Assembly (NCBI GenBank): GCA_026705295.1 | Contig: JAPPBA010000180.1 | Location: 1 to 64,000 of the forward strand | Direction of reading: 5' to 3' | Source of the DNA: Candidatus Palauibacter australiensis | GTDB lineage: Bacteria; Gemmatimonadota; Gemmatimonadetes; Palauibacterales; Palauibacteraceae | DNA: 64,000 nt | Shown here: positions 1-64,000 of the stretch, one piece after another | Layout of the letters: each line of letters opens with the position of its first letter | Numbering within the stretch: the first letter of the stretch is position 1 | Position numbers and translations under genes: made by a program | Notes under the pieces: generated by a model | What the model was told of the DNA's origin: nothing | The model's database searches: none | Seen by the model: the letters and a program-made list of their open reading frames with translations, nothing else

Positions 1-143
1 GCGACCTGATGGACCTGCCCCTCAAGGTGCTCTGCGAGCTCGGAGGCTGGAAGGCGGCCAAGACGGTGCTGCGCTGTTACCAGCAGCCCGACGAGGCCCA
101 ACTCAGGCAGGCGATCCGGAGCCGCCGGAGGGCGCGGGGCTGA
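1..143 (+). CDS. Tyrosine recombinase (phage-type integrase), C-terminal fragment
   Basis: Only the last 46 codons are in the window; the gene begins upstream of it. The visible residues include ELGGWKAAKTVLRCYQQPDE, which matches the end of the catalytic domain of tyrosine recombinases. There the GGW region follows the last catalytic His/Trp position, and the Tyr of the CYQQPDE stretch is the nucleophile that forms the 3'-phosphotyrosyl link to DNA. A basic tail (SRRRARG) precedes the TGA. Such enzymes drive integration and excision of islands and prophages and usually sit beside their attachment site. Here the next gene lies 82 bp away, convergent, and appears truncated, which fits an element boundary. 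The assignment rests on the C-terminal box alone, so the subfamily cannot be named. Confidence 0.75.
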   Translation, partial: DLMDLPLKVLCELGGWKAAKTVLRCYQQPDEAQLRQAIRSRRRARG

Positions 144-166
144 AATCGACTCGGCGGGAACCGAAC

Positions 167-180
167 GGCGGGAAACCGCC
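167..180. terminator. Short GC hairpin in the integrase/cytochrome junction
   Basis: GGCGG and CCGCC arms enclose a GAAA tetraloop in the 82-bp gap between two convergent genes. There is no T-run, so it is only a weak terminator candidate. The motif GGCGGGAA also occurs just upstream as a direct repeat (153-160 and 167-174). Confidence 0.25.
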
Positions 181-225
181 CGCAGAATCCCGTAAGTTCA
201 ACAACCACAACAGTTCCGAATGGGA

Positions 226-1296
226 TCACGAATGCTGGTCCAGCACCTTGTAGGCGTGAAGTTCCTGCCCCGCCACCCCGGGCCGGATATCGATGTCGCT
301 TCCGTTGCCGAGGCCGAAGACGCTCCGCCGGTACTTCGGCTCGTAGTCCTCCGGATGGAAGCGGAAGCCGATCTCGAGGTGGGCGCGCGTGTCGCGGCCG
401 TTGGAATGGAGGTGGACGGAGTTCGACACCACCGAGGAGCCCGCCCGGAGCAGGCGGCCCGCGTCTTCGTCGAAGAGGTCGGGCTCGCGGCCGACTTCGT
501 GCACCGGCCAGCCCGTGTCCGTAGAGGCGCGGCGCGAGCCGGGACCCGTCTCCTGGCCCTCGAGCACGCGTGTGCTCCAGATCATGTGGTGCACGACGAA
601 GCGGCCGCCGACCGTGTGGCGACCGCCGTGCTCCCCGTCCCTGCGCTGGGGCACGTCGTTCACCTCGCGGATCTCGACGGACTTCACGTAGCGGTCCTCG
701 GTGAGACCCGTGGGCACGCTCTCGATGTCCCCCCACCAGTCGGGCGCGTCGCCCTTCACGACGACCTCGGGGAGCTTGACGATCAGGTCCGGCTCGCCCG
801 CGGCCCACACGACGTCGTCGTCGAACTCGAGCGGCGGCGGCAGGTCGGCGGGATCGCCCTCGGGCGTGCCGGCGCGGCGCCAGGCGTCGAGCGCCTCGAT
901 CTCCCGCTCGTCGAGCGACATGTCGTCCTTGAAGTGCTGGATGCCGATGTCCTTCTCGACGTACCAGGGGGGCATGGCGCCGGCCCGGTCCCGGATCTGG
1001 GTCCGCCGCGCAATCATGCTCGCGTAGGGCTGGACGTCCTCATAGGTGACGAGCGGCATCGGGGCGACGCCGTTGTCGCGGTGGCAGCGGACGCAGGCCC
1101 GCTGCAGGATCGGCGCGATGTCGCGGCTGAAGGTCACGTCGTCCGCCTCGACGCCCGACGCCCCTGTCGCAGCGTGGCGCGCCGTCGCGGCGGGCCCGCC
1201 GTCCTGCGCCGCCATTCCGGTGGCGCAGAGCAACATGAGGACCGGCAGAACGGAAGATCTCCGGGCGAAAGACACGATCCGCGTCGCGTGCGGCAT
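226..1296 (-). CDS. Secreted c-type cytochrome with copper monooxygenase-like domain, apparently 3'-truncated
   Basis: The 356-residue product starts at an ATG preceded by AAGGAG. It has an N-terminal signal segment (about 8-31) and one haem c site, CVRCH, at 68-72. A region typical of haem proteins fused to copper type II ascorbate-dependent monooxygenase-like domains follows: an HHM motif in FVVHHMIWS and HLH in SVHLHSNG resemble copper ligands. Homologues I recall continue well past this point, with a further His/Met-containing segment. Here the protein stops at KVLDQHS, next to the integrase fragment, so the C-terminus is probably lost or replaced. It is the last gene of a minus-strand operon with a propeller lipoprotein, a DUF1080 protein and a Gfo/Idh/MocA enzyme, so it may take electrons from sugar oxidation. 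Function and truncation are inferred. Confidence 0.75.
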   Translation of the reverse strand: MPHATRIVSFARRSSVLPVLMLLCATGMAAQDGGPAATARHAATGASGVEADDVTFSRDIAPILQRACVRCHRDNGVAPMPLVTYEDVQPYASMIARRTQIRDRAGAMPPWYVEKDIGIQHFKDDMSLDEREIEALDAWRRAGTPEGDPADLPPPLEFDDDVVWAAGEPDLIVKLPEVVVKGDAPDWWGDIESVPTGLTEDRYVKSVEIREVNDVPQRRDGEHGGRHTVGGRFVVHHMIWSTRVLEGQETGPGSRRASTDTGWPVHEVGREPDLFDEDAGRLLRAGSSVVSNSVHLHSNGRDTRAHLEIGFRFHPEDYEPKYRRSVFGLGNGSDIDIRPGVAGQELHAYKVLDQHS

Positions 1297-1368
1297 CACA
1301 TCGCTCCTTGCGGGAGGACTCTTTGGCAAAAGGGTACGCAACGGGCGAAGACCGGGTCAAACGCCACG

Positions 1369-2778
1369 CTAACGATCCCCGCCCGCGGCGCCCGAAGCCG
1401 GCGACCCCAACTCCAGGGGGATGGTCGGCGGCAGCCGCTTCAGGATGATCGTCGGGACGTCGAATTCGTCCGTCTCCACGAAGGCGACGACGCCGCCGGG
1501 CCCGAACGCGTCGGGCATGGGCGTCTCCTCCAGCGACAGGGTGCCCATGTACCCGCCCTCCGGCGAGAAGACATCGATCCAGCCGGCCGGCGCCTCCTCC
1601 CCCTCGGAGCCTCCGCCCGAGGGTGCGACCTGCGCATCGATCTGCGCCAGTGGGTCGCTCCCCCAGCGCTGAACCCAGACCCCCCCCTCCCAGGTCGTTC
1701 GCAGATCCCGCACGATGGGCACCTCCGGCATGAAGCCCGCGTTCGCCACCGCGTCGCGCATTCCGTCCACCATCTCCTCCACCATGGCCGCCACCTGGGC
1801 GCGAAGCTCCGGCGGAAGATCGTCCAACGACTGGCCGTTGACCTGTCCCGTAGCCGAGGCTTCCAGAGCTTCCATCATTCGGGTCCGGGCGCGCTCCCTA
1901 AGGGACTCGGTGACGGGTTCGGGGTGGAGGGGGCGGCCGACGACACGGAGGGGAGCCCCGGGGGCCGGCTGGATCTTGATCGCGTAGGCGGAGGAATCCG
2001 AATACGCCACGCCACCACCCGGGAGGACATCGAACACGAGGTCCGGCACGAACCCCATGAACGCGTCGCCGAAAGCGTCGAACATGTCCGACGGGTCCGC
2101 CGCCTCCATCGTGATGTCTTGCTCCGGCTGCGCCTCCCACCCTTCCGCGAACGGCACCGCGGCGGCCTCTTCCGCATCGGCCTCTCCCGCCTCGGCGAGT
2201 GACATGCGGTAGATGGTGCGGTCGCCGGCCTGGACGGACATTTGCCCGTTGCTGATGCGCGCGTCCGAGCTTCGGGTCAGGAACAGCGTTTCCCCCTCCC
2301 GGGCGGCGCGCACGGCCTCCGCCGAAGCGGTCTCGGAGGCGCCCTCGATCGCGAAGCGTATCGCATGCTCGAACGACCCGTCCGGGCCGAACAGGAGATA
2401 GGCGCGGTGACCGTTGTCGACGATCACGACCCCTCCCCCGGGCCGGGCCACCATGTGCCCCACGTCGCGAAGCTCGCCCGGCCCGTCGCCCCGGCGCCCG
2501 AACTCCGCCACTAGGCCTCCGGCTCCGTCCACGACCACGATGCGTGTGGAAGACGCGGCTTCGTCGCGGATGTAGAGCCGGCCGGCCGCATCGAAGTCCA
2601 GGTCCGCGATCTCCGTGAACGCGTCCCACCCCTCCGCCGCGATCCCTCCGATCCGGTACACGTCCTCGAAATCGGCCGCCAGCGGCCGGTCTTCGTCGGG
2701 AGGCGGAGCGGCCGACCCCCCGGTCTCGCCCCCACAACCCGCCAGCAACGCGATCAATGCCGCACAGCAGAATCTCAT
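1369..2778 (-). CDS. 6-bladed beta-propeller lipoprotein
   Basis: The product has 469 residues. The start was placed at the ATG preceded by GGAGGAGACGAG, which opens directly on a lipoprotein signal (ALIALLAGC, modified Cys about residue 15). The body shows propeller blades, including the hallmark FGRRGDGPGEL and phrases such as DLDFDAAGRLYIRD and VVIVDNGHRAYLLFGPDG. These are typical of the bacterial 6-bladed propeller family seen in Bacteroidota and Gemmatimonadota; binding partners are not known. It is expected on the outer membrane or in the periplasm. A paralogue with the same FGRRGDGPGE signature lies at 25523-26866, and a third at 59888-61081. It sits 31 bp downstream of the DUF1080 gene on the same strand, so it is probably co-transcribed. 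Substrate unknown. Confidence 0.8.
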   Translation of the reverse strand: MRFCCAALIALLAGCGGETGGSAAPPPDEDRPLAADFEDVYRIGGIAAEGWDAFTEIADLDFDAAGRLYIRDEAASSTRIVVVDGAGGLVAEFGRRGDGPGELRDVGHMVARPGGGVVIVDNGHRAYLLFGPDGSFEHAIRFAIEGASETASAEAVRAAREGETLFLTRSSDARISNGQMSVQAGDRTIYRMSLAEAGEADAEEAAAVPFAEGWEAQPEQDITMEAADPSDMFDAFGDAFMGFVPDLVFDVLPGGGVAYSDSSAYAIKIQPAPGAPLRVVGRPLHPEPVTESLRERARTRMMEALEASATGQVNGQSLDDLPPELRAQVAAMVEEMVDGMRDAVANAGFMPEVPIVRDLRTTWEGGVWVQRWGSDPLAQIDAQVAPSGGGSEGEEAPAGWIDVFSPEGGYMGTLSLEETPMPDAFGPGGVVAFVETDEFDVPTIILKRLPPTIPLELGSPASGAAGGDR

Positions 2779-2809
2779 CTCGTCTCCTCCGACGACGCGC
2801 CGGTTCAAA

Positions 2810-4189
2810 TCAATTGCCGAGGTTCGTCAGCCTCAGGTTGCGCCAGCGGACCTTGATGCCCCCGCCGTCGTGGATCTGGAGCGCGATAGAACCCTCGGCC
2901 TCTCCGATCTGCTCGTCCTCCAGGTCCACCATCTTCATGCCGTTCAACCACGTCTCAACACGGTCGCCGTCGGCCCGGATTCGCATCGTGTTCCAGTCCC
3001 CCATGCGGAGCGCGGCGTCGAGTTCCGGGTCGGGCTGCACGAGCCAGCCGCGGCCGTACGACTCGTAGATGCCGCCGGTGAAGAGGCCCGGGGGCGCGAC
3101 TTCGGCCTGCCAGCCGCTCACGGTCGTCCCCTCCACGCTGGAGCGCAGGAAGACGCCGCTGTTGCCGTCCGCCTCCTGCTTGAACTCGACGGTGAGGTCG
3201 AAGTCGCGGTACGTCGCCTCGGTCACGAGGTAGCCGTACTCGGCGTCCGGGCCGCTCTCGCACACGATTTCCCCGCCCTGCTCTCCGTCCGCCACGTACC
3301 AGCGTTCGGTCCCGTGCACGCGCCAGCCGTCGAGGTTCTCGCCGTTGAACAGGGAGACGGGTTCGAGGGGACGGATACGGATGTTGCGGTACCAGACGTG
3401 GCGCCCGTGGTCCTGGAGGCCGAGCGGCCCCGACGCGGCACGCCCGTAGCGGGGATACGGCGCGAACTTGCTCGCGGCGACGAGCGCCTCCCACTCGGGG
3501 GAGCCCAGTTCGTATTCGACCGTCTTCGTCCCGTTCAGCCAGTGCTCGACGAGGTCGTTCTGGATGCGGATCCGGCCCTCGTTCCACTCACCCGGCCCGC
3601 GGAGCGTCTTCTCGCCGGAGGCGTGCAGGTCGTAGTTGTCGCCGGTCAGGTGCGTGTGCATGTCCATCGTGCCCATCTCGATGTACGCCGGGTCGTCGAG
3701 CACCTGGTATTCGGGCGCGTTGAACCAGATCGCCGCGCCCTCCTCCTCGATCACGCGGTAGAGGACGCCGCTGTTCGCGACCTCCGACAGCATGAACTCG
3801 AACTTCAGATCGAAGTCGGAGAACGATTCAGTGGTGACGATGTCGCCGCCGATCGCCACGTCGGGGTCGGTCGCGGTCGCGCCCACGACGAGCGCGCCGT
3901 CGATCACCGCCCACCCGGTGTCCGGGAAGGTCTCCAGGTTGTAGCCACGCCAGCCGGCTGTCGTCTCGCCATCGAAGAGGAGGCGCCAGCCGGCCTCGCG
4001 TTCGGCCGCGGTCAGCGTGTTCGGCGCCGACTCGGCCGCGTCGGTCTCCCCCGTGTCCGCGGGGGTCTCGGGGGGCTGCTCGCAGCCGAGCGCCAGCCCC
4101 GCCGCCAGCGCGGTGAGGAGGGGGGCGCGGGGTGCGAGCGGCGCGCGGACCCGTAGTCGCGCGCGGAGCCGACGGCGCGGCGCGGGCAT
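2810..4189 (-). CDS. Lipoprotein with two DUF1080 (3-keto-glycoside hydrolase-like) domains
   Basis: The 459-residue product has an Arg-rich start, a hydrophobic stretch and a lipobox ending at about Cys36 (LALGC). It then has two DUF1080 domains in tandem, at roughly 60-265 and 266-459. Each opens with a phrase like LLFDGETTAGWRG or SLFNGENLDGWRV and carries the concanavalin-like strands with NSGVLYR/NSGVFLR and WNTMRI. DUF1080 members are 3-keto-disaccharide (3-keto-glycoside) hydrolases, which cleave sugars after oxidation at C3. Its start codon overlaps the stop of the upstream Gfo/Idh/MocA gene (TGATG), so translation is probably coupled, and oxidation followed by cleavage is a sensible joint role. 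The double domain is longer than the usual single-domain protein. The substrate cannot be read from the sequence. Confidence 0.85.
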   Translation of the reverse strand: MPAPRRRLRARLRVRAPLAPRAPLLTALAAGLALGCEQPPETPADTGETDAAESAPNTLTAAEREAGWRLLFDGETTAGWRGYNLETFPDTGWAVIDGALVVGATATDPDVAIGGDIVTTESFSDFDLKFEFMLSEVANSGVLYRVIEEEGAAIWFNAPEYQVLDDPAYIEMGTMDMHTHLTGDNYDLHASGEKTLRGPGEWNEGRIRIQNDLVEHWLNGTKTVEYELGSPEWEALVAASKFAPYPRYGRAASGPLGLQDHGRHVWYRNIRIRPLEPVSLFNGENLDGWRVHGTERWYVADGEQGGEIVCESGPDAEYGYLVTEATYRDFDLTVEFKQEADGNSGVFLRSSVEGTTVSGWQAEVAPPGLFTGGIYESYGRGWLVQPDPELDAALRMGDWNTMRIRADGDRVETWLNGMKMVDLEDEQIGEAEGSIALQIHDGGGIKVRWRNLRLTNLGN

Positions 4190-5580
4190 CAGACGAGCCT
4201 CATGGCGTCGGGGTCCCAGTGCACGATGCGGTCCTCGAAATAGGAGAGGTTGCAGGCAAGCGCGGGGGCGGCCGCGCGCAGCCCGAAGGTCGCGTCCTCG
4301 CGCACGGCCGGGCCGCCGCGAACCGCCTCGAACCAGTTGAAGAAATGGTCGACGTGTGCGCCGCGATATCCTCGCTCCACCTCGTACCGGACTTCGGCCG
4401 GGGGAAGCATCCGGACCCGTGGCGGGAGCCCGTCCGCCGACGCCGCGGCCTCGGCCATCTTCTCCTGGGAGAAGGCGTCCATCGGGTCGACCGCGACATT
4501 CTTTCGGAGGATCACCTCGGTCCACGTCACGTCCATCGCCCCTTCGCTTCCCACCAATCGCAGGAAGGTGGTGCCCGAGGTCCCATCCACGAAGTTCACG
4601 CGCAGCGAGAGGTTGAAGCCCGGGTGCGTCTCGGTCTCCGGGTAGTCGAACACGCCCAGGAGCACGTCCGGCACCTCGCGCCCGTCCTTCCAGTAGCGGA
4701 GCCCCCCCGCGGCCTGGATCCGGGTCGGGCCACGCGAACTCACGACGAAGTGGAGGCTGGAGAAGAGGTGGACGAAGAGGTCGCCCGCCACGCCGGTCCC
4801 GTAGTCGCGGTAGTTGCGCCAGCGGAAGATCCGCAGCGGGTCGTACGGCAGGTCCGGCGCGGGTCCGAGGAAGCCCTTCCAGTCGACGGTCTGCTCGGAG
4901 GCCCCGGCCGGGATCGGGTACTGCCACGCCCCGATGGGGTCGTTGCGCGCCCAGAATCCCTCCGCGTAGTTGAGTTCGCCGATCGCCCCTTCCTCGTAGA
5001 GTTCCTTCGCCTTTTCGTTGCCGAGCGAACTCATCCCCTGGCTGCCCACCTGGAAGACCGACCCGGATTCCTGCTCGGCCGCGATCAGATCGTGCCCCTC
5101 CTCGATCCGGTGGACCATCGGCTTCTCGCAGTAGACGGCTTTGCCGGCGCGGAGCGCATCGACGGAGATCGGCTGGTGCCAGTGGTCGGGCGTGCCCACG
5201 ATGACCGCATCCACGTCGTCACGGGCGAGCACCTCCCGGTAGTCGCGCGTCGTGAAGATGTCCCCGTGCCGCTCGCGCGCGGCTTCGAGCCGGCCGTCGA
5301 ATACATCGCAGGCGGCCACAAGGCTCACGCCGGGAATACGCAACGCGGTGGAGACGTCCGCCATGCCCATCCCGCCGGCGCCGATCACGGCCAGGCCGAT
5401 GTCGTCGGACGGCGGCACGCGACGGGTTTCCGGCTCCCGCGTGAGCGTGCGGCGGACGGCGGGTCCGCTCCGAGGGCCGGGCTCCGCTCCGGCCAGGAGC
5501 GACGGCGCGCCCGCGGCCAGCACGGTGCCGGCGGCCACGGATTTGACGAAGCTCCGGCGGTCTCTCTTTTCTTCGCTCAT
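4189..5580 (-). CDS. Gfo/Idh/MocA family oxidoreductase with Tat signal
   Basis: The product has 463 residues. The N-terminus has a twin-arginine motif (DRRSFVK, Arg8-Arg9) and a hydrophobic stretch, so folded export to the periplasm is likely. A Rossmann NAD(P) motif, GAGGMG, lies at 67-72, TPDHWH at 130-135, and the family signature CEKP at 151-154 with the catalytic Lys. Proteins of this family oxidise or reduce sugars or cyclitols, often at C3, with a tightly bound nucleotide cofactor. The next gene overlaps it and encodes a DUF1080 hydrolase, a known functional partner type in 3-keto-glycoside metabolism. It heads the minus-strand operon and is divergent from the cyclophilin gene across about 100 bp. 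The exact sugar is unknown. Confidence 0.9.
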   Translation of the reverse strand: MSEEKRDRRSFVKSVAAGTVLAAGAPSLLAGAEPGPRSGPAVRRTLTREPETRRVPPSDDIGLAVIGAGGMGMADVSTALRIPGVSLVAACDVFDGRLEAARERHGDIFTTRDYREVLARDDVDAVIVGTPDHWHQPISVDALRAGKAVYCEKPMVHRIEEGHDLIAAEQESGSVFQVGSQGMSSLGNEKAKELYEEGAIGELNYAEGFWARNDPIGAWQYPIPAGASEQTVDWKGFLGPAPDLPYDPLRIFRWRNYRDYGTGVAGDLFVHLFSSLHFVVSSRGPTRIQAAGGLRYWKDGREVPDVLLGVFDYPETETHPGFNLSLRVNFVDGTSGTTFLRLVGSEGAMDVTWTEVILRKNVAVDPMDAFSQEKMAEAAASADGLPPRVRMLPPAEVRYEVERGYRGAHVDHFFNWFEAVRGGPAVREDATFGLRAAAPALACNLSYFEDRIVHWDPDAMRLV

Positions 5581-5682
5581 GTCGGATACACATTCATCCC
5601 GTGGGTTCGAGGGCGAGGTTCGCCCGGGGCTGGCTCGAAAACGTAAGGTTGTGTCGATCCCGTCAGCAAAAGGAGGGCAGGC

Positions 5683-6297
5683 GTGCGAACACGTTGGGCT
5701 CGATGGATGATTGTGGCCACCATCGTGGCGCTCAGTGCGGGAGTTGCGGGCGTCGCTTCCGTCCCGGCCGCGTCCGGGGACCCCGTCCTCGTCGCCGTCG
5801 AGACGGAGATGGGCGGCTTCGAACTCGAAGTGGACATCGACCGCGCGCCGGTCACCGGGGCCAACTTCCTCCGCTACGTCGACGGCGGGTTCTACGACGG
5901 CGGCACCTTCTTCCGGACCGTGCACGCGGACAACCAGCCCAACGACTCCATCCGGATCGCCGTCGTCCAGGGCGGGCGGAACCCGGAGATGGACGCCGAG
6001 TCCTTCCCGCCCATCCCGCTGGAACGCACCTCCGAGACCGGGCTCCGGCACGAGGACGGGACGGTCTCGATGGCGCGCGGCGGCCCCGACACCGCGACGC
6101 AGAGCTTCTTCATCTGCATCGGCGACCAGCCGTCGCTCGACTTCGGCGGTATGCGCAACCCCGACGGCCAGGGCTTCGCCGCCTTCGGACGCGTGGTGGC
6201 CGGCATGGACGTGGTGCGCGCAATCCACCAGGCCCCCTACGACGCGCAACAACTCACCCCACCCGTCCGAATCACGAGAGCATACCGGAAGGAGTGA
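5683..6297 (+). CDS. Cyclophilin-type peptidyl-prolyl cis-trans isomerase, exported
   Basis: This 204-residue protein starts at GTG, chosen because AGGAGGG lies six bases upstream. An N-terminal hydrophobic segment (about 8-30) is a probable signal peptide or anchor. The isomerase domain covers about 34-200. It shows FFRT with the catalytic-type Arg78, VVQGG at 94-98, and the cyclophilin box QSFFICIGD at 140-148. Cyclophilins speed cis-trans isomerisation of prolyl bonds and act here most likely in periplasmic protein folding. It is the first gene of a plus-strand run that continues with an alpha/beta hydrolase, a haem lipoprotein and two membrane proteins, all with gaps of 40 bp or less. Its link to those partners is not evident. 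Confidence 0.9.
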   Translation: MRTRWARWMIVATIVALSAGVAGVASVPAASGDPVLVAVETEMGGFELEVDIDRAPVTGANFLRYVDGGFYDGGTFFRTVHADNQPNDSIRIAVVQGGRNPEMDAESFPPIPLERTSETGLRHEDGTVSMARGGPDTATQSFFICIGDQPSLDFGGMRNPDGQGFAAFGRVVAGMDVVRAIHQAPYDAQQLTPPVRITRAYRKE

Positions 6298-6335
6298 GGA
6301 TCTTCCGGGCAACCATTTGGGAAGGGAGGACCCCG

Positions 6336-7454
6336 ATGCCGATCGCCCACCACACCGGGAATCGCCCCTTGGACCGTGTACGCCGGAGGCGGAGGGGCCG
6401 CCGGCTTCTCGCCGCCACGACGGTCGTAGCGGCCGCGACCGTCCTTGCCGCCGCCGGACCCGTCTCGGCGCAGAGCGAGCCGCCCGCGAAACCGCCGGCC
6501 GACTGGGAGGCGACGGCGATCGACTACAGCAACGTCCCCTATCCGCACCCGGTGTCGTACCTCGACGTCGAGGTCTATGGGAAGGACTATCGGCTCGCGT
6601 ACATGGATGTGGCTCCGGCGGGCGCCCCGAACGGACAGACGGTCGTCCTCTTTCACGGGATGAACTTCTTCGCGGCCGGGTTCCGGCCCACGATCGAGGC
6701 GCTGCGGAACGCGGGGTTCCGGGTGATCGCGATCGACCGGCTGGGCTTCGGCCGCTCCTCGAAACCCATCATCCACTACAACCTCCACATCCCCGCGCGG
6801 AACGCGAAGCGGCTGCTCGACGCGCTCGGAGTCGAGCGCGCCGCGATCGTCGGACACTCGATGGGCGGAATGGTGGCGACGCGGTTCGCCTCGACGTATC
6901 CCGAGGCGACGACGCACGTCGCCATGGTGAACCAGATCGGCCTCACCGACTCCCGTCCCGGCCGGGGGTGGACCGACGCGGATGAGAACTACGCTTCGGT
7001 GCTCAACGGGACGACGTATCAGTCGGTCCTGCGCGGGCACATGCGGTACTACCCGAACGGCTGGCGCCCGGAGTACCTCGAGTGGGTGAAGGTCCAGTAC
7101 GGCCTCACGCTGAGCGGAGACTGGCCGCGCATGGCGCGGGTGCGGGCGGCGCAGCGCGCGATTCTCTACGAGGATCCCGTCGTCTACGAGTGGCAGCACA
7201 TCGCGACGAAAGCGCTCGTCATCGGCGGCGCCGATGACCGCCTCGTGGCCGACTACCCGGCGCTCGCCCGAAATGTCGCCGAGCAGTTGCAGAACGCCGA
7301 ACTCGTGATCTTCCCCGAGGTCGGGCACTCGCCGCAGTTCGAGATTCCGGAGCGCTTCCACGCGGAGTTGGTCCGGTTCCTGCGCTCCGACCCGGACGAG
7401 CCCGCCGATCCGTCGTGGCGGGAAACGGACGTCGGGCGGCGGCGGGGTTCGTAG
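6336..7454 (+). CDS. Secreted alpha/beta hydrolase
   Basis: The start at ATG is supported by GAAGGGAGGA just upstream and gives 372 residues. An Arg-rich N-terminus and hydrophobic core (about 23-46, ending SAQ) form a long signal peptide. The alpha/beta hydrolase fold begins near residue 75. The oxyanion region is VVLFHGMN, the nucleophile elbow GHSMGG at 173-178 gives Ser175, the acid is probably Asp300 or Asp301 in GGADDR, and the base is His331 in VGHSP. Together these give a complete triad. It resembles haloperoxidase/esterase-like hydrolases, but the substrate is not predictable. It lies 38 bp after the cyclophilin gene and 35 bp before a haem lipoprotein, so it is likely part of one transcript. 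Confidence 0.88.
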   Translation: MPIAHHTGNRPLDRVRRRRRGRRLLAATTVVAAATVLAAAGPVSAQSEPPAKPPADWEATAIDYSNVPYPHPVSYLDVEVYGKDYRLAYMDVAPAGAPNGQTVVLFHGMNFFAAGFRPTIEALRNAGFRVIAIDRLGFGRSSKPIIHYNLHIPARNAKRLLDALGVERAAIVGHSMGGMVATRFASTYPEATTHVAMVNQIGLTDSRPGRGWTDADENYASVLNGTTYQSVLRGHMRYYPNGWRPEYLEWVKVQYGLTLSGDWPRMARVRAAQRAILYEDPVVYEWQHIATKALVIGGADDRLVADYPALARNVAEQLQNAELVIFPEVGHSPQFEIPERFHAELVRFLRSDPDEPADPSWRETDVGRRRGS

Positions 7455-7489
7455 CGCGGGCGCCGACGGCGCGAATAGGTTCCTCCGCC

Positions 7490-8068
7490 ATGGAGAACTC
7501 CAGGCTGCCTCCCTTCACGCTGCCGCTCCTCGCCCTCTCGGTCGCCGCCGGCTGTACCGGGGAGGCGCCGGAGCGCCCGGTCCCCGTCGCGGACATGCAG
7601 GAACTGATGGTCTCCGTAATGGAGCCGGCGGCGGAGGCCTACTGGGACGGCGTGGGCGAGGTCCTCACCGAAGCGGGCGTCCACCAGTTCCGGCCCCTGA
7701 CCGAGGAGGACTGGACCTCGCTCCGCAACGCCGCGTTCGTCCTCGCCGAGTCGGGCAACCTGATGATGATGGACGGCCGCGCGCGCGACCGCGGCGACTG
7801 GATGGCCCACTCGCGGACGATGGTCGAGGCGGGCCGCCTGGCGCTGGACGCCGTGGACCGCCGCAACCCGGACGCCGTGTTCGACGCCGGCGCGGAGGTC
7901 TACTACGCCTGTCGCGACTGCCACGCCCGCTACGCGGCGGAAACGCTCAGGCCGAGCGATCCCCACAGCGCTCCGGGACCCGAAGGAGCTCCGGCGCGTG
8001 AAGAAGCTCCGGATCCCGATCCCGGCGCGCCCGCGACGCACGCGACGGACCGCGGGGACGGACGCTAG
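7490..8068 (+). CDS. c-type cytochrome lipoprotein
   Basis: This 192-residue product begins at MENSRLPPF. A short signal ends in a lipobox with Cys22 (SVAAGC). A single haem-binding site, CRDCH, lies near the C-terminus at 141-145. The helical body before it, with the haem site near the end, resembles the four-helix cytochrome c-prime arrangement. The last 40 residues are Pro/Glu/Ala-rich and probably disordered. It is expected to be anchored on the periplasmic face or outer membrane and to transfer electrons. Only 12 bp separate it from the first of two DUF6644-type membrane proteins, suggesting a shared role. An in-frame upstream start would overlap the hydrolase gene and was rejected because it lies before the signal peptide. 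Confidence 0.82.
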   Translation: MENSRLPPFTLPLLALSVAAGCTGEAPERPVPVADMQELMVSVMEPAAEAYWDGVGEVLTEAGVHQFRPLTEEDWTSLRNAAFVLAESGNLMMMDGRARDRGDWMAHSRTMVEAGRLALDAVDRRNPDAVFDAGAEVYYACRDCHARYAAETLRPSDPHSAPGPEGAPAREEAPDPDPGAPATHATDRGDGR

Positions 8069-8080
8069 GCTCTCCGGCCC

Positions 8081-8635
8081 ATGGAACGATTCCTCGAGTG
8101 GTTGGGGAACACCCCCTGGAGCGTGGCCCTGCTGGAATCCACCCTCGCGTGGCCGCTCATCGAATCCTCCCACGTCCTGGCCGTGGCCCTCTTCTTCGGC
8201 ACCGTGATGATGAACGACCTCCGGCTCCTGGGCTGGACGATGCGGCGCGTGCCGGTGTCGGAGGTCACGGGCCGGCTGCTCCCGTGGACCCGGCTCGGAT
8301 TCACGGTCATGGTGGTCACCGGGCTTCTCATCTTCTACTCGAACCCGGTCCGCTACTACCACAACATCTTCTTTCGACTGAAGGTGCTCCTGTTCGTGGT
8401 TGCGGGACTCAACGCCTTCGTCTTTCACCGGGGGATCCACCGCCGCGTGATGGAGTGGGAACGCCTGCCCGTTCTTCCGGGACGGGCGCGGGCGGCGGGC
8501 GCCATCTCGCTCGCGGCGTGGGCGCTCATCATCGTGGCGGGCCGTCTCATCGCCTACAACTGGTTCGACTGTGACATTCCGGGACAGCCGGGCTGGGTGA
8601 ACTGGGCGGCGGGCTGCCCCGTGGCGGGGGACTGA
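8081..8635 (+). CDS. DUF6644-type integral membrane protein
   Basis: The protein has 184 residues and about four to five predicted membrane spans (near 28-45, 74-90, 104-118 and 140-158). It shows the pattern WPLIESSHVLAVALFFGTV and MNDLRLLGW, shared with the next gene product (FPIIEAVHLLGLGLLGGAV and LADLRLLGK). Conserved His residues lie near span starts (SSHVLA, YYHNIFFRLK) and could be haem or metal ligands, although that is inference. The family is uncharacterised; members occur in pairs near secreted cytochromes and DUF6152 proteins in Acidobacteriota, Gemmatimonadota and Proteobacteria. The stop codon overlaps the next start (TGATG), pointing to a heteromeric pair made from one transcript with the haem lipoprotein upstream. 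Confidence 0.8.
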   Translation: MERFLEWLGNTPWSVALLESTLAWPLIESSHVLAVALFFGTVMMNDLRLLGWTMRRVPVSEVTGRLLPWTRLGFTVMVVTGLLIFYSNPVRYYHNIFFRLKVLLFVVAGLNAFVFHRGIHRRVMEWERLPVLPGRARAAGAISLAAWALIIVAGRLIAYNWFDCDIPGQPGWVNWAAGCPVAGD

Positions 8636-9135
8636 TGGGCGGGCGTCAGTTCGCGCCGGAAGCGTGGCTCCCCTTCTTCGAGCGGCTGGAGAACACGGCC
8701 ATCGGGACGGCCGTGCGTGAATCGATCTGGGCCTTCCCCATCATCGAGGCCGTCCACCTGCTGGGGCTCGGGCTCCTGGGCGGGGCGGTGCTGCTCGCCG
8801 ATCTCCGGCTCCTGGGGAAGGGGCTCACGCGGCAGCCGATCGCGAACGTCGTGCGGCACGCGCGCCCCTGGCTGCTCGCGGGGGTGGGACTGATGTTCCT
8901 GACCGGTATTCCGCTGTTCCTGTCGGAAGCCGTGAAGTGCTACTACAACACGTCCTTCTGGGTGAAGATGATCTCGCTCCCGTTCGCGCTCGCGTTCACC
9001 TTCGGAACCCGGAAGTGGGTGGTCGCCGCGGCCCCGGGTCGCGCGAACTGGCGCACGCGGCTCATCGCCGCGATCTCGCTGGGGTTGTGGTTCACGGTGG
9101 CCGCCGCGGGACGCTGGATCGGCTTCTCCGCCTGA
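8635..9135 (+). CDS. DUF6644-type integral membrane protein (second of pair)
   Basis: This 166-residue protein is a paralogue of the preceding gene product. Both open with an amphipathic segment (ERLENTAIGTAVRES here, EWLGNTPWSVALLES there), then a conserved P-I/L-I-E-x-x-H motif leading into the first span, then LADLRLLG. About four membrane spans are visible. A conserved tract, KCYYNTSFWVKM, matches VRYYHNIFFRLK in the partner. The stop/start overlap with the partner implies coupled translation and equal stoichiometry. Function is unknown; with the haem lipoprotein upstream, a membrane redox role is possible but unproven. The gene converges on a DUF6152 gene 54 bp away. Confidence 0.8.
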   Translation: MGGRQFAPEAWLPFFERLENTAIGTAVRESIWAFPIIEAVHLLGLGLLGGAVLLADLRLLGKGLTRQPIANVVRHARPWLLAGVGLMFLTGIPLFLSEAVKCYYNTSFWVKMISLPFALAFTFGTRKWVVAAAPGRANWRTRLIAAISLGLWFTVAAAGRWIGFSA

Positions 9136-9189
9136 AGCCCTTCCCCGGATCCCGCTCCGGATCCCGCGTGCGGACGCCGACCGGGAGCG

Positions 9190-9708
9190 CTAGTTGTGCT
9201 CCTCGAGGATGCTGTGGCTGGTGACCTCGACGATCTCGCCTTCCCAGCCGGGGGGCGGCTGGCAGGGGTTGGCGTCGTAGGCGGGATCGTTGGGTCGCGG
9301 CGCGCCGCCGGGAGGGGCGCCGGCGCCGGATGAACCCATGAAGAACTTGCTGCCGTCGGTGAAGGTGACGTCGCGGCCGTTGGCCCGCTTGAGCGAGTGG
9401 TCCTTGGCCTGGTAGCCGTCCACGATGAGTTCGGTGCCGGGCGCGAGACAGTCCCGCTGGAGGCCCCGGCGCAGGAGCGTGTTCGGCGTGCCGCCCTCGA
9501 CCATCCAGACCTCGGATCCGGCATCGGTCTCGACCTCGAGGTGAATCCACGTGTGCGGGTTCACCCATTCGAGCCGCACGACGGCGCCCCGGAGGCGGAT
9601 GGGGGCGTTCCGGTCGAACTCCGCCCCGAAGGCGTGGTGCGCGATCAGCGGCGCCGCGGCGGCCAGCGCGACCCCGCCCGCCAGGAGGTACAGAGGCAGC
9701 TTCCTCAT
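9190..9708 (-). CDS. DUF6152 family secreted protein
   Basis: The product has 172 residues from the chosen start MRKLPLYLL, which opens a clear signal peptide ending near APLIAHH. The mature part begins with HHAFGAEFDRNAPI and then RLRGAVVRLEWVNPHTWIH, the typical opening of DUF6152 proteins, predicted small beta-barrel periplasmic proteins. An upstream in-frame extension exists but would bury the signal peptide, so it was rejected. The C-terminal third has Gly/Pro-rich spacers and ends EEHN. DUF6152 genes commonly neighbour DUF6644 membrane protein genes, as here, where they converge. No biochemical function is established for the family. Confidence 0.8.
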   Translation of the reverse strand: MRKLPLYLLAGGVALAAAAPLIAHHAFGAEFDRNAPIRLRGAVVRLEWVNPHTWIHLEVETDAGSEVWMVEGGTPNTLLRRGLQRDCLAPGTELIVDGYQAKDHSLKRANGRDVTFTDGSKFFMGSSGAGAPPGGAPRPNDPAYDANPCQPPPGWEGEIVEVTSHSILEEHN

Positions 9709-9804
9709 CGATCTCACCCGTGTCTCAACCCACAATCCGGCGCCACGACGACGCTCTTGCATCCTCGCTCCAAAGTAACAGCCGCCGGGGAGTTCCCGCG
9801 ACGG

Positions 9805-10875
9805 CTAGCGCTCCTGGGCGCGGGCGCCGCTGAGGACGTTGGAGAGGGCGTAGTTGCCCTCGTGGCAGGCGTACTCGTAGAGCTGGCCGTCGAGGCGCGT
9901 GAAGGGAACTTCCCCGCCCCAGCTCTCGACGAAGGTGTCCGGGTCCTCGACGGTGAACTCGTAGTGGATCGTGTGTTCGTCCGCGCGCGTGATGCGCTCC
10001 GTCACGGTCATCCGCTCCGAGCCGGGGCCGAACAGGTACACGTAGGCAGCCATCTGGTCCGGATTCAGGTTCGTCGTGCGGACGACGAGCGTGTCTCCCT
10101 CCCAGCGCCCCCACGATTCGCCGAACCACGGGCGCACGCCATCGCCGGTCGGCTTCGGCTCGCCCATGCGGACGATGCGCACGTCGTGCACCATCTCCGT
10201 CAGGATCATGATGTGATCGGACGTCTGCACGATGGTGTAGTTGTTGTTGTAGAAGTAGTTCGGCAGCATCGGCGGGCCGGCGTTGGAGCCGAAGGAGAGG
10301 ATGCAGCGCTCGCCGACGGGGCGGTTCTCGGGATTGTCGAACGCGCCAGCCAGCCGCCCGTAGGCCTGGAGTCGCCGCCGCCGGCCTTCGGGAGTGAGAG
10401 CCGGGATGCGACCGTCCTCCGGGTACGTGAGGAGCGAGCTTCGGGGCTCGCCGTTGAACACCGCGACCCGGTCGCCCGCATCGATCCAGAAGTAGTTATA
10501 GCCGCCGACGCCGCCGGCCGCGCCCGTGGAACCGTCTCCTCCCACCGGCGGGGCCTCGCGGTCCGGGTCGCTGGGCGCGTTTCGGTCGTCGATGTACTCC
10601 TGGCGCCGCCCCTCGCGGACCGCGACCTCCTCCGCCGTGAGCACGAGTGCCTCGCCCTCCGGGCGCTGCAGCGGCGTCATCGTCCCGTTCGTCCAGTCAC
10701 CCTGCAGATCGGGATGCCCGTCCGCGGTCCGCGGAACGACCCATCCATCCCCGCCTTCCCCCGGACGGCCGCCGGCCCCGTCGCACGCGGAGAACGCGGC
10801 GGCGCCGAGCAGGGCCGCGAGCGCCAGCACGCCGGGGCGTCCCCGCGGGCACGGTCGACGACTCGCGGACCTCAT
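9805..10875 (-). CDS. Secreted lipoprotein of an uncharacterised family (paralogue A)
   Basis: The 356-residue product has an Arg/Pro-rich start and a hydrophobic segment ending in a lipobox (AAFSAC, Cys near 31). The mature part starts with RTADGHPDLQGDW, a recurring opening in secreted proteins of unknown function from Gemmatimonadota and Acidobacteriota. Later phrases, such as WGRWEGDTLVVRTTNLN, SERMTVTERITRAD and IHYEFTVEDPDTF, align with the next gene's VGRWEEDTFVVTVNGFN, YRLTVTERWTM and MYEATMEDPETF, so the two are paralogues. The pattern suggests a beta-rich lipocalin-like or propeller fragment, but no activity is known. No strong ribosome site precedes the ATG; a GTG eight codons upstream is an alternative start. 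It lies 35 bp downstream of its paralogue, on the same strand. Confidence 0.72.
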   Translation of the reverse strand: MRSASRRPCPRGRPGVLALAALLGAAAFSACDGAGGRPGEGGDGWVVPRTADGHPDLQGDWTNGTMTPLQRPEGEALVLTAEEVAVREGRRQEYIDDRNAPSDPDREAPPVGGDGSTGAAGGVGGYNYFWIDAGDRVAVFNGEPRSSLLTYPEDGRIPALTPEGRRRRLQAYGRLAGAFDNPENRPVGERCILSFGSNAGPPMLPNYFYNNNYTIVQTSDHIMILTEMVHDVRIVRMGEPKPTGDGVRPWFGESWGRWEGDTLVVRTTNLNPDQMAAYVYLFGPGSERMTVTERITRADEHTIHYEFTVEDPDTFVESWGGEVPFTRLDGQLYEYACHEGNYALSNVLSGARAQER

Positions 10876-10910
10876 CGGCGCTGACGCGGGGCTTGCCACG
10901 GGCCGCCCGG

Positions 10911-11798
10911 CTACCGGATCGGGTTCTTTCGGAGGTGTCCGTACATCAACTCCTCCACGAAGGGGACGCACTTGAACTGCCCCAGCCTCGCGTCGGGATC
11001 CACGTTTCGGTACAGCGGCAGGCGGATCGTCCACGGCTCGGAGAACGTCTCGGGGTCCTCCATCGTGGCCTCGTACATCAGGTGGTCGGGCCCGAGCATC
11101 GTCCACCGTTCCGTGACCGTGAGCCGGTAGCTGTGGTGGTTCCCGGCCCGGTCGAACCAGGTCTGGCCGTTGAACCCGTTCACGGTGACGACGAAGGTGT
11201 CCTCCTCCCAGCGCCCCACCGACTGCCCCATCCAGGCATCCACCTGGGGGGGACCGGGATCCTCGAGATAGATGTCGCGGACCGCTCCGGCGTACTCGTA
11301 GGCGATGAAGAACTTCGACTCGCTCTGGAAGATCTGGAACGGGAGGTGCATGTAGTTCGCGCGCGGGACGCCGGGCAGGTAGCAGCGGATCTCGGGGTCG
11401 CGCTCGAGCCAGCGTTCGCGGTTTTCGTCGCGCCGCTCCAGGGCTTCCGGGAGGTAGGGGATGCTCCCGCCGACCACGATCCCCTGCCCGGACGGCACGG
11501 ATCCCACAGCGCCGAGCGCCACGACCTCGTTGGCGGGGACGGGCACGACGGGGCCTTCCTGCATGGCGAGCGCGGGACGCGCCATGTGCGGCTCCACGTC
11601 CCAGTACGCATTTCCGAGCGCCGCCCAGATGCCGTTGAAGTCGGGATGTCCCGAGGCCGTTCGCGGGATGCCGTCGTCCGGCGTGCAGGCGGCGACCGTT
11701 CCGAGCCCCAGGACGAGGAGGGCGCACAGGACACGCCTCCCGCGACAGCGGTTTCGCTCCACGCGACGTAGCTCGCGCCTCCTCGGGAAGTTCGCCAT
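10911..11798 (-). CDS. Secreted lipoprotein of the same uncharacterised family (paralogue B)
   Basis: This 295-residue protein starts at an ATG preceded by GGAGG. A basic N-terminus and hydrophobic stretch end in a lipobox (LGTVAAC, Cys about 38). The mature sequence opens PRTASGHPDFNGIW and shares with the neighbouring paralogue the WEEDTFVVTVNGFN and TVTERWTM blocks and an acidic EDPETF segment. A Cys pair (IRCYLPGVPR and FKCVPFVEEL) is conserved in position with the paralogue's CILSFG and YACHEGN, perhaps a disulphide. Its function is unknown. It is the first gene of the minus-strand group and is divergent from the NHL lipoprotein gene across 159 bp, which should hold both promoters. Confidence 0.72.
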   Translation of the reverse strand: MANFPRRRELRRVERNRCRGRRVLCALLVLGLGTVAACTPDDGIPRTASGHPDFNGIWAALGNAYWDVEPHMARPALAMQEGPVVPVPANEVVALGAVGSVPSGQGIVVGGSIPYLPEALERRDENRERWLERDPEIRCYLPGVPRANYMHLPFQIFQSESKFFIAYEYAGAVRDIYLEDPGPPQVDAWMGQSVGRWEEDTFVVTVNGFNGQTWFDRAGNHHSYRLTVTERWTMLGPDHLMYEATMEDPETFSEPWTIRLPLYRNVDPDARLGQFKCVPFVEELMYGHLRKNPIR

Positions 11799-11957
11799 CG
11801 GCACCGACCTCCGGTTTGACCGTTCCGCGTGCGTCGGGTCGAAACTGCGACCCGGCCCATTCTCTGGCCAGATCGGCGGGGCGGAGGCACATTTTGAGAG
11901 GCGGGTCGACGCAGGGCGGGGTACGGGTTGCGCAACACTGAACGACCGGGAGGAGAC

Positions 11958-13085
11958 ATGAAGAACCTGCGCGTAACCGGACTGGCACACTTGACCGCAC
12001 TGGGGGCCGCGTTCCTCGGCATCGCGGCCTGCGGCGCGGAGGACGCGGCGGAGGATGAGATGATGGATCCGGCCGAGGAGGTCACGGATCCGGCGGCGGC
12101 GGGTCTCCCGAACCCCACGCCCAACGTGATCAAGGACTGGGCGCCGCTCCCGGATGGCCGGACGTGGGGCTCCACGGCGGGCATCGATATCGACCCCATC
12201 GACGGCCACATTTGGGCCTACGACCGTTGTGGCGGGATCGCGCTCTCCGGCGGGTGTGCGGAGAACATCGTCGACCCCGTGTTCAAGTTCCACCGCGAGA
12301 CGGGCGAGGTCCTGGCCAGCTTCGGTGCTGGCCTCTTCGTGCTTCCGCACGGGCTCCACGTGGACGAGGACGGGAACGTTTGGGTTACGGACTCCCAGGG
12401 GACAGAAGACAAGGGGCATACCGTCGTGAAGTTCTCGCCGGAAGGCGAGGTGCTCATGATGCTCGGGGAGATGGGCGTTCGGAGCAGCGAGCCCGGCACC
12501 TTCTTCAACGAGCCGTGCGACGTGATCACGGCTCCGGACGGGTCGATCTTCGTCTCCGACGGCCACAGCGGACAGAACGCGAACCCTCCGGAGGGGTCCA
12601 CCGGCCGTATCATCAAGTTCTCGCCCGAAGGCGAATACCTCATGGAGTGGGGCGTGATCGGCGACGCGCCGGGCGAGTTTCGGACCCCGCACGCGCTCGA
12701 GATGGACTCGCGGGGGCGCCTCTTCGTCGCGGACCGGGGCAACCACCGCATCCAGGTCTTCGACCAGGAAGGGAACCTGCTCGACATCTTTTACGAGTTC
12801 GGCCGCGTCAGCGGACTCTTCATCGACGACGCGGACAACGTCTATGCCATCGACTCGGAGTCGAACCCCAACCAGCACTCGGACTGGCTGACCGGCGTTC
12901 GGATCGGCCACGCCTCCCAGGACCGGGTCACGGCCTTCATCCCGCCGCACGAATCCGACGATCCGCAGGGCGAGGCCGGCGAGGGCGTCGCGGTCGATGC
13001 GGACGGGAACGTTTATGCTGCGGAAGGACCGAACTCGCGGGCCGCCGCCGAGGGCGGAGTCACGAAGTACACTGGCAACCGATGA
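11958..13085 (+). CDS. NHL-repeat beta-propeller lipoprotein, peptidyl-amidating-lyase-like
   Basis: The product has 375 residues from an ATG preceded by GGGAGGAG. A signal with lipobox ends at about Cys25 (LGIAAC), followed by an acidic linker. The rest forms NHL-type blades: LPHGLHVDEDGNVWVTD, FNEPCDVITAPDGSIFVSDGH, TPHALEMDSRGRLFVADRGN and HRIQVFDQEGNLL. The layout is closest to the lyase half of peptidylglycine alpha-amidating enzymes and related bacterial proteins, which use metal-binding His/Tyr/Arg in a six-bladed propeller. Bacterial members are mostly uncharacterised, so an enzymatic role is possible, not shown. It leads a plus-strand group with two YbjQ-like secreted proteins (37 bp gap). 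Confidence 0.82.
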   Translation: MKNLRVTGLAHLTALGAAFLGIAACGAEDAAEDEMMDPAEEVTDPAAAGLPNPTPNVIKDWAPLPDGRTWGSTAGIDIDPIDGHIWAYDRCGGIALSGGCAENIVDPVFKFHRETGEVLASFGAGLFVLPHGLHVDEDGNVWVTDSQGTEDKGHTVVKFSPEGEVLMMLGEMGVRSSEPGTFFNEPCDVITAPDGSIFVSDGHSGQNANPPEGSTGRIIKFSPEGEYLMEWGVIGDAPGEFRTPHALEMDSRGRLFVADRGNHRIQVFDQEGNLLDIFYEFGRVSGLFIDDADNVYAIDSESNPNQHSDWLTGVRIGHASQDRVTAFIPPHESDDPQGEAGEGVAVDADGNVYAAEGPNSRAAAEGGVTKYTGNR

Positions 13086-13122
13086 GCAATCGACGCAGGG
13101 CTGCTGAAGGAGGGAAGAGAAG

Positions 13123-13872
13123 ATGACGATGAGAAGATTCGCTTCGGGGATGGCGGTGGGTGCGTTGGCGCTCGCCTTCGCGGGATCCGCCGCCGTCGCC
13201 CAGGAACTCAGCGAAGTGTGTCCGGATTCGCCGGACATGACGGGCGCCATGTGGGGACTGGTCTCGGACGGGGACACGCAGATGGGTTTGCCCAGCGCCA
13301 CCGTCGTCGCGAGCTGGGAAAGGGACGGCGAGTCGGGACAGATGGAAGGGCAGACCGCGCTGGACGGCGGCTATACGCTGTGCTACGTGCCGCTCGGCGT
13401 CGAGATCTCGGTTCAGCCGGTGTTCATGGGCACGGGAGGGGCCGCCATCACGGCCAGTCTCACGGAACAGATCACCCGCCTGGACCTCACGTTTTCCCTC
13501 TCCGCCGTCGGTAGCGGCGGCAACGACGACCGGATCTGGGCCTGCTTCGGTGGGGTTACGGACAACCAGGTCAACGTCCAGAATACGCGACTCATCCGGT
13601 GCGACCCGGGCTGGGCGGGGATCGACCGCTGTCCGAAGGAAGCGGAGTACGGTCAGGTGCAGGCGACGATGACGGGCGGCGGCCTGTCAGCGGACGATGA
13701 GGACCGCGTGGACGAAATAGCCGGAAGTTCGGACTTTCGCGAAGCCCTCGAGAAGCTGGTCGCCGACGCCGCGCGGCTCGGGGCGAACGCCATGATCAAT
13801 GTCCGGATGAACCGGAATTCGCTCACCGCCGAGGCGGTCACGATCTCCGTCGATCCTACCAGCTGCCGCTGA
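13123..13872 (+). CDS. Secreted two-domain protein with C-terminal YbjQ-like domain (copy 1)
   Basis: This 249-residue protein starts at an ATG after AAGGAGGGAAG. A signal peptide (1-27, ending AVAQ) is followed by a carboxypeptidase-regulatory-like beta-sandwich (about 40-125, with TALDGGYTLCYVPLGVEI). A middle segment has paired Cys (IWACFGG, IRCDPGW, DRCPKEAE). A C-terminal block resembles YbjQ/heavy-metal-binding proteins (FREALEKLVADAARLGANAMINVRMNRNS). The YbjQ fold oligomerises in known structures, and its function is unclear. Fusion to a secreted regulatory-type domain is unusual to my knowledge. The stop codon overlaps the start of a close paralogue (TGATG). Confidence 0.75.
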   Translation: MTMRRFASGMAVGALALAFAGSAAVAQELSEVCPDSPDMTGAMWGLVSDGDTQMGLPSATVVASWERDGESGQMEGQTALDGGYTLCYVPLGVEISVQPVFMGTGGAAITASLTEQITRLDLTFSLSAVGSGGNDDRIWACFGGVTDNQVNVQNTRLIRCDPGWAGIDRCPKEAEYGQVQATMTGGGLSADDEDRVDEIAGSSDFREALEKLVADAARLGANAMINVRMNRNSLTAEAVTISVDPTSCR

Positions 13873-14600
13873 TGGGAAGGATCGCCGCGGGAGCGGCGGC
13901 GCTCGCTTTCGCGGGACCTGCGGCGGTTGCTCAGGAAGTCAACGAGGTATGCCCGGACTCGCCGGAGATGACGGGCGCGCTGTGGGGACTGGTCTCGGAC
14001 GGAGCCACGCAGATGGGACTCCCCGGCGCGACCGTCATCGCCAGTTGGGTGCACGACGGCCAGGAGGGGCGGAGGGAGGGACAGACGGCGCTGGACGGCA
14101 GCTACACGCTGTGCTATGTGCCGCTCGGCGTCGAGATCTCGCTGCAACCGGCGCTCCTGGGGACTGGAGGCGCTGCCGTCGCCGTGAGTCTCACGGAGGA
14201 GATCACACGGCTGGACCTTGGCTTTTCTCTCACTGGCGTCGGCGCGGGCGACGACCGGATCTGGGCCTGTTTCGTCGGCACCACGGATAACCAGATCAAC
14301 CTCCAGCATTCGCGGCTCATTCGGTGCGACCCGGGGTGGGGCGGGATCGACCGCTGTCCGAAGGAAGAGGAACACGGCCAGGTGCAGGCGACAGTTTCCA
14401 TGTACTCCGTCACGTCGGATACGATGGCCGTGGAAGGAGGCAGGCGGGCCGGGAGCCTTGAACTCCGCGGAGCCCTCGAGAAAGTCATCGCCGACGCCAG
14501 ACGGCTGGGGGCGAACGCGTTGATCAATTGGCGGATGAACCGAAACTCGGTGACCGCCGAAGCCGTCACCATCTCGGTCGATCCCGCCACCTGCCGTTGA
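13872..14600 (+). CDS. Secreted two-domain protein with C-terminal YbjQ-like domain (copy 2)
   Basis: This 242-residue paralogue of the preceding gene product has the same order: signal peptide (shorter, ending AVAQE), regulatory-type beta-sandwich with TALDGSYTLCYVPLGVEI, conserved Cys at IWACFVG, IRCDPGW and DRCPKEEE, and a YbjQ-like tail (LRGALEKVIADARRLGANALINWRMNRNS). The two differ most between the Cys region and the tail. Long runs of identical nucleotides show a fairly recent tandem duplication. The start is fixed by overlap with the stop of copy 1, so the pair is translationally coupled. It ends just before a strong GC hairpin shared with a convergent protease gene. Confidence 0.75.
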   Translation: MGRIAAGAAALAFAGPAAVAQEVNEVCPDSPEMTGALWGLVSDGATQMGLPGATVIASWVHDGQEGRREGQTALDGSYTLCYVPLGVEISLQPALLGTGGAAVAVSLTEEITRLDLGFSLTGVGAGDDRIWACFVGTTDNQINLQHSRLIRCDPGWGGIDRCPKEEEHGQVQATVSMYSVTSDTMAVEGGRRAGSLELRGALEKVIADARRLGANALINWRMNRNSVTAEAVTISVDPATCR

Positions 14601-14609
14601 CGCTGGGCG

Positions 14610-14647
14610 CGCCGGCGCGGGCCCACGGTGAGTGGCCCGCGCCGGCG
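14610..14647. terminator. 14-bp perfect hairpin between convergent genes
   Basis: Arms 14610-14623 (CGCCGGCGCGGGCC) and 14634-14647 are exact reverse complements around a 10-nt loop. It sits between the stop codons of two convergent genes, where a bidirectional terminator is expected. No T-run is present on either strand, so Rho-independent activity is uncertain. Confidence 0.55.
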
Positions 14648-14654
14648 GCCTCGG

Positions 14655-17600
14655 TCAGGGTCGCCGCACGCGGATCGGGAAGGGCGGCCGTTCGGGTGTC
14701 GCCACCGGTGACGCCTCGAGTTGCTGCAGCACGACCTCGATCGCCTTCTCCAGCTGCGGGTCGACGCCCGCGATCACCTCGGCCGGCCACTGTTCCACTT
14801 CGATGTCCGGCGGCACACCCACGTTCTCGACGATGAACCCGTCCTCCGTCCATATCGCGAGGTTCGGCGCCGTGATCGACCCGCCGTCCATCAGAATCGG
14901 GAACCCCAGGACGCCGACGAGCCCGCCCCAGGTGCGGCGCCCGATGAGCGTGCCCATCTCGAGCTTGCGGAACATCCACGGCAGCATGTCCCCGCCGGAA
15001 CCGGCGTTCTCGTCGATGAGCATCACCTTGGGGCCCGGGATCGCGCCCTGCGGCGTGACGAGGTCGGCCCCGTAGCGCATCGCCCAGTGCGACATGTAGG
15101 GCCGCCGGAGGATGTTGATGTAGTAGTCCGCGATCTGGCCGCCCCCATTGTGCCGCTCGTCGATGATCACGGCCTCCCGGTTCGTCTGCGGGAAGAAGTA
15201 GCGCTTGAAGTACTCGTGTCCCGCGCCGGCCGTGTTGGGCACGTATACGTATGCGACGCGCCCGCCGGTGGCTTCGTCGACCCGCGCGAGGTTGCCCTCC
15301 ACCCAGTCGCGGTTCCGCAGCGCGCCCTCGTTCGCCACCGGCACGACGTCGACGGTGCGTGACCCCGTCCCGTCCGGCGACGGGCCGACGGTGATCGAAA
15401 CGATCCGGCCGGCCGTGTTCTCGAACCGGCTGTAGAGGTTCTCCGGCGCGGAGAGCGCGACCCCTTCGACCGCCAGCAGGTATTCGCCCGCCTCGACCTC
15501 GACCCCCGGCTCCGTGAGCGGGGATCGGAGTCCGGGATTCCAGTTGAGACCGCCGTACACCTTCTCGAACCGGTACCGCCCCTCTTCGACGACGAAGTCC
15601 GCGCCCAGGAGGCCGCCCGGCACGTCGTCCGTCTCGTGCAGGAAGTCGCCGCCGCCGCCACGGTGGTGCCCCACCGCAATCTCGGAATGGAGCCACGTCA
15701 TGAGCCGGTTGAGGTCGGCCCGCGAGGTGAGGTGGGGGAGGAAAGCGGCGTACTTCTCCTTCATGGCGGGCCAGTCCGCGCCGTGCATGTTCGGGTCGTA
15801 GAAGTAGTCGCGGTTGATCCGCCAGGCCTCATCGTAGATCTGACGCCATTCCGCGCGCGGGGCGATCCTCACCTGCACGTCGGCGACGCGGAGCCGGTCC
15901 GCGCCGGATCCGATGTCCGTCCCGCCGGCGTTGCCGATGAACCAGCCGCCGGACGTCGCGTACAGCACGCTCCTGCGGTCTGCGGACAGGTCGTAGAAGC
16001 GCGTGCCGCCGACCACCGTCGCCGCCTCGCGCTCGGCGAGCGAGAAGCGGTGGAGGCTGGGGCCGGCACCGGGGCTTCCGAACCCGCTGGCCGTCTCGCT
16101 TCGGACGTAGAAGAGCTGGCCCGGGTCGCCGGGTTGCAGGTTCGCGTAGCCGGCTTCGGGCAACGGCAGGGCGAGGATCCGCTGGTCGAGCCCGTCGAAG
16201 TCGATGCGGACGGTGACCTCGTCCGCATCGCCGGCTGCCTCCGCATCGCCGGCTCCCCCCGCCTCCGGTTCGGCCTCGTCCCCGGCCTCTTCGTCGCTTT
16301 CCCTCGCCAGCGGGGACGGCGTTCCCTTCTCGAGGACCGCGAGATAGATCGCGTTCGTCATGTCGAAGTCGTTGTTCGACTGGGCGAACCACTGGACGAC
16401 GGGGCCCGCGTCCGTGGAGGACGTGAGATAGAGGTACTTGCCGCCGGCGTCGAAGACGGCTTCGGAGACGTCGCTGAGCCCGTCCGTGACGGCTCTCGTC
16501 TCTCCCGTTTCGAGGAGGTGCACGTAGGCGGTGCGGATGTTGGTCTCGTTGTTGCGCGTGTAGACGAGCCAGCGGGAGTCCGGCGACCAGGCGTGCGAGG
16601 GCGGGGGCAGCGGCCCGTACATCGCGTCGGCATCCACGCGGTGCGTGTCCCCGGAGGCGAGGTCGATCCAGTACACGGCCCGCGAGTTGTCCGTGTAGCT
16701 GATCTTCGTGCCGTCGGGCGACCACACCGCGTCCGCGTAGAACCCGGCGCCGTCGAGCGGGTAGGCGCGCGCTTCTCCCGCGCCCGATGCACCCGATTGC
16801 GGAGCCACGTACAGCCGGTATTCGCCCGAGGCGTCGGAGAACCAGGCGATCGACTCTCCGTCGGGCGACCAGGCGGGGCTCCGCTCATGGGCCGCGGTCG
16901 ACTGCGTGAGGTTGCGGTCGTCCCCCTTGTCGCGCGGCAACGTGACGATCTCGCCCCGGAACTCGAAGGCGGCGCGGGCGCCGGAGGGCGAGAGGCTCGC
17001 GTTGCGGACGAAGTTCTCGCCGCCGGCGTAGCGGGGCCGCACCTCCAGGAGATCCGTCGCGACCCGCACCGGCACGGGGTCGCTCGCGCCCGAGCGGGGA
17101 TCGAGCAGGTGCAACCGCCCCGCCTGCTCGTAGGCGATCCGGCCGCCGCCCGCCGACGCGTTCAGCACCGGGAAGTCCTCGTGCGCGGTGATCCGCGAGA
17201 CGTGCCCCGTCCCCGTGTCATAGGCATGGACGTTGAACTCCCCGTCGCGGTCCGAGCGGAAGTAGACGCGGTCCCCGATCCACATGGGGTCCGTGTCGTT
17301 CGAGCGGCCTTCGGGCTGCGGAATCTGCACGACGGAATGGTCCGCCACGTCGTAGATCCAGATCCGCGTCGTCGTCCCGCCCCGGTAGTTCTTCCACTGC
17401 GTGAAGGCTTCGTACAGCGGCGTGTAGGCGATCTTCGCGCCGTCCGGCGAATAGGTCGCCTTGAACGCGTGCGGAATGGGCAGCTGTTCGGGGTGTCCGC
17501 CGCTCGTCGCGACCGTGAACAACTGGCGGTGGCGGCCCGTGTAGGCGTTGCGTCCCGACGAAAAGAGCACCGCCGACCCGTCGGGCGTGAAACTCTGGAC

Positions 17601-17954
17601 GACATCGGCTCCCGGGTGCCAGGTGAGCCGGGCGGGCACGCCCCCTTCCGCGGGCACGAGAAAGACATCGGTGTTGCCGTCGTATTCGCCGCTGAACGCG
17701 ATCCATTCGCCGTCCGGCGAGAAGCGCGGGTTGAACTCGAAACCCGCGTGCGAGGTCAGCCTGCGCGGCGAACTCCCATCGATGCCCGCGGTCCACAGGT
17801 CCCCGGCGTACGTGAACGCGATCCGGTCCGCGCTGACCGCGGGCTGCGCGAGCATGAGCGTGCCGGCGGCATCCTGTGCCCAGGCGGGACGGAACGAGGC
17901 CGCGAGGAGCATGGCCGGGAGGAGGAGTGAATGTGCCTTCGAACTTGCCTTCAT
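14655..17954 (-). CDS. Tricorn-type S41 protease, secreted
   Basis: The product has 1099 residues from MKASSKAHS, which opens a signal peptide ending at AWAQ; longer upstream starts were rejected for burying it. The N-terminal half holds TolB/WD40-like blades (repeated RFSPDGEWIAFSG, AWSPDGESIAWFS, VWSPDGTKISYTD). A second propeller region follows, with an acidic Glu/Ala/Gly linker near 550-580. A PDZ-like segment lies at about 770-850 and an S41 catalytic domain at the end. The likely nucleophile is Ser986 in NAGSGGDM, with His763 in AVGHH and Glu1043 in VENVGVPPDI, matching the tricorn layout. Tricorn enzymes degrade peptides fed through the propeller pore; the signal peptide points to a periplasmic role. 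It is divergent from a serine hydrolase gene. Confidence 0.9.
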   Translation of the reverse strand: MKASSKAHSLLLPAMLLAASFRPAWAQDAAGTLMLAQPAVSADRIAFTYAGDLWTAGIDGSSPRRLTSHAGFEFNPRFSPDGEWIAFSGEYDGNTDVFLVPAEGGVPARLTWHPGADVVQSFTPDGSAVLFSSGRNAYTGRHRQLFTVATSGGHPEQLPIPHAFKATYSPDGAKIAYTPLYEAFTQWKNYRGGTTTRIWIYDVADHSVVQIPQPEGRSNDTDPMWIGDRVYFRSDRDGEFNVHAYDTGTGHVSRITAHEDFPVLNASAGGGRIAYEQAGRLHLLDPRSGASDPVPVRVATDLLEVRPRYAGGENFVRNASLSPSGARAAFEFRGEIVTLPRDKGDDRNLTQSTAAHERSPAWSPDGESIAWFSDASGEYRLYVAPQSGASGAGEARAYPLDGAGFYADAVWSPDGTKISYTDNSRAVYWIDLASGDTHRVDADAMYGPLPPPSHAWSPDSRWLVYTRNNETNIRTAYVHLLETGETRAVTDGLSDVSEAVFDAGGKYLYLTSSTDAGPVVQWFAQSNNDFDMTNAIYLAVLEKGTPSPLARESDEEAGDEAEPEAGGAGDAEAAGDADEVTVRIDFDGLDQRILALPLPEAGYANLQPGDPGQLFYVRSETASGFGSPGAGPSLHRFSLAEREAATVVGGTRFYDLSADRRSVLYATSGGWFIGNAGGTDIGSGADRLRVADVQVRIAPRAEWRQIYDEAWRINRDYFYDPNMHGADWPAMKEKYAAFLPHLTSRADLNRLMTWLHSEIAVGHHRGGGGDFLHETDDVPGGLLGADFVVEEGRYRFEKVYGGLNWNPGLRSPLTEPGVEVEAGEYLLAVEGVALSAPENLYSRFENTAGRIVSITVGPSPDGTGSRTVDVVPVANEGALRNRDWVEGNLARVDEATGGRVAYVYVPNTAGAGHEYFKRYFFPQTNREAVIIDERHNGGGQIADYYINILRRPYMSHWAMRYGADLVTPQGAIPGPKVMLIDENAGSGGDMLPWMFRKLEMGTLIGRRTWGGLVGVLGFPILMDGGSITAPNLAIWTEDGFIVENVGVPPDIEVEQWPAEVIAGVDPQLEKAIEVVLQQLEASPVATPERPPFPIRVRRP

Positions 17955-18172
17955 TGGAGCCTTCGCAATCCGGGATGGTTTTCGAGTCGAGCCGTGAACG
18001 CCGCCTGATTGTACGTGCGGAGACGCCGAAACCGGTACCGGCGGCCAGCCGTATCGACTCCGTGTCGACACCGTATCGACCTTGGTCGCGTGGTTGCCCG
18101 CCCGCGTCGGGCCTCCTTACCGTCTCTCGCGCGAGTGTCGCTACCCGCTTCGAACCCGCCGCGGAGTTATCC

Positions 18173-20215
18173 ATGAATATGCGTCTTGTTCGCCGTCCCC
18201 GTCGCCCGCTCGGCTCCGCCGCTTCCGCGCTCTGCGCCGGACTTCTCGCCCTTTTTTCGGCCGCCGAGCTCGCGGCCCAAAGCACGGCGCTCGAGGTCGG
18301 CCGGACGTTGCCGGGCACGCTCGCCGCGGGCGACACCGCGCGCTACACGATCGAGACGGATGAGAACGACTTCGTCCTCGGCGAGGTGGACCAGATCTCC
18401 GTCGACGTGACGGCGCGCGTCCTGGACCCCGGGGGGACGCAGGTCGGCCGCTTCGGCGGGCTGGGGGTCGGCGTCGAGCGCTTCGGCGGGCGAACGTCCG
18501 GCGCGGGCGTGCACACGCTGGAACTGTTCGTCGCGGGGGACGATGCCGAGGCCGGTGGGCGCTACGAGATCACGCTGCTGCGGCTCGAACCCGTCGCGAC
18601 GGATCCGGAGGAGCTCGCCGACCAGATCATGTCCCGCTTCGATGGGCCGCATTCTCCGGGAGGCGCGGTGCGGGTGTGGCGCGACGGCCGCACGCTCTTT
18701 TCGAAGACCTACGGGATGGCAAACCTCGCCTACGACCTCCCATTCGAGGAAGACACCCGGACGAACATCGGCTCGACCTCGAAGCAGTTCACCGCCTTCG
18801 CGGTCATGCTTCAGGCGGAGCGCGGGCTCCTCTCCCTCGACGACGACATTCGAAAGCACATCGCCGAACTCCCGGAGTTCGATCAAACGATCCGGGTTAA
18901 GCACCTGATCACGCACACGTCGGGCCTGCGCGAATTCCTGAACCTGTTGCGGATGACGGGACGCCGCCTCGACCACGGAGACTGGATCGACCGCTCGGAA
19001 CTCATCGACATCGTGCTGCGGCAGCCCGCGCTCCAGAACGAGCCAGGCGCCGAGTGGAACTACAACAACACGGCGTTCGGCCTCGCGGCCGTCATCGTCG
19101 AGCGCACCTCCGGGCAGGACTTCCACGTCTTCATGCAGGAAAACGTGTTCGGACCGCTGGGGATGACCGGGACCATGGTGCGCCCGTCCACGCGCCACAT
19201 CGTCCCCAACATGTCCGAGGGCTACACGCCGGGGCCGGACGGATACCGCCAGATCGGAGACCTCGGCGGGGCGGTCGGCGCCGGGTCGATCTACAGCACG
19301 GTCCCGGACCTCCAGACGTGGGCCGAGAACTACGCGAACCCGCGCGTCGGCACGCGCGAGAGCATCGACGAGATGATGACCTCGTTCGTCCTCAACGACG
19401 GGGACGAGACGGGGTACGGGTACGGCCTTTCGGTCGGCGAGCAGGGCGGACTCAAGCGGATCAGCCACGGGGGCGCGGATGTCGCCCACCGCTCGATGTT
19501 CGTCTACTTCCCCGAGATCAACGCCGGCCTCACGACCCAGAGCAACCACGCGCAGTTCGACAGCGGCGTCGCGTACGAGCTGGCCGCGGCGTTCTTCAAG
19601 GACGCGATGGAGGAGGAAGAAGAGGATGATGCGGCGGATGCGGGCGAGTTCGATCCCGCCGACTACGACCCCGAAGCGTTCGACGAGTTCGCCGGCCGCT
19701 ACTCGCTGGACGCGTCACCGAACTTCATCCTCACCTTCACGCGCGAGGACGACACGTTCTACGCGCAGGCGACGGGCCAGCAGCGACTCGAGATCGTCCC
19801 CACCTCAGACTCGACCTTCCGGCTGCTCGCGGTCGAGGCCTCGGTCACTTTCCTGCGGGATCCGGAGGGCGATGTCGAGGGGCTCACGCTGCACCAGAAC
19901 GGGGACAACCACGCCACGCGCCTCGAGGGTGACGAGGCCGAGGAATGGGAACCGACGGCGGACGACCTCGCCGACTTCGCCGGCCGCTTCTTCAGCGAGG
20001 AACTGGAGACGTTCTACACCCTGTCCGTGGAGGATGGCACGCTCGTCCTGCAGCAGCGCCGGCTCGACCGGGCGGAACTCGAACCCGGCGAAGAGGATCA
20101 ATTCTCGGGCGGAGGCCTGTCGTTCGCCTTCGAGCGCGACCGCAACGGACAGGTGATCGGTTTCTACCTTTCCAACGTCCGCACGCGCGACGTCCGCTTC
20201 GGCCGCGTGCGCTGA
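18173..20215 (+). CDS. Serine hydrolase, beta-lactamase class C/AmpH-like, secreted
   Basis: The 680-residue product begins MNMRLVRRPRR; a second in-frame ATG lies two codons on. A signal peptide ends near residue 36 (ELAAQS). A beta-sandwich resembling pre-peptidase C-terminal domains occupies about 40-138. The serine hydrolase domain has SxxK as STSK (Ser201, Lys204), the Tyr motif as YNN (297-299) and HGG (432-434), so the catalytic set is complete. After an acidic linker (EEEEEDD near 480) come beta-rich repeats at about 495-680, similar to the C-terminal domain of D-aminopeptidase/DUF3471 proteins. Likely substrates are peptides or esters rather than antibiotics, but this is inference. 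It sits 74 bp upstream of a TonB-dependent receptor on the same strand. Confidence 0.88.
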   Translation: MNMRLVRRPRRPLGSAASALCAGLLALFSAAELAAQSTALEVGRTLPGTLAAGDTARYTIETDENDFVLGEVDQISVDVTARVLDPGGTQVGRFGGLGVGVERFGGRTSGAGVHTLELFVAGDDAEAGGRYEITLLRLEPVATDPEELADQIMSRFDGPHSPGGAVRVWRDGRTLFSKTYGMANLAYDLPFEEDTRTNIGSTSKQFTAFAVMLQAERGLLSLDDDIRKHIAELPEFDQTIRVKHLITHTSGLREFLNLLRMTGRRLDHGDWIDRSELIDIVLRQPALQNEPGAEWNYNNTAFGLAAVIVERTSGQDFHVFMQENVFGPLGMTGTMVRPSTRHIVPNMSEGYTPGPDGYRQIGDLGGAVGAGSIYSTVPDLQTWAENYANPRVGTRESIDEMMTSFVLNDGDETGYGYGLSVGEQGGLKRISHGGADVAHRSMFVYFPEINAGLTTQSNHAQFDSGVAYELAAAFFKDAMEEEEEDDAADAGEFDPADYDPEAFDEFAGRYSLDASPNFILTFTREDDTFYAQATGQQRLEIVPTSDSTFRLLAVEASVTFLRDPEGDVEGLTLHQNGDNHATRLEGDEAEEWEPTADDLADFAGRFFSEELETFYTLSVEDGTLVLQQRRLDRAELEPGEEDQFSGGGLSFAFERDRNGQVIGFYLSNVRTRDVRFGRVR

Positions 20216-20289
20216 CAGAATCCGGGGTTCCGCTTAGCTTGTGACAGAGGGATGCCGGCAGTTTCAACCGAAGGCGGGAGGCGTTCGCG

Positions 20290-23223
20290 ATGACGGGATT
20301 CGGAGTTCGGTTCGGTCGTAATGCTGGGCGGGGAACCCTGCTTCTGGCGGCGGTCATCGCGTTCGGGGCTCTCCCCGGCGCCGCGTGGGCGCAGGGTCGA
20401 ATCGCGGGCTCGGTCACGGATGACGCCACGGGCGCTCCCCTGGCGGCCGTGCTGGTTGAGGTCGTGGGCGCACAGGGCGCGGTGGCGGCGCAAGCCACCA
20501 CGGGCCCGGGCGGCACCTATGCCATCGACGGTGTGTCCGCCGGCTCGTATTCGGTTCGGTTCACCGCGCCGGGCTGGGTGACCGTCGTCATGGAATCGCA
20601 GACTGTCGCGGCGGGCCAGTCGACGTCCGTATCGACGACGATGGAGGAGCGGGCCTACGAACTGAACCCGCTCACGGTGACGACCTCCCGCACGTACGAG
20701 AAGGCGCTGGAGGCGCCGGCGGCGGTGGAGGTCGTCTCGACCCGCGATCTCGAAGAACGCCAAGTGACGTCTCCGATCGAACACGTGGAGCACCAGCCCG
20801 GCGTGGACGTGGCCCGCACGGGGATCCGCGGCCGCACCGCCGTATTGCGCGGATTCAACAACGTCTTCTCCAGCCGCACGCTGTTCATGACGGACAACCG
20901 GATCGCGCGCGTGCCTTCGCTGCGGGTGAACATCTTCTACCTCAACCCGACGTCGGAACTGGACATGGAGCGGGTGGAGACCGTCCTCGGGCCCGGATCG
21001 GCGCTCTACGGACCGAACGCGGCGGGCGGCGTCGTCCACTACATGACGAAATCCCCGATTCGCTCGCCGGGAGCCAGCTTCTCCGTGGGCGGCGGCCTCC
21101 GTCAGCAGGGCAACGATGCGGGGCTTGGCAGCGGCCCCATCCAGGGCGAAGACGCCGGGCTGTTCCAGTTCGATGGGCGCATCGCGGTGGCCCCGAGCGA
21201 CAAGTTCGGGTTCAAGATCTCGGGCCAGTACTTCGACGCCACCGAATACGTCTTCAACGACCTCGTCGAGGCGCAGGTGCAGGGCGCGGGCCAGGCCTGT
21301 ATCGCAGCCGGCTTCGACCTCACCTCGCCGGCCTGCCAGCCGTTCGCGTCGGGACTCGACCTGACGAATCCGGCGGATCAGGGCGTCGTGGCGCAGTCGG
21401 CCCGGAACGTGGCGATGGGGCGTGACGACGGGCACAGGAACTGGGGCGTGGACGCGCGCATGGACTTCGAGCCGTCTCCGGGGACGTCGCTCATTCTCGC
21501 CGCGGGGCGCAACGTCGCCGCGCAGGCGACGGAACTCACGGGTCTGGGCGCGTCCAACGTCACCAACTGGGGCGTCACCTACGGGCAGGCCCGTCTCCGG
21601 CACAGGGATCTCTTCGCGCAGCTCTTCTACAACTACAACACGAACGACGAAGCCTTCCTCCTCCGCTCCGGCCGTCCGATCTACGACAACTCGTCCCTGC
21701 TCGTGGGACAGCTCCAGTACCAGTCCCGGATCGGATCGGCGCACCGGCTCATCTACGGGGTCGACTACCTGGGGACGAACCCGGCCAGCGAGGGGACGAT
21801 CAACGGAAAGTTCGAGGACGACGACCAGACGACGGAGGTCGGCGGCTACCTCCAGTGGGAGTGGGCGCTGAGCCCGAAGGTCGATCTCACGGGCGCCTTC
21901 CGGTACGACTACAACAGCAACCTTGCGGATCCCGTCTTCTCGCCGCGCGCCGCGCTGGTCTTCAAGCCGGATGCTTCGAACTCGTTCCGCCTGACGTTCA
22001 ACCGGGCGTTCTCGACGCCCACGTCCACAAACCAGTTCCTGGACATCTCGGGAGGAACGATCCCCATCACGGGCACGCCATTCTTCTACGATCTGCGCGC
22101 GACCGGCTCCGCCGGCAACGGACACATGTACATGAGGGATTCGAACGGCATCCCGATGCACATGTCGCCCTTCAGCGTACTGGCGGGCGGGAGCCCGCGG
22201 CAGTTCATGCCCTCCACCACGGCGCAACTGTGGAGCACGGCGGTGAATCTTCTCGGCGTCGCCTATCCGCAACTGGCTCCGCTGGCGCCCCTGATCCCCG
22301 TTCCGTCGGCGGATCAGGTGGGCGTGCTCGCGCTGCTGCTCGATACGGAGGTCGCGGGGGGTGGAGCGCCGCCGCCGGGCTGCGTGGCACCCCCGTTCTG
22401 CGAGGCCGTCGACCTCGCCGCTCTCCAGGACATCGAGGCGCTGGGGCCGACCGTGCGCAACACGTTCGAGTTCGGGTACAAGGGGGTGTTCGGAGATAAC
22501 GTGTCCGTCGGAGCCAACGCCTGGTTCACCCGCTTCGACAGCTACATCGCGCCCCTCCGGATCATCTCCCCGCACGTCTTCCTCAACGGCCCACAGTTGG
22601 GGACGTACCTGGCGGGCGTGTTCCGACAGTGGGTCGGCGTGGCGTTCCCGGACGAGGCCACAGCCTTGGGGACGGCGCAGCTTATTGCGACCGAGGCAGC
22701 GAAGATTCCCTTGGGGGCCGTGACTCCCACCAGCGCCGGTGGCACCGCCGCGGCGGTGGCGCTCGGATACCAGGATGCCGGCGGGTTCGACGTGATGGGG
22801 GGCGAGTTGGGCGCCGGCTTCCTCCTGAGCGACCAGTTGGAGATGGCTACATCCCTGTCCTTCATCAGTCGAAACACCTTCGAGACCGCGGGCGAACTCC
22901 TGAGCGAGGTGTCCCTTAACTCGCCGACGGTGCGCGGGACGGCGTCGCTCACCTACCGGAACGACGAGTCGGGGGTCAACGGCGGCCTGCGCTTCCGGGC
23001 GCAGAACGGCTATCCGTTCAACTCAGGGCCGTGGGTGGGCGATCTCGAGGCGGTCACCACGCTGGACGCGAATTTCGGCTTCCGTATTCCGGGGTACGAC
23101 GACCTCTGGTTCCAGGTGGACGTGTCGAACGTCTTCGACCAGGCGTACCAGAGCATGGTGGGGGCGCCCGCCATCGGCCGCGTCCTGCTTGCCCGGATGC
23201 GCTGGGACTTCAACCCGTTCTAG
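20290..23223 (+). CDS. TonB-dependent outer-membrane receptor with regulatory-type N-terminal domain
   Basis: The 977-residue protein follows a GGGAGG ribosome site. A signal peptide (ending AWAQ) is followed by a carboxypeptidase-regulatory-like domain (about 36-115, GRIAGSVTDDATGAPLAAV) and a plug domain (about 130-245, with GIRGRTAVLRGF and GPGSALYGPNAAGGVVHY). The beta-barrel ends in MRWDFNPF with a terminal Phe, as expected for BamA-dependent insertion. Large extracellular loops contain two Cys pairs (QACIAAG/PACQPF and PGCVAPPFC). It imports an unknown ligand using TonB/ExbBD energy. The plug resembles SusC-like and colicin-type receptors, but no SusD partner is present. It may share a transcript with the serine hydrolase upstream. 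A terminator-like hairpin and tRNA-Leu follow. Confidence 0.92.
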   Translation: MTGFGVRFGRNAGRGTLLLAAVIAFGALPGAAWAQGRIAGSVTDDATGAPLAAVLVEVVGAQGAVAAQATTGPGGTYAIDGVSAGSYSVRFTAPGWVTVVMESQTVAAGQSTSVSTTMEERAYELNPLTVTTSRTYEKALEAPAAVEVVSTRDLEERQVTSPIEHVEHQPGVDVARTGIRGRTAVLRGFNNVFSSRTLFMTDNRIARVPSLRVNIFYLNPTSELDMERVETVLGPGSALYGPNAAGGVVHYMTKSPIRSPGASFSVGGGLRQQGNDAGLGSGPIQGEDAGLFQFDGRIAVAPSDKFGFKISGQYFDATEYVFNDLVEAQVQGAGQACIAAGFDLTSPACQPFASGLDLTNPADQGVVAQSARNVAMGRDDGHRNWGVDARMDFEPSPGTSLILAAGRNVAAQATELTGLGASNVTNWGVTYGQARLRHRDLFAQLFYNYNTNDEAFLLRSGRPIYDNSSLLVGQLQYQSRIGSAHRLIYGVDYLGTNPASEGTINGKFEDDDQTTEVGGYLQWEWALSPKVDLTGAFRYDYNSNLADPVFSPRAALVFKPDASNSFRLTFNRAFSTPTSTNQFLDISGGTIPITGTPFFYDLRATGSAGNGHMYMRDSNGIPMHMSPFSVLAGGSPRQFMPSTTAQLWSTAVNLLGVAYPQLAPLAPLIPVPSADQVGVLALLLDTEVAGGGAPPPGCVAPPFCEAVDLAALQDIEALGPTVRNTFEFGYKGVFGDNVSVGANAWFTRFDSYIAPLRIISPHVFLNGPQLGTYLAGVFRQWVGVAFPDEATALGTAQLIATEAAKIPLGAVTPTSAGGTAAAVALGYQDAGGFDVMGGELGAGFLLSDQLEMATSLSFISRNTFETAGELLSEVSLNSPTVRGTASLTYRNDESGVNGGLRFRAQNGYPFNSGPWVGDLEAVTTLDANFGFRIPGYDDLWFQVDVSNVFDQAYQSMVGAPAIGRVLLARMRWDFNPF

Positions 23224-23272
23224 CCGACCCGTGATCCGGCTGGCCAGTCGCGATCCGGCTGGTCGGCCGCAG

Positions 23273-23311
23273 ACCGGGGTGAGGGAGCGCGATCGACCCC
23301 CTCACTCCGGT
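23273..23311. terminator. Hairpin between the TonB receptor gene and tRNA-Leu
   Basis: ACCGGGGTGAGGG (23273-23285) pairs with CCCTCACTCCGGT-type sequence ending at 23311, with a single G-T wobble, around a 12-nt loop. It lies between the convergent ends of the receptor gene and the tRNA and could end both transcripts. Just upstream, GATCCGGCTGG occurs twice (23233 and 23252). Confidence 0.5.
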
Positions 23312-23320
23312 TCGGGAGAA

Positions 23321-23405
23321 TGCCGGGGGTGGGGCTCGAACCCACACGGGGATGGACCCCTTCGGATTTTAAGTCCGATGCGTCTGCCAATTCCGCCACC
23401 CCGGC
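23321..23405 (-). tRNA. tRNA-Leu (anticodon TAA)
   Basis: The minus strand folds as a class II tRNA of 85 nt. The acceptor arm is GCCGGGG/CCCCGGC with discriminator A. A D-arm with AATTGGCAGACGC and an anticodon stem TCGGA/TCCGA around CTTAAAA (anticodon TAA at 23369-23371) follow. A long variable arm, AGGGGTCCATCCCCGT, is typical of Leu, and the T-arm is GTGGG TTCGAGC CCCAC. CCA is not encoded and must be added afterwards. It reads UUA codons, rare in this GC-rich DNA. Confidence 0.95.
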
Positions 23406-23508
23406 GCGCGCGGCGGGCCTGAAGCTAGCGTCGTCTCGTCTTGCGAACCACGCGGCGGCGGGCCCAGCATGGGTCAGGGACTTCCAGGGACTTCGCCGGG
23501 AGGCCAAG

Positions 23509-24156
23509 ATGATCCGATTCCCGAAGCGGCGCGCCGGTTCAGCCGCCGTCGCGCTACCGATCCTGCTCTTCACCGCCGGCGCCGCGTTCGCGCAGGCGCA
23601 CCCGAACCCGGCCACGCCCGACTCGCTGCGCCAGATCCAGACGATGGAGCCACGCATCGGGCCGCCGGGCACCGAGGTCAGCCTCTACACCGAGAACATC
23701 CCGCTCCAGGCGCGGGTGGTCGTCGGCCTGGGAGCCATCGGCACGGGCTTCGAGGAACTCGGGACCGGCGATCAGGGCGAGTTCGGCGAGATCGGAGCCA
23801 CCGTGAGCGTGCCGGAGACCGCGACGTGGGACCGCGCGGTCGTCTTCATCATCTTCAACGGGAACTTCGCGCCCACGGGGCTCTCCGACCCGTTCCACGT
23901 GACGGATGAGGCGGGCCGGATTCAGCGCACCGGCTCGATCGCCGGGCAGGAGAACGGTTGTGTGACGTTCGAGGATCGGGACGGGTACTTCTACACGCTG
24001 GCCGGCGACGTCGGAGATGCCGCGGCCGGGGACTACCTCATCGTCGAGGGGTCCGCGTCGCGTTCGGTCGCCTGCCCGCACGCAGACACGATCGAGGTCG
24101 ACCGCATGGAGGAAACGGAACCGTTCGAGCGCCCCCGCGCCGAGCCGTTCCGCTAG
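23509..24156 (+). CDS. Secreted protein, IPT/TIG-like plus DUF5818-like domain
   Basis: The product has 215 residues from an ATG preceded by GGGAGG; a longer reading frame runs back through the tRNA and was rejected. The signal peptide (1-27) ends AFAQA. Residues about 38-130 look like an immunoglobulin-type sandwich (MEPRIGPPGTEVSLYTENIP, then NFAPTGLSDPFHVTDE). Residues 132-200 (IQRTGSIAGQENGCVTFEDRDG, DYLIVEGSASRSVACPH) resemble the small beta-barrel of DUF5818-like proteins, with two Cys that could form a disulphide. Function is unknown. It is flanked by tRNA-Leu and by a convergent minus-strand group ending in a 31-residue membrane protein. Confidence 0.72.
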   Translation: MIRFPKRRAGSAAVALPILLFTAGAAFAQAHPNPATPDSLRQIQTMEPRIGPPGTEVSLYTENIPLQARVVVGLGAIGTGFEELGTGDQGEFGEIGATVSVPETATWDRAVVFIIFNGNFAPTGLSDPFHVTDEAGRIQRTGSIAGQENGCVTFEDRDGYFYTLAGDVGDAAAGDYLIVEGSASRSVACPHADTIEVDRMEETEPFERPRAEPFR

Positions 24157-24201
24157 CTGCCAGCTGGTGTCGCGGTAGCTTCCTCGCCGGCGCCGGGCGC
24201 T

Positions 24202-24297
24202 TCAGCGCCTGGACGATCCGGTGACTTCGACGAGGAAGATGACGACGAGCGTGATCAGGACGGGGATGGCGAGGAGCCATTCCTGCAGTTCGGGCAT
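24202..24297 (-). CDS. 31-residue single-span membrane protein
   Basis: This short frame encodes MPELQEWLLAIPVLITLVVI..., a 31-residue peptide with one hydrophobic helix (about 8-24) and a short basic tail (GSSRR). Its ATG has a strong ribosome site, AAGGAGAAG, at good spacing and lies 12 bp after the dUTPase stop, so it is probably the last gene of that transcript. No family was recognised. The clean start signal and hydrophobic pattern argue for a real gene; the small size leaves some doubt. Confidence 0.6.
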   Translation of the reverse strand: MPELQEWLLAIPVLITLVVIFLVEVTGSSRR

Positions 24298-24309
24298 CGC
24301 GTCTTCTCC

Positions 24310-24840
24310 TTATCGTTTTCCGGTGCTGCCGAGCCCGCCGGCGCGGTCCGTCGAGATCGCCACCGGCCCCTCCTCCCAGCGCGCGACCCGGTATCTGTGC
24401 AGGACGACCTGGGCGATCCGTTCGCCGTGTTCGATCCGAATGGGGTGCGGCGCCGAGTTGAGGACGAGGACGAACCACTCGTCCGGATAGTCGGCGTCCA
24501 CGGTACCGGGCGCATTGGGCACCGTGAGCCCGCGCTTCCACGCGAGCGAGGACCGCATGCGGATCTGCGCCTCGTAGCCGTCGGGCAGACGGGCGCGAAA
24601 GCCGGTGGGCACGAGCGCCCGGTCGCCGGGTTCGAGGACGATCGAAGGCGTGCCGTTCCCGGTGGAGGTCGCGGTCTCGGAGATGGTCTCGCGGCTGGCT
24701 CCCCGATGAACCCGGACCGGCCCACACGTGAGATGCGCCCGGATGTCGTAACCGGCCGACTGCTCCGTGGCTCGCGTCGGAACGCGAACATCATCCGCCA
24801 GCTTCTCGAAGATGACGCACGCACCGTCGGCGTCGGACAA
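24310..24840 (-). CDS. dut: Deoxyuridine 5'-triphosphate nucleotidohydrolase (dUTPase)
   Basis: dUTPase hydrolyses dUTP to dUMP and pyrophosphate, keeping uracil out of DNA and supplying dTMP synthesis. All five motifs of the trimeric enzyme are visible: AGYDIRA (I), MRSSLAWKRGL (II), GTVDADYPDEW (III, with the catalytic Asp), HGERIAQVVL (IV) and RAGGLGSTG (V, with Leu where Phe is usual). A TTG start is proposed because GGAGGAGGGG lies directly before it and clears the FMN reductase stop codon. It gives 176 residues. An ATG at 24888 would give 192 residues, overlap the upstream gene by 22 bp and has no ribosome site. An insert with Ser/Thr/Gly between motifs I and II makes it longer than typical members. 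Confidence 0.92.
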   Translation of the reverse strand: MSDADGACVIFEKLADDVRVPTRATEQSAGYDIRAHLTCGPVRVHRGASRETISETATSTGNGTPSIVLEPGDRALVPTGFRARLPDGYEAQIRMRSSLAWKRGLTVPNAPGTVDADYPDEWFVLVLNSAPHPIRIEHGERIAQVVLHRYRVARWEEGPVAISTDRAGGLGSTGKR

Positions 24841-24866
24841 GACCCCTCCTCCACCTGTCTGATCGT

Positions 24867-25421
24867 TCAGCGGAACCGACGTGCCCATTCTGCGGCGGCG
24901 GACATGAATCTGTCGAGATGTTTCCCGGTCGCTTCGTCCGCCAACTCGAGATCGTCGTCGAACACGCCGCCCGCCCCCGAGAGCAGGACCCGCGGCTGCG
25001 GCATCACGTGGGCGTTCAGCCCCGCGAGCGACTCGCGCAGGGAACGCTGGGCCAGCGCCGTCCCGAGGCGGCCCGGCGTCGCCCCCATGATCGCGACGGG
25101 CTTCCCGTCCCACGCCTGCGGACGCGGGGGCCGCGACCCCCAGTCCACAGCGTTCTTGAGCACGGCCGGCAGGCCTCCGTTGTACTCCGGCGTCACGAGC
25201 AGCACCAGGTCCGCTGAGTGAACGGCGGCCTTGAATTCCGCGACCTCGTCCGGATCGCCCGCAGCCTCCACGTCTCCGTCGTAGAACGGCAGCCGCGAAG
25301 GATCGAAATCCCGGGTCTCGACGTCTTGCGGCGCCCGCGAGATGGCGGCCCGCAGAAGCGCCCGATTGAACGACCGCCGCCGGCAACTGCCCGCGATGGC
25401 GAGCATGGAGACATGATTCAT
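24867..25421 (-). CDS. NADPH-dependent FMN reductase
   Basis: The 184-residue flavodoxin-like protein opens AIAGSCRRRSFNRAL, the phosphate-binding loop of NADPH:FMN/quinone reductases, and has TPEYNGGLPAVLKNAVDW, the family's flavin-contact motif. It would reduce FMN, quinones or chromate-like acceptors with NAD(P)H in the cytoplasm. The length matches the family. It is upstream of dut by 26 bp on the same strand, probably in one transcript with dut and the small membrane protein. No regulatory site was recognised in front of it. Confidence 0.9.
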   Translation of the reverse strand: MNHVSMLAIAGSCRRRSFNRALLRAAISRAPQDVETRDFDPSRLPFYDGDVEAAGDPDEVAEFKAAVHSADLVLLVTPEYNGGLPAVLKNAVDWGSRPPRPQAWDGKPVAIMGATPGRLGTALAQRSLRESLAGLNAHVMPQPRVLLSGAGGVFDDDLELADEATGKHLDRFMSAAAEWARRFR

Positions 25422-25522
25422 GGGACGGCAGAGTGCATGGCAGCGGCACGCCGCGCAAACGGGTGGGACGGCAGGCCACCGACGTTCCCGCGGGAACGCG
25501 GCGGGACTCCCGACCCGCGCCG

Positions 25523-26866
25523 TTACTCCCGGATGGCCCCCGACACCCGTCTCACGACGACGGTCGGCACGTCAAAGGCGTCCAGTTCCACGTAGGCGGC
25601 GAGCCCCCCCGGCCCGAAGGCAGCCGGCATCCGAGCTTCCGCAAGGGTCCCGATATACCGCCCCTCGGCGGTGATCAGATCGACCGGACCGGGGCGAGTC
25701 GGCGGCAGCGTATTCGGTCGCCCCCCGACGGCGGACTGAAAGGCCCCCACGATATCCAGGTCGGGAAACCCGTCTGCCGGTGTACGGAGCACCCATATCC
25801 TGCCTTCCCAATCCGCATCGAGGGCATCGATGATCTCGACTTCGCCGGGAAGGTCCAGGTCGTTCAGGCGTGCTACAAACGCTTCGACTCCCCCGAACAA
25901 ACCAAGCATCTCGGCCCTGTCTCGGCTCTCGGCAGACTCCTGCTCCAGGCGAGTCCGCAGGGAGTTGGCGAAGGCCCTCCGATTGCGCTCGTCCCAGGGT
26001 CGTGCCGGAAACGGGCGGGTGAGAATCCGACCGACGTTGCCGGCGGGCTCGACGATCCGAACTGCATATGCGGTGGAATCCGAAAACGCTACGCGTCCGT
26101 TCGGAAGTGGGGCGAAATGGAACTTCACCCGGTCGTCCGGACTGCCGGAGGCCCGGATGAGGGGCACCTCGCGGGCCTCCTCTCCCTCAAACTCCACTCG
26201 GGCCACCTCCCGGGGTCCGGGTTCGATGGAGACCCGGCCCTCCGTCGTATTGTCTTGCCGCTGCACGTCCCACACGAAAGTGACGCGCGAGAGGAGGGTT
26301 CCTTCTCGGTCCGCCTTGCGGACTCGGGGGTTCGCCGCTGGCGTCAGGCCGGCCGGCAGATCGTGGCGCGGGCCCACGCCGGGGAAGCGGACCATGCGTT
26401 CGAACTCCCCATCCGGACCGAAGACGTGGTACGCAAAATGTCCCTTGTCCGGGACGACCGTACGTCCGTCGGCGAGAGCGAAGGCCTGATTCGCCTCGCG
26501 GAACTCGCCTGGGCCGTCACCCCTGCGCCCGAACGCCGCGACGAGGCTTCCGGAGGGGTCGACGACCACGACGCGAAGCTCGTCACCGACCAGATCCGAG
26601 ATGTGCAGGTTGCCGCGCGCGTCAAAGCTCACCGCGGAGACGTAAGAAAAAAGCTCCCACTCCCTGTCTCCGTTTCCGACGCGGTAGACCTCCGTGAAAT
26701 CGGCGGTCAGGAGGCGATCTTCGAGCGGCAACTCGACGACCGGCTGCGCTGTGGCGTTCCCGGCGCCGCTCGCGAATCCGGCCCAAAGGCAGACCGCAGC
26801 AGCCATCGCGGAGGTCCGGCGGCGGGCGCGGGGTCTTTCGTGCCTTGATGTATGCCGTGTATGCAT
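25523..26866 (-). CDS. Secreted 6-bladed beta-propeller protein
   Basis: The product has 447 residues. The start is uncertain: MHTRHTSRHERP is chosen because it leads straight into a signal peptide (about 22-45, ending ATAQP); a GTG at 26911 is possible. It has the propeller signature FGRRGDGPGEF, preceded by AVSFDARGNLHISDLVGD. It shares with the 1369-2778 product the blade order and the ending phrase DAFDVPTVVVRRV (DEFDVPTIILKRL there), so they are paralogues. Here the Cys lipobox is absent, so it is probably soluble in the periplasm. No ligand can be named. The gene is divergent from a short plus-strand gene. Confidence 0.78.
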   Translation of the reverse strand: MHTRHTSRHERPRARRRTSAMAAAVCLWAGFASGAGNATAQPVVELPLEDRLLTADFTEVYRVGNGDREWELFSYVSAVSFDARGNLHISDLVGDELRVVVVDPSGSLVAAFGRRGDGPGEFREANQAFALADGRTVVPDKGHFAYHVFGPDGEFERMVRFPGVGPRHDLPAGLTPAANPRVRKADREGTLLSRVTFVWDVQRQDNTTEGRVSIEPGPREVARVEFEGEEAREVPLIRASGSPDDRVKFHFAPLPNGRVAFSDSTAYAVRIVEPAGNVGRILTRPFPARPWDERNRRAFANSLRTRLEQESAESRDRAEMLGLFGGVEAFVARLNDLDLPGEVEIIDALDADWEGRIWVLRTPADGFPDLDIVGAFQSAVGGRPNTLPPTRPGPVDLITAEGRYIGTLAEARMPAAFGPGGLAAYVELDAFDVPTVVVRRVSGAIRE

Positions 26867-26933
26867 CGATGCAGAACTGTCCGTTTCCGGTCCGGTACAG
26901 CCAGCCACCACGAGGTCACGAGGAGGCCGACCG

Positions 26934-27086
26934 ATGAACGAGCGTCCTATCCTGCTACACGCCGCTCGCGGGGTCTACTCCCTGCCCCTCTGTCTCGGGC
27001 TCATGCTCGCCACGGCGGGCGGGGCCGTCTCTCAGAGGTGGTGGGATGACGAACCGGAGGGCCTCCCCGGCGTGACGGCCCGCTGA
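26934..27086 (+). CDS. Small secreted or membrane protein (50 residues)
   Basis: MNERPILLHAARGVYSLPLC... has a hydrophobic stretch at about 14-33 ending in AVSQ, which looks like a signal peptide. Only a short mature part with RWWDDEPEGLPG follows. GAGGAGG lies eight bases before the ATG. The next gene, an FAD oxidoreductase, starts 15 bp after its stop, so the two may be co-transcribed. No homologue is recognised; it could be a leader-type small protein or a small periplasmic peptide. Confidence 0.5.
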   Translation: MNERPILLHAARGVYSLPLCLGLMLATAGGAVSQRWWDDEPEGLPGVTAR

Positions 27087-27101
27087 GACGAAGGCGGCTC
27101 G

Positions 27102-28328
27102 GTGCGGAGCGGCTACGACTTCGCGATCGCGGGCGGGGGCGTCATCGGCGCCTCCATCGCCTTCCACCTGGCGGAGCTGTCGGGCGCCTCCGTGGCCCTC
27201 TTCGACCGGGGAGAGATCTGCAGCGGGGGCACCCGCCGGTCGTGCGCGATCATCCGCAGCCACTACTCGGTAGCGAGCAACACCGCACTCACGCTCCGGA
27301 GTCTCGACGTGTTCCGCGGTTTCCGGGAGGCGCTCGGCGAAGACGACGTGGCGTGCGGCTTCGTGAACTCGGGCTATCTCATCCTCGCGGGGCCCGGGGC
27401 GTTCGCCGACCGGCTGGCCGACAATCTGGCCCGCCAGCGGAAGCTGGGCGCGGACACGTGGCCCATCGACCGGGCGGAGGCGCGCGAGCTGCACCCGCGG
27501 CTCGAAGTGGAGGACGTGGCAGCGATCGGCTGGGAACCCGCGTCCGGCTACGCGGATCCGGTCGCCACAACCCGCGGGTATGTCACGGCCGCCCGGCGGC
27601 GCGGGGTCGCGGTGTTCGAGCACACGCCGGTGGAGCGGCTGCGCGTCGCGCCGGAGGGCGGCCATCCCGCGGCCGGTCGCGTGACGGGCGTGGCCACGCC
27701 CGACGGGACGGTGGAGGCCGGGTGTGTCGTGAGTGCGGTGGGGCCCTGGACTCGCGGTCTCTACAGTGACTCCGGTCTATCGGACGATGCCGTCGAAGCC
27801 CTCCGATTAGAGGTGTCGCGACACGTCGTGCTGACGTTCGGCGGCCCGTCGTCGTATGGTCCTGAAATTCCTGTTGTAAAGGATCTTACCGTCGATAACA
27901 AGATGTATTTTCGACCCTCCGATGGCGGTGTCGTGCTCGTGGGGACCGGAGATTTCGGAGACCCGCTGGGAGATCCCGACCGCATGCCCCCCGCCGCTCC
28001 GCGCGACCTCGTCTCCCTGCAGCGGGCGCAGATCGGAGCCCGCATGCCGGCCTTCGAGGGGGCGCGTCTCACGGATTCGTGGGTGGGGCCCTACGACATT
28101 ACGCCGGACTGGAATCCCGTGTTGGGTCCCGCGCCCGGCCTGCCCGGTCTGTACCTCGCGTACGGCTTCTCGGGGCACGGGTTCAAGCTAGCCCCGGCCA
28201 TCGGGCGCTGCGTGGCGCAATCCCTGTTGGGGCAGACGCCCGACGTCGACCTCGCCCCGTACCGCCCGGAACGCTTCAGCGAAGAAGCGCTGCTCCTCGG
28301 GGCCTACGGCAGCGGATCCATCTCGTAG
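27102..28328 (+). CDS. FAD-dependent oxidoreductase, D-amino acid/sarcosine oxidase (DAO) family
   Basis: The product has 408 residues from a GTG start. An N-terminal dinucleotide-binding motif, IAGGGVIGASIAFHL, is followed by the acidic LFDRGEICSGGTRRS segment. Near the C-terminus the family's FAD-contact motif reads YLAYGFSGHGFKLAPAIG. The length and order fit glycine/sarcosine/proline oxidase-like flavoenzymes, which deaminate or demethylate secondary amines in the cytoplasm and pass electrons to oxygen or a quinone. The true substrate is open. A short stretch at about 27,840-27,960 is AT-richer than its surroundings but stays in frame. The gene converges on the M56 peptidase gene. Confidence 0.88.
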   Translation: MRSGYDFAIAGGGVIGASIAFHLAELSGASVALFDRGEICSGGTRRSCAIIRSHYSVASNTALTLRSLDVFRGFREALGEDDVACGFVNSGYLILAGPGAFADRLADNLARQRKLGADTWPIDRAEARELHPRLEVEDVAAIGWEPASGYADPVATTRGYVTAARRRGVAVFEHTPVERLRVAPEGGHPAAGRVTGVATPDGTVEAGCVVSAVGPWTRGLYSDSGLSDDAVEALRLEVSRHVVLTFGGPSSYGPEIPVVKDLTVDNKMYFRPSDGGVVLVGTGDFGDPLGDPDRMPPAAPRDLVSLQRAQIGARMPAFEGARLTDSWVGPYDITPDWNPVLGPAPGLPGLYLAYGFSGHGFKLAPAIGRCVAQSLLGQTPDVDLAPYRPERFSEEALLLGAYGSGSIS

Positions 28329-28382
28329 CGGCTTGGCGGTCCGTGCCAAGAGCCTCGCTGCGTTCGAGCGGCGCGAGGAACG

Positions 28383-29612
28383 CTAGCGATGCTCTCGGTG
28401 TTCGCGGTATCGGTACGGCACCGGCAAGTGTTCAGGCGCGTACCGCTCGCCTTCATGGCCCCGCACTCCCTCGTGTTCCCGCGGTTGCAGGTGCTCGGAA
28501 GCGCGCCCGTCTTCGTGGGGAAGGTCTCCGGAGGGAGCCACGGCGGGAGCGAGCAGGGGGGCAAGCGCAAGGAGGCCGACGACGCTCATGCCTCGCCAGC
28601 CGCCCGCGGGCGGCTGCGGCGAACCGCGTTCGTTCAGCAGGCGCCGAACACGCCGTTCCAGTTGTGAGCGGCGCCGACCGATGCAGGGTACGGGGATGCT
28701 CCGATCGCGCGGGACGACCCACCCGGCCACTTCGGTCAGGCAACTCGCCATGGCGAAACGGTCTTCGAGCTGGCTCGCCGCCCAGTCGTCACACTGCTCC
28801 TCGGTGGCGAGGCGTACCTCACGCACCGCAAGCCGGATGAGAGGCTGAAAGAAGAAGATCGCCTGCACGACGTTCAGGATCCCCAGCCGGACCGTGTCGT
28901 GGCGCCGGTGGTGCGCGACCTCGTGGCCCAGAAGCGCAGTGAGTTCGCCATCGTCCAGTTCGTGAAAGGCGCGAACCGGCACACAGATTTCGCGACGGGG
29001 TCCCACGCCGAGCGCCAGCGGCGAACCGAGCGCGTGGCACTCCGTCAGGCGCGGCGGCGAGTCCAACGCCGCTCTGCGGCTGAGCGACGCCAGCGCACGG
29101 GAAGCCCGCGTATCCGCCACCGGCTCGCGATGGAGGAGGCGGCGCCGGAGCATCGCCAGCCGAAGGAGGTAGAGGGCGAGCAGGCCGCTCGCGAGAATGA
29201 GCCACGCGGCGCCGGCGGGCCGGGACCAGCCCGGGCTGATCGCGGCATCGCTGTGGGCCGGCTCGCGGTCGCCGTGGGCCGCTTCGCCTGAGCCGCGGAA
29301 CTCAACGCCCGCGCGCAGGGGGATCGGCGCGACGACCGCACCACCGCCGTGCTCACCCTGTTCGCCCTCAGCGTCGGGTCGCTCCGCGCCGCTGACGAAG
29401 GCAGGCGCCGGAAGCCGCCAGATCGCCGCCTCCGGCGAGACGAACGCCCGGGTCGTCGGCGTGATGAGACTCGCGGCGAGCGCCGTGCACCAGATCGTTT
29501 CCTTCAGACGCGGATGCGTCCGGGGGAAGAGGCGCAGACCGAGCCAGGCGGCGCCGCACCACAGCGTGCTATGCACGAGGAACGCGAGCAGCCACGCCAT
29601 CACGCCGTTCAT
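28383..29612 (-). CDS. M56 (BlaR1/MecR1-like) membrane metallopeptidase with His/Glu-rich tail
   Basis: The 409-residue protein has four likely membrane spans (about 5-27, 38-56, 133-153, 341-360) and a zinc-protease domain on the cytosolic loop. This has HEVAHHRRHD with His230, Glu231 and His234, and EEQCDDWA further on as the probable third-ligand region. In BlaR1/MecR1, an outside signal activates this domain, which leads to removal of the BlaI/MecI repressor. Here the usual penicillin-binding C-terminal domain is absent. After the last span there is only a 49-residue tail with seven His (EHLQPREHEGVRGHEGER and REHREHR). The loop between spans 2 and 3 is also Glu/His/Gly-rich. It overlaps the BlaI-type gene by 4 bp. 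A metal or polyanion signal is possible. Confidence 0.85.
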   Translation of the reverse strand: MNGVMAWLLAFLVHSTLWCGAAWLGLRLFPRTHPRLKETIWCTALAASLITPTTRAFVSPEAAIWRLPAPAFVSGAERPDAEGEQGEHGGGAVVAPIPLRAGVEFRGSGEAAHGDREPAHSDAAISPGWSRPAGAAWLILASGLLALYLLRLAMLRRRLLHREPVADTRASRALASLSRRAALDSPPRLTECHALGSPLALGVGPRREICVPVRAFHELDDGELTALLGHEVAHHRRHDTVRLGILNVVQAIFFFQPLIRLAVREVRLATEEQCDDWAASQLEDRFAMASCLTEVAGWVVPRDRSIPVPCIGRRRSQLERRVRRLLNERGSPQPPAGGWRGMSVVGLLALAPLLAPAVAPSGDLPHEDGRASEHLQPREHEGVRGHEGERYAPEHLPVPYRYREHREHR

Positions 29613-29995
29613 CGCGCTCCACCCTTCCGTTTCGCGGCGACGAGGGCCCTGAGATCATCGAGATCCTCGACGTCGACCTCGCCGGATTCGATCAGGTGGT
29701 TGACCAGCGCCGCGCTGTCGCCGGAGAACAGGCGCTGCACGAGATCACCGACCATCCCGTCGCGAACATCCGTCTCGGCGATCGCGGGCCGGTAGATGAA
29801 CTGCCGGCCGTTCAGTCGGTGACTCACGCACCCGTACTCCTCGAGCTTGCGCAGCATCGTCTTGATCGTCGTGACGGCAAGACCGCGCTCCTCGAAGAGA
29901 GCCCTGTGGACCTCGATCGCCGGCGCTTCACCGCGCTCCCACAGTACGCGCATGATCGCGAGCTGCAGGTCTCCGAGTCGACGTTTCCGTTTCAT
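29609..29995 (-). CDS. BlaI/MecI/CopY-family transcriptional repressor
   Basis: This 128-residue winged-helix protein shows LGDLQLAIMRVLWERGEAP, TTIKTMLRKLEEYGC and HRLNGRQFIYRPAI, the core of the BlaI/MecI DNA-binding domain. A short C-terminal dimerisation region follows (EVDVEDLDDLRALVAAKR). These repressors bind ACTAC/GTAGT-type dyads and are released when the partner M56 protease is activated. The M56 gene overlaps the stop codon. A possible site, GATAGTCATATC, lies 40 bp before the start, and better dyads lie at 31595-31627 ahead of the upstream genes, so autoregulation of the whole group is likely. There is no CopY-type Cys motif. Confidence 0.88.
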   Translation of the reverse strand: MKRKRRLGDLQLAIMRVLWERGEAPAIEVHRALFEERGLAVTTIKTMLRKLEEYGCVSHRLNGRQFIYRPAIAETDVRDGMVGDLVQRLFSGDSAALVNHLIESGEVDVEDLDDLRALVAAKRKGGAR

Positions 29996-30044
29996 GGCTG
30001 GCCCTTCCGCATTGGGACCTGGCGGCGGTTACCGAGATAGTCAT

Positions 30045-30090
30045 ATCCATCGACCCCGGATCCCGACAAGGGTTCCCGGGGTCGATGGAT
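30045..30090. terminator. 15-bp perfect inverted repeat upstream of the BlaI-type gene
   Basis: ATCCATCGACCCCGG (30045-30059) is exactly repeated in reverse complement at 30076-30090, around a 16-nt loop that itself holds CCC/GGG. It lies between the lipoprotein stop (30113) and the repressor start (29995). It may end or attenuate the upstream transcript, giving different levels of the two halves. There is no T-run. Confidence 0.5.
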
Positions 30091-30112
30091 CGCGAGGCAA
30101 CCGCCTGCGGTC

Positions 30113-30496
30113 TCAGCTTCCCGGTCCGATCTCGATGTGGACGCTGAACGCCGTGAAGCTCTGACCCCGGGCGTCGAGTTCGACCGGATTCGTTTCACCC
30201 GCCCCGATCACGATCCGGGGCGTCGGGCCCAGTTCGACCCCGTTCGACAGGTGGATTTCGATCCGCACGTCCGCCACGGCCGCGCCGGTCGTGTTCGTGA
30301 GCGTACCGGTGAAGGTCTCGTTCGGCTGGTCGTAGCGAAGGACGAGATCGACGCCCGCGCGGCTCTCCCTCGCGGTATCCGACAGTTGGTATTGCGTGCC
30401 GCTCTCGCCCGGCTCCGTTGAGCTGTTGCCGCATCCGGCGGCGGCGAGAGTGGCGGCCATGACCACGGCCATCGTCAGGATTCTCTGCAGCTTCAT
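30113..30496 (-). CDS. Lipoprotein with FxLYD-like domain
   Basis: The 127-residue product starts at MKLQRILT and has a lipobox ending at Cys22 (LAAAGC). The mature part is one small beta-sandwich: DLVLRYDQPNETFTGTLTN and VRIEIHLSNGVELGPTPRI. This is close to residues 143-210 of the next protein upstream (GSVTNTT, VRVEIHLDNGTELGPTKRI) and resembles FxLYD-type domains, which bind or present partners at the cell surface in other bacteria. The function here is unknown. It is on the same strand as the repressor and M56 genes, but a hairpin separates it from them. Confidence 0.72.
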   Translation of the reverse strand: MKLQRILTMAVVMAATLAAAGCGNSSTEPGESGTQYQLSDTARESRAGVDLVLRYDQPNETFTGTLTNTTGAAVADVRIEIHLSNGVELGPTPRIVIGAGETNPVELDARGQSFTAFSVHIEIGPGS

Positions 30497-30614
30497 TTTG
30501 ATCCTCGTCTGTTCGATGTTCGATCCCACAAAGGGTGCTTCTTCGCCGTGCCCGGTTTGACGCGCCAACCATGACGCGGGTCACTCGGCGGACCCGGCGG
30601 AGACGGATGCGAGG

Positions 30615-31538
30615 CTACCGCGACCTCGCCTTCAACTCGGCTTCCAACGCGTGCAGCTCGCCGCGCAGGATCCGGAGCTGGTTGTACAGCGGACGGTAGG
30701 CAGCGTCCTGCGGACGGGCTCCATCGCCGCGAGCTTCGCCACCGCTTTCACGGCTCCCGTGCTCGCCGCCGCCCTCCCGACCGCCGTGCTCGCCGCCGCC
30801 CTCGCGGCCGCCGTGCCCTTCGCCACCCTCTTCACCTCCAGTGCCGTGGCCTTGCTCGACACCGGCTTCGGGATGGCTGACCCAGGAACTGAATTCTTCG
30901 CCGAACGTCCCGAGCTCGACGGGAACCGTCTGACCCGGTCTCACGTCGATGCGCTTCGTCGGACCGAGTTCCGTGCCGTTGTCCAGGTGGATCTCGACGC
31001 GCACCTGCGACAGGGTCGTGGCCGTCGTGTTCGTCACCGAACCCGCGAAGACCTGCGTGTTGGGGTTGAACTGAAGGACGAGGCGAGCACCGTTCGCGAA
31101 GACCTCGTCCTGCCCCGTCACCTTCGCGAGGTAGGCGCCGCCTTCCTCGCCCCCTTCGCCGCCCTCTCGCCCTGCGTGCTCGCCACCACCTTCCCCGCCT
31201 GCGTGCTCGCCACGACCTTCGCGGCCACCGTGCTCGCCGCGGCCCTCGCGACCTTCCCGGCCCTCGCGGCCTTCCCGGTTTGCCGGCGAACCGGCCTGTG
31301 GGCCGGCCGGATGGGGGCTGAGCCCCGCGAGCACGCGCGTCTCGCGGAGCGCGGCGCGAGCCTGTTTCACCATGCCATAGAGCGCATCCGCGTCCGCGCT
31401 GTTCCCGATGGCCTGCCGTGTCTGCCCTTCCTGCCCCTCCTGCACAGGGGGCGCCTCGTCCCCCCCGCCACTCAACAGCGCGGGCACTCCTGCTCCCGCG
31501 GCGCCGAGCAGCATCAGCGATACGATCGCGATCTTCAT
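30615..31538 (-). CDS. Secreted protein with Glu/His/Gly/Arg-rich repeats flanking an FxLYD-like domain
   Basis: The 307-residue product begins MKIAIVSLMLL; a GTG one codon upstream is equally possible. A signal peptide spans about 1-22. Two low-complexity tracts, about 88-135 (units like GREGRGEH) and 229-275 (three copies of a nine-residue unit, xHGGREGGG), flank a beta-sandwich at 136-211 that closely matches the lipoprotein downstream. A short charged helix ends the protein (YNQLRILRGELHALEAELKA). The regularly spaced His and Glu could chelate metal ions or bind anionic polymers, but no activity is known. It is the first gene of the BlaI/M56 group and is preceded by operator-like dyads. 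Its frame is supported by the alignment with the lipoprotein and by the AAAGGG ribosome site. Confidence 0.78.
   Translation of the reverse strand: MKIAIVSLMLLGAAGAGVPALLSGGGDEAPPVQEGQEGQTRQAIGNSADADALYGMVKQARAALRETRVLAGLSPHPAGPQAGSPANREGREGREGREGRGEHGGREGRGEHAGGEGGGEHAGREGGEGGEEGGAYLAKVTGQDEVFANGARLVLQFNPNTQVFAGSVTNTTATTLSQVRVEIHLDNGTELGPTKRIDVRPGQTVPVELGTFGEEFSSWVSHPEAGVEQGHGTGGEEGGEGHGGREGGGEHGGREGGGEHGSRESGGEARGDGARPQDAAYRPLYNQLRILRGELHALEAELKARSR
30738..30818. repeat. Three 27-bp tandem repeats inside the Glu/His-rich gene
   Basis: Three consecutive 27-bp units encode the nine-residue unit (G/E)HGGREGGG, with drift in the last copy. A second, more degenerate tract lies at 31134-31277. 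Both are multiples of three and keep the frame, so copy number could vary without breaking the protein. Confidence 0.75.
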
Positions 31539-31594
31539 CACCAGATTCCCTTTCCGCGTTTCCCGGTTCGTGCGGGACTGGTTCGCCCGCTTGA

Positions 31595-31627
31595 TTGACT
31601 ACCACAATAGTCAACTACTCCGGTAGT
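31595..31627. promoter_or_regulatory. Candidate BlaI-type operator: two adjacent dyads
   Basis: TTGACTA-CCACAA-TAGTCAA (31595-31614) is a perfect 7-bp inverted repeat. It abuts ACTAC-TCCG-GTAGT (31614-31627), a perfect 5-bp dyad. ACTAC/GTAGT half-sites are typical of BlaI/MecI operators. The pair lies about 60-90 bp before the Glu/His-rich gene, where a promoter is expected, and TTGACT could serve as a -35 element. A related TGACTAT occurs before the repressor gene. Binding is inferred. Confidence 0.6.
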
Positions 31628-31731
31628 CTAGATGAGTTCCATGTGGCGCACAAGGCTCTCGGATGCAGGCAGCCCGGGAACGCCTTCGGCCCAGGCCTCG
31701 ATGCGGGTGGGATGTGTTGGGTGTCGCTGCG

Positions 31732-31800
31732 AAGGGGTTAAGCCAATCGAACATCGGATTTTGAATTGGCTTGAGCCGGCAGAGGGGGCGCCAACCCCTT
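31732..31800. terminator. Nested inverted repeats downstream of the amidase gene
   Basis: Outer arms AAGGGGTT (31732-31739) and AACCCCTT (31793-31800) enclose inner arms AAGCCAAT (31740-31747) and ATTGGCTT (31765-31772). The structure starts 18 bp after the amidase stop on the minus strand. It is a reasonable terminator, though without a T-run. Confidence 0.45.
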
Positions 31801-31817
31801 TCCATGGTTGTCTGGAG

Positions 31818-33815
31818 TTAGCCCTCCGGCGAGAGGACGAGCCGGACCGCGCCGCGCGGGCGGTCGGCCGTATAGAGGGCGAGTTCGAACCGCCCCGCGA
31901 GCAGATCGTCCATGTCGGCGGCGCTCAGGGTCAGGGTGCCCTCGGCCGACGTGTGGCCCGGGCCGGAGAGACGTCGCACGACCGCGTTCGGCCGCGTCCC
32001 GCTGCCCCGGCGCTGGAGCACGATCGCGTGGGCGTCCGCCGACCCGAGGCCGGACGTGGAGATGACGTAGCGCAGCGTGCCGCGCGGCAGGTCGAGGCTG
32101 AAGCTGCCGTGGAGCCGAGGGGCGGCGGGCCGCCCGGCCCATCCGCCGTCTCCGGCGACGCTGAAGCGGAGCGGTTCCGGCGCGCGGCCGTCCACGAGCG
32201 GGGGCGTGCGGCGGGGCGCGCGGCGCGGCTCGATCGCCCGTTCGAGCGCGTACGCGAACGAGACCAGGCGCGCATCGTCGAACGGGCGGCCGATCAGCTC
32301 GACGCCGGTCGGCATCCCGGTCCGCGTGAAGCCCGCGGGCGCGCTGACCGCCGGGAGCCCGCTGTGCGCGGCCAGCTGGCACGTTCCTCCGACCGGCGGT
32401 GAGCCGATCCGCGCGGGGTCGCGCCGCAGCGTCGGGTAGGCGATCGCGTCGAGCCGCTCCGCGTCCATGAACGCCACGATCGCTTCCCGCAGCGCGGCCT
32501 GCCGCTCCAGCGTCTCGGCATAGGCCGCCTCGTCGCGCGGGCCCGCCTCGCTGCGCCGCCGGAAGGTGCCGTCGAGCTGCTCGTGGTGCAGTCCGAGTTC
32601 CACGATCTCCCCGAGCGACGCCACCGGTGCGCCACCGGGCGCCGCCAGGTATTCGGCGAGATCCACCGCGAATTCGTGCCCGATCACGCCCGTATTCGCG
32701 AGCAGCGAATCCTGCTCGGGGATCTCGACGTCGACGATCTCCGCCCCCGCCGCGGCCATCGCGTCGAGGGCGGCGCGAACGGTCGCCGTGACCGGAGCTT
32801 CCGCGCCCGAATCCGACAGCCACTCCGTCAGGGCCCCGATGCGCGCCCCCGCCAGCGACCCCGCGTCGAGCGCGACTCGGAAACCGATGGGCTCTCGGCC
32901 GCGCATCGCCTCCGTGGCCGGATCCGCCGCGTCCGCGCCGACCGTCGCGTCGAGGGCGATCGCGAGGTCCATGACGGAGCGCGCCAGCGGCCCGCCCGTA
33001 TCCTGCGTATGCGACAGGGGGATGAGCCCGTCAATGCTCGACAGCCCCTTCGTCGGCCGCAGCCCGACGAGGTTGTGGACCGACGACGGGATGCGGATCG
33101 ATCCGCACGTGTCCGACCCCCATCCCACGGCGCCGAAGCTCGCCGCCACCGCGGCGCCCGTTCCGCCGGAGGAGCCGCCGGGGTTCCTCGCCGGATCGTA
33201 CGGGTTCCGCGTCTGCCCGCCGAGCGAACTGATGCTCGTGATCCCCGCCGCCAGCTCGTGCATGTTCGTCTTGGCGAGGATGATCGCCCCCGCCTCGCGC
33301 AGCTTACGCACCTGGAAGGCGTCGTCCGCCGGCGTCCACCCCGCGAGCGCCACCGTCGACCCGGCCGTGGGCATGTCGAAGGTGTCGTAGTTGTCCTTGA
33401 GGAGGATGGGAATCCCATGCAAAGGCCCTCTCACCCGCCCCGCTGCGCGCTCTGCGTCGAGCCGCCGCGCCTGTTCCCTCGCCGTGGGATGGAGGCGGAT
33501 GATCGCGTTGAGCGTCGGCCCCGCCCGGTCGTACGCCGCGATCCGGGCGAAGTAGGCGTCCACCAGGCCGACCGAGCTCGCCCGGCCCGACTCGAGCGCC
33601 GCCTGGAGCTCGGGGATCGAAGCCTCCCATACCTCGAACGGCGCCGACCCGGCGGCGTCCGCCGTCTGGGCGGAGAGTCGTGCCGCGGACGGGACTCCCG
33701 CCGCCAACACGAGACCCCACGCGAGGCGGCGGGTGATGAGGCGGCGGGTGATGAGGCGGCGGACAGCGAGGCCGGGGACGATGCGGCCCCGGGCGACGAG
33801 GTTAGCGGGTTCCAT
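31818..33815 (-). CDS. Secreted amidase with C-terminal CHRD domain
   Basis: The 665-residue protein has a signal segment after an Arg-rich start containing a direct repeat (RRLITRRLITRR, from a 15-bp DNA repeat). The amidase-signature domain spans about 60-520. Lys140 lies in ILLKDNYDT, the cis-Ser in PGGSSGGTG (about 215-216), and the nucleophile Ser239 in DTCGSIRIP. These give a complete Ser-Ser-Lys triad that hydrolyses amides. From about 545 a CHRD-type beta domain follows (FSLDLPRGTLRYVIS, then LTLSAADMDDLLAGRFELAL and RPRGAVRLVL). CHRD is usually a stand-alone or chordin-type secreted domain; its fusion to an amidase is unusual to my knowledge. The start overlaps the upstream thioesterase gene by 14 bp. 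The substrate is unknown. Confidence 0.85.
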   Translation of the reverse strand: MEPANLVARGRIVPGLAVRRLITRRLITRRLAWGLVLAAGVPSAARLSAQTADAAGSAPFEVWEASIPELQAALESGRASSVGLVDAYFARIAAYDRAGPTLNAIIRLHPTAREQARRLDAERAAGRVRGPLHGIPILLKDNYDTFDMPTAGSTVALAGWTPADDAFQVRKLREAGAIILAKTNMHELAAGITSISSLGGQTRNPYDPARNPGGSSGGTGAAVAASFGAVGWGSDTCGSIRIPSSVHNLVGLRPTKGLSSIDGLIPLSHTQDTGGPLARSVMDLAIALDATVGADAADPATEAMRGREPIGFRVALDAGSLAGARIGALTEWLSDSGAEAPVTATVRAALDAMAAAGAEIVDVEIPEQDSLLANTGVIGHEFAVDLAEYLAAPGGAPVASLGEIVELGLHHEQLDGTFRRRSEAGPRDEAAYAETLERQAALREAIVAFMDAERLDAIAYPTLRRDPARIGSPPVGGTCQLAAHSGLPAVSAPAGFTRTGMPTGVELIGRPFDDARLVSFAYALERAIEPRRAPRRTPPLVDGRAPEPLRFSVAGDGGWAGRPAAPRLHGSFSLDLPRGTLRYVISTSGLGSADAHAIVLQRRGSGTRPNAVVRRLSGPGHTSAEGTLTLSAADMDDLLAGRFELALYTADRPRGAVRLVLSPEG

Positions 33816-34272
33816 GTGCCAGATGTCCTTCCCCGATGGCCACGAACGTCCCTGAGCAGGTGGCCGTACACTCGCCCCCAGACAGCAGTTCGGCTTCGAC
33901 CACGACCTTGCGCTCGCCCGCCTCGGCGATCCGCGCCCGGAGTTGCACCGGAGCGTCGGAGGGCGTCGGCTTCCGGAGCCGGACCGTGTATTCGGCCGTC
34001 ACGGTGACGGGCGGATGGTCCAGGCCGCGCGTGCGCATGAAGTAGTGCGCGGCGCACCAGTTGCACTGGCAGTCGAGCAGCGTCCCGATGATGCCTCCGT
34101 TGAGGATGCCCGGGAACGACCGGTGATTCGGCCCGGGCGTCCATTCGGCCACCACCTCGTGACCGTCGTCCCCGGCGGGGAAGCTGCGTAGCCGGAGCCC
34201 GTCCGGATTCGCCGGGCCGCAGCCGAAACAGATCGACTCGGGCACATACCTGTCCTGCAGCGCCTCGCTCAC
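33802..34272 (-). CDS. PaaI-type hotdog-fold thioesterase
   Basis: The product has 156 residues from a GTG start that overlaps the ligase stop codon (GTGA); longer upstream frames would run deep into the ligase gene. Near the N-terminus is CFGCGPANPDGLRL, typical of PaaI/YigI-like thioesterases, followed by HRSFPGILNGGIIGTLLDC, the helix of the hotdog fold, and VTVTAEYTVRLRKPTP. It would hydrolyse acyl-CoA thioesters in the cytoplasm. Position between an acyl-CoA ligase (overlapping start) and the amidase suggests joint handling of an organic acid, but the substrate is unknown. Confidence 0.85.
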   Translation of the reverse strand: MSEALQDRYVPESICFGCGPANPDGLRLRSFPAGDDGHEVVAEWTPGPNHRSFPGILNGGIIGTLLDCQCNWCAAHYFMRTRGLDHPPVTVTAEYTVRLRKPTPSDAPVQLRARIAEAGERKVVVEAELLSGGECTATCSGTFVAIGEGHLAHGTR

Positions 34273-35858
34273 CGCGCCGCGGCCCGCTCGCGCTCCACGA
34301 GGAACCTCCGGAGGATCTTGCCCGATGCTGATTTCGGGATCTCTTCGAGGAACTCCACGGCGCGGATCTTCTTCTGCGGCGCCACGCGCTCCGCCACGTA
34401 CCGCATGATTTCCTCGCCGCTCACGTCTCCCGCCCGCACGACGCACGCCTTCGGGATCTCCCCCGCCTCCTCATCCGCCACCGGAATGACGGCGACATCG
34501 GCCACGGCCGGATGCGAGAGGAGGAGGTCCTCGAGTTCGGCCGGAGCCACCTGGTATCCCTTGTACTTGATGAGCTCCTTGGCCCGGTCGACGATCGTCA
34601 CATACCCGTCTTCGTCCGCGCGCCCCACGTCACCCGTATGGAGCCAGCCCTCGGCGTCCAGCGTGCTCGCCGTGGCCTCCGGATTGTTGAGATAGCCCTT
34701 CATCACCTGGGGACCGCGGATCCACACCTCCCCTTCCCCGCCGGGTCCCCGCGCCTCCCCCGACTCGAGATCGACGATCATCATCTCGGTGCTCGGGATC
34801 GTCGGCCCGATCGTCCCGATCTTCTCCGCATCGACGCTCTCCCCGAAACAGACGTGCGTCACCGGACTCGCCTCGGTGAGGCCGTAACCCTGGAACACGC
34901 GACACCCGATCCGTTCCTGGCAGGCGAGGGCGATCTCCTCTCCCAACGGGGCCGCCCCGGACATGATCCAGTTCACGGACGAGAGGTCGTAGCCGTCGAC
35001 CGCGGGGTGCTTGGCGAGGCCGAGCACGATCGGCGGCACGAGGTAGAGACACGTCGCCCGGTAATGCTGAATCGCGCCCAGGAACTCCTCGAGATCGAAG
35101 CGGGGCATCGTGACGACGGTCGCGCCCGCCTTCAGGGCGCCGCTCATGACGACGACCATCCCGTAGATGTGGAAGAAGGGGAGGACGGCGAGCACGACGT
35201 CGTCGGCGTCCACAAGGCCGATGGCGCTGAACTGCTCGATGTTCGCGACGAGGTTCCGGTGCGTGAGCATCACGCCCTTCGAAACGCCCGTCGTCCCGCT
35301 CGAATACGGGAGCGTGAGAAGGTCCTCGGCGGGATTGAGGATGCCCGCCGGTTCCAGATCGGTCGGAATCCCATCCTTCAGCCCGTCTGCGATGAGGTCG
35401 GCGAAGGCGGTCGCGCCCTCCGCCTCGCCGAACACGAAGATCTCTTCGATGCCCGTCCGTGCCGCGACCGCTCGCGCCCTCTCCAGAAGCGGGGGGACGG
35501 TGATGAACCAGCGGGCGCCGGAATCGTTCAGCTGGGAGACGAGTTCGTCATCCGTGCTGAGAGGGTTGAGCGTCGTGCTGCAGCCGCCGGCCATGCCGGC
35601 CGCGAGGAAGGCCGTCGCGTACTCGGGCAGGTTCGGGCTGCAGATGGCGACCACGCCTCCCCGCCCCAGTCCGCGGGCCGCGAGGCCCCGCGCCGCGGCG
35701 CGCGCCTGATCCCGGAGTTGACCGTAGGTCACCGCCCGGCCGCTCGGTCCTTCGATGAACGCGGGTTTGTCCCGGCGATCCTCAAGGGAACCCAGAAGAT
35801 AGTCGGAGAAGGACTGCTCCGGGACGGCGATCGGGGGGTGGGGGCTCTGGAAGATCAT
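34269..35858 (-). CDS. Acyl-CoA/4-coumarate-CoA ligase-like AMP-binding enzyme
   Basis: The 529-residue adenylate-forming enzyme has the P-loop-like motif LPYSSGTTGVSKGVM (183-197), the A5 motif GYGLTEASPV, the A7-type HTGDVGRADEDGY, the hinge IVDRAKELIKYKGYQVAP and the catalytic Lys in KSASGKILRR near the end. It activates a carboxylic acid with ATP and transfers it to CoA. Sequence features fit the 4-coumarate/medium-chain ligase branch, so aromatic or fatty acids are plausible. Its start at MIFQSPHPP was chosen because an upstream in-frame extension would lie antisense to SURF1. It is followed by a thioesterase (overlap) and an amidase. Confidence 0.92.
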   Translation of the reverse strand: MIFQSPHPPIAVPEQSFSDYLLGSLEDRRDKPAFIEGPSGRAVTYGQLRDQARAAARGLAARGLGRGGVVAICSPNLPEYATAFLAAGMAGGCSTTLNPLSTDDELVSQLNDSGARWFITVPPLLERARAVAARTGIEEIFVFGEAEGATAFADLIADGLKDGIPTDLEPAGILNPAEDLLTLPYSSGTTGVSKGVMLTHRNLVANIEQFSAIGLVDADDVVLAVLPFFHIYGMVVVMSGALKAGATVVTMPRFDLEEFLGAIQHYRATCLYLVPPIVLGLAKHPAVDGYDLSSVNWIMSGAAPLGEEIALACQERIGCRVFQGYGLTEASPVTHVCFGESVDAEKIGTIGPTIPSTEMMIVDLESGEARGPGGEGEVWIRGPQVMKGYLNNPEATASTLDAEGWLHTGDVGRADEDGYVTIVDRAKELIKYKGYQVAPAELEDLLLSHPAVADVAVIPVADEEAGEIPKACVVRAGDVSGEEIMRYVAERVAPQKKIRAVEFLEEIPKSASGKILRRFLVERERAAAR

Positions 35859-35955
35859 CGCGGGAAGATCGGCGTATCGGCGGCGGTGCGGCAAGGCGGC
35901 CGCGAACCCGCGTAACGGCTGCGTTCGCCACCCCGACGGGATAGACTCGTGTGCC

Positions 35956-36744
35956 GTGACCATCAACCGAAGGATCCTGCTGTGCGCCGTGGCCCTCGCC
36001 CTGGGGGCGCTCTTCATCCGCCTCGGCTTCTGGCAACTCGACCGGCATGGCGAACGGAGCGCCGGGGTGCGCACGCGCGCCGAGCGCGCCGACGCCCCGC
36101 GGCTCGAGTGGCTCGGCCCCGGCGACGTGCCTCCCGACACGGCAGGCCTCATCGGCCGCCGCGCGCGGCTCGCCGGCCGGTGGGACCGGGCCGGCGAGAT
36201 CATCCTCCGGAGCCGCACCCTAGACGGGCGGGCGGGCGCGGAGGTGCTGACCCCCTTCCGGGTCGGCGGCGACGCCGAGCAGGTCGTGATGGTCCTGCGC
36301 GGCTGGCTGCCCGCGCCCGACGGCCTCCGCCCCGACCTCGCGTCCGGGTGGACGGATTCGCCGGAAGGCGCCTCGGGCCCTCGCGGGGAAGCCCAACCCT
36401 CCGCCACGGTCGAGGGGGTCTTCGTGTCGTCGCGGGACGGACGCGGCGGGCAGCCGCTCCAGCCCGAGATCGCCGGGACGCCCCACCTCGCCATCGCCGG
36501 GCTTGACCTCGCCTTGATCCGCGAAGAGACGGCCCTCGATCCCACGCCTCACGTCCTGCGGGCGAACGATCCTTCCCCGGGCGGCGTCCTGCGTCCCGCC
36601 CGCGCGCTCGAGACCGACGCCGGCCCGCACCTGTCCTACGCGATCCAGTGGTTCGCGTTCGCCGTCATCGGGCTGGGCGGAACCGCGATCCTGCTCCGCT
36701 CCTCAGGCGGCCGGAAATCCCCATCCGAAAGGATGCGATCGTGA
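35956..36744 (+). CDS. SURF1-family cytochrome oxidase assembly protein
   Basis: This 262-residue protein begins at GTG. It has an N-terminal membrane span with the family motif RLGFWQLDR at 22-30, a periplasmic domain with RARLAGRWDRAGEIILRSR and VVMVLRGWLPAP, and a C-terminal span starting with YAIQWFAFAV, the second family motif. SURF1 proteins help insert haem a into subunit I of aa3-type oxidases. No oxidase or haem A synthase gene is in the window. It is divergent from the acyl-CoA ligase gene across 97 bp, and its stop overlaps the next gene's GTG. Confidence 0.9.
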   Translation: MTINRRILLCAVALALGALFIRLGFWQLDRHGERSAGVRTRAERADAPRLEWLGPGDVPPDTAGLIGRRARLAGRWDRAGEIILRSRTLDGRAGAEVLTPFRVGGDAEQVVMVLRGWLPAPDGLRPDLASGWTDSPEGASGPRGEAQPSATVEGVFVSSRDGRGGQPLQPEIAGTPHLAIAGLDLALIREETALDPTPHVLRANDPSPGGVLRPARALETDAGPHLSYAIQWFAFAVIGLGGTAILLRSSGGRKSPSERMRS

Positions 36745-37037
36745 GCCATCGAAAGTTTTCCGACCGCCGGGGAAAGCGCTGGGAGGTGCGCGTCGCCTCG
36801 CGATCCGAATGGCGGTTCGAGCCGCTGCCGGGAAACCCGGGCACGCCGCACCGCGTACGTCCTCCGCTATACGCCGGGGACGACCCGTTCGAACTCAGCG
36901 AGCAGGAACTCCAGTCCATACTCGGCACCGCGACGCCGGAGGCGAGGACCGACCGCGGCGTTCCGCGCGCTTCGCCCTTCGGGGAGGCCTACGAGCCGCG
37001 CAGAAAGAAATCACCCTTCCTCGACGACGATGACTGA
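36741..37037 (+). CDS. Hypothetical cytoplasmic protein (98 residues)
   Basis: The GTG start overlaps the SURF1 stop (GTGA). The sequence starts SHRKFSDRRGKRWEVRVAS, a beta-rich, strongly basic opening, and continues with FEPLPGNPGTPHRV and an amphipathic helix, DPFELSEQELQSILG. It ends with KKSPFLDDDD. There is no signal peptide or membrane span. I do not recognise the family. Translational coupling suggests a shared transcript with SURF1, although the two need not act together. A VOC-family gene follows 17 bp on. Confidence 0.7.
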   Translation: MSHRKFSDRRGKRWEVRVASRSEWRFEPLPGNPGTPHRVRPPLYAGDDPFELSEQELQSILGTATPEARTDRGVPRASPFGEAYEPRRKKSPFLDDDD

Positions 37038-37054
37038 CCCACAGGAGGCACGCG

Positions 37055-37819
37055 ATGTCTGAAACGCCGCTCGGCCGCTTCTGCTGGTACGAGCTTCTCA
37101 CGACGGACCTCGAAGGCGCGCAGGATTTCTACCGGCGGATCGTCGGCTGGGAGACCGGCGCCTGGCAGGGCGAAGGCCCGGAGTACATCACCTGGAACAA
37201 CAACGGCGCCCCGATCGGCGGCGTGATGCAGCTGCCGGCCGAGGCCCTCGCCGACGAAGCCCCGGCCCACTGGATGCCCTACCTGTCGACGCCGGACGTG
37301 GACGCGACGGTGGCGCAGGCGGAGCGGCTGGGAGGCGGCACGATCCACCGCATGGAGATCCCCGAAGTCGGCCACATCGCGGTCCTCAGGGATCCCGGCG
37401 GCGCGGTGTTCACGGCCTACCAGCCTTCCGGCGACACACCAGGACACGACGGAGAGCCCGCCATGGGAGAGTTCTCCTGGCACGAGCTGATCGCCGGCGA
37501 CCTCGATGCGGCGTGGTCCTTCTACGCCGACTTGTTCGGGTGGGAGAAGACGACGCAGATGGACATGGGCGAAGCCGGCATCTACCAGATGTACGGCCGC
37601 GACGGCAAGGAACTGGGCGGCATGATGAACCGGAGCGACGACATGCCCCCGCCGTGCTGGGGGCTCTACATCCTCGTGTCCGACGTGCACGCCGCGGCGG
37701 AACTCGTGAAGGAGCTGGGCGGGTCGGTCGTCGTGGGACCGATGGAAGTCCCCGGCGGCGAGTTCATCCTGCAGGGCATCGACCCGCAGGGAGCCGCCTT
37801 CGCCCTGCACAGCAGGTAA
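37055..37819 (+). CDS. VOC-family protein with two glyoxalase-like domains
   Basis: This 254-residue cytoplasmic protein follows a CAGGAGG ribosome site. It has two similar halves, each with the vicinal-oxygen-chelate fold: residues about 6-127 (GRFCWYELLTTDLEGAQDFY, VAVLRDPGGAVFTAYQP-like) and 137-254 (FSWHELIAGDLDAAWSFYADLFGW, GGEFILQGIDPQGAAFALH). It resembles CFP32/Rv0577-like double-VOC proteins. The first half has Glu at the expected metal positions but lacks an obvious full glyoxalase I set, so it may bind small molecules rather than act on methylglyoxal. It ends 26 bp before a convergent gene. Confidence 0.86.
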   Translation: MSETPLGRFCWYELLTTDLEGAQDFYRRIVGWETGAWQGEGPEYITWNNNGAPIGGVMQLPAEALADEAPAHWMPYLSTPDVDATVAQAERLGGGTIHRMEIPEVGHIAVLRDPGGAVFTAYQPSGDTPGHDGEPAMGEFSWHELIAGDLDAAWSFYADLFGWEKTTQMDMGEAGIYQMYGRDGKELGGMMNRSDDMPPPCWGLYILVSDVHAAAELVKELGGSVVVGPMEVPGGEFILQGIDPQGAAFALHSR

Positions 37820-37845
37820 GCCGAGCGGGCTTCGGCGCTACCGGT

Positions 37846-38457
37846 TCAAGCGTTCCGGTCGTCGGACAGACCCGGCGGCCGGCCCAGGATTTCGGAGAGG
37901 ATCACGGCGCGAGCGAGCGAGGGGTAGCGCTCGAGGCGTTCCAGCGGGCCGCCCTCTCCGGTCGAGGCACGCCGGCTTGCCGTGACGGCCCCTCGCGGTT
38001 CACCGAGCGGTCTCGCCGCCGCGAGCCCGGGCGGCGGTCGCCGCGGGCTTTCGCGCACCGAAGGCGCCGGTGCGCTAGCCGCGGGCCGCGGAGCGGGTGC
38101 CGGAGCCGGCCGGATGAACGGAGGAGGCTCGGGGGCCTCCTCCGGGTCTCGGTGACCCACCATGCTGCCTGGCCGGCCCTCCTCCGCGGCCTGCTGCATC
38201 TGCCGCTCGAGCTGGCGGCCCATGTCCTGCAGTTGCTCGCGCAACGTCGGACGCCGCGCCGGAGGCGGCGCCTCTCCTCCGGCGGGCTCGGCAGCCTGAA
38301 CGCTCGACGCCTCGGCTTCGAACTCCGGGGTCATCCCCGCCTGCTCGAGCGCCTGTTCCTGCCGCTGCCGATTCTTCTTCATCGCGGCGCCGATGCTGCG
38401 CACCCAGAGGAAGATCATCAGCAGGATGAGGGGCAGCGCCCCTTCGAGATCGGGCAT
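37846..38457 (-). CDS. Single-span membrane protein downstream of floA
   Basis: The 203-residue protein opens with one membrane helix (about 7-19, PLILLMIFLWV). Charged and Pro/Ala-rich linkers follow, with a predicted coiled coil near 71-95 (REQLQDMGRQLERQMQQAA). It ends with an ordered helix (LERYPSLARAVILSEILGRPPGL). The SEILGRPP ending recurs in small proteins next to flotillin-like genes of related bacteria. The start overlaps the floA stop by one base, so they are surely co-translated. It could anchor or regulate the FloA scaffold, but this is inference. Confidence 0.72.
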   Translation of the reverse strand: MPDLEGALPLILLMIFLWVRSIGAAMKKNRQRQEQALEQAGMTPEFEAEASSVQAAEPAGGEAPPPARRPTLREQLQDMGRQLERQMQQAAEEGRPGSMVGHRDPEEAPEPPPFIRPAPAPAPRPAASAPAPSVRESPRRPPPGLAAARPLGEPRGAVTASRRASTGEGGPLERLERYPSLARAVILSEILGRPPGLSDDRNA

Positions 38458-39440
38458 CAGCCGTCCTTGTCGCTCTCCGGCGGCTTCGCGATGGACCTCC
38501 GCATCTGCGTATCGCTCTGGATGTTGCGGTACTTCATGTAGTCCATGATCCCGAGGTTGCCCTCACGGAACGCCTCGGCCATCGCGAGGGGCACCTCCGC
38601 CTCCGCCTTCACGACTTCGGCCTGCATCTGCTCGACGAGCGCCCGGTTCTCCTGCTCCGACGCGACGGCCATCGCCCGGCGCTCCTCGGCCTTCGCCTGC
38701 GCGATCCGCTTGTCCGCTTCCGCCTGATCCGTCTGCAGTTCCGCGCCGATGTTCTTCCCCACGTCGACGTCGGCGATGTCGATCGAGAGAATCTCGAACG
38801 CGGTCCCCGAGTCGAGTCCCTTGGCGAGTACCGTCTTCGAGATGTTGTCCGGGTTCTCGAGCACGGCCTTGTGCGACGACGCCGACCCGATCGTGGACAC
38901 GATGCCTTCACCGACGCGGGCCAGGATCGTCTCCTCACCGGCCCCACCGACCAGGCGGTTGATGTTGGCCCGCACCGTCACCCGCGCCGTCGCGATGAGC
39001 TGGATCCCGTCCTTCGCCATCGCGGCGACCTTCGGCGTCTGGATGACCCGCGGGTTGACGGAAACCTGCACCGCGTCGAGCACGTCCCGCCCCGCAAGGT
39101 CGATCGCGGCCGCCTGCCGGAACGGCAGTTCGATTTGCGCCTTGTCCGCCGAGATGAGCGCGTTCACCACCCTCTCGACGTCGCCTCCCGCCAGGAAATG
39201 CGACTCCAGTTCGTTCGTATGGAGCGGCAGGCCCGCCTTGTAGGAACTGATGAGAGGATAGACGATCCGCGGCGGAGGGATCTTCCGCAGGCGCATCCCC
39301 ACCAGGCTTCCGAGGCCCACCCGGACCCCCGACGCGATCGCCGTGACCCAGAGCCGGATCGGCACGATCCAGGACAGAATGAGTACGCCGAGCGCGATGG
39401 CGATGAGGATGATGATGCTGGTGCCCGCCAGTGGTTCCAT
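38457..39440 (-). CDS. floA: Flotillin-like protein FloA
   Basis: The 327-residue protein has an N-terminal hydrophobic hairpin (about 8-30) and the YqfA/FloA core: [63 protein letters not shown], and a C-terminal coiled region of Ala/Glu-rich helix. FloA forms oligomers that organise fluid membrane microdomains and assist membrane proteases and secretion. The length is typical. It lies between nfeD (1 bp gap) and a small membrane protein (1 bp overlap), the classical NfeD-flotillin pairing, and all should be made together. Confidence 0.95.
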
Positions 39441-39441
39441 A

Positions 39442-40896
39442 TCAGGCCTCGTTCCTGTGTTCGGATTCGGGAGATTGCTTGGCGCGGCGCACGAGCACTC
39501 GCCCGCTCGCCACCTCCAGTACGCGTATCGGGGTCCCGGCCTCGAGCCAGGGACCCTCGGTCACGACATGGATGCGCTCATCGTTGATGATCGCGACCCC
39601 CGTGGGCCGCAGGTCGGTCGACGTGACGCCGAGCCCGCCGACGAGGTCCTCGCGCGGAGGCACCGAGAGGTAGCCCGTCTCGCGGCTCGTCGAGTCGCGG
39701 AGGAAGAGCCCGGAGAATCGGTTGCTGCGGGGCAGGTGCCGCACCAGCGCCCACCCGGCGACCCCCACCAGGATGATCGACAGGGCGACGAGTCCCGCCG
39801 CGTTGAACACCTGGTCGAAGGTCGGCACCTGGCCGACCATGCCCATGACGGCCGCTCCGAGTACCGCGACCGACCCCAGGATCCCGGCGATCCCGAAGCC
39901 GGGGATGACGAGCACTTCGAGCGCGATCAGCACGACGCCCGCGCCGAAGAGGAGGATCTCCTCGATGCCGGCGAGATGGACGAGGTGGTGCGCGCCGAAG
40001 AAAGCGGCCAGCGAGGCGAGTCCCACCGCGCCCGCCACGCCGAAGCTCGGCGTCCGCACCTCCACGATGAGTCCGAGGAAGCCGAGGCTCAGGAGGAGAG
40101 GCGCGACCGCCGGGTTCGTCAGGAAGCGGACGATCGCCTCCGCCCAGTTCGGCTGGATTTCCCGCACCGGGGCCGCCGGCAGCCGCATGACTTCCAGAAG
40201 TTCGATGAGATCCCGCACCTCGGCGTCCGCAACTCCGATCGCCGTGGCCTCGTCCGTCGTGAGGGTGAGCAGCCGGCCGGCTTCGCTCACGCCGGGGACC
40301 TCGATGCTCTCGTCGACCATCGCCTCCGCGACCAGCGGATCGAGCCCGCGTTCCTCGGCCAGCGCCCGGAACTCCGAGCGCATCGCGCTCACCATCTTCT
40401 CCGGGGCCTTCTCGCCCTCGCCGGTGACCGGGGTGGCCGCGCCGATCGTGGAGCCCGGCCGCATGTAGATCCGGTCCGTCGCGAGCGCGATCATCGCACC
40501 CGCCGAGAGGGCGCGGCGGTTCACGTAGGCGTAGGTCGGGACCTCCGCGTCGCGCAGATCGTCGATGATCTTCCACGCCGCGTCGACCCGGCCGCCGGGC
40601 GTGTCGAGTTCGATGATCACGGCGGGCGCCCCGGATTCCGCGGCTTCCGCGAGCGCGCGAGCCACGAAGGGGGCCACGCCGAGTTCGATCGTGCCGGAGA
40701 TCGGCACCCGGACGACCGACGCCGCGGACTGCGCGGGCGGGGCGACCGGCGTGGATCGCGCGAAGGCGGCGCCGAGTCCCGGCGGCGCGGGCGCGCCCGA
40801 CGCGGACGCCGCCACAACCGCCAGCCCGAGGGCGAGCACCGGCGCCGGCAGCCCCGTCATGGGTGATTTCATTCCCGGTCCGTTCATTCGTCGCAT
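39442..40896 (-). CDS. NfeD-family membrane serine protease
   Basis: The product has 484 residues if translation starts at [10 protein letters not shown]; in-frame ATGs at 40887 and 40872 are alternatives. A signal peptide precedes a ClpP-like periplasmic domain (about 55-235). This has [33 protein letters not shown] (Ser in the SAGAMI motif) and a Lys region around GEKAPEKM, which give the Ser-Lys dyad type of long NfeD proteins. Four to five membrane spans follow (about 265-390), then a C-terminal OB-fold ([17 protein letters not shown]). NfeD proteins cleave hydrophobic substrates such as stomatin relatives and pair with flotillins, exactly as here. Confidence 0.92.
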
Positions 40897-40933
40897 GGGC
40901 CGCAATCTATCGGTGCCCGGAGTCGCCCGCCCG

Positions 40934-43900
40934 TCAGCCGCCCGGCCGGTCGGGCAGCGCGACCGGCTCACCGGCGGACGGCCGTACGCCTTCCGCGTAC
41001 AACTGCGCGTTCAGCGCCGGCACGCGGGTCTCGATGAGGACGTTGAGCCGGTCCAGCAACTCCGGCATCACGTTCCACACCTCGTCGACCTGCCACAGGT
41101 GATCCGCGGTCGGCACCGTCGACGACCCCTGGATGGCGTTGGCAACGCCGGCGTTCCGGCGCGCGTCCCCCAACTCATCCCGGATCTCCTCGATCTCCGC
41201 CTCGATCGCCTCAAGCTCCTCGTCCAGTCCTTCCGGCGCCTCGTCCGCGCCCTCGATGAGGTCCTCCGCCGCCGACAACTGCTCCTCGAGCGCGTCCAGG
41301 GCCTGCCCCGCCTCGTAGATCGGGCCCGCCATGGCGTGGAGGCTCATGAGCGCCTCCTGCCGCGTCATTCGGTCCACCCGGCTCATCGGCCGGCGGGGCT
41401 CCGCGACGACTTCGACCGTGGCGGAGAACGTCTCGCCCCCCGCCTCCATGCTCACCGTGTACCAGCCCGGCAGGACGATCGGGCCCTGCGGCGCGCCGCC
41501 GAAGAAGAAGCCGCCTCCGCCACCCGGACCGCCGCCCCCCTCACGCTCGTACGGCGCGTCGTGACGCCAGTCCCAGATCACCTCGTTGACGCCGACCTCC
41601 GCGGGCGCCTCCAGCGTACGTACGTGTACCCCCGAGGCGTCGCTGATCTTCAATGAGAAGGAGTCCGCGCCGTCGTCCGCGCTATCGTCCGCGCCGTCGC
41701 CCGCGTCCCCATCGTCCGAACCATCGCCGTCGTCGTCGCCGTCATCTCCGTCGTCGCCGCCGTCTTCATCCTCACCGTCGGCGTCCTCTCCCTCGTCGTC
41801 GTCCGCAGTCATGTCCACGGCCGGAGCGTCCCGCAGGTAGTAGCGGATCCGGGCGCCGCGCGGCGGGTTCGGCGCGCTGTACGTGGCGCCATAGAAGGGC
41901 CAGTCCCCCTTCTCCGTCCACATGATCGAACGGTCGCCGAACACGCGTCCCGCCTCCGCCAGCATCCCCTCGGAGAGGGCTTCGAGCGGCGCCACGTCGG
42001 CCAGGATCCAGGCGCTGCGCCCGTGCGTGCCGACGATGAGGTCGTTCTCGCGCGGGTGCACGAGGAGGTCGTCCACCGGGACCGTGGGCAGGTTGTTCTT
42101 GAGCTGAACCCAGCTTTCGCCGCGGTCCACGGAGACGAACACGCCGACCTCGTTCCCGATGAAGAGGAGATTCGGCGCCCGGTGGTGCTCGACGATCACG
42201 TTCACCGACCACAGGTCCGGCAGCCCGTTCGCGATCGCCCGCCAGCTCTGCCCGTAGTCCTCGCTCACGTAGGCGTAGGGCGCGTAGTCGCCGTTGCGGT
42301 GCCCGTCGAAGGTGGCGTAGACGCGCCCCTCCACGTGGTGCGACGGCTCCACCCGGCTCACATAGGTCCGCTCCGGGAGGCCCGGGATGCGGTCGACGAC
42401 GTTCTCCCACGTCTCCCCGTCGTCTCTCGACACCTGCAGGTTGCCGTCGTCCGTCCCCGCGTAGATGAGCCCCCGCGCCAGCGGCGACTCCTCCACCGAG
42501 GTCAGGTTCCCGTAATTGGCGATCCCGTCGTTGAGCGACATCTGCGGCTCGGAGCCGGGGACGCCCATGATCGCCAGCTCCTCGCGGTCGATCTGCTTCG
42601 TGAGATCGAGCCCCCCGACCTCCTCCCACGACATCCCGTAGTCCCGCGAGCGCAGCAGGTAGTTCGCGCCGAGGTAGACGGTGGCCGGATCGTGCGGCGA
42701 GAGCAGGAGCGGTGAGTTCCAGTTGTAGCGGTAGGCTTTCGTCGTGTCCCCATCCGCCCGCGGCCCGACGATGGGGCGCATCGGGATCTTCTCGCCCGTC
42801 GTCAGGTCGTAGCGGTTCATGTTCCCGCCCTGCGACTCCGAGTAGACGATCGTCGAGTCCGTCGGGTCCACGATCGTGAAGAACCCGTCCCCGTAGGCCG
42901 TCTCGTACCAGTCCTGGTGGCGGATGCCGTGGAACGAGCGCGTGTTCGAGGGCCCGCACCACGCGTCGTTGTCCTGCAGCCCGCCGCACACCGCGTAGGG
43001 CGTCCGCATGTCGTACCCGATCGTGTAGAACTGGCCGAGCGCGATGTTGTCGAACATGCGCCAGTGCGCGGCCCCATCCCACGAGGCCGCGACCCCGCCG
43101 TCGCTGCCCAGGATCAGGTGGTCCGGGTCCTCCGGGTTGATCCATAACTGGTGGTGGTCGACGTGGATCTGCACGGCGCCGTCGTTGCGGAACGTCCGTC
43201 CGCCGTCATCCGAAATGGAGAGCTGCGTGCCGAGCACGTAGATGCGGTCGGGGTTGCTCGGGTCGATGCGGACCTGGGAGTAGTACATGGGACGCGGGTT
43301 CGTGTCGGACACCTTCTCCCACGTCTCGCCGCGGTCCGTGGAGCGGAAGAGCCCGCCCTGGCGCGGACCGCCGCCTCCGCCCCCGAAGCCCTGGCCGGGC
43401 CGCCGCGGATCCGCCTCCACGAGCGCGTAGACGAGGTTGCCGTCCTGCCGGTAGATGTCGATTCCGATGCGGCCCTTGTCGCCCTCCGGCAGCCCTTCGG
43501 TCAACTCCGTCCAGTTGTCGCCGCCGTCGACCGTCCGGTAGAGGCCGCTCCCCGGACCGCCTCCGTTGAACCCCCAGCCCGTCCGCTGCCGCTGGTACAT
43601 GGCCGCGAAGATCGTGTTCGGGTCGGCGGGATCCATGGCCAGGTCAATGGCCCCCGTGCGGTCGTCGACGTACAGCACCTTCTCCCACGACTCCCCGCCA
43701 TCGGTCGTGCGGAAGACGCCGCGCTCGGGGTTCGAACCCCAGAGATCCCCCATCGCGGCCACGTGGACGACATCGGGGTTGCGCGGATGGATGAGGATGC
43801 GGGCGATGTGCTTCGTCGCCTCGAGGCCCATGTGCATCCAGGTGTTCCCGCCGTCCGTCGACTTGTAGACGCCGTTCCCCCATGGGGAGGACTGACGGTT

Positions 43901-44251
43901 CTGCGGCTCGCCCGTCCCCACCCACACGAGGTTCGGGTTCGCCTGGTGAAGGGTCACGTCCCCGATCGAACTCGTCGGCTGGTCGTCGAACAGCGGGGTC
44001 CACGACGTGCCGTGGTTCTCCGTCTTCCACAGCCCTCCGCTCGCGGTGCCGAGGTAGAAGATCTGTGGCTTGGCTTCGACGACGTCGAGGTCGGCGATGC
44101 GGCCCCCCATGAGGGCCGGGCCGATCTCCCGGTATTCGAGGTGGGAGATCGCCGTCTCGAGCGCGGACTGGGCGGCGGCGGCCGTGGCACCGGCCGTGGC
44201 GCCGTGGAGGAGACCGGCCGCGGAGAGCGCAAGAACTCGGGCTGCTTTCAT
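40934..44251 (-). CDS. Sortilin/VPS10-like BNR-repeat propeller protein, secreted
   Basis: The product has 1105 residues from MKAARVLAL, supported by GAGG upstream and a signal peptide ending AAAAQ. Many Asp-box motifs (GNGVYKSTDGGNTWMHM, GVFRTTDGGESWEKV, GLYRTVDGGDNWTEL, GLFRSTDRGETWEKV) show a large ten-bladed-type propeller (about 30-780), as in VPS10/sortilin and xyloglucanase-like proteins. An Asp/Gly-rich tract of about 49 residues follows (near 41,665-41,810), then an FlgD/immunoglobulin-type domain (RTLEAPAEVGVNEVIWDWRHD) and a C-terminal coiled coil. It is probably an outer-membrane or periplasmic binding or glycan-related protein; catalytic residues were not identified. It lies 37 bp upstream of nfeD on the same strand. 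Confidence 0.88.
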   Translation of the reverse strand: MKAARVLALSAAGLLHGATAGATAAAAQSALETAISHLEYREIGPALMGGRIADLDVVEAKPQIFYLGTASGGLWKTENHGTSWTPLFDDQPTSSIGDVTLHQANPNLVWVGTGEPQNRQSSPWGNGVYKSTDGGNTWMHMGLEATKHIARILIHPRNPDVVHVAAMGDLWGSNPERGVFRTTDGGESWEKVLYVDDRTGAIDLAMDPADPNTIFAAMYQRQRTGWGFNGGGPGSGLYRTVDGGDNWTELTEGLPEGDKGRIGIDIYRQDGNLVYALVEADPRRPGQGFGGGGGGPRQGGLFRSTDRGETWEKVSDTNPRPMYYSQVRIDPSNPDRIYVLGTQLSISDDGGRTFRNDGAVQIHVDHHQLWINPEDPDHLILGSDGGVAASWDGAAHWRMFDNIALGQFYTIGYDMRTPYAVCGGLQDNDAWCGPSNTRSFHGIRHQDWYETAYGDGFFTIVDPTDSTIVYSESQGGNMNRYDLTTGEKIPMRPIVGPRADGDTTKAYRYNWNSPLLLSPHDPATVYLGANYLLRSRDYGMSWEEVGGLDLTKQIDREELAIMGVPGSEPQMSLNDGIANYGNLTSVEESPLARGLIYAGTDDGNLQVSRDDGETWENVVDRIPGLPERTYVSRVEPSHHVEGRVYATFDGHRNGDYAPYAYVSEDYGQSWRAIANGLPDLWSVNVIVEHHRAPNLLFIGNEVGVFVSVDRGESWVQLKNNLPTVPVDDLLVHPRENDLIVGTHGRSAWILADVAPLEALSEGMLAEAGRVFGDRSIMWTEKGDWPFYGATYSAPNPPRGARIRYYLRDAPAVDMTADDDEGEDADGEDEDGGDDGDDGDDDGDGSDDGDAGDGADDSADDGADSFSLKISDASGVHVRTLEAPAEVGVNEVIWDWRHDAPYEREGGGGPGGGGGFFFGGAPQGPIVLPGWYTVSMEAGGETFSATVEVVAEPRRPMSRVDRMTRQEALMSLHAMAGPIYEAGQALDALEEQLSAAEDLIEGADEAPEGLDEELEAIEAEIEEIRDELGDARRNAGVANAIQGSSTVPTADHLWQVDEVWNVMPELLDRLNVLIETRVPALNAQLYAEGVRPSAGEPVALPDRPGG

Positions 44252-44363
44252 CGTACTGCCTCGGAAACGGGGAGATGACGGGGCTTCCGCCCGCAAACTG
44301 CACCGCAGAAATGCCCGCGCAATACGCCGCCGGTCCGCGCGGGCGGCGCGATGCGGGGCCGGA

Positions 44364-45536
44364 TCAGAACGAGGCGCGTCCGCCCGCGAGCGGCAGGACT
44401 TCCTCCACCAGGGCCAGGAGCAGCCGGCCCGGCTCCTCGAACATGATCATGTGGGAGCTGCGCTCGAAGGTCACGAACCGCTTGCGGGGCGCCTCGATGC
44501 GGTCGAAGTAGTCTCTGGCGCTCCGATAGGGCGTGTGCAGATCGAACCGTCCGTGGAGGATGACGACCGGCACCTCAAAGCGCTCCACGAGGCGCGTCGG
44601 GCGGGGCTCCGGGGCGCGGTCGATGAGGTGGCGTTCGGCCCACGCCATGGCCGGCCGCACGTTCGCCACGTCGGCCGCCGTGTACTCCGGCCCCCATTCG
44701 GGAAGCGCGAAGTAGAGGTCGAAGGTCGGCTTGCCGTACCACCCGCCGTCGTACTCCCGGGCCCATCTCCGGGCAGCGAGCAGCTTCTCGACCGCCCCGG
44801 GACCCGCGGCGGGGGGATAGGGCCGGAGCGCTTCCAGTTCGCGGATCGCGGTCGTGTCGTTCGCTGCGCGGACGCGCTCCATGAGTGTCGCGTACAACTG
44901 GCGTTCGGCGTCGGGCCCCGCCGTCTGACCGAGGCCGACGTAGGCGTGGAAGCGCTCGGGATGCCGTTCGACGAGCCGGGGGCCGATCCGTGTCCCGTAG
45001 GAGTATCCGAGGACGAAGAGCTTCTCGTGGCCGAGTCTCGCGAGCAGGTGCTCGACGACCGCTGCCGCGTCGTCCACGAGTTGCTCGAGGGTCATCGTCG
45101 GCCCCAGCCTGGCGGAATCCGCCGCAGAGAAGCTCTTGCCCACGCCGCGCCGGTCCCAGTTCACGACCGTGAAGAAGTCCTCCCACGGCTTCTGGTACGC
45201 CCAGCTCGCCCCCATCACCGGGCTGCCGGGACCCCCGTGGAGCACGAGAAGGATCGGGTTGGCCCGGTTCAGGCCTCGGATCGACAGCCACTGGGTCGAC
45301 CCGTTGACCTCGATGGGTTCGAGGACTTCGATCCCTTCGGGCGTGTGGATGCGGCGAAGGTCGGCCAGGCGACCCGTGATCGAGTCCCTGGGGATGGCGT
45401 CGGCGGCGCTTCGGGCGGCGGCGCTCTGGGCGGTGGCGCTCCCCGGCACGCCGAGGAAGGCGATGGCCATGATGACGCTGGTGACCATGATGGCCGCCGT
45501 CGCCTGAGATTGCGTTTCCGTTTTCGTTGAAAACAT
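44364..45536 (-). CDS. Secreted alpha/beta hydrolase, proline iminopeptidase-like
   Basis: The 390-residue product has an N-terminal hydrophobic signal (about 12-37, ending TAQ). The fold has HGGPGS (100-105), the oxyanion motif typical of prolyl aminopeptidases, NWDRRGVGKS (126-135), the nucleophile elbow GYSYGT (177-182, Ser179), Asp in GRFDLHTPY and His in SSHMIMFEEP. It would release N-terminal residues from peptides or cleave related esters or amides in the periplasm. No strong ribosome site precedes the ATG, so the start may be at a later Met. The gene is divergent from a solute-binding protein gene across a region with direct repeats. Confidence 0.87.
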   Translation of the reverse strand: MFSTKTETQSQATAAIMVTSVIMAIAFLGVPGSATAQSAAARSAADAIPRDSITGRLADLRRIHTPEGIEVLEPIEVNGSTQWLSIRGLNRANPILLVLHGGPGSPVMGASWAYQKPWEDFFTVVNWDRRGVGKSFSAADSARLGPTMTLEQLVDDAAAVVEHLLARLGHEKLFVLGYSYGTRIGPRLVERHPERFHAYVGLGQTAGPDAERQLYATLMERVRAANDTTAIRELEALRPYPPAAGPGAVEKLLAARRWAREYDGGWYGKPTFDLYFALPEWGPEYTAADVANVRPAMAWAERHLIDRAPEPRPTRLVERFEVPVVILHGRFDLHTPYRSARDYFDRIEAPRKRFVTFERSSHMIMFEEPGRLLLALVEEVLPLAGGRASF

Positions 45537-45554
45537 CTTTCTTCGGACCTTGAG

Positions 45555-45588
45555 AATATGTCTCTGTAAACGCCGAAAATATGTCTCT
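45555..45588. repeat. 11-bp direct repeat in a divergent promoter region
   Basis: AATATGTCTCT occurs twice, at 45555-45565 and 45578-45588, separated by 12 bp (about two helical turns start to start). The pair is in the 143-bp gap between the divergent hydrolase and binding-protein genes, in a locally AT-rich stretch. The spacing suits a dimeric regulator, but the regulator is unknown. Confidence 0.5.
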
Positions 45589-45679
45589 ATTCGGCATCCC
45601 GGTATGCGAGCCGCGCTCGAAGGGGCGCTCGATCTTTGGTTGGCGATTGCCGTGCGCTCGGGCGCAAAGGAGAAGCGGA

Positions 45680-46786
45680 ATGAGAGAAGGAGTCGTGAGA
45701 CGTTTTTCGGCGGTGAGCACCCTGGGGCTCGTTGCGCTCCTTACAGGCATCCCACCCCTCCCCGTCTCCGGGCAGTCGATCACCGTCGTGTCCTGGGGCG
45801 GCTCCTACGGTCGCGCCGTCAACGAGGGCGCCAACATTCCCTTCACCGAGGCGACGGGCATCGGTGTCCGCATGGAGGACTACAACGGCGGCCTGGCCCA
45901 GATACGGGCCCAGGTGGACATCGGCAACATCCATTGGGACGTGGTCGACCTGGAGATCGCCGATGCCGTGCGCGGTTGCGACGAGGGGCTGCTCGAGCCG
46001 ATAGACATCGACGATCTGCCTCCCGGACCCGACGGCACTCCCGCAGCCGACGACTTTGCGGCCGAGACCCGGACCGAGTGCGGAGTGGGCAATCTGTACT
46101 GGTCGACCGTGTACGCCTATAACGACGAGAACTTCCCGGGCGAAAAGCCCTCAACCATGGCCGACTTCTTCGACCTGGAGAGGTTCCCGGGCCGCCGAGG
46201 GATGCGGCGTGTCCCGCAGGTGAACCTGGAGTTCGCCCTGATCGCCGATGGCGTGCCGCTCGACGAAGTGTACGCCACGCTGCAGACGCCGGAGGGTCTG
46301 GACCGGGCCTTCGCCAAACTCGAAACGATCAGGGACGAAGTGGTCTGGTGGGAGGCGGGCGCCCAGCCGCCGCAGCTGTTGGCCGACGGGGAAGTGGTCA
46401 TGAGCACGGCGTACAACGGTCGCATCTTCAATGCCCGGGTCATGGAAAACCAGCTGCTGGTGATCGTGTGGGATGGGCAGTTGCTGGACGTGGGCCAGAT
46501 TGGGATCGTCGCGGGCACACCGAGGCTGGAAGAGGCGCTGAGATACGTAGCTTTCAAGACCAGCGCCGAGTCCCTGGCGCGGATCGGCCGCCGCATTTCC
46601 TATTCCCCGGCGCGCAAGTCCGGCATGCCACTGGTGACGACCCACGTAGTCACAGGCGTCGACATGGCGCCCCACATGCCGGCCAGCCCGGGCAACGTGG
46701 ATCGTGCGCTCCACTTCGACTGGGCTTTCTGGGTCGACTACCAGGACGAGCTGAACGAGCGCTTCAGCGCCTGGCTGGCGCGCTAG
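45680..46786 (+). CDS. ABC-type extracellular solute-binding protein, polyamine/opine type, orphan
   Basis: The product has 368 residues from an ATG with AAAGGAG upstream. A signal peptide ends near VSGQS. The mature N-terminus, SITVVSWGGSYGRAV, is characteristic of PotD/PotF-like binding proteins for spermidine, putrescine or related amines. Later VDLEIADAVRGCDEGLLEPID, YNDENFPGEKPSTMADFFD and GRIFNARVMENQ fit the same type II periplasmic fold. One Cys pair (RGCDEG and TECGVG) could form a disulphide. Such proteins normally sit beside two permease genes and an ATPase gene; none is adjacent here, so it must use distant components or act as a sensor. It converges on a TonB receptor with only 4 bp between. 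Confidence 0.88.
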   Translation: MREGVVRRFSAVSTLGLVALLTGIPPLPVSGQSITVVSWGGSYGRAVNEGANIPFTEATGIGVRMEDYNGGLAQIRAQVDIGNIHWDVVDLEIADAVRGCDEGLLEPIDIDDLPPGPDGTPAADDFAAETRTECGVGNLYWSTVYAYNDENFPGEKPSTMADFFDLERFPGRRGMRRVPQVNLEFALIADGVPLDEVYATLQTPEGLDRAFAKLETIRDEVVWWEAGAQPPQLLADGEVVMSTAYNGRIFNARVMENQLLVIVWDGQLLDVGQIGIVAGTPRLEEALRYVAFKTSAESLARIGRRISYSPARKSGMPLVTTHVVTGVDMAPHMPASPGNVDRALHFDWAFWVDYQDELNERFSAWLAR

Positions 46787-46790
46787 CGCG

Positions 46791-49031
46791 TCAGAACACG
46801 ACCCGATAGGTGACGTTCAGACTCCGCCCGGCCTCCGGCATGATCTCCTTGACCCGGGAGAGGTGGTTGCGGTACTCGGTGTTCGCGGCGTTGGCGAGGC
46901 TCATCGTCAAGACGTTCAGACGCCCGCCGAACGTGAATCGCACGCCCGCCGCAGCGTTGAAGACCGTGTACCCCCGGGTCGGCGTCTCGAATTCGCCCAC
47001 CCGGTCCTGCTCGTCCGCCATCTCGGCCTCCGCCCGGACATACCACGATGGCCTCTCATACTTCAGGGCCACATGTCCCTTGAGCGGAGGGACGAGAGGC
47101 AAAGGCCGGCCGGTCTCCTTGAGACTGCCTTTCACGGATGAGGCCACTCCCTCCAGCGCCATTCCCCGCCCGGCGTCGATGTCCACGCCGACCTCGAAAC
47201 CGCTGAACACGGCGTCGTTGCCCTGGAACTGATAGACGGGGAGGCGCACGCGGCTCAGGCGGCCCGTGTCCTCTCCGTAGATGTGGTTCCTGATGTCGTT
47301 GTGGAAGCCAGTCACCTCGGCCCTCAACCGGTCGGACTCGAAGCGCAGGAAGGCGTCCAGCCCGTGCCCGACCTCGCCCTCCAGAGACGGGTTTCCGACT
47401 TCGAAGACGAAGGCCGCCAGATGCGGCCCCTCCGAATAGAGTTCGGCGACGTCGGGCGTGCGAAACGCCCGGGCCACGCTGGTCCCGAGCACCAGCCCGG
47501 AGGCGGATTTGTAGAGGATACCGAACGACCCCGACAGGGAATGGAACCTGCGTTCGCGAATCTCACCGATATCCGACACCCGATCTTCCCCCGGATCGAG
47601 CCGGGTCCAGTCGTAGCGCAGCCCGGACTCGATCTGGATGGAGCCCAGTTGGACCTCCTCCAGCACGTACAGGGCCGCCTTGAACCGACGCGTGTCCGGC
47701 GTAAAAAGGGATCCCCCGTATGCGAAATCCTCCCGGGACGCACGGCCGCCCATCGCGCCCGCCGTAAACGGTCCCCACCTGTCGTGCCGACCCAGGACGT
47801 CCGCGCTCGTGCTCTGTTGATCGAAGAGCGTGCCCAGAATACCCCCTGCTTCGATCTCGCGGTGGGTGTACCAGGTGTGCGTCGCGTCGAAGCGGAGGTT
47901 GTGGAAGGGCCCGACCCGTCGTTCGTCGACCACGGTGCGGAACTTCGATGCGACCCGTTCCATTTCGATGCGCACCCCCTCCTGGTGCCCGCCCACGAAA
48001 CCGCCCGGAATGCCGTAGTAGTTGCGGTAGCCGCGTAAGGACGCCCCGAGGCGGCCCCAATCGGCCACCCAGGCCGTCCCCACACCCCCGCTCAGCAGTT
48101 CGCCGTCGGTGTTGAGAAGCGTGCCGACGGGGGTTTTCAGGTCTCCCGCCGTCCGTGCGGCCGCCTCCACGCGCAGCGGCACGCTCTCCGCGATGGGAAA
48201 CACGGTCGTTGCGCTGCCCGCCAGTGAGCCGGTCGCGGTCTGCGTCTGCAGCGTCGCCGAGCCGGTCAGGCGGTGCGGCATGGCCGACGGAATCTCGTCG
48301 CGGATGACGTTGATGACCCCGCCCAGCGCGTTGCCCCCGTAGAGCAGCGCACCCGGACCCCGCACAACCTCGATCCGCCGGGCGGAAGATGGATCGAGCG
48401 CGGTGGTGTGGTCCGCGCCCGAGTTGGAAGCATCCCCAACAGGAGTCCCGTCCTCGAGCATCAGCACTCGATCTCCGCTCAATCCGCGGATCACGGGTTG
48501 CGCAACTGCTGGACCCATCCTGGTGGCGGCCAGCCCCGGCATTGACGCCAACGTCCCCGCTACGGTGGCCGTCATCTGGCGCTGCAGGTCATCGCCCGTC
48601 ATGACGCTGACCGGCCGTAGCGCCTCGGCTGCAGCGCGCTCGCTGATCGTGGCCGTCACCACCAACTCGCCCAGCGCGATGGGAGACGGTGACAACTCGA
48701 TCACGACCTCTCCCGACTCCGCCACCGCTCGGCGCGCGCGCTGGGTCCCCACAGTGACTTCCACCGTGGCGCCCCGGTACCCCAGGCGCTCGGCTCGAAG
48801 CGTGTGCAGGCCCGCGGCCATCCCGGTCAGGTGAAAGGTGCCGTCGGCGCGGGTCACCGCCCTCGTTTCCCTCCCGACCACCGATACGCGCGCTCCCGCC
48901 AGGGGGAAACCGGTGCCTGCGTCGCGCACGCTGCCCTCGAAGACGTACCGTTGCTCCGGCTCCTGCGCGTCGACTCGCGGAACGACGAACGCGGGGGCCG
49001 CCGCCAGAATCAGGACAAGGGCTTTCCGCAT
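46791..49031 (-). CDS. TonB-dependent outer-membrane receptor, metal-uptake type
   Basis: The 746-residue protein has a signal peptide (1-22), a carboxypeptidase-regulatory-like domain (about 28-112, FEGSVRDAGTGFPLAGARVSV), a plug (about 120-245, with AQPVIRGLSGDRVLMLEDG and VVRGPGALLYGGNALGGVINV) and a barrel ending LNVTYRVVF. The ending LANAANTEYRNHLSRVKEIMPEAGR and the short compact plug recall ZnuD and haem/metal receptors rather than SusC. A His-containing loop (GADHTT) lies in the plug where ZnuD-type metal sites occur. Metal or metallophore uptake is therefore likely but not proved. It could serve the ABC system at 50-57 kb on the same strand, though a serine hydrolase gene intervenes. 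Confidence 0.88.
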   Translation of the reverse strand: MRKALVLILAAAPAFVVPRVDAQEPEQRYVFEGSVRDAGTGFPLAGARVSVVGRETRAVTRADGTFHLTGMAAGLHTLRAERLGYRGATVEVTVGTQRARRAVAESGEVVIELSPSPIALGELVVTATISERAAAEALRPVSVMTGDDLQRQMTATVAGTLASMPGLAATRMGPAVAQPVIRGLSGDRVLMLEDGTPVGDASNSGADHTTALDPSSARRIEVVRGPGALLYGGNALGGVINVIRDEIPSAMPHRLTGSATLQTQTATGSLAGSATTVFPIAESVPLRVEAAARTAGDLKTPVGTLLNTDGELLSGGVGTAWVADWGRLGASLRGYRNYYGIPGGFVGGHQEGVRIEMERVASKFRTVVDERRVGPFHNLRFDATHTWYTHREIEAGGILGTLFDQQSTSADVLGRHDRWGPFTAGAMGGRASREDFAYGGSLFTPDTRRFKAALYVLEEVQLGSIQIESGLRYDWTRLDPGEDRVSDIGEIRERRFHSLSGSFGILYKSASGLVLGTSVARAFRTPDVAELYSEGPHLAAFVFEVGNPSLEGEVGHGLDAFLRFESDRLRAEVTGFHNDIRNHIYGEDTGRLSRVRLPVYQFQGNDAVFSGFEVGVDIDAGRGMALEGVASSVKGSLKETGRPLPLVPPLKGHVALKYERPSWYVRAEAEMADEQDRVGEFETPTRGYTVFNAAAGVRFTFGGRLNVLTMSLANAANTEYRNHLSRVKEIMPEAGRSLNVTYRVVF

Positions 49032-49164
49032 GCGTTCCCTCCGGCTGATGGCGATTCAACTCTTGGCCGGTCCGGCCCACCTCCGCAAGCTGATTGGCAA
49101 GCCCACGCAGGCGGAGCAAGCCGCCGCGTGGAGCTTCCGAAGCCGAACCGAGGGGAGGAGCCCC

Positions 49165-50415
49165 ATGAGTCGCACACCCCGTCGCAGGATCTCACCTCGC
49201 CTCGCGGGACTGGGTGTCTGCGTCGCGCTGGCCTGCGGGACGCCGCCGGATGGGGGTCGGGGGGGCGTGGCCGCCGCGGAGCCGTCGCTGGCTCCGGAGG
49301 CGACGGCGGCGCTCGTCGAGGCTTTCCAGGCGGAACTCGACGCGGCGTGGGCGCAGGCCCAGGAGACGGACGAGAACTTCCCGGGGGCGACGGCCGCGTT
49401 CATCCTCCCGGACGGGCGCGTGTTCGGCTTCGCCACGGGTCTGTCGGACGTGGACGACGAGATCCCGATGACGCCGGACCTGCGCATGGGCTCCGGCAGT
49501 ATCGGCAAGACCTACGTCGCGGCCGTCGCCCTGCAGCTGGCCATGAACGGAGAGCTGGACCTCGACGCGGCGGTCGCGACCTGGCTCGGCGACGAGGAGT
49601 GGTTCTCCCGGGTCCCGAATCACGCGGACCTCACGGTGCGCAACCTCCTGAACCACACGGCCGGCATGATCCAGCCGTACTTCGAGGACCCCGACTTCGC
49701 CGTGCGGCTGGGCGAAGTGTTCCGCGATCCCGACGCCTACATGACCCCGGAAGAATTCATCGCCGAGACGGTGCTGGACGCCGAGCCGCTCTTCCCCGCC
49801 GGCGGGGGCTACCACTACAGCGACGTGCACTACACGCTGGCGGGTTTGGCCATCGAGGAGGCGACGGGCCGCGCCTACTACGACCTTCTCGACGAGTTTT
49901 TCCTCGACCCGCTCGGCCTCGACCTCACGCTGGCGGCCGACCGGCGCGACCTGCCCGGACTCGCGCAGGGCTACGCGCACGCGAGCTCACGGCTCTACGG
50001 TACGCCGCTCGAGGTGGTGGTGGATGGACAGTTCATCCTCCATCCACTGCAGGAGTGGACGGGGGGCGGCCTCGTGAACAACCCGCAGGCGATGGTGCGC
50101 TGGGCGAAGCTCCTGTACGAGGGCGAGGCGATCTCGGGGGACGACCTTCCGCAGTTGCTCGAAGTCGGGTTCCCGGCCGACAGCACCAGGCCGCACCTGG
50201 GGTACGGACTGGCGGTCTCCGTCGCCGAGAGCGAGCACGGGCTGACGTACGGCCACGGGGGCTTCTGGCCCGGATACAACTCCCTCCTCGCGTACTACCC
50301 GGACCACGGCGTGGCCGTCTCGATCCAGGTCAACTCCGACGATTCGCGGATGCGCGACCACATGCCGAAGCTGGCCGGCGTCGTGCTGGAAGCGCTGGGG
50401 AACGGCGCGCGTTAA
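49165..50415 (+). CDS. Serine hydrolase lipoprotein, beta-lactamase class C/DD-peptidase type
   Basis: The product has 416 residues from an ATG with GGGGAGGAG upstream; the long in-frame extension ahead of it is antisense to the TonB receptor and was rejected. A lipobox ends at Cys24 (VALAC). Motif 1 is SIGK (Ser112, Lys115), motif 2 is YSD (218-220), where YxN is usual, and motif 3 is HGG (364-366). The Asp in motif 2 is a visible departure that could alter specificity, but a working enzyme is still likely. Probable substrates are D-peptides or esters in the periplasm. It is divergent from the TonB receptor gene and convergent with the permease operon. Confidence 0.87.
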   Translation: MSRTPRRRISPRLAGLGVCVALACGTPPDGGRGGVAAAEPSLAPEATAALVEAFQAELDAAWAQAQETDENFPGATAAFILPDGRVFGFATGLSDVDDEIPMTPDLRMGSGSIGKTYVAAVALQLAMNGELDLDAAVATWLGDEEWFSRVPNHADLTVRNLLNHTAGMIQPYFEDPDFAVRLGEVFRDPDAYMTPEEFIAETVLDAEPLFPAGGGYHYSDVHYTLAGLAIEEATGRAYYDLLDEFFLDPLGLDLTLAADRRDLPGLAQGYAHASSRLYGTPLEVVVDGQFILHPLQEWTGGGLVNNPQAMVRWAKLLYEGEAISGDDLPQLLEVGFPADSTRPHLGYGLAVSVAESEHGLTYGHGGFWPGYNSLLAYYPDHGVAVSIQVNSDDSRMRDHMPKLAGVVLEALGNGAR

Positions 50416-50428
50416 CGGCCTCCGGGGG

Positions 50429-51805
50429 TCAGTCGGCGCGAGGGCCGGAGAGTCGCGCTCCCGCGGCAAGCACGAGGATCGAGGCCAGGACGAGGGCGGT
50501 CGCCGCCGGAAAGCCGGCCCGCGTCGCGCCTTCCTCCAGTGCGGCCGGCTCGAAAACGGGCACCCCGTCCCAGTCGACCGCATTGATCGGCGTGGCCGCG
50601 AAGAAGTGCGGGTAGAAGTAGGTCTTCAACCGCTCATGGTGCTGGCGGACGGCGTCCTGGTACGCGAGTTGCGCGCCCAGATCGGTGGCCGCGAGGCGGT
50701 CGAGGGCGAGTTGGGCCGCGAGCGGGGGCACGAGGAGGGACCACCGCCGCGCCCACCCTTCCCGCTCCCGCAGCACGTCCCGGTAGGCGCCCGACGCCTC
50801 GCGCGCGGCCCGGTCGCCCCGATGGTTCATGGCGTAGTACCAGGCCCACGTGAACACGTCCTCCGGGACCGTCCGGTCGCTCCACTCCGGGTAGTCCTCA
50901 AAGAAGCCCTGCATCGTCTCGTCCTTGGTCATGTCCCAAGCCTCGTGATATCCCTGCCGCTGGCGCACGGTGAGTTCCAGCGCCTCCGGGACGGGATGGA
51001 GGATCGCGTTCGCGAGGCTGAGCGCGGCGGGCGCCAGGAGGGTGAGCGCGACCCACGTCCCGACGAGGATCATGGCGTTGGCGGTGGAGGACCGGCGCCC
51101 GGACGCGACGCCGAGGCAGAGCGCGAACCAGAACCCGGTGTGCAGCACGATGAGGGCGACCGCCCAACCGGCCCGGCCGTCGAGGGAGAAGCCCGCCAGC
51201 GACGCCGCGACCGCGACCGGGACCGCGACCACCGCGCCGACGAGACAGACGCGCGACGCGAGCTTGAGGGCGAGCAGCCGCCGCGGCCGGGCGAAGAGGC
51301 GGACGAGGTTCCAGGTGCCCCCCTCCCGCTCGCTGGAGACGAGGTCGTAGGTGAGGGCGATGATGAAGAGGGGAAGGAGCGCGATGAGCAGGAAGGCGAG
51401 GTCGAGGTCACCCGCCGCGGCGAGGCGCGGGTTCACCGTCTCGTGTTCGTAGAGTTGCCCCTCGAGTGCCAGCAGCCGGATTCGCAGGCTGGCCGTCTCG
51501 ACCTCCGTCCGGCCCCGGGCGAGCCCCGCCAGAGGCAGGGACGGCTGCGGGGCCGGGAAGGCCAGGTAGTAGAGCACCTCCCCTGCTTCCGTCGCGCGGG
51601 GATAGGTGGAGAGGAGGTAGGCCAGCTGGTCGCCGTAGGCGGTCTCCGCGGCGACCGCGGAGGATTCCGCCGCTTCGATGTTGCGGCCGCCGCGCCACGC
51701 CGCGTAGACCCCGATCGCCAGGAGCAGGACGACGGCGATGGCGACGCCGGTGGAGCGCGTCAGCCGGAGCATGTCCAGTCTGAGCAGCCGGAGCCGCGCT
51801 CTCAC
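50429..51805 (-). CDS. ABC-2 type permease, DUF3526-like (pair 2, subunit B)
   Basis: The product has 458 residues from GTG, whose last bases overlap the upstream stop (GTGA). About six membrane spans are visible: one at 15-33, then a long periplasmic loop, then a cluster from about 155 to 290 and a last one near 430-450. The core LLPLFIIALTYDLVSSEREGGTWNL with KLASRVC is the ABC-2 coupling region. It aligns with the gene product of 53254-54684, so the two are paralogues. It is the last gene of an operon of one ATPase and four permeases. The exported or inserted substrate is unknown. Confidence 0.82.
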   Translation of the reverse strand: MRARLRLLRLDMLRLTRSTGVAIAVVLLLAIGVYAAWRGGRNIEAAESSAVAAETAYGDQLAYLLSTYPRATEAGEVLYYLAFPAPQPSLPLAGLARGRTEVETASLRIRLLALEGQLYEHETVNPRLAAAGDLDLAFLLIALLPLFIIALTYDLVSSEREGGTWNLVRLFARPRRLLALKLASRVCLVGAVVAVPVAVAASLAGFSLDGRAGWAVALIVLHTGFWFALCLGVASGRRSSTANAMILVGTWVALTLLAPAALSLANAILHPVPEALELTVRQRQGYHEAWDMTKDETMQGFFEDYPEWSDRTVPEDVFTWAWYYAMNHRGDRAAREASGAYRDVLREREGWARRWSLLVPPLAAQLALDRLAATDLGAQLAYQDAVRQHHERLKTYFYPHFFAATPINAVDWDGVPVFEPAALEEGATRAGFPAATALVLASILVLAAGARLSGPRAD

Positions 51806-53250
51806 GATGCGGCCCGCTCCACCCCCACGCGCGCCAGCCGCGCCCGTGCCAGGCCGAGGCCCAGGAGCGGAAGGAGGATCCACAGGCCGAGCGCGGCCAG
51901 CGAGAGCGCGCGACCGGCGAGCGCCCCTCCGAGCGGGGGCGGCCGCGTCCCGAAGGTCGGGAATTCCGCCCAATGCTCGCGCGGTAGCCGCTGGGCGCGG
52001 TCGTTCTCGTAGTGGATCTCGCTGATGTGAAGATCGTTGAGGCGCTGTATGAGGTCGTACCGGTGGGTTTCGGCCTGCGCCCGGAACGCCTCCACCGCCT
52101 CCGGCCCGGTCCCGGATACCGCCATGGAGAGGTCCCTCGTCGCGAGATAGGGGGAGAGCAGCCCCGCCAAGGAAAGGACGCGGTCCTGACGGCGCTGGCC
52201 TTCGACGAGATCCCGCTGCTGCTCCTCGTGGATCCGGCTGGTGACGGCCTCCCCTTCGCGGCTCACCACGCCGCCCCAGTTCACGGGAAGTTCCTCGACC
52301 GACGCCACCTCGTAGCGGGCCAGGTACTCGTCCCGCAGCGAGCGGAAGAAGGGATCTTCCGGATTGTGGCTGTCGCCCACCTCGTTCAACGCGCGTTCCA
52401 CCTGGGCGGTGAACTCGGCGCGGGAGGGCAGCGGGTGCAGCGCTCCGGCCACGGAGGCCCCGAGGCGCGGCACGGCGACGCAGAGGACGACCCACACCGC
52501 GATCAATTGCGCGAGGGCGCTCCGCGAGGAGGCCCGGAAGGAGGAGGCGAGGACGGTGACCAGCACCCAGCCCGCGAGGTAGGCCGCGTAGATGCCCGCC
52601 AACCCGGCCAGGCGCCCGGCCGAGACCGGACCCACGGCCCCGGACCCGGCGATGACCAGAGTGGCAACACCGATGGGAAGGGCGGCGAGGGCCGCCACCG
52701 CCCCCGTGCCCAGCACCTTGCCCGCGAGGATCTGGGCCGGCGTCGCCCCCTGGGCGAGGAGAAGTCGAAGCGTGCCCCTCTCTCGCTCGGCGCTCACGGA
52801 GGCGAAGCCCGCGACGACGACGAACAGCGGCAGGAGGAGCGCCAGGACGCTCGCCGGCGTGAGGCGGCCGAAGCGCAGCATCCCGGTCGCGTGGCGGGCA
52901 TCGCCGAAGTTGGCCGTGTTCTGCCGATGCCCTTCCAGGAAGAGCGAGGTCCCCGCCCAGGTCCCGACCCCCGGATCGAAGAACGCGAGCGGCGCCTCAC
53001 CCCGAAAGACGAGGAACCCGTAGTGGATGACCCGGTGCGGATGACGGTCCGGCTGCTCCAGCCACTGGCGTTCGACCATCGCCTGGTAGCGGGCGCGCTG
53101 TTCCGCCTCGCTCGCCGCGTGATGACGGGCTCCGAGGACCGCGACCACGCCGAGGGCGATGACGAGCCCCAGCAGGAAGACCATGTACCGATCCTCACGG
53201 ACCGCTCCCACCTGACGGCGGGCGACGAGCAGCGCGTTGCGAAGACCCAT
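51802..53250 (-). CDS. ABC-2 type permease, DUF3526-like (pair 2, subunit A)
   Basis: The 482-residue membrane protein has an N-terminal span (about 22-40), a large periplasmic loop with GTSLFLEGHRQN, and five further spans. The core AGFASVSAERERGTLRLLLAQGATPAQILAGK fits ABC-2 permeases. It aligns with the product of 54686-56098 (GTSVWLEAHRQN, GALAGERERGTLRQLLATGVG), so the operon contains a duplicated A-B pair. Conserved HRQN in the outside loop of both A subunits may contact the substrate. Its stop overlaps the next GTG start; the upstream gene ends 3 bp away. Confidence 0.82.
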   Translation of the reverse strand: MGLRNALLVARRQVGAVREDRYMVFLLGLVIALGVVAVLGARHHAASEAEQRARYQAMVERQWLEQPDRHPHRVIHYGFLVFRGEAPLAFFDPGVGTWAGTSLFLEGHRQNTANFGDARHATGMLRFGRLTPASVLALLLPLFVVVAGFASVSAERERGTLRLLLAQGATPAQILAGKVLGTGAVAALAALPIGVATLVIAGSGAVGPVSAGRLAGLAGIYAAYLAGWVLVTVLASSFRASSRSALAQLIAVWVVLCVAVPRLGASVAGALHPLPSRAEFTAQVERALNEVGDSHNPEDPFFRSLRDEYLARYEVASVEELPVNWGGVVSREGEAVTSRIHEEQQRDLVEGQRRQDRVLSLAGLLSPYLATRDLSMAVSGTGPEAVEAFRAQAETHRYDLIQRLNDLHISEIHYENDRAQRLPREHWAEFPTFGTRPPPLGGALAGRALSLAALGLWILLPLLGLGLARARLARVGVERAAS

Positions 53251-53253
53251 TCG

Positions 53254-54684
53254 CTAGTCGGCTCCCCGTACGCGGCCGAGTCCGACCCCCGCGCCCGCCC
53301 CCACCAGGATGAGGAGCGTACCCAGAACGCCGAGGGGAACGGCGGCCCGACGCGTGACTTCGCCGGACACCTCCTCGGCGAGGTGGAACTGCGGTACGCT
53401 TGAAATGGCGCTGGCATCCATCTGCTCGCCGGCAACGATCGCGGGCACGAAGAAGTCCCGCCATCGCTCGGCGAAGGCGCGTACCTGCGCCTGGAAGCCG
53501 GAGAACCGCGCGTCCCCCGTCCCCGCCGCGTCGAGGAGCACCTCCTGGGCCATGAGCGCCGGCGACAGGAAGCGGTAGCGGCGCACCAGCGCGATCTGCT
53601 CCGCGCGGCTGGCGTCGTGTTCGGCCGTCACCTCCTCCAGACGACGGTTGACGGCATCGGTGGCGGCCCACGCCAGCGCCCCCAGGCCGGGTTCATCGGC
53701 CACCACGCCCTCAGCCATCTCGGGATGGTCCTCCAGGTACCGGGCGAGGAGTTCGCTGCGGCGGTTCACGGCATCGTTCGACGCCTCGCGCTGGGCGGTG
53801 ATCATCTGTACCCGCGACGGCAGCGGGTGCAGGAGGCCGGCCGCGATGTTGATCCCGGCCGGGAGCACGACGACCAGCACCAGCCACGCGCCCACCAGCA
53901 CCGTGGCGTTCCACGCGGAAGACCGGCGCAGGCTGTTCACCCACGCCGCGAGCACGAACCAGAAGAGCGCGTACGCGACGACGGCGGCGCACCAGAGGAG
54001 GATCCGGCCCGGGGCGCCGAAGCCCCCCGTCACGAGGAGCCCGACGAGCGAGACCGCCAGCACCATGCCCACCGCCACGAGGGCGCGGAAGGCCAGCTTC
54101 GCCGCCACGACGCCCCGCGCCGACACGGGCTGCGACAGGGTCAGCGCCAGCGTCCCCTGCTCGCGCTCCTCCGAGAGGACGTTGAAGCTCAGGGCCAGCA
54201 CGAGCAGCGGCAGCAGGTAGATGACCACGAAGGCCAGGTCGAAGCGCCCGACCATCAGGTTCAGGGGACTCTCGACCTCACCGTTCTGCTGGAACGACGA
54301 CTCGTTCGTGTAGATGTTGACGTCGTAGTAATACGGCAGCAGGTCGCTCTGTCCGACCGTGAGCGCCGTCAGGGGGCCCGGCGTCAGGACCGCCGTGTGC
54401 CGGCCCCGCGCCCCGCCCATCACGTTCGGCAGTCGCGGATCCGAGAAGCGCGAAGCGGGTTCCGCACCGGCTTCGATGTCGGCCAGCTCCTGCGCGAGAG
54501 CTTGCGTTCGCTCGACGTTGCCGGCCTGCGCGGCCTCCACGGTGCGCTCCTGAAAGCGCGTCCAGACCACGCCGTTGGCCAGCGCGTATACGAGCAGGAG
54601 CGCGAAGAGCCCGAGCGCGATTCGGAGCGGCCGGTCCGCCATGAGCAGACGCCATTCGTTCCGGAGCACGGTGCGCGCGGTCAT
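53254..54684 (-). CDS. ABC-2 type permease, DUF3526-like (pair 1, subunit B)
   Basis: This 476-residue membrane protein begins MTARTVLRNEWRLLMADRP, a typical cytosolic amphipathic start of ABC-2 subunits, then a span at about 21-40, a loop with YYYDVNIYTNESSFQ, and a span cluster from about 155 to 290. The core YLLPLLVLALSFNVLSEEREQGTLAL matches the other B subunit (50429-51805). One final span lies near 450-470. It starts one base after the A subunit stop, so stoichiometric production is expected. With the neighbouring A subunit it forms the first permease pair of the operon. Confidence 0.83.
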   Translation of the reverse strand: MTARTVLRNEWRLLMADRPLRIALGLFALLLVYALANGVVWTRFQERTVEAAQAGNVERTQALAQELADIEAGAEPASRFSDPRLPNVMGGARGRHTAVLTPGPLTALTVGQSDLLPYYYDVNIYTNESSFQQNGEVESPLNLMVGRFDLAFVVIYLLPLLVLALSFNVLSEEREQGTLALTLSQPVSARGVVAAKLAFRALVAVGMVLAVSLVGLLVTGGFGAPGRILLWCAAVVAYALFWFVLAAWVNSLRRSSAWNATVLVGAWLVLVVVLPAGINIAAGLLHPLPSRVQMITAQREASNDAVNRRSELLARYLEDHPEMAEGVVADEPGLGALAWAATDAVNRRLEEVTAEHDASRAEQIALVRRYRFLSPALMAQEVLLDAAGTGDARFSGFQAQVRAFAERWRDFFVPAIVAGEQMDASAISSVPQFHLAEEVSGEVTRRAAVPLGVLGTLLILVGAGAGVGLGRVRGAD

Positions 54685-54685
54685 C

Positions 54686-56098
54686 CTACGCCACCTCCGC
54701 GCGCCGTACGCGCGCCGCGGCCATCAGGACCGCTCCCACGAGCCATCCCCCGAGAACGACGAGCGACAGAATCCGGTTGCCGAGCACCCAGCCCAGCGTC
54801 GGGGCATCGTACCGCAGCGGCGGCGTGGACTCCCAGAGTTCGGCCCCGGCCTGGTAGGAGAAATCGCCCGATAGGGAGTTCTCCGTGAGGTCGCCGTTCA
54901 TCCGCCGCATCAGGTCCCGGCGGTACGTCTCCGCGGCGCTCGCGAAGTGCCGGTGCTGCTCGACGTCGGTTCCGGCCAGTCCCATGGAGAGCGCGCGCAC
55001 CGCGAGCAGCGGCGCCGCCACCGCGACCAGCTCGTGGACGGCCCCCTGGCGCTCGAACGTGTCCCAGAGCGCGCCGTAGTTGCGGTCGAAGATCCGGTCG
55101 CCGAACTCCTCGCTCGCCTGGAGCAGGACGCCCGACTGGTTGATCGGCAGGTCTTCGACCCGCTCGACGCCGTACTCCGTCAGCAGGTCCTCGGTCAGCG
55201 CGTCGTTGTCCGGACGGGGGATGTCCTCCGTGCCACTGGCCATCTCCCGTTCAACCGTCTGAGCAAACTCAAGGGCGGAGGGCGTCGGGTGCATCCACTT
55301 GGACAGATCCACCGCCACGCGCGGCGCGACGAGCCCGTTCACGACCCACACGCCCAGCAGGATCACGAGCGCGGTGCGCGTCGAGCGGGCCCAGGCGGAG
55401 ACGGCCAGGGAGAGGGCGAGGAAGGCGGCGAAATAGACCAGGTAGACGACGGACAGGACCGCGGCCCGGGCCACCGGCGATGCCGCCGGACCGGGGCTTC
55501 CGACGACGAGGGCCGCCGCCCCCACCGCCGCCGCGGGCACGAGCAGCAGCGCCAGCGCGCCGGCGATGCCGAGCGCCTTGCCCAGCGCCAGATCGCGCCG
55601 CCCGACCCCGGTCGCAAGCAGTTGGCGAAGCGTGCCCCGTTCCCGCTCGCCGGCGAGCGCCCCGAAGGTGAGCAGGATGATCAGCAGGGGCACGAGGTGT
55701 TGCAGCACCTGCGCCGCCGTGAGCGCCCCGACCCGCTGGGCCGCCGTCGCGTCCTGGGCCGGTCGCAGCAGGAAGTCGTTCTGCCGGTGCGCCTCGAGCC
55801 ACACGGAGGTCCCGGTGTACGGGTCCACGCCCTCGTCCACGAAGGACAGCGCGAGGCGGGGCTTGAACGCATAGATGCCGTAGTGGGCCGCGGAATGGGG
55901 ATTCTTCTCGCCCTGCGACTCCCAGTGGTCGCGGGCCGTCGCCTGCGCGGCCGCGTGCTCGCGCTGAGCCTCCCGCGCCTGGACCCATCCGTGGCCCAGG
56001 GAGACGAGCAGCAGCGCTCCCACGAGGATGGAGCACCAGCGGAAACGGCCGTCCCGAAGCACGTCGCTGAATTCCTTGCGGATAATGTGCCTGATCAT
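54686..56098 (-). CDS. ABC-2 type permease, DUF3526-like (pair 1, subunit A)
   Basis: This 470-residue membrane protein begins MIRHIIRKEFSDVLRDGRFRW, typical of ABC-2 permeases with a coupling helix near the N-terminus. It has a first span at about 22-40, an outside loop with GTSVWLEAHRQN, and five later spans. The core LTFGALAGERERGTLRQLLATGVGRRDLALGK is diagnostic. It is the first permease of the operon, 9 bp after the ATPase stop. Relatives with DUF3526 often lie beside TonB receptors and ATPases in Bacteroidota and Gemmatimonadota; transport direction is unsettled. Confidence 0.83.
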   Translation of the reverse strand: MIRHIIRKEFSDVLRDGRFRWCSILVGALLLVSLGHGWVQAREAQREHAAAQATARDHWESQGEKNPHSAAHYGIYAFKPRLALSFVDEGVDPYTGTSVWLEAHRQNDFLLRPAQDATAAQRVGALTAAQVLQHLVPLLIILLTFGALAGERERGTLRQLLATGVGRRDLALGKALGIAGALALLLVPAAAVGAAALVVGSPGPAASPVARAAVLSVVYLVYFAAFLALSLAVSAWARSTRTALVILLGVWVVNGLVAPRVAVDLSKWMHPTPSALEFAQTVEREMASGTEDIPRPDNDALTEDLLTEYGVERVEDLPINQSGVLLQASEEFGDRIFDRNYGALWDTFERQGAVHELVAVAAPLLAVRALSMGLAGTDVEQHRHFASAAETYRRDLMRRMNGDLTENSLSGDFSYQAGAELWESTPPLRYDAPTLGWVLGNRILSLVVLGGWLVGAVLMAAARVRRAEVA

Positions 56099-56107
56099 CG
56101 CCGACTC

Positions 56108-56848
56108 CTAGTCATGCATGTGTTCCAGGTAGACGCGTTCGAGATCCGCGTGGCCGATCTCGTCCGTGCCCAGCTCCGTGACGAGGCTTCCGTAGCGCAT
56201 GATGCCCACGCGCGTCCCCGTCTCCTTGGCGCGAAACAGGTCGTGGGTGGCCATGAGCACCGCGACGCCGCCGTGCCTGAGCCGCTCGATCAGCGCCGAG
56301 AACTCGTTGGAGGCCTTGGGGTCGAGACCGGACGTCGGCTCATCGAGCAGGAGGGCATCGGCCTCCTTGGCCATCGCGATCGCGATGCCGACCTTCTGCC
56401 GCATGCCCTTGGAGTACTCGGACACGCGGCGGTCGACCGCGTCGCCCTCCAGACCGGCTTCGACGAGGATGTCCGCGAGCCGTTCGCGCCCCAGCGACCC
56501 CTTCCCGCCCAGGGCGGCGAAGTACTCGAGGTTCTCAAGACCGCTGAGGTTGCGGTACAGCATCACCTGTTCCGGGATGTAGGCGAGCCTGTGCTTCGTC
56601 TCCCGGTCGTGGGTGGACACGTCCATCCCGGACACCAGGGCCTGGCCCCCGGACGGCGGCACGAAGCCGAGGAAAAGGTTGATCGTCGTGGTCTTCCCCG
56701 CCCCGTTGGGGCCGAGGAGGCAGTAGACCTCTCCCGGCTCGATGGCCAGGTCGAGGGAATCGAGGGCCTGCGTGGCGCCGTAGCGCTTGCTGAGCCCGCG
56801 AGCCTCGAGGAGGGGCGGTCGCCCCGCACCCGATTCGGCGGTCTGCAT
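56108..56848 (-). CDS. ABC transporter ATP-binding protein
   Basis: The 246-residue ATPase has Walker A GPNGAGKTTT (about 43-52), a Q-loop near YIPEQVMLY, signature SEYSKGMRQKVGI (SKGMR in place of LSGGQ, as in many CcmA/NatA-type exporters), Walker B ALLLDEPTSGLDP and the switch His in MATHD. It powers the ABC-2 permeases encoded directly downstream. It is the only ATPase in the operon, so it must serve both permease pairs, either as a homodimer in two complexes or in one larger complex. Its upstream neighbour is a small secreted His/Cys protein on the same strand. Confidence 0.95.
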   Translation of the reverse strand: MQTAESGAGRPPLLEARGLSKRYGATQALDSLDLAIEPGEVYCLLGPNGAGKTTTINLFLGFVPPSGGQALVSGMDVSTHDRETKHRLAYIPEQVMLYRNLSGLENLEYFAALGGKGSLGRERLADILVEAGLEGDAVDRRVSEYSKGMRQKVGIAIAMAKEADALLLDEPTSGLDPKASNEFSALIERLRHGGVAVLMATHDLFRAKETGTRVGIMRYGSLVTELGTDEIGHADLERVYLEHMHD

Positions 56849-56873
56849 GGATCTCCATCTCTCGCGTTTGCCG

Positions 56874-56927
56874 CGCCGGTCACCGGCGCAACGGTCGACA
56901 CGTCTCCCGCCGGTCTCCGGACCGGCA
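56874..56927. terminator. Two tandem hairpins between the His/Cys protein gene and the ATPase gene
   Basis: GCGCCGG-TCA-CCGGCGC (56874-56890) and GCCGGT-CTCCGG-ACCGGC (56910-56927) can each fold. They lie in the 104-bp gap and may reduce read-through from the small gene into the transporter genes. No T-run is present. Confidence 0.3.
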
Positions 56928-56952
56928 GGGCGGCTCTTCGTTACAGCTTTCG

Positions 56953-57270
56953 CTACAGAGAGATGGGAAGCGGAGGAGCGCGGCTACGGTGAGGGGAGAG
57001 ATGGACGGCCCGGACATTCAGCCGGCCTTCGCGCAGGGCGGGAGCCCGCACGAGACTGGGGCCGCCGACGCTCAGCGTGGCCGAGGAGACTACGGGCCCC
57101 ACCTTGTGCACCAGCTCGCATACGAGACACGCCGCCGGGGAATCGTCCCCGTCGTCATGGGTATGCGAACCTTCCGCGAGACCGACGACGACGAGCGAAA
57201 GGCCCACCAGGACTCCGGACAGCAAGCGCATGCGGCGCCTGGATCGTCCGGCATCGACCTGGTTTGCCAT
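56953..57270 (-). CDS. Small secreted His/Cys protein, DUF2946-like
   Basis: The product has 105 residues from an ATG with AAGGGGAG upstream; the longer frame before it lacks a start signal. A hydrophobic helix (about 14-33) is a signal peptide or anchor. After it comes SHTHDDGDDSPAACLVCELVH, with an HxH, an acidic cluster, a CxxC and a further His, a pattern seen in small DUF2946-type proteins found with metal transport genes. The rest is Ser/Val and Arg-rich, ending PPLPISL. It could bind or present Cu, Zn or another metal in the periplasm. It leads the strand on which the ATPase and four permeases follow. Confidence 0.7.
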   Translation of the reverse strand: MANQVDAGRSRRRMRLLSGVLVGLSLVVVGLAEGSHTHDDGDDSPAACLVCELVHKVGPVVSSATLSVGGPSLVRAPALREGRLNVRAVHLSPHRSRAPPLPISL

Positions 57271-57485
57271 GGCTCCCCTTCCGTCCCGCGGATCGGCGCG
57301 CCGCCCCGCCCGGGAACGGCCGCGGCGGCGGCACCTTAGAGAACGCACCGCACCCGGTCAACGTTGAGCCGCCCTCGAACGCAGGTGTCGTGCTCAAGAC
57401 CCTTGCGGAGGCCGGGCAAGAACGAAACGATTTCAGTCGATTCTCGTGACGTTCCCTTCCATCCGCGCCTTGTAATCAGCCGCGC

Positions 57486-57944
57486 TCAGGGGCGCGTCTC
57501 CCGCCGTACGCGTATCGATGAGATCGTTTCATCCCAGGTCCACGTTGGGAATTCGGGTGATGATGGCATTTGTATCGCGCTGAGGTCCGGGATGTCGGAC
57601 GTGACGACGAGGCTGTCCCCGCGATAAGTATCGTGCTGGTACACGACCGCTTGCCACCCGTCGGCGACTCGGATGGAAGAGACACAGTCCGTCCAGTATT
57701 CCTGACCGAAGATCTTGTCGGCGCACTCCTCTTCACGGGGTTGAGGATCGTCGACCAGCCGCTTCAGGTCCTCCACATCGTCGAGGAAGGTTCGATGGGG
57801 ACCGCGGTAGTCCGCGCGCGCGAACACAGTGATGCCGGCGGTCGGGGGCGGGACGGGTCCCATCGGATCCTGGCCACCGCAGCCCGCGAGCAGGATGAGC
57901 ACGAAACACGAGGCCTTGAAGTTCGTCCCACTTCTTCGGCTCAT
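57486..57944 (-). CDS. Lipoprotein with a beta/gamma-crystallin-like domain
   Basis: The 152-residue product has a signal with lipobox ending at Cys22 (LILLAGC) and a Pro-rich linker. Two Greek-key motifs follow: AGITVFARADYRGPHRTFLDD with DCVSSIRVADGW, then QAVVYQHDTYRGDSLVVTSD with WDETISSIRVRR. The paired DxVSSIRV / DxISSIRV strands are the diagnostic (N/D)(N/D)xx(S/T)S calcium-binding type of microbial beta/gamma-crystallins. It therefore probably binds calcium at the cell surface and gains stability from it. Two Cys (EECADK and TDCVSS) could form a disulphide. It stands alone on the minus strand, without an obvious operon partner. Confidence 0.78.
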   Translation of the reverse strand: MSRRSGTNFKASCFVLILLAGCGGQDPMGPVPPPTAGITVFARADYRGPHRTFLDDVEDLKRLVDDPQPREEECADKIFGQEYWTDCVSSIRVADGWQAVVYQHDTYRGDSLVVTSDIPDLSAIQMPSSPEFPTWTWDETISSIRVRRETRP

Positions 57945-58354
57945 TCCGATTCTCCGTCTACACCCAGCCGCAAGTCGGTCCAGCGCAAGCTAGCGAGGGG
58001 TCTGGGAGGGACAATCCCCCATTTGTGGGACCCGCGCGTGCGAGTCTACCCCGCAAGCGCCGGGACTCGTCGGCGAATTCCCATTAGTACGGCGTCCGGT
58101 CCCGCCGCCCTCCTCCACGCTGCGTTCGGACAGGTCGATGGCCCGCCGCTTCGGCTTCAACGATTCGCGGACTCGGGGTCGCCTGCCGAACCAGGTCGGG
58201 GCGCGGCGCGGCCAAAACAACACTTTTGATACGCCTAACCATCGGTTTTGACATTGTCGGGAGCCTCATGTGGCTATCGGTTCTTTCCTCTTGTGGACCG
58301 ATCCAGGTCAGGAGTGGGTCGTAAGACGACGGCAGAAAGCAGACACACGGGGAC
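57945..58354. other. Intergenic region, 410 bp, no convincing gene
   Basis: This gap separates the divergent crystallin lipoprotein gene and the 58355 gene. The right half has an AT-richer patch (58213-58255) with a perfect TTGACA at 58248-58253 that could be a -35 element for the plus-strand cassette. No good -10 follows at 17-18 bp. A 56-codon minus-strand frame from 58254 lacks family or ribosome-site support. Confidence 0.4.
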
Positions 58355-59338
58355 ATGCGACGACCACGGGCTACATCACACAGGCGGTTGATCGCCATCT
58401 GCTGCACGGCGTGGATCGCGTCGAACGGGCGCGTGTCCGCACAGGCGGGCCGGCTGGTGCTGACCGAGTCCGGCAGGCATGAAATGCCTGGGCACGTTCT
58501 CGTTCGCGGCGGTGCGCTGTCTCCGCGAGGGGATGCCAGACTGTTCTGGAGTGGCGATACGGTTTGGATCGCATCGACGCGCCACGCCGAGGCGCGCGCC
58601 GTGTGCCCCGAGAGGGTTCGCGCGCCGCTCGGAGCGGCCTTCGTGAGCACCCCGGCGGCGGGGGGAGCGCCCGTAATCGAGATCATCGACGGGGGCATCG
58701 CGGGGGCGAATGAGCCGCAAGTCATCCGCTTCTCCGATGACCAATGCCGCGCGACCGCCTGGAGCGGCCCCGACCCGAGCCTGCCCGCGGCTCGTGACGC
58801 GACCGGCTGGGTGTCCGCCAGCGGGACGGGCCTCGGCGGACCCGACGGAATCCCGACGACGTGGGTCTCGCTCGTGAGGGGCGGTGGCACGACCTCCCGG
58901 TCGGGCGTCGATCTGCCGATCGCGTGGTCCGACAGCGCGGCCATCTCCGTGTCGAGCGGGCCACGCGGCATCATCGTCTCGTCGCGCCACTATCCGTTCG
59001 CCTGGTCGGCCGCCGCGGACGGCGGCGACCGCACAGCGGCGGGGCTTATCCCTGCCGGCAACGAGACTTACTACGCGAGCGACCCGTGGGTCGGCACGGG
59101 CGTGTTCGCCCTCGACTCCGGCTTCGTCCAGGTGCTGGCCGATCTCGCGTCGGACCGGCGTCACCTTGTCATCTACGATTCATCGGGCGCGTTCACGCGC
59201 CGGCGGGTCATCGACGTTCCGTTCGGGATTCTCGACACCGCGCCGGACCGACGGCAACTGCTTGCCCTCCGCCGGACGGACCACGTCGAAATCCTCACCT
59301 ACGAATGGACTTGGCAACCACACCGGGCCAGGAAGTGA
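58355..59338 (+). CDS. Secreted beta-propeller-like protein, unrecognised family
   Basis: The 327-residue product begins MRRPRATSHRRL and has a signal peptide ending about residue 30 (NGRVSAQ). The mature part is beta-rich with blade-like phrases (HVLVRGGALSPRGDARLFWSGD, VIEIIDGGIAGANEPQVIRFS, ETYYASDPWVGTGVFALDSG, HLVIYDSSGAFTRRRVID), compatible with a six-bladed propeller. It lacks the GPGE signature of the other propellers here. Two Cys (RAVCPERV and DDQCRAT) may pair. It is the first gene of the plus-strand cassette; a Cys-rich secreted protein follows 23 bp on. No function can be given. Confidence 0.68.
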   Translation: MRRPRATSHRRLIAICCTAWIASNGRVSAQAGRLVLTESGRHEMPGHVLVRGGALSPRGDARLFWSGDTVWIASTRHAEARAVCPERVRAPLGAAFVSTPAAGGAPVIEIIDGGIAGANEPQVIRFSDDQCRATAWSGPDPSLPAARDATGWVSASGTGLGGPDGIPTTWVSLVRGGGTTSRSGVDLPIAWSDSAAISVSSGPRGIIVSSRHYPFAWSAAADGGDRTAAGLIPAGNETYYASDPWVGTGVFALDSGFVQVLADLASDRRHLVIYDSSGAFTRRRVIDVPFGILDTAPDRRQLLALRRTDHVEILTYEWTWQPHRARK

Positions 59339-59361
59339 ACCCGAAACCAAGGAGCAGAAAC

Positions 59362-59793
59362 ATGCTAACGAAGAAGATCTCCAACTGGATGATCGCCGCC
59401 GCGATCATCCTCGGCGTCGCAGTTCTGACGCCGGACACCGTCCAAGCACAGTGGTGTGAGACGTGCGATTCCTTGACGGCTGAGTGTACATCTGACGGTC
59501 CGTATCTCAACGACTCGTGCTATAGCGGCGAATGGGGGGGCATTTCGTTTTGTGTTTCGTGGGGCCGCCTGTGGTGTGATCCTCGCATCCCGCGCACCCA
59601 GTCCACATCCGTCGGTGCGGACGGCGCGCTCGTGCGAGAGCGAACATTCGCATCGGTAACATCCGACGCACCCGGGACACCGCAGTCGACGTTCCAACAC
59701 GTTCGTGACTGCAAGAACCGCATCGTAGCGAGAGCCTACAGTGCGGATGAGGCGGAGGACATGCGTCGCCGGACCGAGTCCATCGTCATCTGA
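59362..59793 (+). CDS. Secreted Cys-rich protein, unrecognised family
   Basis: The product has 143 residues from an ATG with AAGGAG upstream. A signal peptide (1-30) ends VQAQW. The mature N-terminal half holds six Cys within about 42 residues (QWCETC, AECTSDG, DSCYSG, FCVSWG, LWCDP), and a seventh lies near the end (RDCKNR). The second half is hydrophilic and ends in a charged helix. Small secreted Cys-containing proteins such as NVEALA are found beside 6-bladed propeller genes in Bacteroidota; this gene lies between two propeller genes, a similar setting but without clear sequence similarity. Function unknown. Confidence 0.65.
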   Translation: MLTKKISNWMIAAAIILGVAVLTPDTVQAQWCETCDSLTAECTSDGPYLNDSCYSGEWGGISFCVSWGRLWCDPRIPRTQSTSVGADGALVRERTFASVTSDAPGTPQSTFQHVRDCKNRIVARAYSADEAEDMRRRTESIVI

Positions 59794-59808
59794 GGCCGCT
59801 CGGGCGTT

Positions 59809-59857
59809 GCCGATGATCGGAGGAAACCAGGGCCCGGTGCATCCTCCGATCATCGGC
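59809..59857. repeat. Perfect 16-bp inverted repeat between cassette genes
   Basis: GCCGATGATCGGAGGA (59809-59824) is exactly repeated in reverse complement at 59842-59857, around a 17-nt loop. It starts 15 bp after the Cys-rich gene and ends 30 bp before the next start. It could terminate, attenuate or stabilise the mRNA. No T-run follows. Confidence 0.7.
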
Positions 59858-59887
59858 GGCCTCGAAGGACGGATGGGGGATCGGATC

Positions 59888-61081
59888 ATGCTCAAGGTGG
59901 TGCTTGCCGTCGTGGCGGTGTTCGCCGCAGCCGCGGGCCTCTCGGCCCAGGAGCGTCGCGACACGCTCGTCGCGGTCGCCGGCCTGGCGGTCCCCGACAG
60001 CGTGCCCCTCACGTACATCGTGCAGTTGGTCCAAGCGGCGGACGGGTCAGTGTTCATGCTCGATGCGCGCACGGAAGGCGTGTTGGCGTTCGGCCCGGAC
60101 GGGTCCTTCCGGCGGCGAATCGGTCGGCGTGGCGAGGGTCCGGGCGAATTGCTTTCGCCGTGGCGTCTCGGGCTGCTGGGGCGCGACACGCTGTGGGTCG
60201 CGGATGCGCGGCGCCGCGTCAACCTCTATGATGCTTCGACCGGGGAGAGCCTGGCGGACTTCGGCCCGGCCACGTGGGATGCCGCGACGGCGGACGGCGA
60301 GATCGTGCGACCGTTCGCGGCCCTGGCGGACCAGAGCATAATGGCCTTCAGGTGGGCGGAGAGGGACGTACTGGCGGAGGTGCTCGCATTTCGCGTCGAG
60401 CGCGGGGCCGATCCGGAAGGCTCTCCCCTTGCGCTTCTGGACCTTCGGGACCGATCCGTCGCGGCCCGGATACCGACGGGCGACGGCAGCCTGCAACTGC
60501 GCAATCCGTTTTCTCACAGTGATATGATCGCCGTGGGGCCCGGCGGGCGGCGCGTCGCGGTCATCCGGCGTCCGACGCCAGCGGGCTCGCCCGCGTTCTT
60601 CGTCGTGGAGCGGCACGACGTGTTGCGAGGTATCGTGGACACCGTGAAGGTGTCGTACGAGCCGCGCCCCCTCGACGCCGGCGAGATCCGGGCGTGGGCG
60701 GAAGATCTCGAGGCCGTGGAGCGGGTGGTCGAACTCGGCGCGTTCCCCAGCCGCTCGGCAGCGGTCGGCGCGGTGATGGAGGCGCTCGACGCGCCCGGCC
60801 ACCACCCGCCGGTCGAGAATCGCGGGCGGGGCATCATCGACGAGGGTGTGATCATGGACCCGAACGGCGACATGTGGTTTCAAATCCACGACCCGTCCGG
60901 TCGGTCGAACGAGTGGATCGTCATCTCCGGGGAGGGTCGCGCGGGCGAGGTGTCGACTGTGGCGGCCCCCGAGGATGCCCGGCTGCTCGCCGTGAGCGGA
61001 GACCGGGTGTGGGCAGAGGTGCGCGATGCGTTCGACGTGCCCGCGGTTCAAGTACTACGGGTCAGGCGCGCCGGCGGATGA
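59888..61081 (+). CDS. Secreted 6-bladed beta-propeller protein
   Basis: The product has 397 residues from MLKVVLAVVA, chosen because GGGGGA lies seven bases upstream and the signal peptide begins at once (ending GLSAQ); an ATG 15 bp earlier is possible. The propeller signature appears as IGRRGEGPGELLSPWRLG, preceded by SVFMLDARTEGVLAFGPDG. It thus belongs to the same family as the proteins at 1369-2778 and 25523-26866. A blade with MDPNGDMWFQIHDPSGR follows later. The next gene begins 4 bp after its stop, so it is part of the cassette. Ligand unknown. Confidence 0.8.
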   Translation: MLKVVLAVVAVFAAAAGLSAQERRDTLVAVAGLAVPDSVPLTYIVQLVQAADGSVFMLDARTEGVLAFGPDGSFRRRIGRRGEGPGELLSPWRLGLLGRDTLWVADARRRVNLYDASTGESLADFGPATWDAATADGEIVRPFAALADQSIMAFRWAERDVLAEVLAFRVERGADPEGSPLALLDLRDRSVAARIPTGDGSLQLRNPFSHSDMIAVGPGGRRVAVIRRPTPAGSPAFFVVERHDVLRGIVDTVKVSYEPRPLDAGEIRAWAEDLEAVERVVELGAFPSRSAAVGAVMEALDAPGHHPPVENRGRGIIDEGVIMDPNGDMWFQIHDPSGRSNEWIVISGEGRAGEVSTVAAPEDARLLAVSGDRVWAEVRDAFDVPAVQVLRVRRAGG

Positions 61082-61085
61082 CCGC

Positions 61086-62270
61086 ATGATTCGTTACGCC
61101 GGTGTCCGCGCGGCCCTCGCCGCGAGCTTCGCGTTGGCCCTGCTTGCGCTTGCGGTCGCCGCGCAGGAGCCCGGCGCGCGGCTGACGGGCATCCTCGTGT
61201 CGGAGGGCGACGGGGCGCCCGTGGACGGGGCGGTCGTGTCGCTCGACGGTGTCGACGGCGTCGTCGTGTGGGAGACGCTGTCGAACGCCAGCGGCGCGTT
61301 CAGCCTGCCGCTCCCGCCTCCGGGCACGTACCGCGTGCGGGTGTCGCGCATCGGCTACGAGTCGTGGACCTCCGGCCCGATCCGCATCGACTCCGCGCAG
61401 GCGACCGGCCCCCTGCGCCTCGAGATCCCGGTGCGGGCAGTGCCGCTCCCGGAGCTGCTGGTCACGGAGCAGACCGACTGTCCGACGACGCCCGAGGAGC
61501 GGCGGCGTGCGTTCGAACTTTACGAATCGGTTCTCCCGGCCCTCGTCTCGATGTCGGCCGAAGAGGTCTTCGACTCTCTGGTCGTTCGGCTGGATCGACC
61601 GGTCAGGGTGTGGAGACGCGGCAGCTTCCGATATGTGCAGGACACAGTAACGGTTGTCGTGCCGAAGGCCCTGAACAACGCGGCGCCGACACACCTCGAG
61701 GCGTTCGGGTACGCGGAGGCGGTCAACGACTCAACCACCACCTTCTACGCCCCTGACGGAGAAGCGCTGGCGTCGCCGGGCTTCCTCGCGACGCACTGCC
61801 TCAGCACGACGAAGGCAGAGGATGAGGTCACCGCGGGGCTGTCCTTCCAGCCCAGGCTCGACCGCGATGTGGTCGATGTCCAGGGCGTCCTGTGGATCGA
61901 TACGGTCGCCGTGGAACCGCAGAAGTTGGAGTTTAGGTATACCTCCTTGCGTCCGTTCTTGCGGAGATACCTGCTGCCGAACCTGGAGAGTCATGTACTA
62001 TCGCGGCGCCAGGAGGAACTGGGGCGTCGCGTCAGGTTCCACGCGATCGAGTTGATCGAGTCGGACTACGGCGGCGCCCTCCACTTCGAGCGAATCGAAG
62101 GTGGCGGGTGGCTTGTGCGCGAGTGGAGGATCGTTCGTCCACACCTTGCCATCTTCTTTCGTAGCGACGTCGTCCTCGGAGCGTACGTCCGGCCGAAGGC
62201 TGTTCCGCTAACGCACAGCGGCAGAATCCTCGCGATCTTCCGGTCGCAGCGGGACAAAGGTGGACGTTGA
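61086..62270 (+). CDS. Secreted protein with carboxypeptidase-regulatory-like domain (tandem copy 1)
   Basis: The product has 394 residues from MIRYAGVRAAL. A signal peptide ends near AVAAQ. A beta-sandwich of the carboxypeptidase-regulatory type covers about 25-105 (LTGILVSEGDGAPVDGAVVSL, ASGAFSLPLPPPGTYRVRVSR), the same fold that leads many TonB receptors here. The remainder, about 120-394, is of unknown family: QTDCPTTPEERRRAFELYES, then beta strands such as QGVLWIDTVAVEPQKLEF and RRVRFHAIELIESDYGG. The last region resembles proteins often annotated as regulatory-domain proteins of unknown role in Gemmatimonadota. A near copy follows with a 4-bp overlap. Confidence 0.78.
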   Translation: MIRYAGVRAALAASFALALLALAVAAQEPGARLTGILVSEGDGAPVDGAVVSLDGVDGVVVWETLSNASGAFSLPLPPPGTYRVRVSRIGYESWTSGPIRIDSAQATGPLRLEIPVRAVPLPELLVTEQTDCPTTPEERRRAFELYESVLPALVSMSAEEVFDSLVVRLDRPVRVWRRGSFRYVQDTVTVVVPKALNNAAPTHLEAFGYAEAVNDSTTTFYAPDGEALASPGFLATHCLSTTKAEDEVTAGLSFQPRLDRDVVDVQGVLWIDTVAVEPQKLEFRYTSLRPFLRRYLLPNLESHVLSRRQEELGRRVRFHAIELIESDYGGALHFERIEGGGWLVREWRIVRPHLAIFFRSDVVLGAYVRPKAVPLTHSGRILAIFRSQRDKGGR

Positions 62271-63445
62271 CCGCGCCCGCATCCATCGGCGCGGCCTTCG
62301 TCGCGAGCTTCGCGCTGGGCCTGCTTGCGCCCGTGGTCGCCGCTCAGGAGCCCGGCGCGCGGCTGACGGGCCTCCTCTTGTCGGAGGGCGACGGCGCGCC
62401 AGTGGACGGGGCGCTCGTATCGCTCGACGGTCTCGACGGCGCCGTCGTGTGGGAGACGCTGTCGAACGCCAGCGGCTCGTTCAGCCTGCCGCTGCCGCCT
62501 CCGGGCACGTACCGCGTGCGCGTGTCGCGCATCGGCTACGATTCCTGGACCTCCGGCCCGATCCGCATCGACTCCGCGCAGGTGTCCGAACCCCTTCGCC
62601 TCGAGATCCCGGTGCGGGCGGTGCCGCTCCCGGAGTTGATGGTGACGGAGCAGACCGACTGTCCGACGACGCCCGAGGAGCGGCGGCGTGCGTTCGCACT
62701 CTACGAGTCCGTCCTCCCGATCCTGGATTCGACGTCCGCCGCCGACACTCGCGACTCTCTGCTTGTGCGGCTGGAACGGCCGATCAGGATTTGGAATCGC
62801 GGCAGGTTCCGCCGTGCACGGGACACTGTCACCGTCATGGTCTCGGAGGCGCTGCCCAACGCGTCGCCGGGACATCTGGAGACGTACGGGTACGGCGACA
62901 TAGTTGGTGATTCGATGACCACCTTCTACGCCCCGGACGGTGCCGCGCTGGCGTCGCCAGGGTTCCTCGCGACGCACTGCCTGAGCACGGCCGAGGCCGA
63001 GACTGGGACTGAGGTCGCGGCCGGGCTGGCGTTCGAGCCGAGGCCCGGCCGGGAGGTTGTCGATGTCAGGGGCGTGCTGTGGATCGACACCGTGGCCAAC
63101 GAACCGCGGGAACTGGCGTTCAACTACACCTCGCTGCGGCCGTTCCTCCGGCGATACCTGGTTCCGCCGCTACGGGATTACCACGAGCGTCGCTTACCGG
63201 GCCGCCGCGCCAGCGTTGGCACCATCGGCATCGAGGAGTCTCGTTTCGGAGGGCAACTTCGCTTCGAGCGTGTTGGCGGTGATCGTTGGCTGATCCGCGA
63301 GTGGCGGATGCTCAGGCCGCGCTTGGTGTCTCGCTCTTTCTCAGCTCCGCGCACGGGGACCACCCTCTTGCCCCTCGCGGTGCCCGACGAGTACAGCGGC
63401 GAGGTGCTTGCGCTGTTCCGCCGCACCGACCGTTCTCCGCGATGA
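62267..63445 (+). CDS. Secreted protein with carboxypeptidase-regulatory-like domain (tandem copy 2)
   Basis: The product has 392 residues. The start is TTG overlapping the previous stop (TTGA) with AAAGGTGG upstream, and it opens directly on a signal peptide ending VVAAQ. The regulatory-type domain is nearly identical to copy 1 over about 25-110, at nucleotide level too, whereas the C-terminal part has diverged more (FYAPDGAALASPGFLATHC is kept; the end differs). This pattern fits a tandem duplication followed by change or partial gene conversion of the 5' halves. Cys in QTDCPTT and ATHCLST are conserved between the two and could pair. Function unknown. Confidence 0.78.
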   Translation: MTAPASIGAAFVASFALGLLAPVVAAQEPGARLTGLLLSEGDGAPVDGALVSLDGLDGAVVWETLSNASGSFSLPLPPPGTYRVRVSRIGYDSWTSGPIRIDSAQVSEPLRLEIPVRAVPLPELMVTEQTDCPTTPEERRRAFALYESVLPILDSTSAADTRDSLLVRLERPIRIWNRGRFRRARDTVTVMVSEALPNASPGHLETYGYGDIVGDSMTTFYAPDGAALASPGFLATHCLSTAEAETGTEVAAGLAFEPRPGREVVDVRGVLWIDTVANEPRELAFNYTSLRPFLRRYLVPPLRDYHERRLPGRRASVGTIGIEESRFGGQLRFERVGGDRWLIREWRMLRPRLVSRSFSAPRTGTTLLPLAVPDEYSGEVLALFRRTDRSPR

Positions 63446-63655
63446 CCGGCGTTAAGGACTCTTCGTATCGAAAAGCCAAAATGATCGAGACTACCGACGA
63501 TAGTTCCGCCATAATTGCCACTGATAACCCAAAATAAAACAATTCGTATTTTCCAGTACGATTGACGCCGAACTCGAAGTTTCCTTGATTTACGCACTGG
63601 GGACTCCATAACAGCCCCGGCATACTGAAAAGCTCCTGGTTCACGCGAAACGCTT
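63446..63655. other. AT-richer intergenic region
   Basis: The stretch after the cassette is clearly less GC-rich than the rest of the window, particularly about 63,470-63,590 (runs such as AAAATAAAACAATT). No gene, tRNA or clear hairpin was found. It probably carries the promoter of the next genes or marks DNA of different origin. Confidence 0.5.
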
Positions 63656-63784
63656 ATGACTTCCGAGCTAACCCCACTGTGGCGCCATGCTTCGCTTGTG
63701 GAAGACCCTGGCGGACTGCTGATCCGCGACGGAAGGATTGCCCGCTCCGGTCTCCCTCGTCGGAGTTCGAGGAGGTTCGAATGA
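63656..63784 (+). CDS. Possible 42-residue protein coupled to the next gene
   Basis: MTSELTPLWRHASLVEDPGG... is a short hydrophilic frame with a basic end (PRRSSRRFE). Its stop overlaps the start of the following gene (ATGA), the usual sign of coupling. There is no strong ribosome site in front of it, and no family is recognised, so it may be chance. Confidence 0.3.
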   Translation: MTSELTPLWRHASLVEDPGGLLIRDGRIARSGLPRRSSRRFE

Positions 63785-64000
63785 TCAACATCGTCGCGGA
63801 TTCTTCGTACGACGCCGCATCTATCGAGAATGCGGTCGAGGGTCCCGTCCGCATCGTTACCGATATCGGCGGCCTGGCAGGCGACGATGTCGACGTCGGA
63901 TGCTTGATTCTGGGCTGCCGCGCGCAGAATCTGGCGCGGTGGATCAAGCCTTTGCAGATAATCAAGAATCACTGTCCCGGAGTCCCCGTCATCGTGGTCA
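63781..64000 (+). CDS. Unrecognised gene, N-terminal part only
   Basis: The frame runs off the window after 73 codons. A strong GAGGAGG ribosome site lies seven bases before the ATG. The visible part alternates beta strands and helices (MINIVADSSYDAASIENAVEG, VGCLILGCRAQNLARWI, KNHCPGVPVIVV), reminiscent of a receiver-like or flavodoxin-like fold that often precedes a helix-turn-helix domain in regulators. It has no signal peptide, so it is cytoplasmic. The family cannot be fixed without the rest. Confidence 0.6.
   Translation, partial: MINIVADSSYDAASIENAVEGPVRIVTDIGGLAGDDVDVGCLILGCRAQNLARWIKPLQIIKNHCPGVPVIVV

Follow-up and report, generated by a model that had tools for sequence, protein, structure and literature searches.

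Four consecutive minus-strand genes in 'Candidatus Palauibacter australiensis' very probably form a dedicated BlaI/M56 regulon, in which a BlaI-type repressor and an M56 membrane metalloprotease would govern themselves and a family of secreted proteins, GEH and LIPO. Three observations made on sequence lead to this reading: the switch and the protein family occur in exactly the same genomes, the paired operators are exclusive to them, and family members that lie apart from the switch have kept the operator. We put the probability that a self-contained regulated-proteolysis switch explains the locus as a whole at about three in four. To our knowledge, BlaI/M56 pairs are common outside pathogens, and for most of them neither signal nor target is known; in this case the whole regulon is legible from sequence as one switch, one paired operator and one secreted-protein family. 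The machinery is familiar and the signal and purpose appear new, in 'Ca. Palauibacter' (marine Gemmatimonadota) and in a related family, and the arrangement suggests that penicillin-resistance machinery has been put to another purpose. The locus also defines a protein domain family without a Pfam match and offers a compact, testable system for the activation of sensor-less M56 proteases.

Within the window (the whole 64,000-nucleotide stretch that was analyzed) the genes span 28383–31541 and are transcribed in the order GEH, LIPO, blaI, M56; all four open reading frames of the initial annotation are present on the minus strand where it had placed them. GEH occupies 30615–31541, with a GTG start at 31541 and a likelier ATG at 31538; LIPO (30113–30496) encodes a 127-aa lipoprotein with the lipobox LAAAGC; and the gene for the winged-helix repressor of the BlaI/MecI family (29609–29995; 128 aa, a single Cys) overlaps that of the 409-aa M56 protease (28383–29612) by 4 bp. 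Between LIPO and blaI lies a strong hairpin (30045–30090; stem of about 16 bp, no T run) that may reduce read-through into blaI-M56; the folding energy of the whole gap is −63.9 kcal/mol, and conservation of the hairpin in relatives is not clear. The upstream neighbor (31818–33815) encodes an amidase fused at its C terminus to a CHRD domain, a combination that looks uncommon. The amidase-CHRD and DAO neighbors are kept beside the module in its own genus only and are replaced elsewhere, and hints to function from the flanking genes were therefore dropped.

GEH is a 308-aa protein composed of a signal peptide, an N-terminal helix, a Gly/Glu/His/Arg linker, an Ig-like domain of ~95 residues (about residues 137–228), a second linker and a C-terminal helix, and LIPO is a lipoprotein made up of this central domain alone. 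The shared domain, which had been proposed from the outset, is borne out by 41% identity over 105 aa (E=2e-16), with one correction: the LIPO segment first quoted as VEIHLSNGVELGP was misread and is in fact IEIHLSNGVELGP. GEH orthologs at 21 other loci are 61–89% identical. The "Glu/His repeats" attributed to GEH do exist as low-complexity linkers, but His makes up 6–7% of those in the window (Glu about 20%) and numbers 2–8 per protein across orthologs, with 2 in one ortholog, so that "Gly/Glu/Arg/His low-complexity linkers" is the better label and there is no compelling case for metal-binding linkers. The domain itself carries the signature VRVExHL..G.ELGPT...F.....HxE, and a profile search that gathered 45 non-redundant domains, one of them from a Dehalococcoidia MAG (L051), shows no variation at R181, E183, H185, E191, H223 and E225; the ExH and HxE residues may mark a site for a ligand, possibly a metal.

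The domain family is undescribed. Neither Pfam nor a PDB sequence search returned a match to the shared domain, a beta-sandwich is predicted for it, and a fold search gave Ig-like matches, none reaching E 0.001 or below. An FxLYD assignment was considered and rejected: the label "FxLYD-like" captures a weak profile similarity between secreted beta-rich domains, whereas both proteins fall below the NF038353 cut-off (16.2 and 18.9 versus 23 bits) and have an invariant signature of their own; the term FxLYD was not found in a literature search. The predicted beta-sandwich and the abundance of the window's order in sponges and marine sediments (PMC10469786) could fit Ig-like surface proteins that serve sponge or sediment association and are switched on by a host cue. 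We regard this as improbable, given that the Pfam and PDB searches produced nothing adhesin-like and that the invariant charged residues argue for ligand binding over a scaffold role.

Domains of the GEH type recur in other contexts. At other loci they follow a Glu/His linker in lipoproteins that have no operator, and in genus-mates and in a second family of the same class (f6) metallo-beta-lactamase-fold hydrolases are joined to one through a Glu/His-rich linker, at loci that lack the operator pair (L070 and L028, tested against Pfam; L020, L021, L023, L032 and L035, judged by eye). In the Dehalococcoidia MAG a two-domain Glu/His-linker relative (L051 5650–6819) lies directly before what appear by eye to be a response regulator and a histidine kinase.

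The two switch proteins are readily classified. BlaI matches PF03965 (Penicillinase_R) with 100.3 bits against a gathering cut-off of 22.6, and is one of five BlaI-family proteins encoded in this genome; CopY/TcrY-type metal sensing by BlaI was discarded as a candidate (TIGR02698, 75.5 versus 121.95 bits; a single Cys and no CxC in the alignment). The protease matches PF05569 (65.4 bits, cut-off 31), and its HEVAH motif (H230, E231, H234) and E271 are invariant in 15 sequences. The beta-lactam sensor model NF000326 reaches 46.5 versus 400 bits and matches residues 144–287 alone, and profile searches of the module proteins found no beta-lactam-binding domain. M56 instead has two Glu/His-rich parts, a loop (about residues 71–133; 18% Glu+His) and a C-terminal tail (about 361–409; 25%), compared with 8% elsewhere in the protein and 1–8% for the loops of four sister M56s; the orthologs continue for 29–67 residues after the last predicted membrane segment. 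The outward orientation of loop and tail is taken over from BlaR1, and the topology rests on homology because the structure model (pLDDT 42) is too poor for use.

The predicted operators lie upstream of GEH, where two adjacent ACTAC/GTAGT dyads had been proposed and where two sites of the form ACTAC-N4-GTAGT are present at 31598–31627. On the minus strand, candidate operator O1 (ACTACCGGAGTAGT, 31614–31627) is a perfect dyad that overlaps the −10 element, and candidate O2 (ACTATTGTGGTAGT, 31598–31611) has one mismatch and lies 16 bp from O1. The predicted promoter, TTGTGC-N17-TAGACT (31625–31653, minus strand), recurs as TTGnnn-N17-TAGACT with the −10 inside O1 in an alignment of the GEH upstream regions of 23 loci, and the TTG stands at the exact spacing in 18 of them. 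In the same alignment the block GACTA-N5-GTAGT-NN-ACTA-N5-GTAGT is conserved amid diverged sequence, placing a pair of inverted repeats across the −10 as in autoregulated BlaI/MecI operons. Before blaI there is a degenerate single site (ACTATCTCGGTAAC, 30028–30041, minus strand), weak with its 3 mismatches, at the position where the related family has a second operator pair. A scan of this genome for single dyads gave 12 sites versus 24 in the control and is uninformative alone; the predicted specificity is confined to the paired form of ACTAC-N4-GTAGT. Upstream of the operators a GGAAC(T/C) motif resembling an ECF-sigma −35 is conserved in most loci at varying distance.

Conserved co-occurrence in related genomes was looked for and found. 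Close GEH domains (at least 146 bits) and M56 orthologs (62–94% identity) have one and the same distribution, namely 14 of 119 related genomes, and the paired operator is present in 13 of these 14 and in none of the other 105 (reversed-pattern control, 0). The next-best M56s among the 119 genomes are 32–37% identical and extend far at the C-terminus, with HEAT repeats recognized there by Pfam in L100 and L103 and by eye in L102. In 22 further genomes, for which a forecast was fixed beforehand, the M56 ortholog was found in 11 of 11 expected positives and was absent from 8 of 11 expected negatives. Of the three genomes that went against the forecast, G297 and G227 have a LIPO gene adjacent to M56 or to what is left of it; G177 is a true exception that has kept BlaI-M56 with no member of the GEH/LIPO family detected. 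Gene order is GEH-(LIPO)-BlaI-M56-(LIPO) in nearly all loci and the flanking genes vary between locus groups; in other genomes LIPO follows M56 or is unlinked, and in several it is absent from the operon. The module is also found in f6 but not in those further genera of the window's family that were sampled. Two families supply essentially all of the genomes, and the compared sequences are thus not independent events. A Palauibacter genome with 7% contamination has a second, f6-like copy (L034, G003:C24), either a transfer or a contaminating contig, and L036 has an apparent LIPO deletion scar between GEH and blaI (6495–6610; codons VRIEI joined to IGPGS-stop), as recombination between two similar ATCGARATC stretches might have left.

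The extent of the regulon was addressed by scanning 28 whole genomes for operator pairs at 16-bp and 15-bp spacings, with the reversed pattern as control. All 27 pairs of the 16-bp form lie before GEH genes (control, 0); the 17 pairs of the 15-bp form lie before blaI (14), before unlinked LIPO genes on other contigs (2; G318 and G359) and at one decayed copy in G227 (control, 1 match with both strands counted, in one genome). That copy (L106, G227:C37) has lost blaI together with the beginning of M56, retains the operator pair and LIPO, and has a second Glu/His-linker family member after LIPO. In G403, judged from identical coordinates to be the same genome as G189, GEH-LIPO and BlaI-M56-LIPO are on separate contigs with an operator pair at both. 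A third family lipoprotein (131 aa; G000:C64:139-534, L064; also L065, L066, L067 and L114) has a single dyad, CGTCTACCGGTGTAGTC, just before its start, which four genomes preserve without change although the surrounding sequence has diverged, and which is also present in a copy from a fifth genome; the protein is a probable distal member of the regulon. Because the separated parts in G403 and this distal family member keep their operators, the operator would act in trans. Together with the co-occurrence and the exclusive paired operators, such unlinked targets strongly support the original proposal of a self-contained module aimed at the domain proteins, and likewise the view that secreted GEH/LIPO proteins are, besides the switch itself, the only outputs of a closed regulon. 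With five BlaI-family genes, such pairs are common in this genome and a generic BlaI/M56 pair might have come to lie beside unrelated repeat proteins; exact co-occurrence, operator exclusivity and operator retention by unlinked genes refute such a chance neighborhood, to which we assign almost no weight.

The scan also bears on a switch for cell-wall or beta-lactam stress, in which M56 would sense peptidoglycan damage indirectly, a mode suggested for the sensor-less BlaR of mycobacteria, and GEH/LIPO would protect the envelope. The BlaI/M56 machinery is the same, and a mycobacterial BlaR works with BlaI though it has no sensor domain (PMC5473688). We nevertheless consider this unlikely: the module has no beta-lactam-binding domain and, since no gene outside it has a paired operator in the 28 genomes, neither does any beta-lactamase, PBP or cell-wall gene, a result that covers paired rather than single-dyad targets. 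For the paired form, the initial remark that no beta-lactamase or PBP target belongs to the group extends to all 28 genomes, where paired operators are found at module genes only.

For the self-contained proteolytic switch we propose the following cycle, by analogy with known BlaI systems. A BlaI dimer on each of O1 and O2 would cover the −10 and start region and repress the operon. The short Glu/His-rich loop and tail of M56 would pick up an extracytoplasmic signal, or the secreted proteins would relay it, and the cytoplasmic zinc protease of M56, thereby activated, would cut BlaI and allow GEH, LIPO, BlaI and M56 to be made; newly made BlaI would then restore repression. Less certainly, GEH and LIPO might bind the same signal through ExH...E...HxE and the Glu/His linkers, buffer it and so shut the switch off. 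Derepression through cleavage of BlaI by M56 is likely, and the module may sense the state of the envelope. Metal or pH sensing is plausible because M56 has a short Glu/His-rich ectodomain in place of a beta-lactam sensor; that the ligand is a metal or proton is tentative, and buffering of either is the leading, equally tentative guess for the purpose of the secreted proteins. The full combination, in which the ectodomain reads a metal or proton directly and frees BlaI and new Ig-like metal-binding secreted proteins buffer the same ligand, is doubtful as a whole. Alternatively, GEH and LIPO could be the sensory partners of M56, with accumulating secreted protein contacting the ectodomain as feedback on secretion or on an envelope ligand. 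Such a partnership would suit a regulon that is essentially these proteins plus the switch, Glu/His-rich segments common to M56 and GEH, and a GEH domain flanked by conserved helices; against it, several genomes have an operon without LIPO and GEH linkage is not constant, and we hold it, too, to be unlikely.

Among known systems, the closed GEH/LIPO regulon resembles BlaR1-BlaI and MecR1-MecI of Staphylococcus, with which it shares a BlaI-family repressor, an M56 HEXXH plus Glu, paired dyads and an autoregulated operon. In staphylococci a class-D-like domain of BlaR1 senses beta-lactams and the BlaR1 protease inactivates BlaI (PMC7593790), whereas the module has no class-D-like sensor and no beta-lactamase or PBP target and makes secreted domain proteins. 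A sensor-less M56 partner has precedent, since the mycobacterial BlaR of the Rv1846c-Rv1845c pair also lacks an extracellular sensor domain (PMC5473688); mycobacterial BlaI targets blaC, ATP synthase and other genes, in contrast to a module BlaI whose predicted targets are the GEH/LIPO family and the switch only. In C. thermocellum two BlaI proteins recognize GACTAT/GTCTAT half-sites, with two inverted repeats per target and thus four protomers (PMC8457756). Those regulons resemble ours in their GACTAT-like half-sites, paired repeats, tiny autoregulated extent and some functionally unknown outputs, but they belong to a Firmicute, have other output genes and have been read as a beta-lactam response. 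The suggestion of an undescribed system thus applies to its output proteins and to the sensor replacement, but not to the switch, which belongs to the familiar BlaI/BlaR1 type and for which a sensor-less BlaR and paired-operator regulons have been published. The BlaI-M56-HEAT loci of other Gemmatimonadota (L100, L102, L103) encode the nearest other M56s (32–37% identity), each paired with a BlaI. Some of these loci have a single ACTAC-N4-GTAGT-type site, but they differ in the long HEAT-repeat C-terminus of their M56 and have neither the GEH family nor the paired operator.
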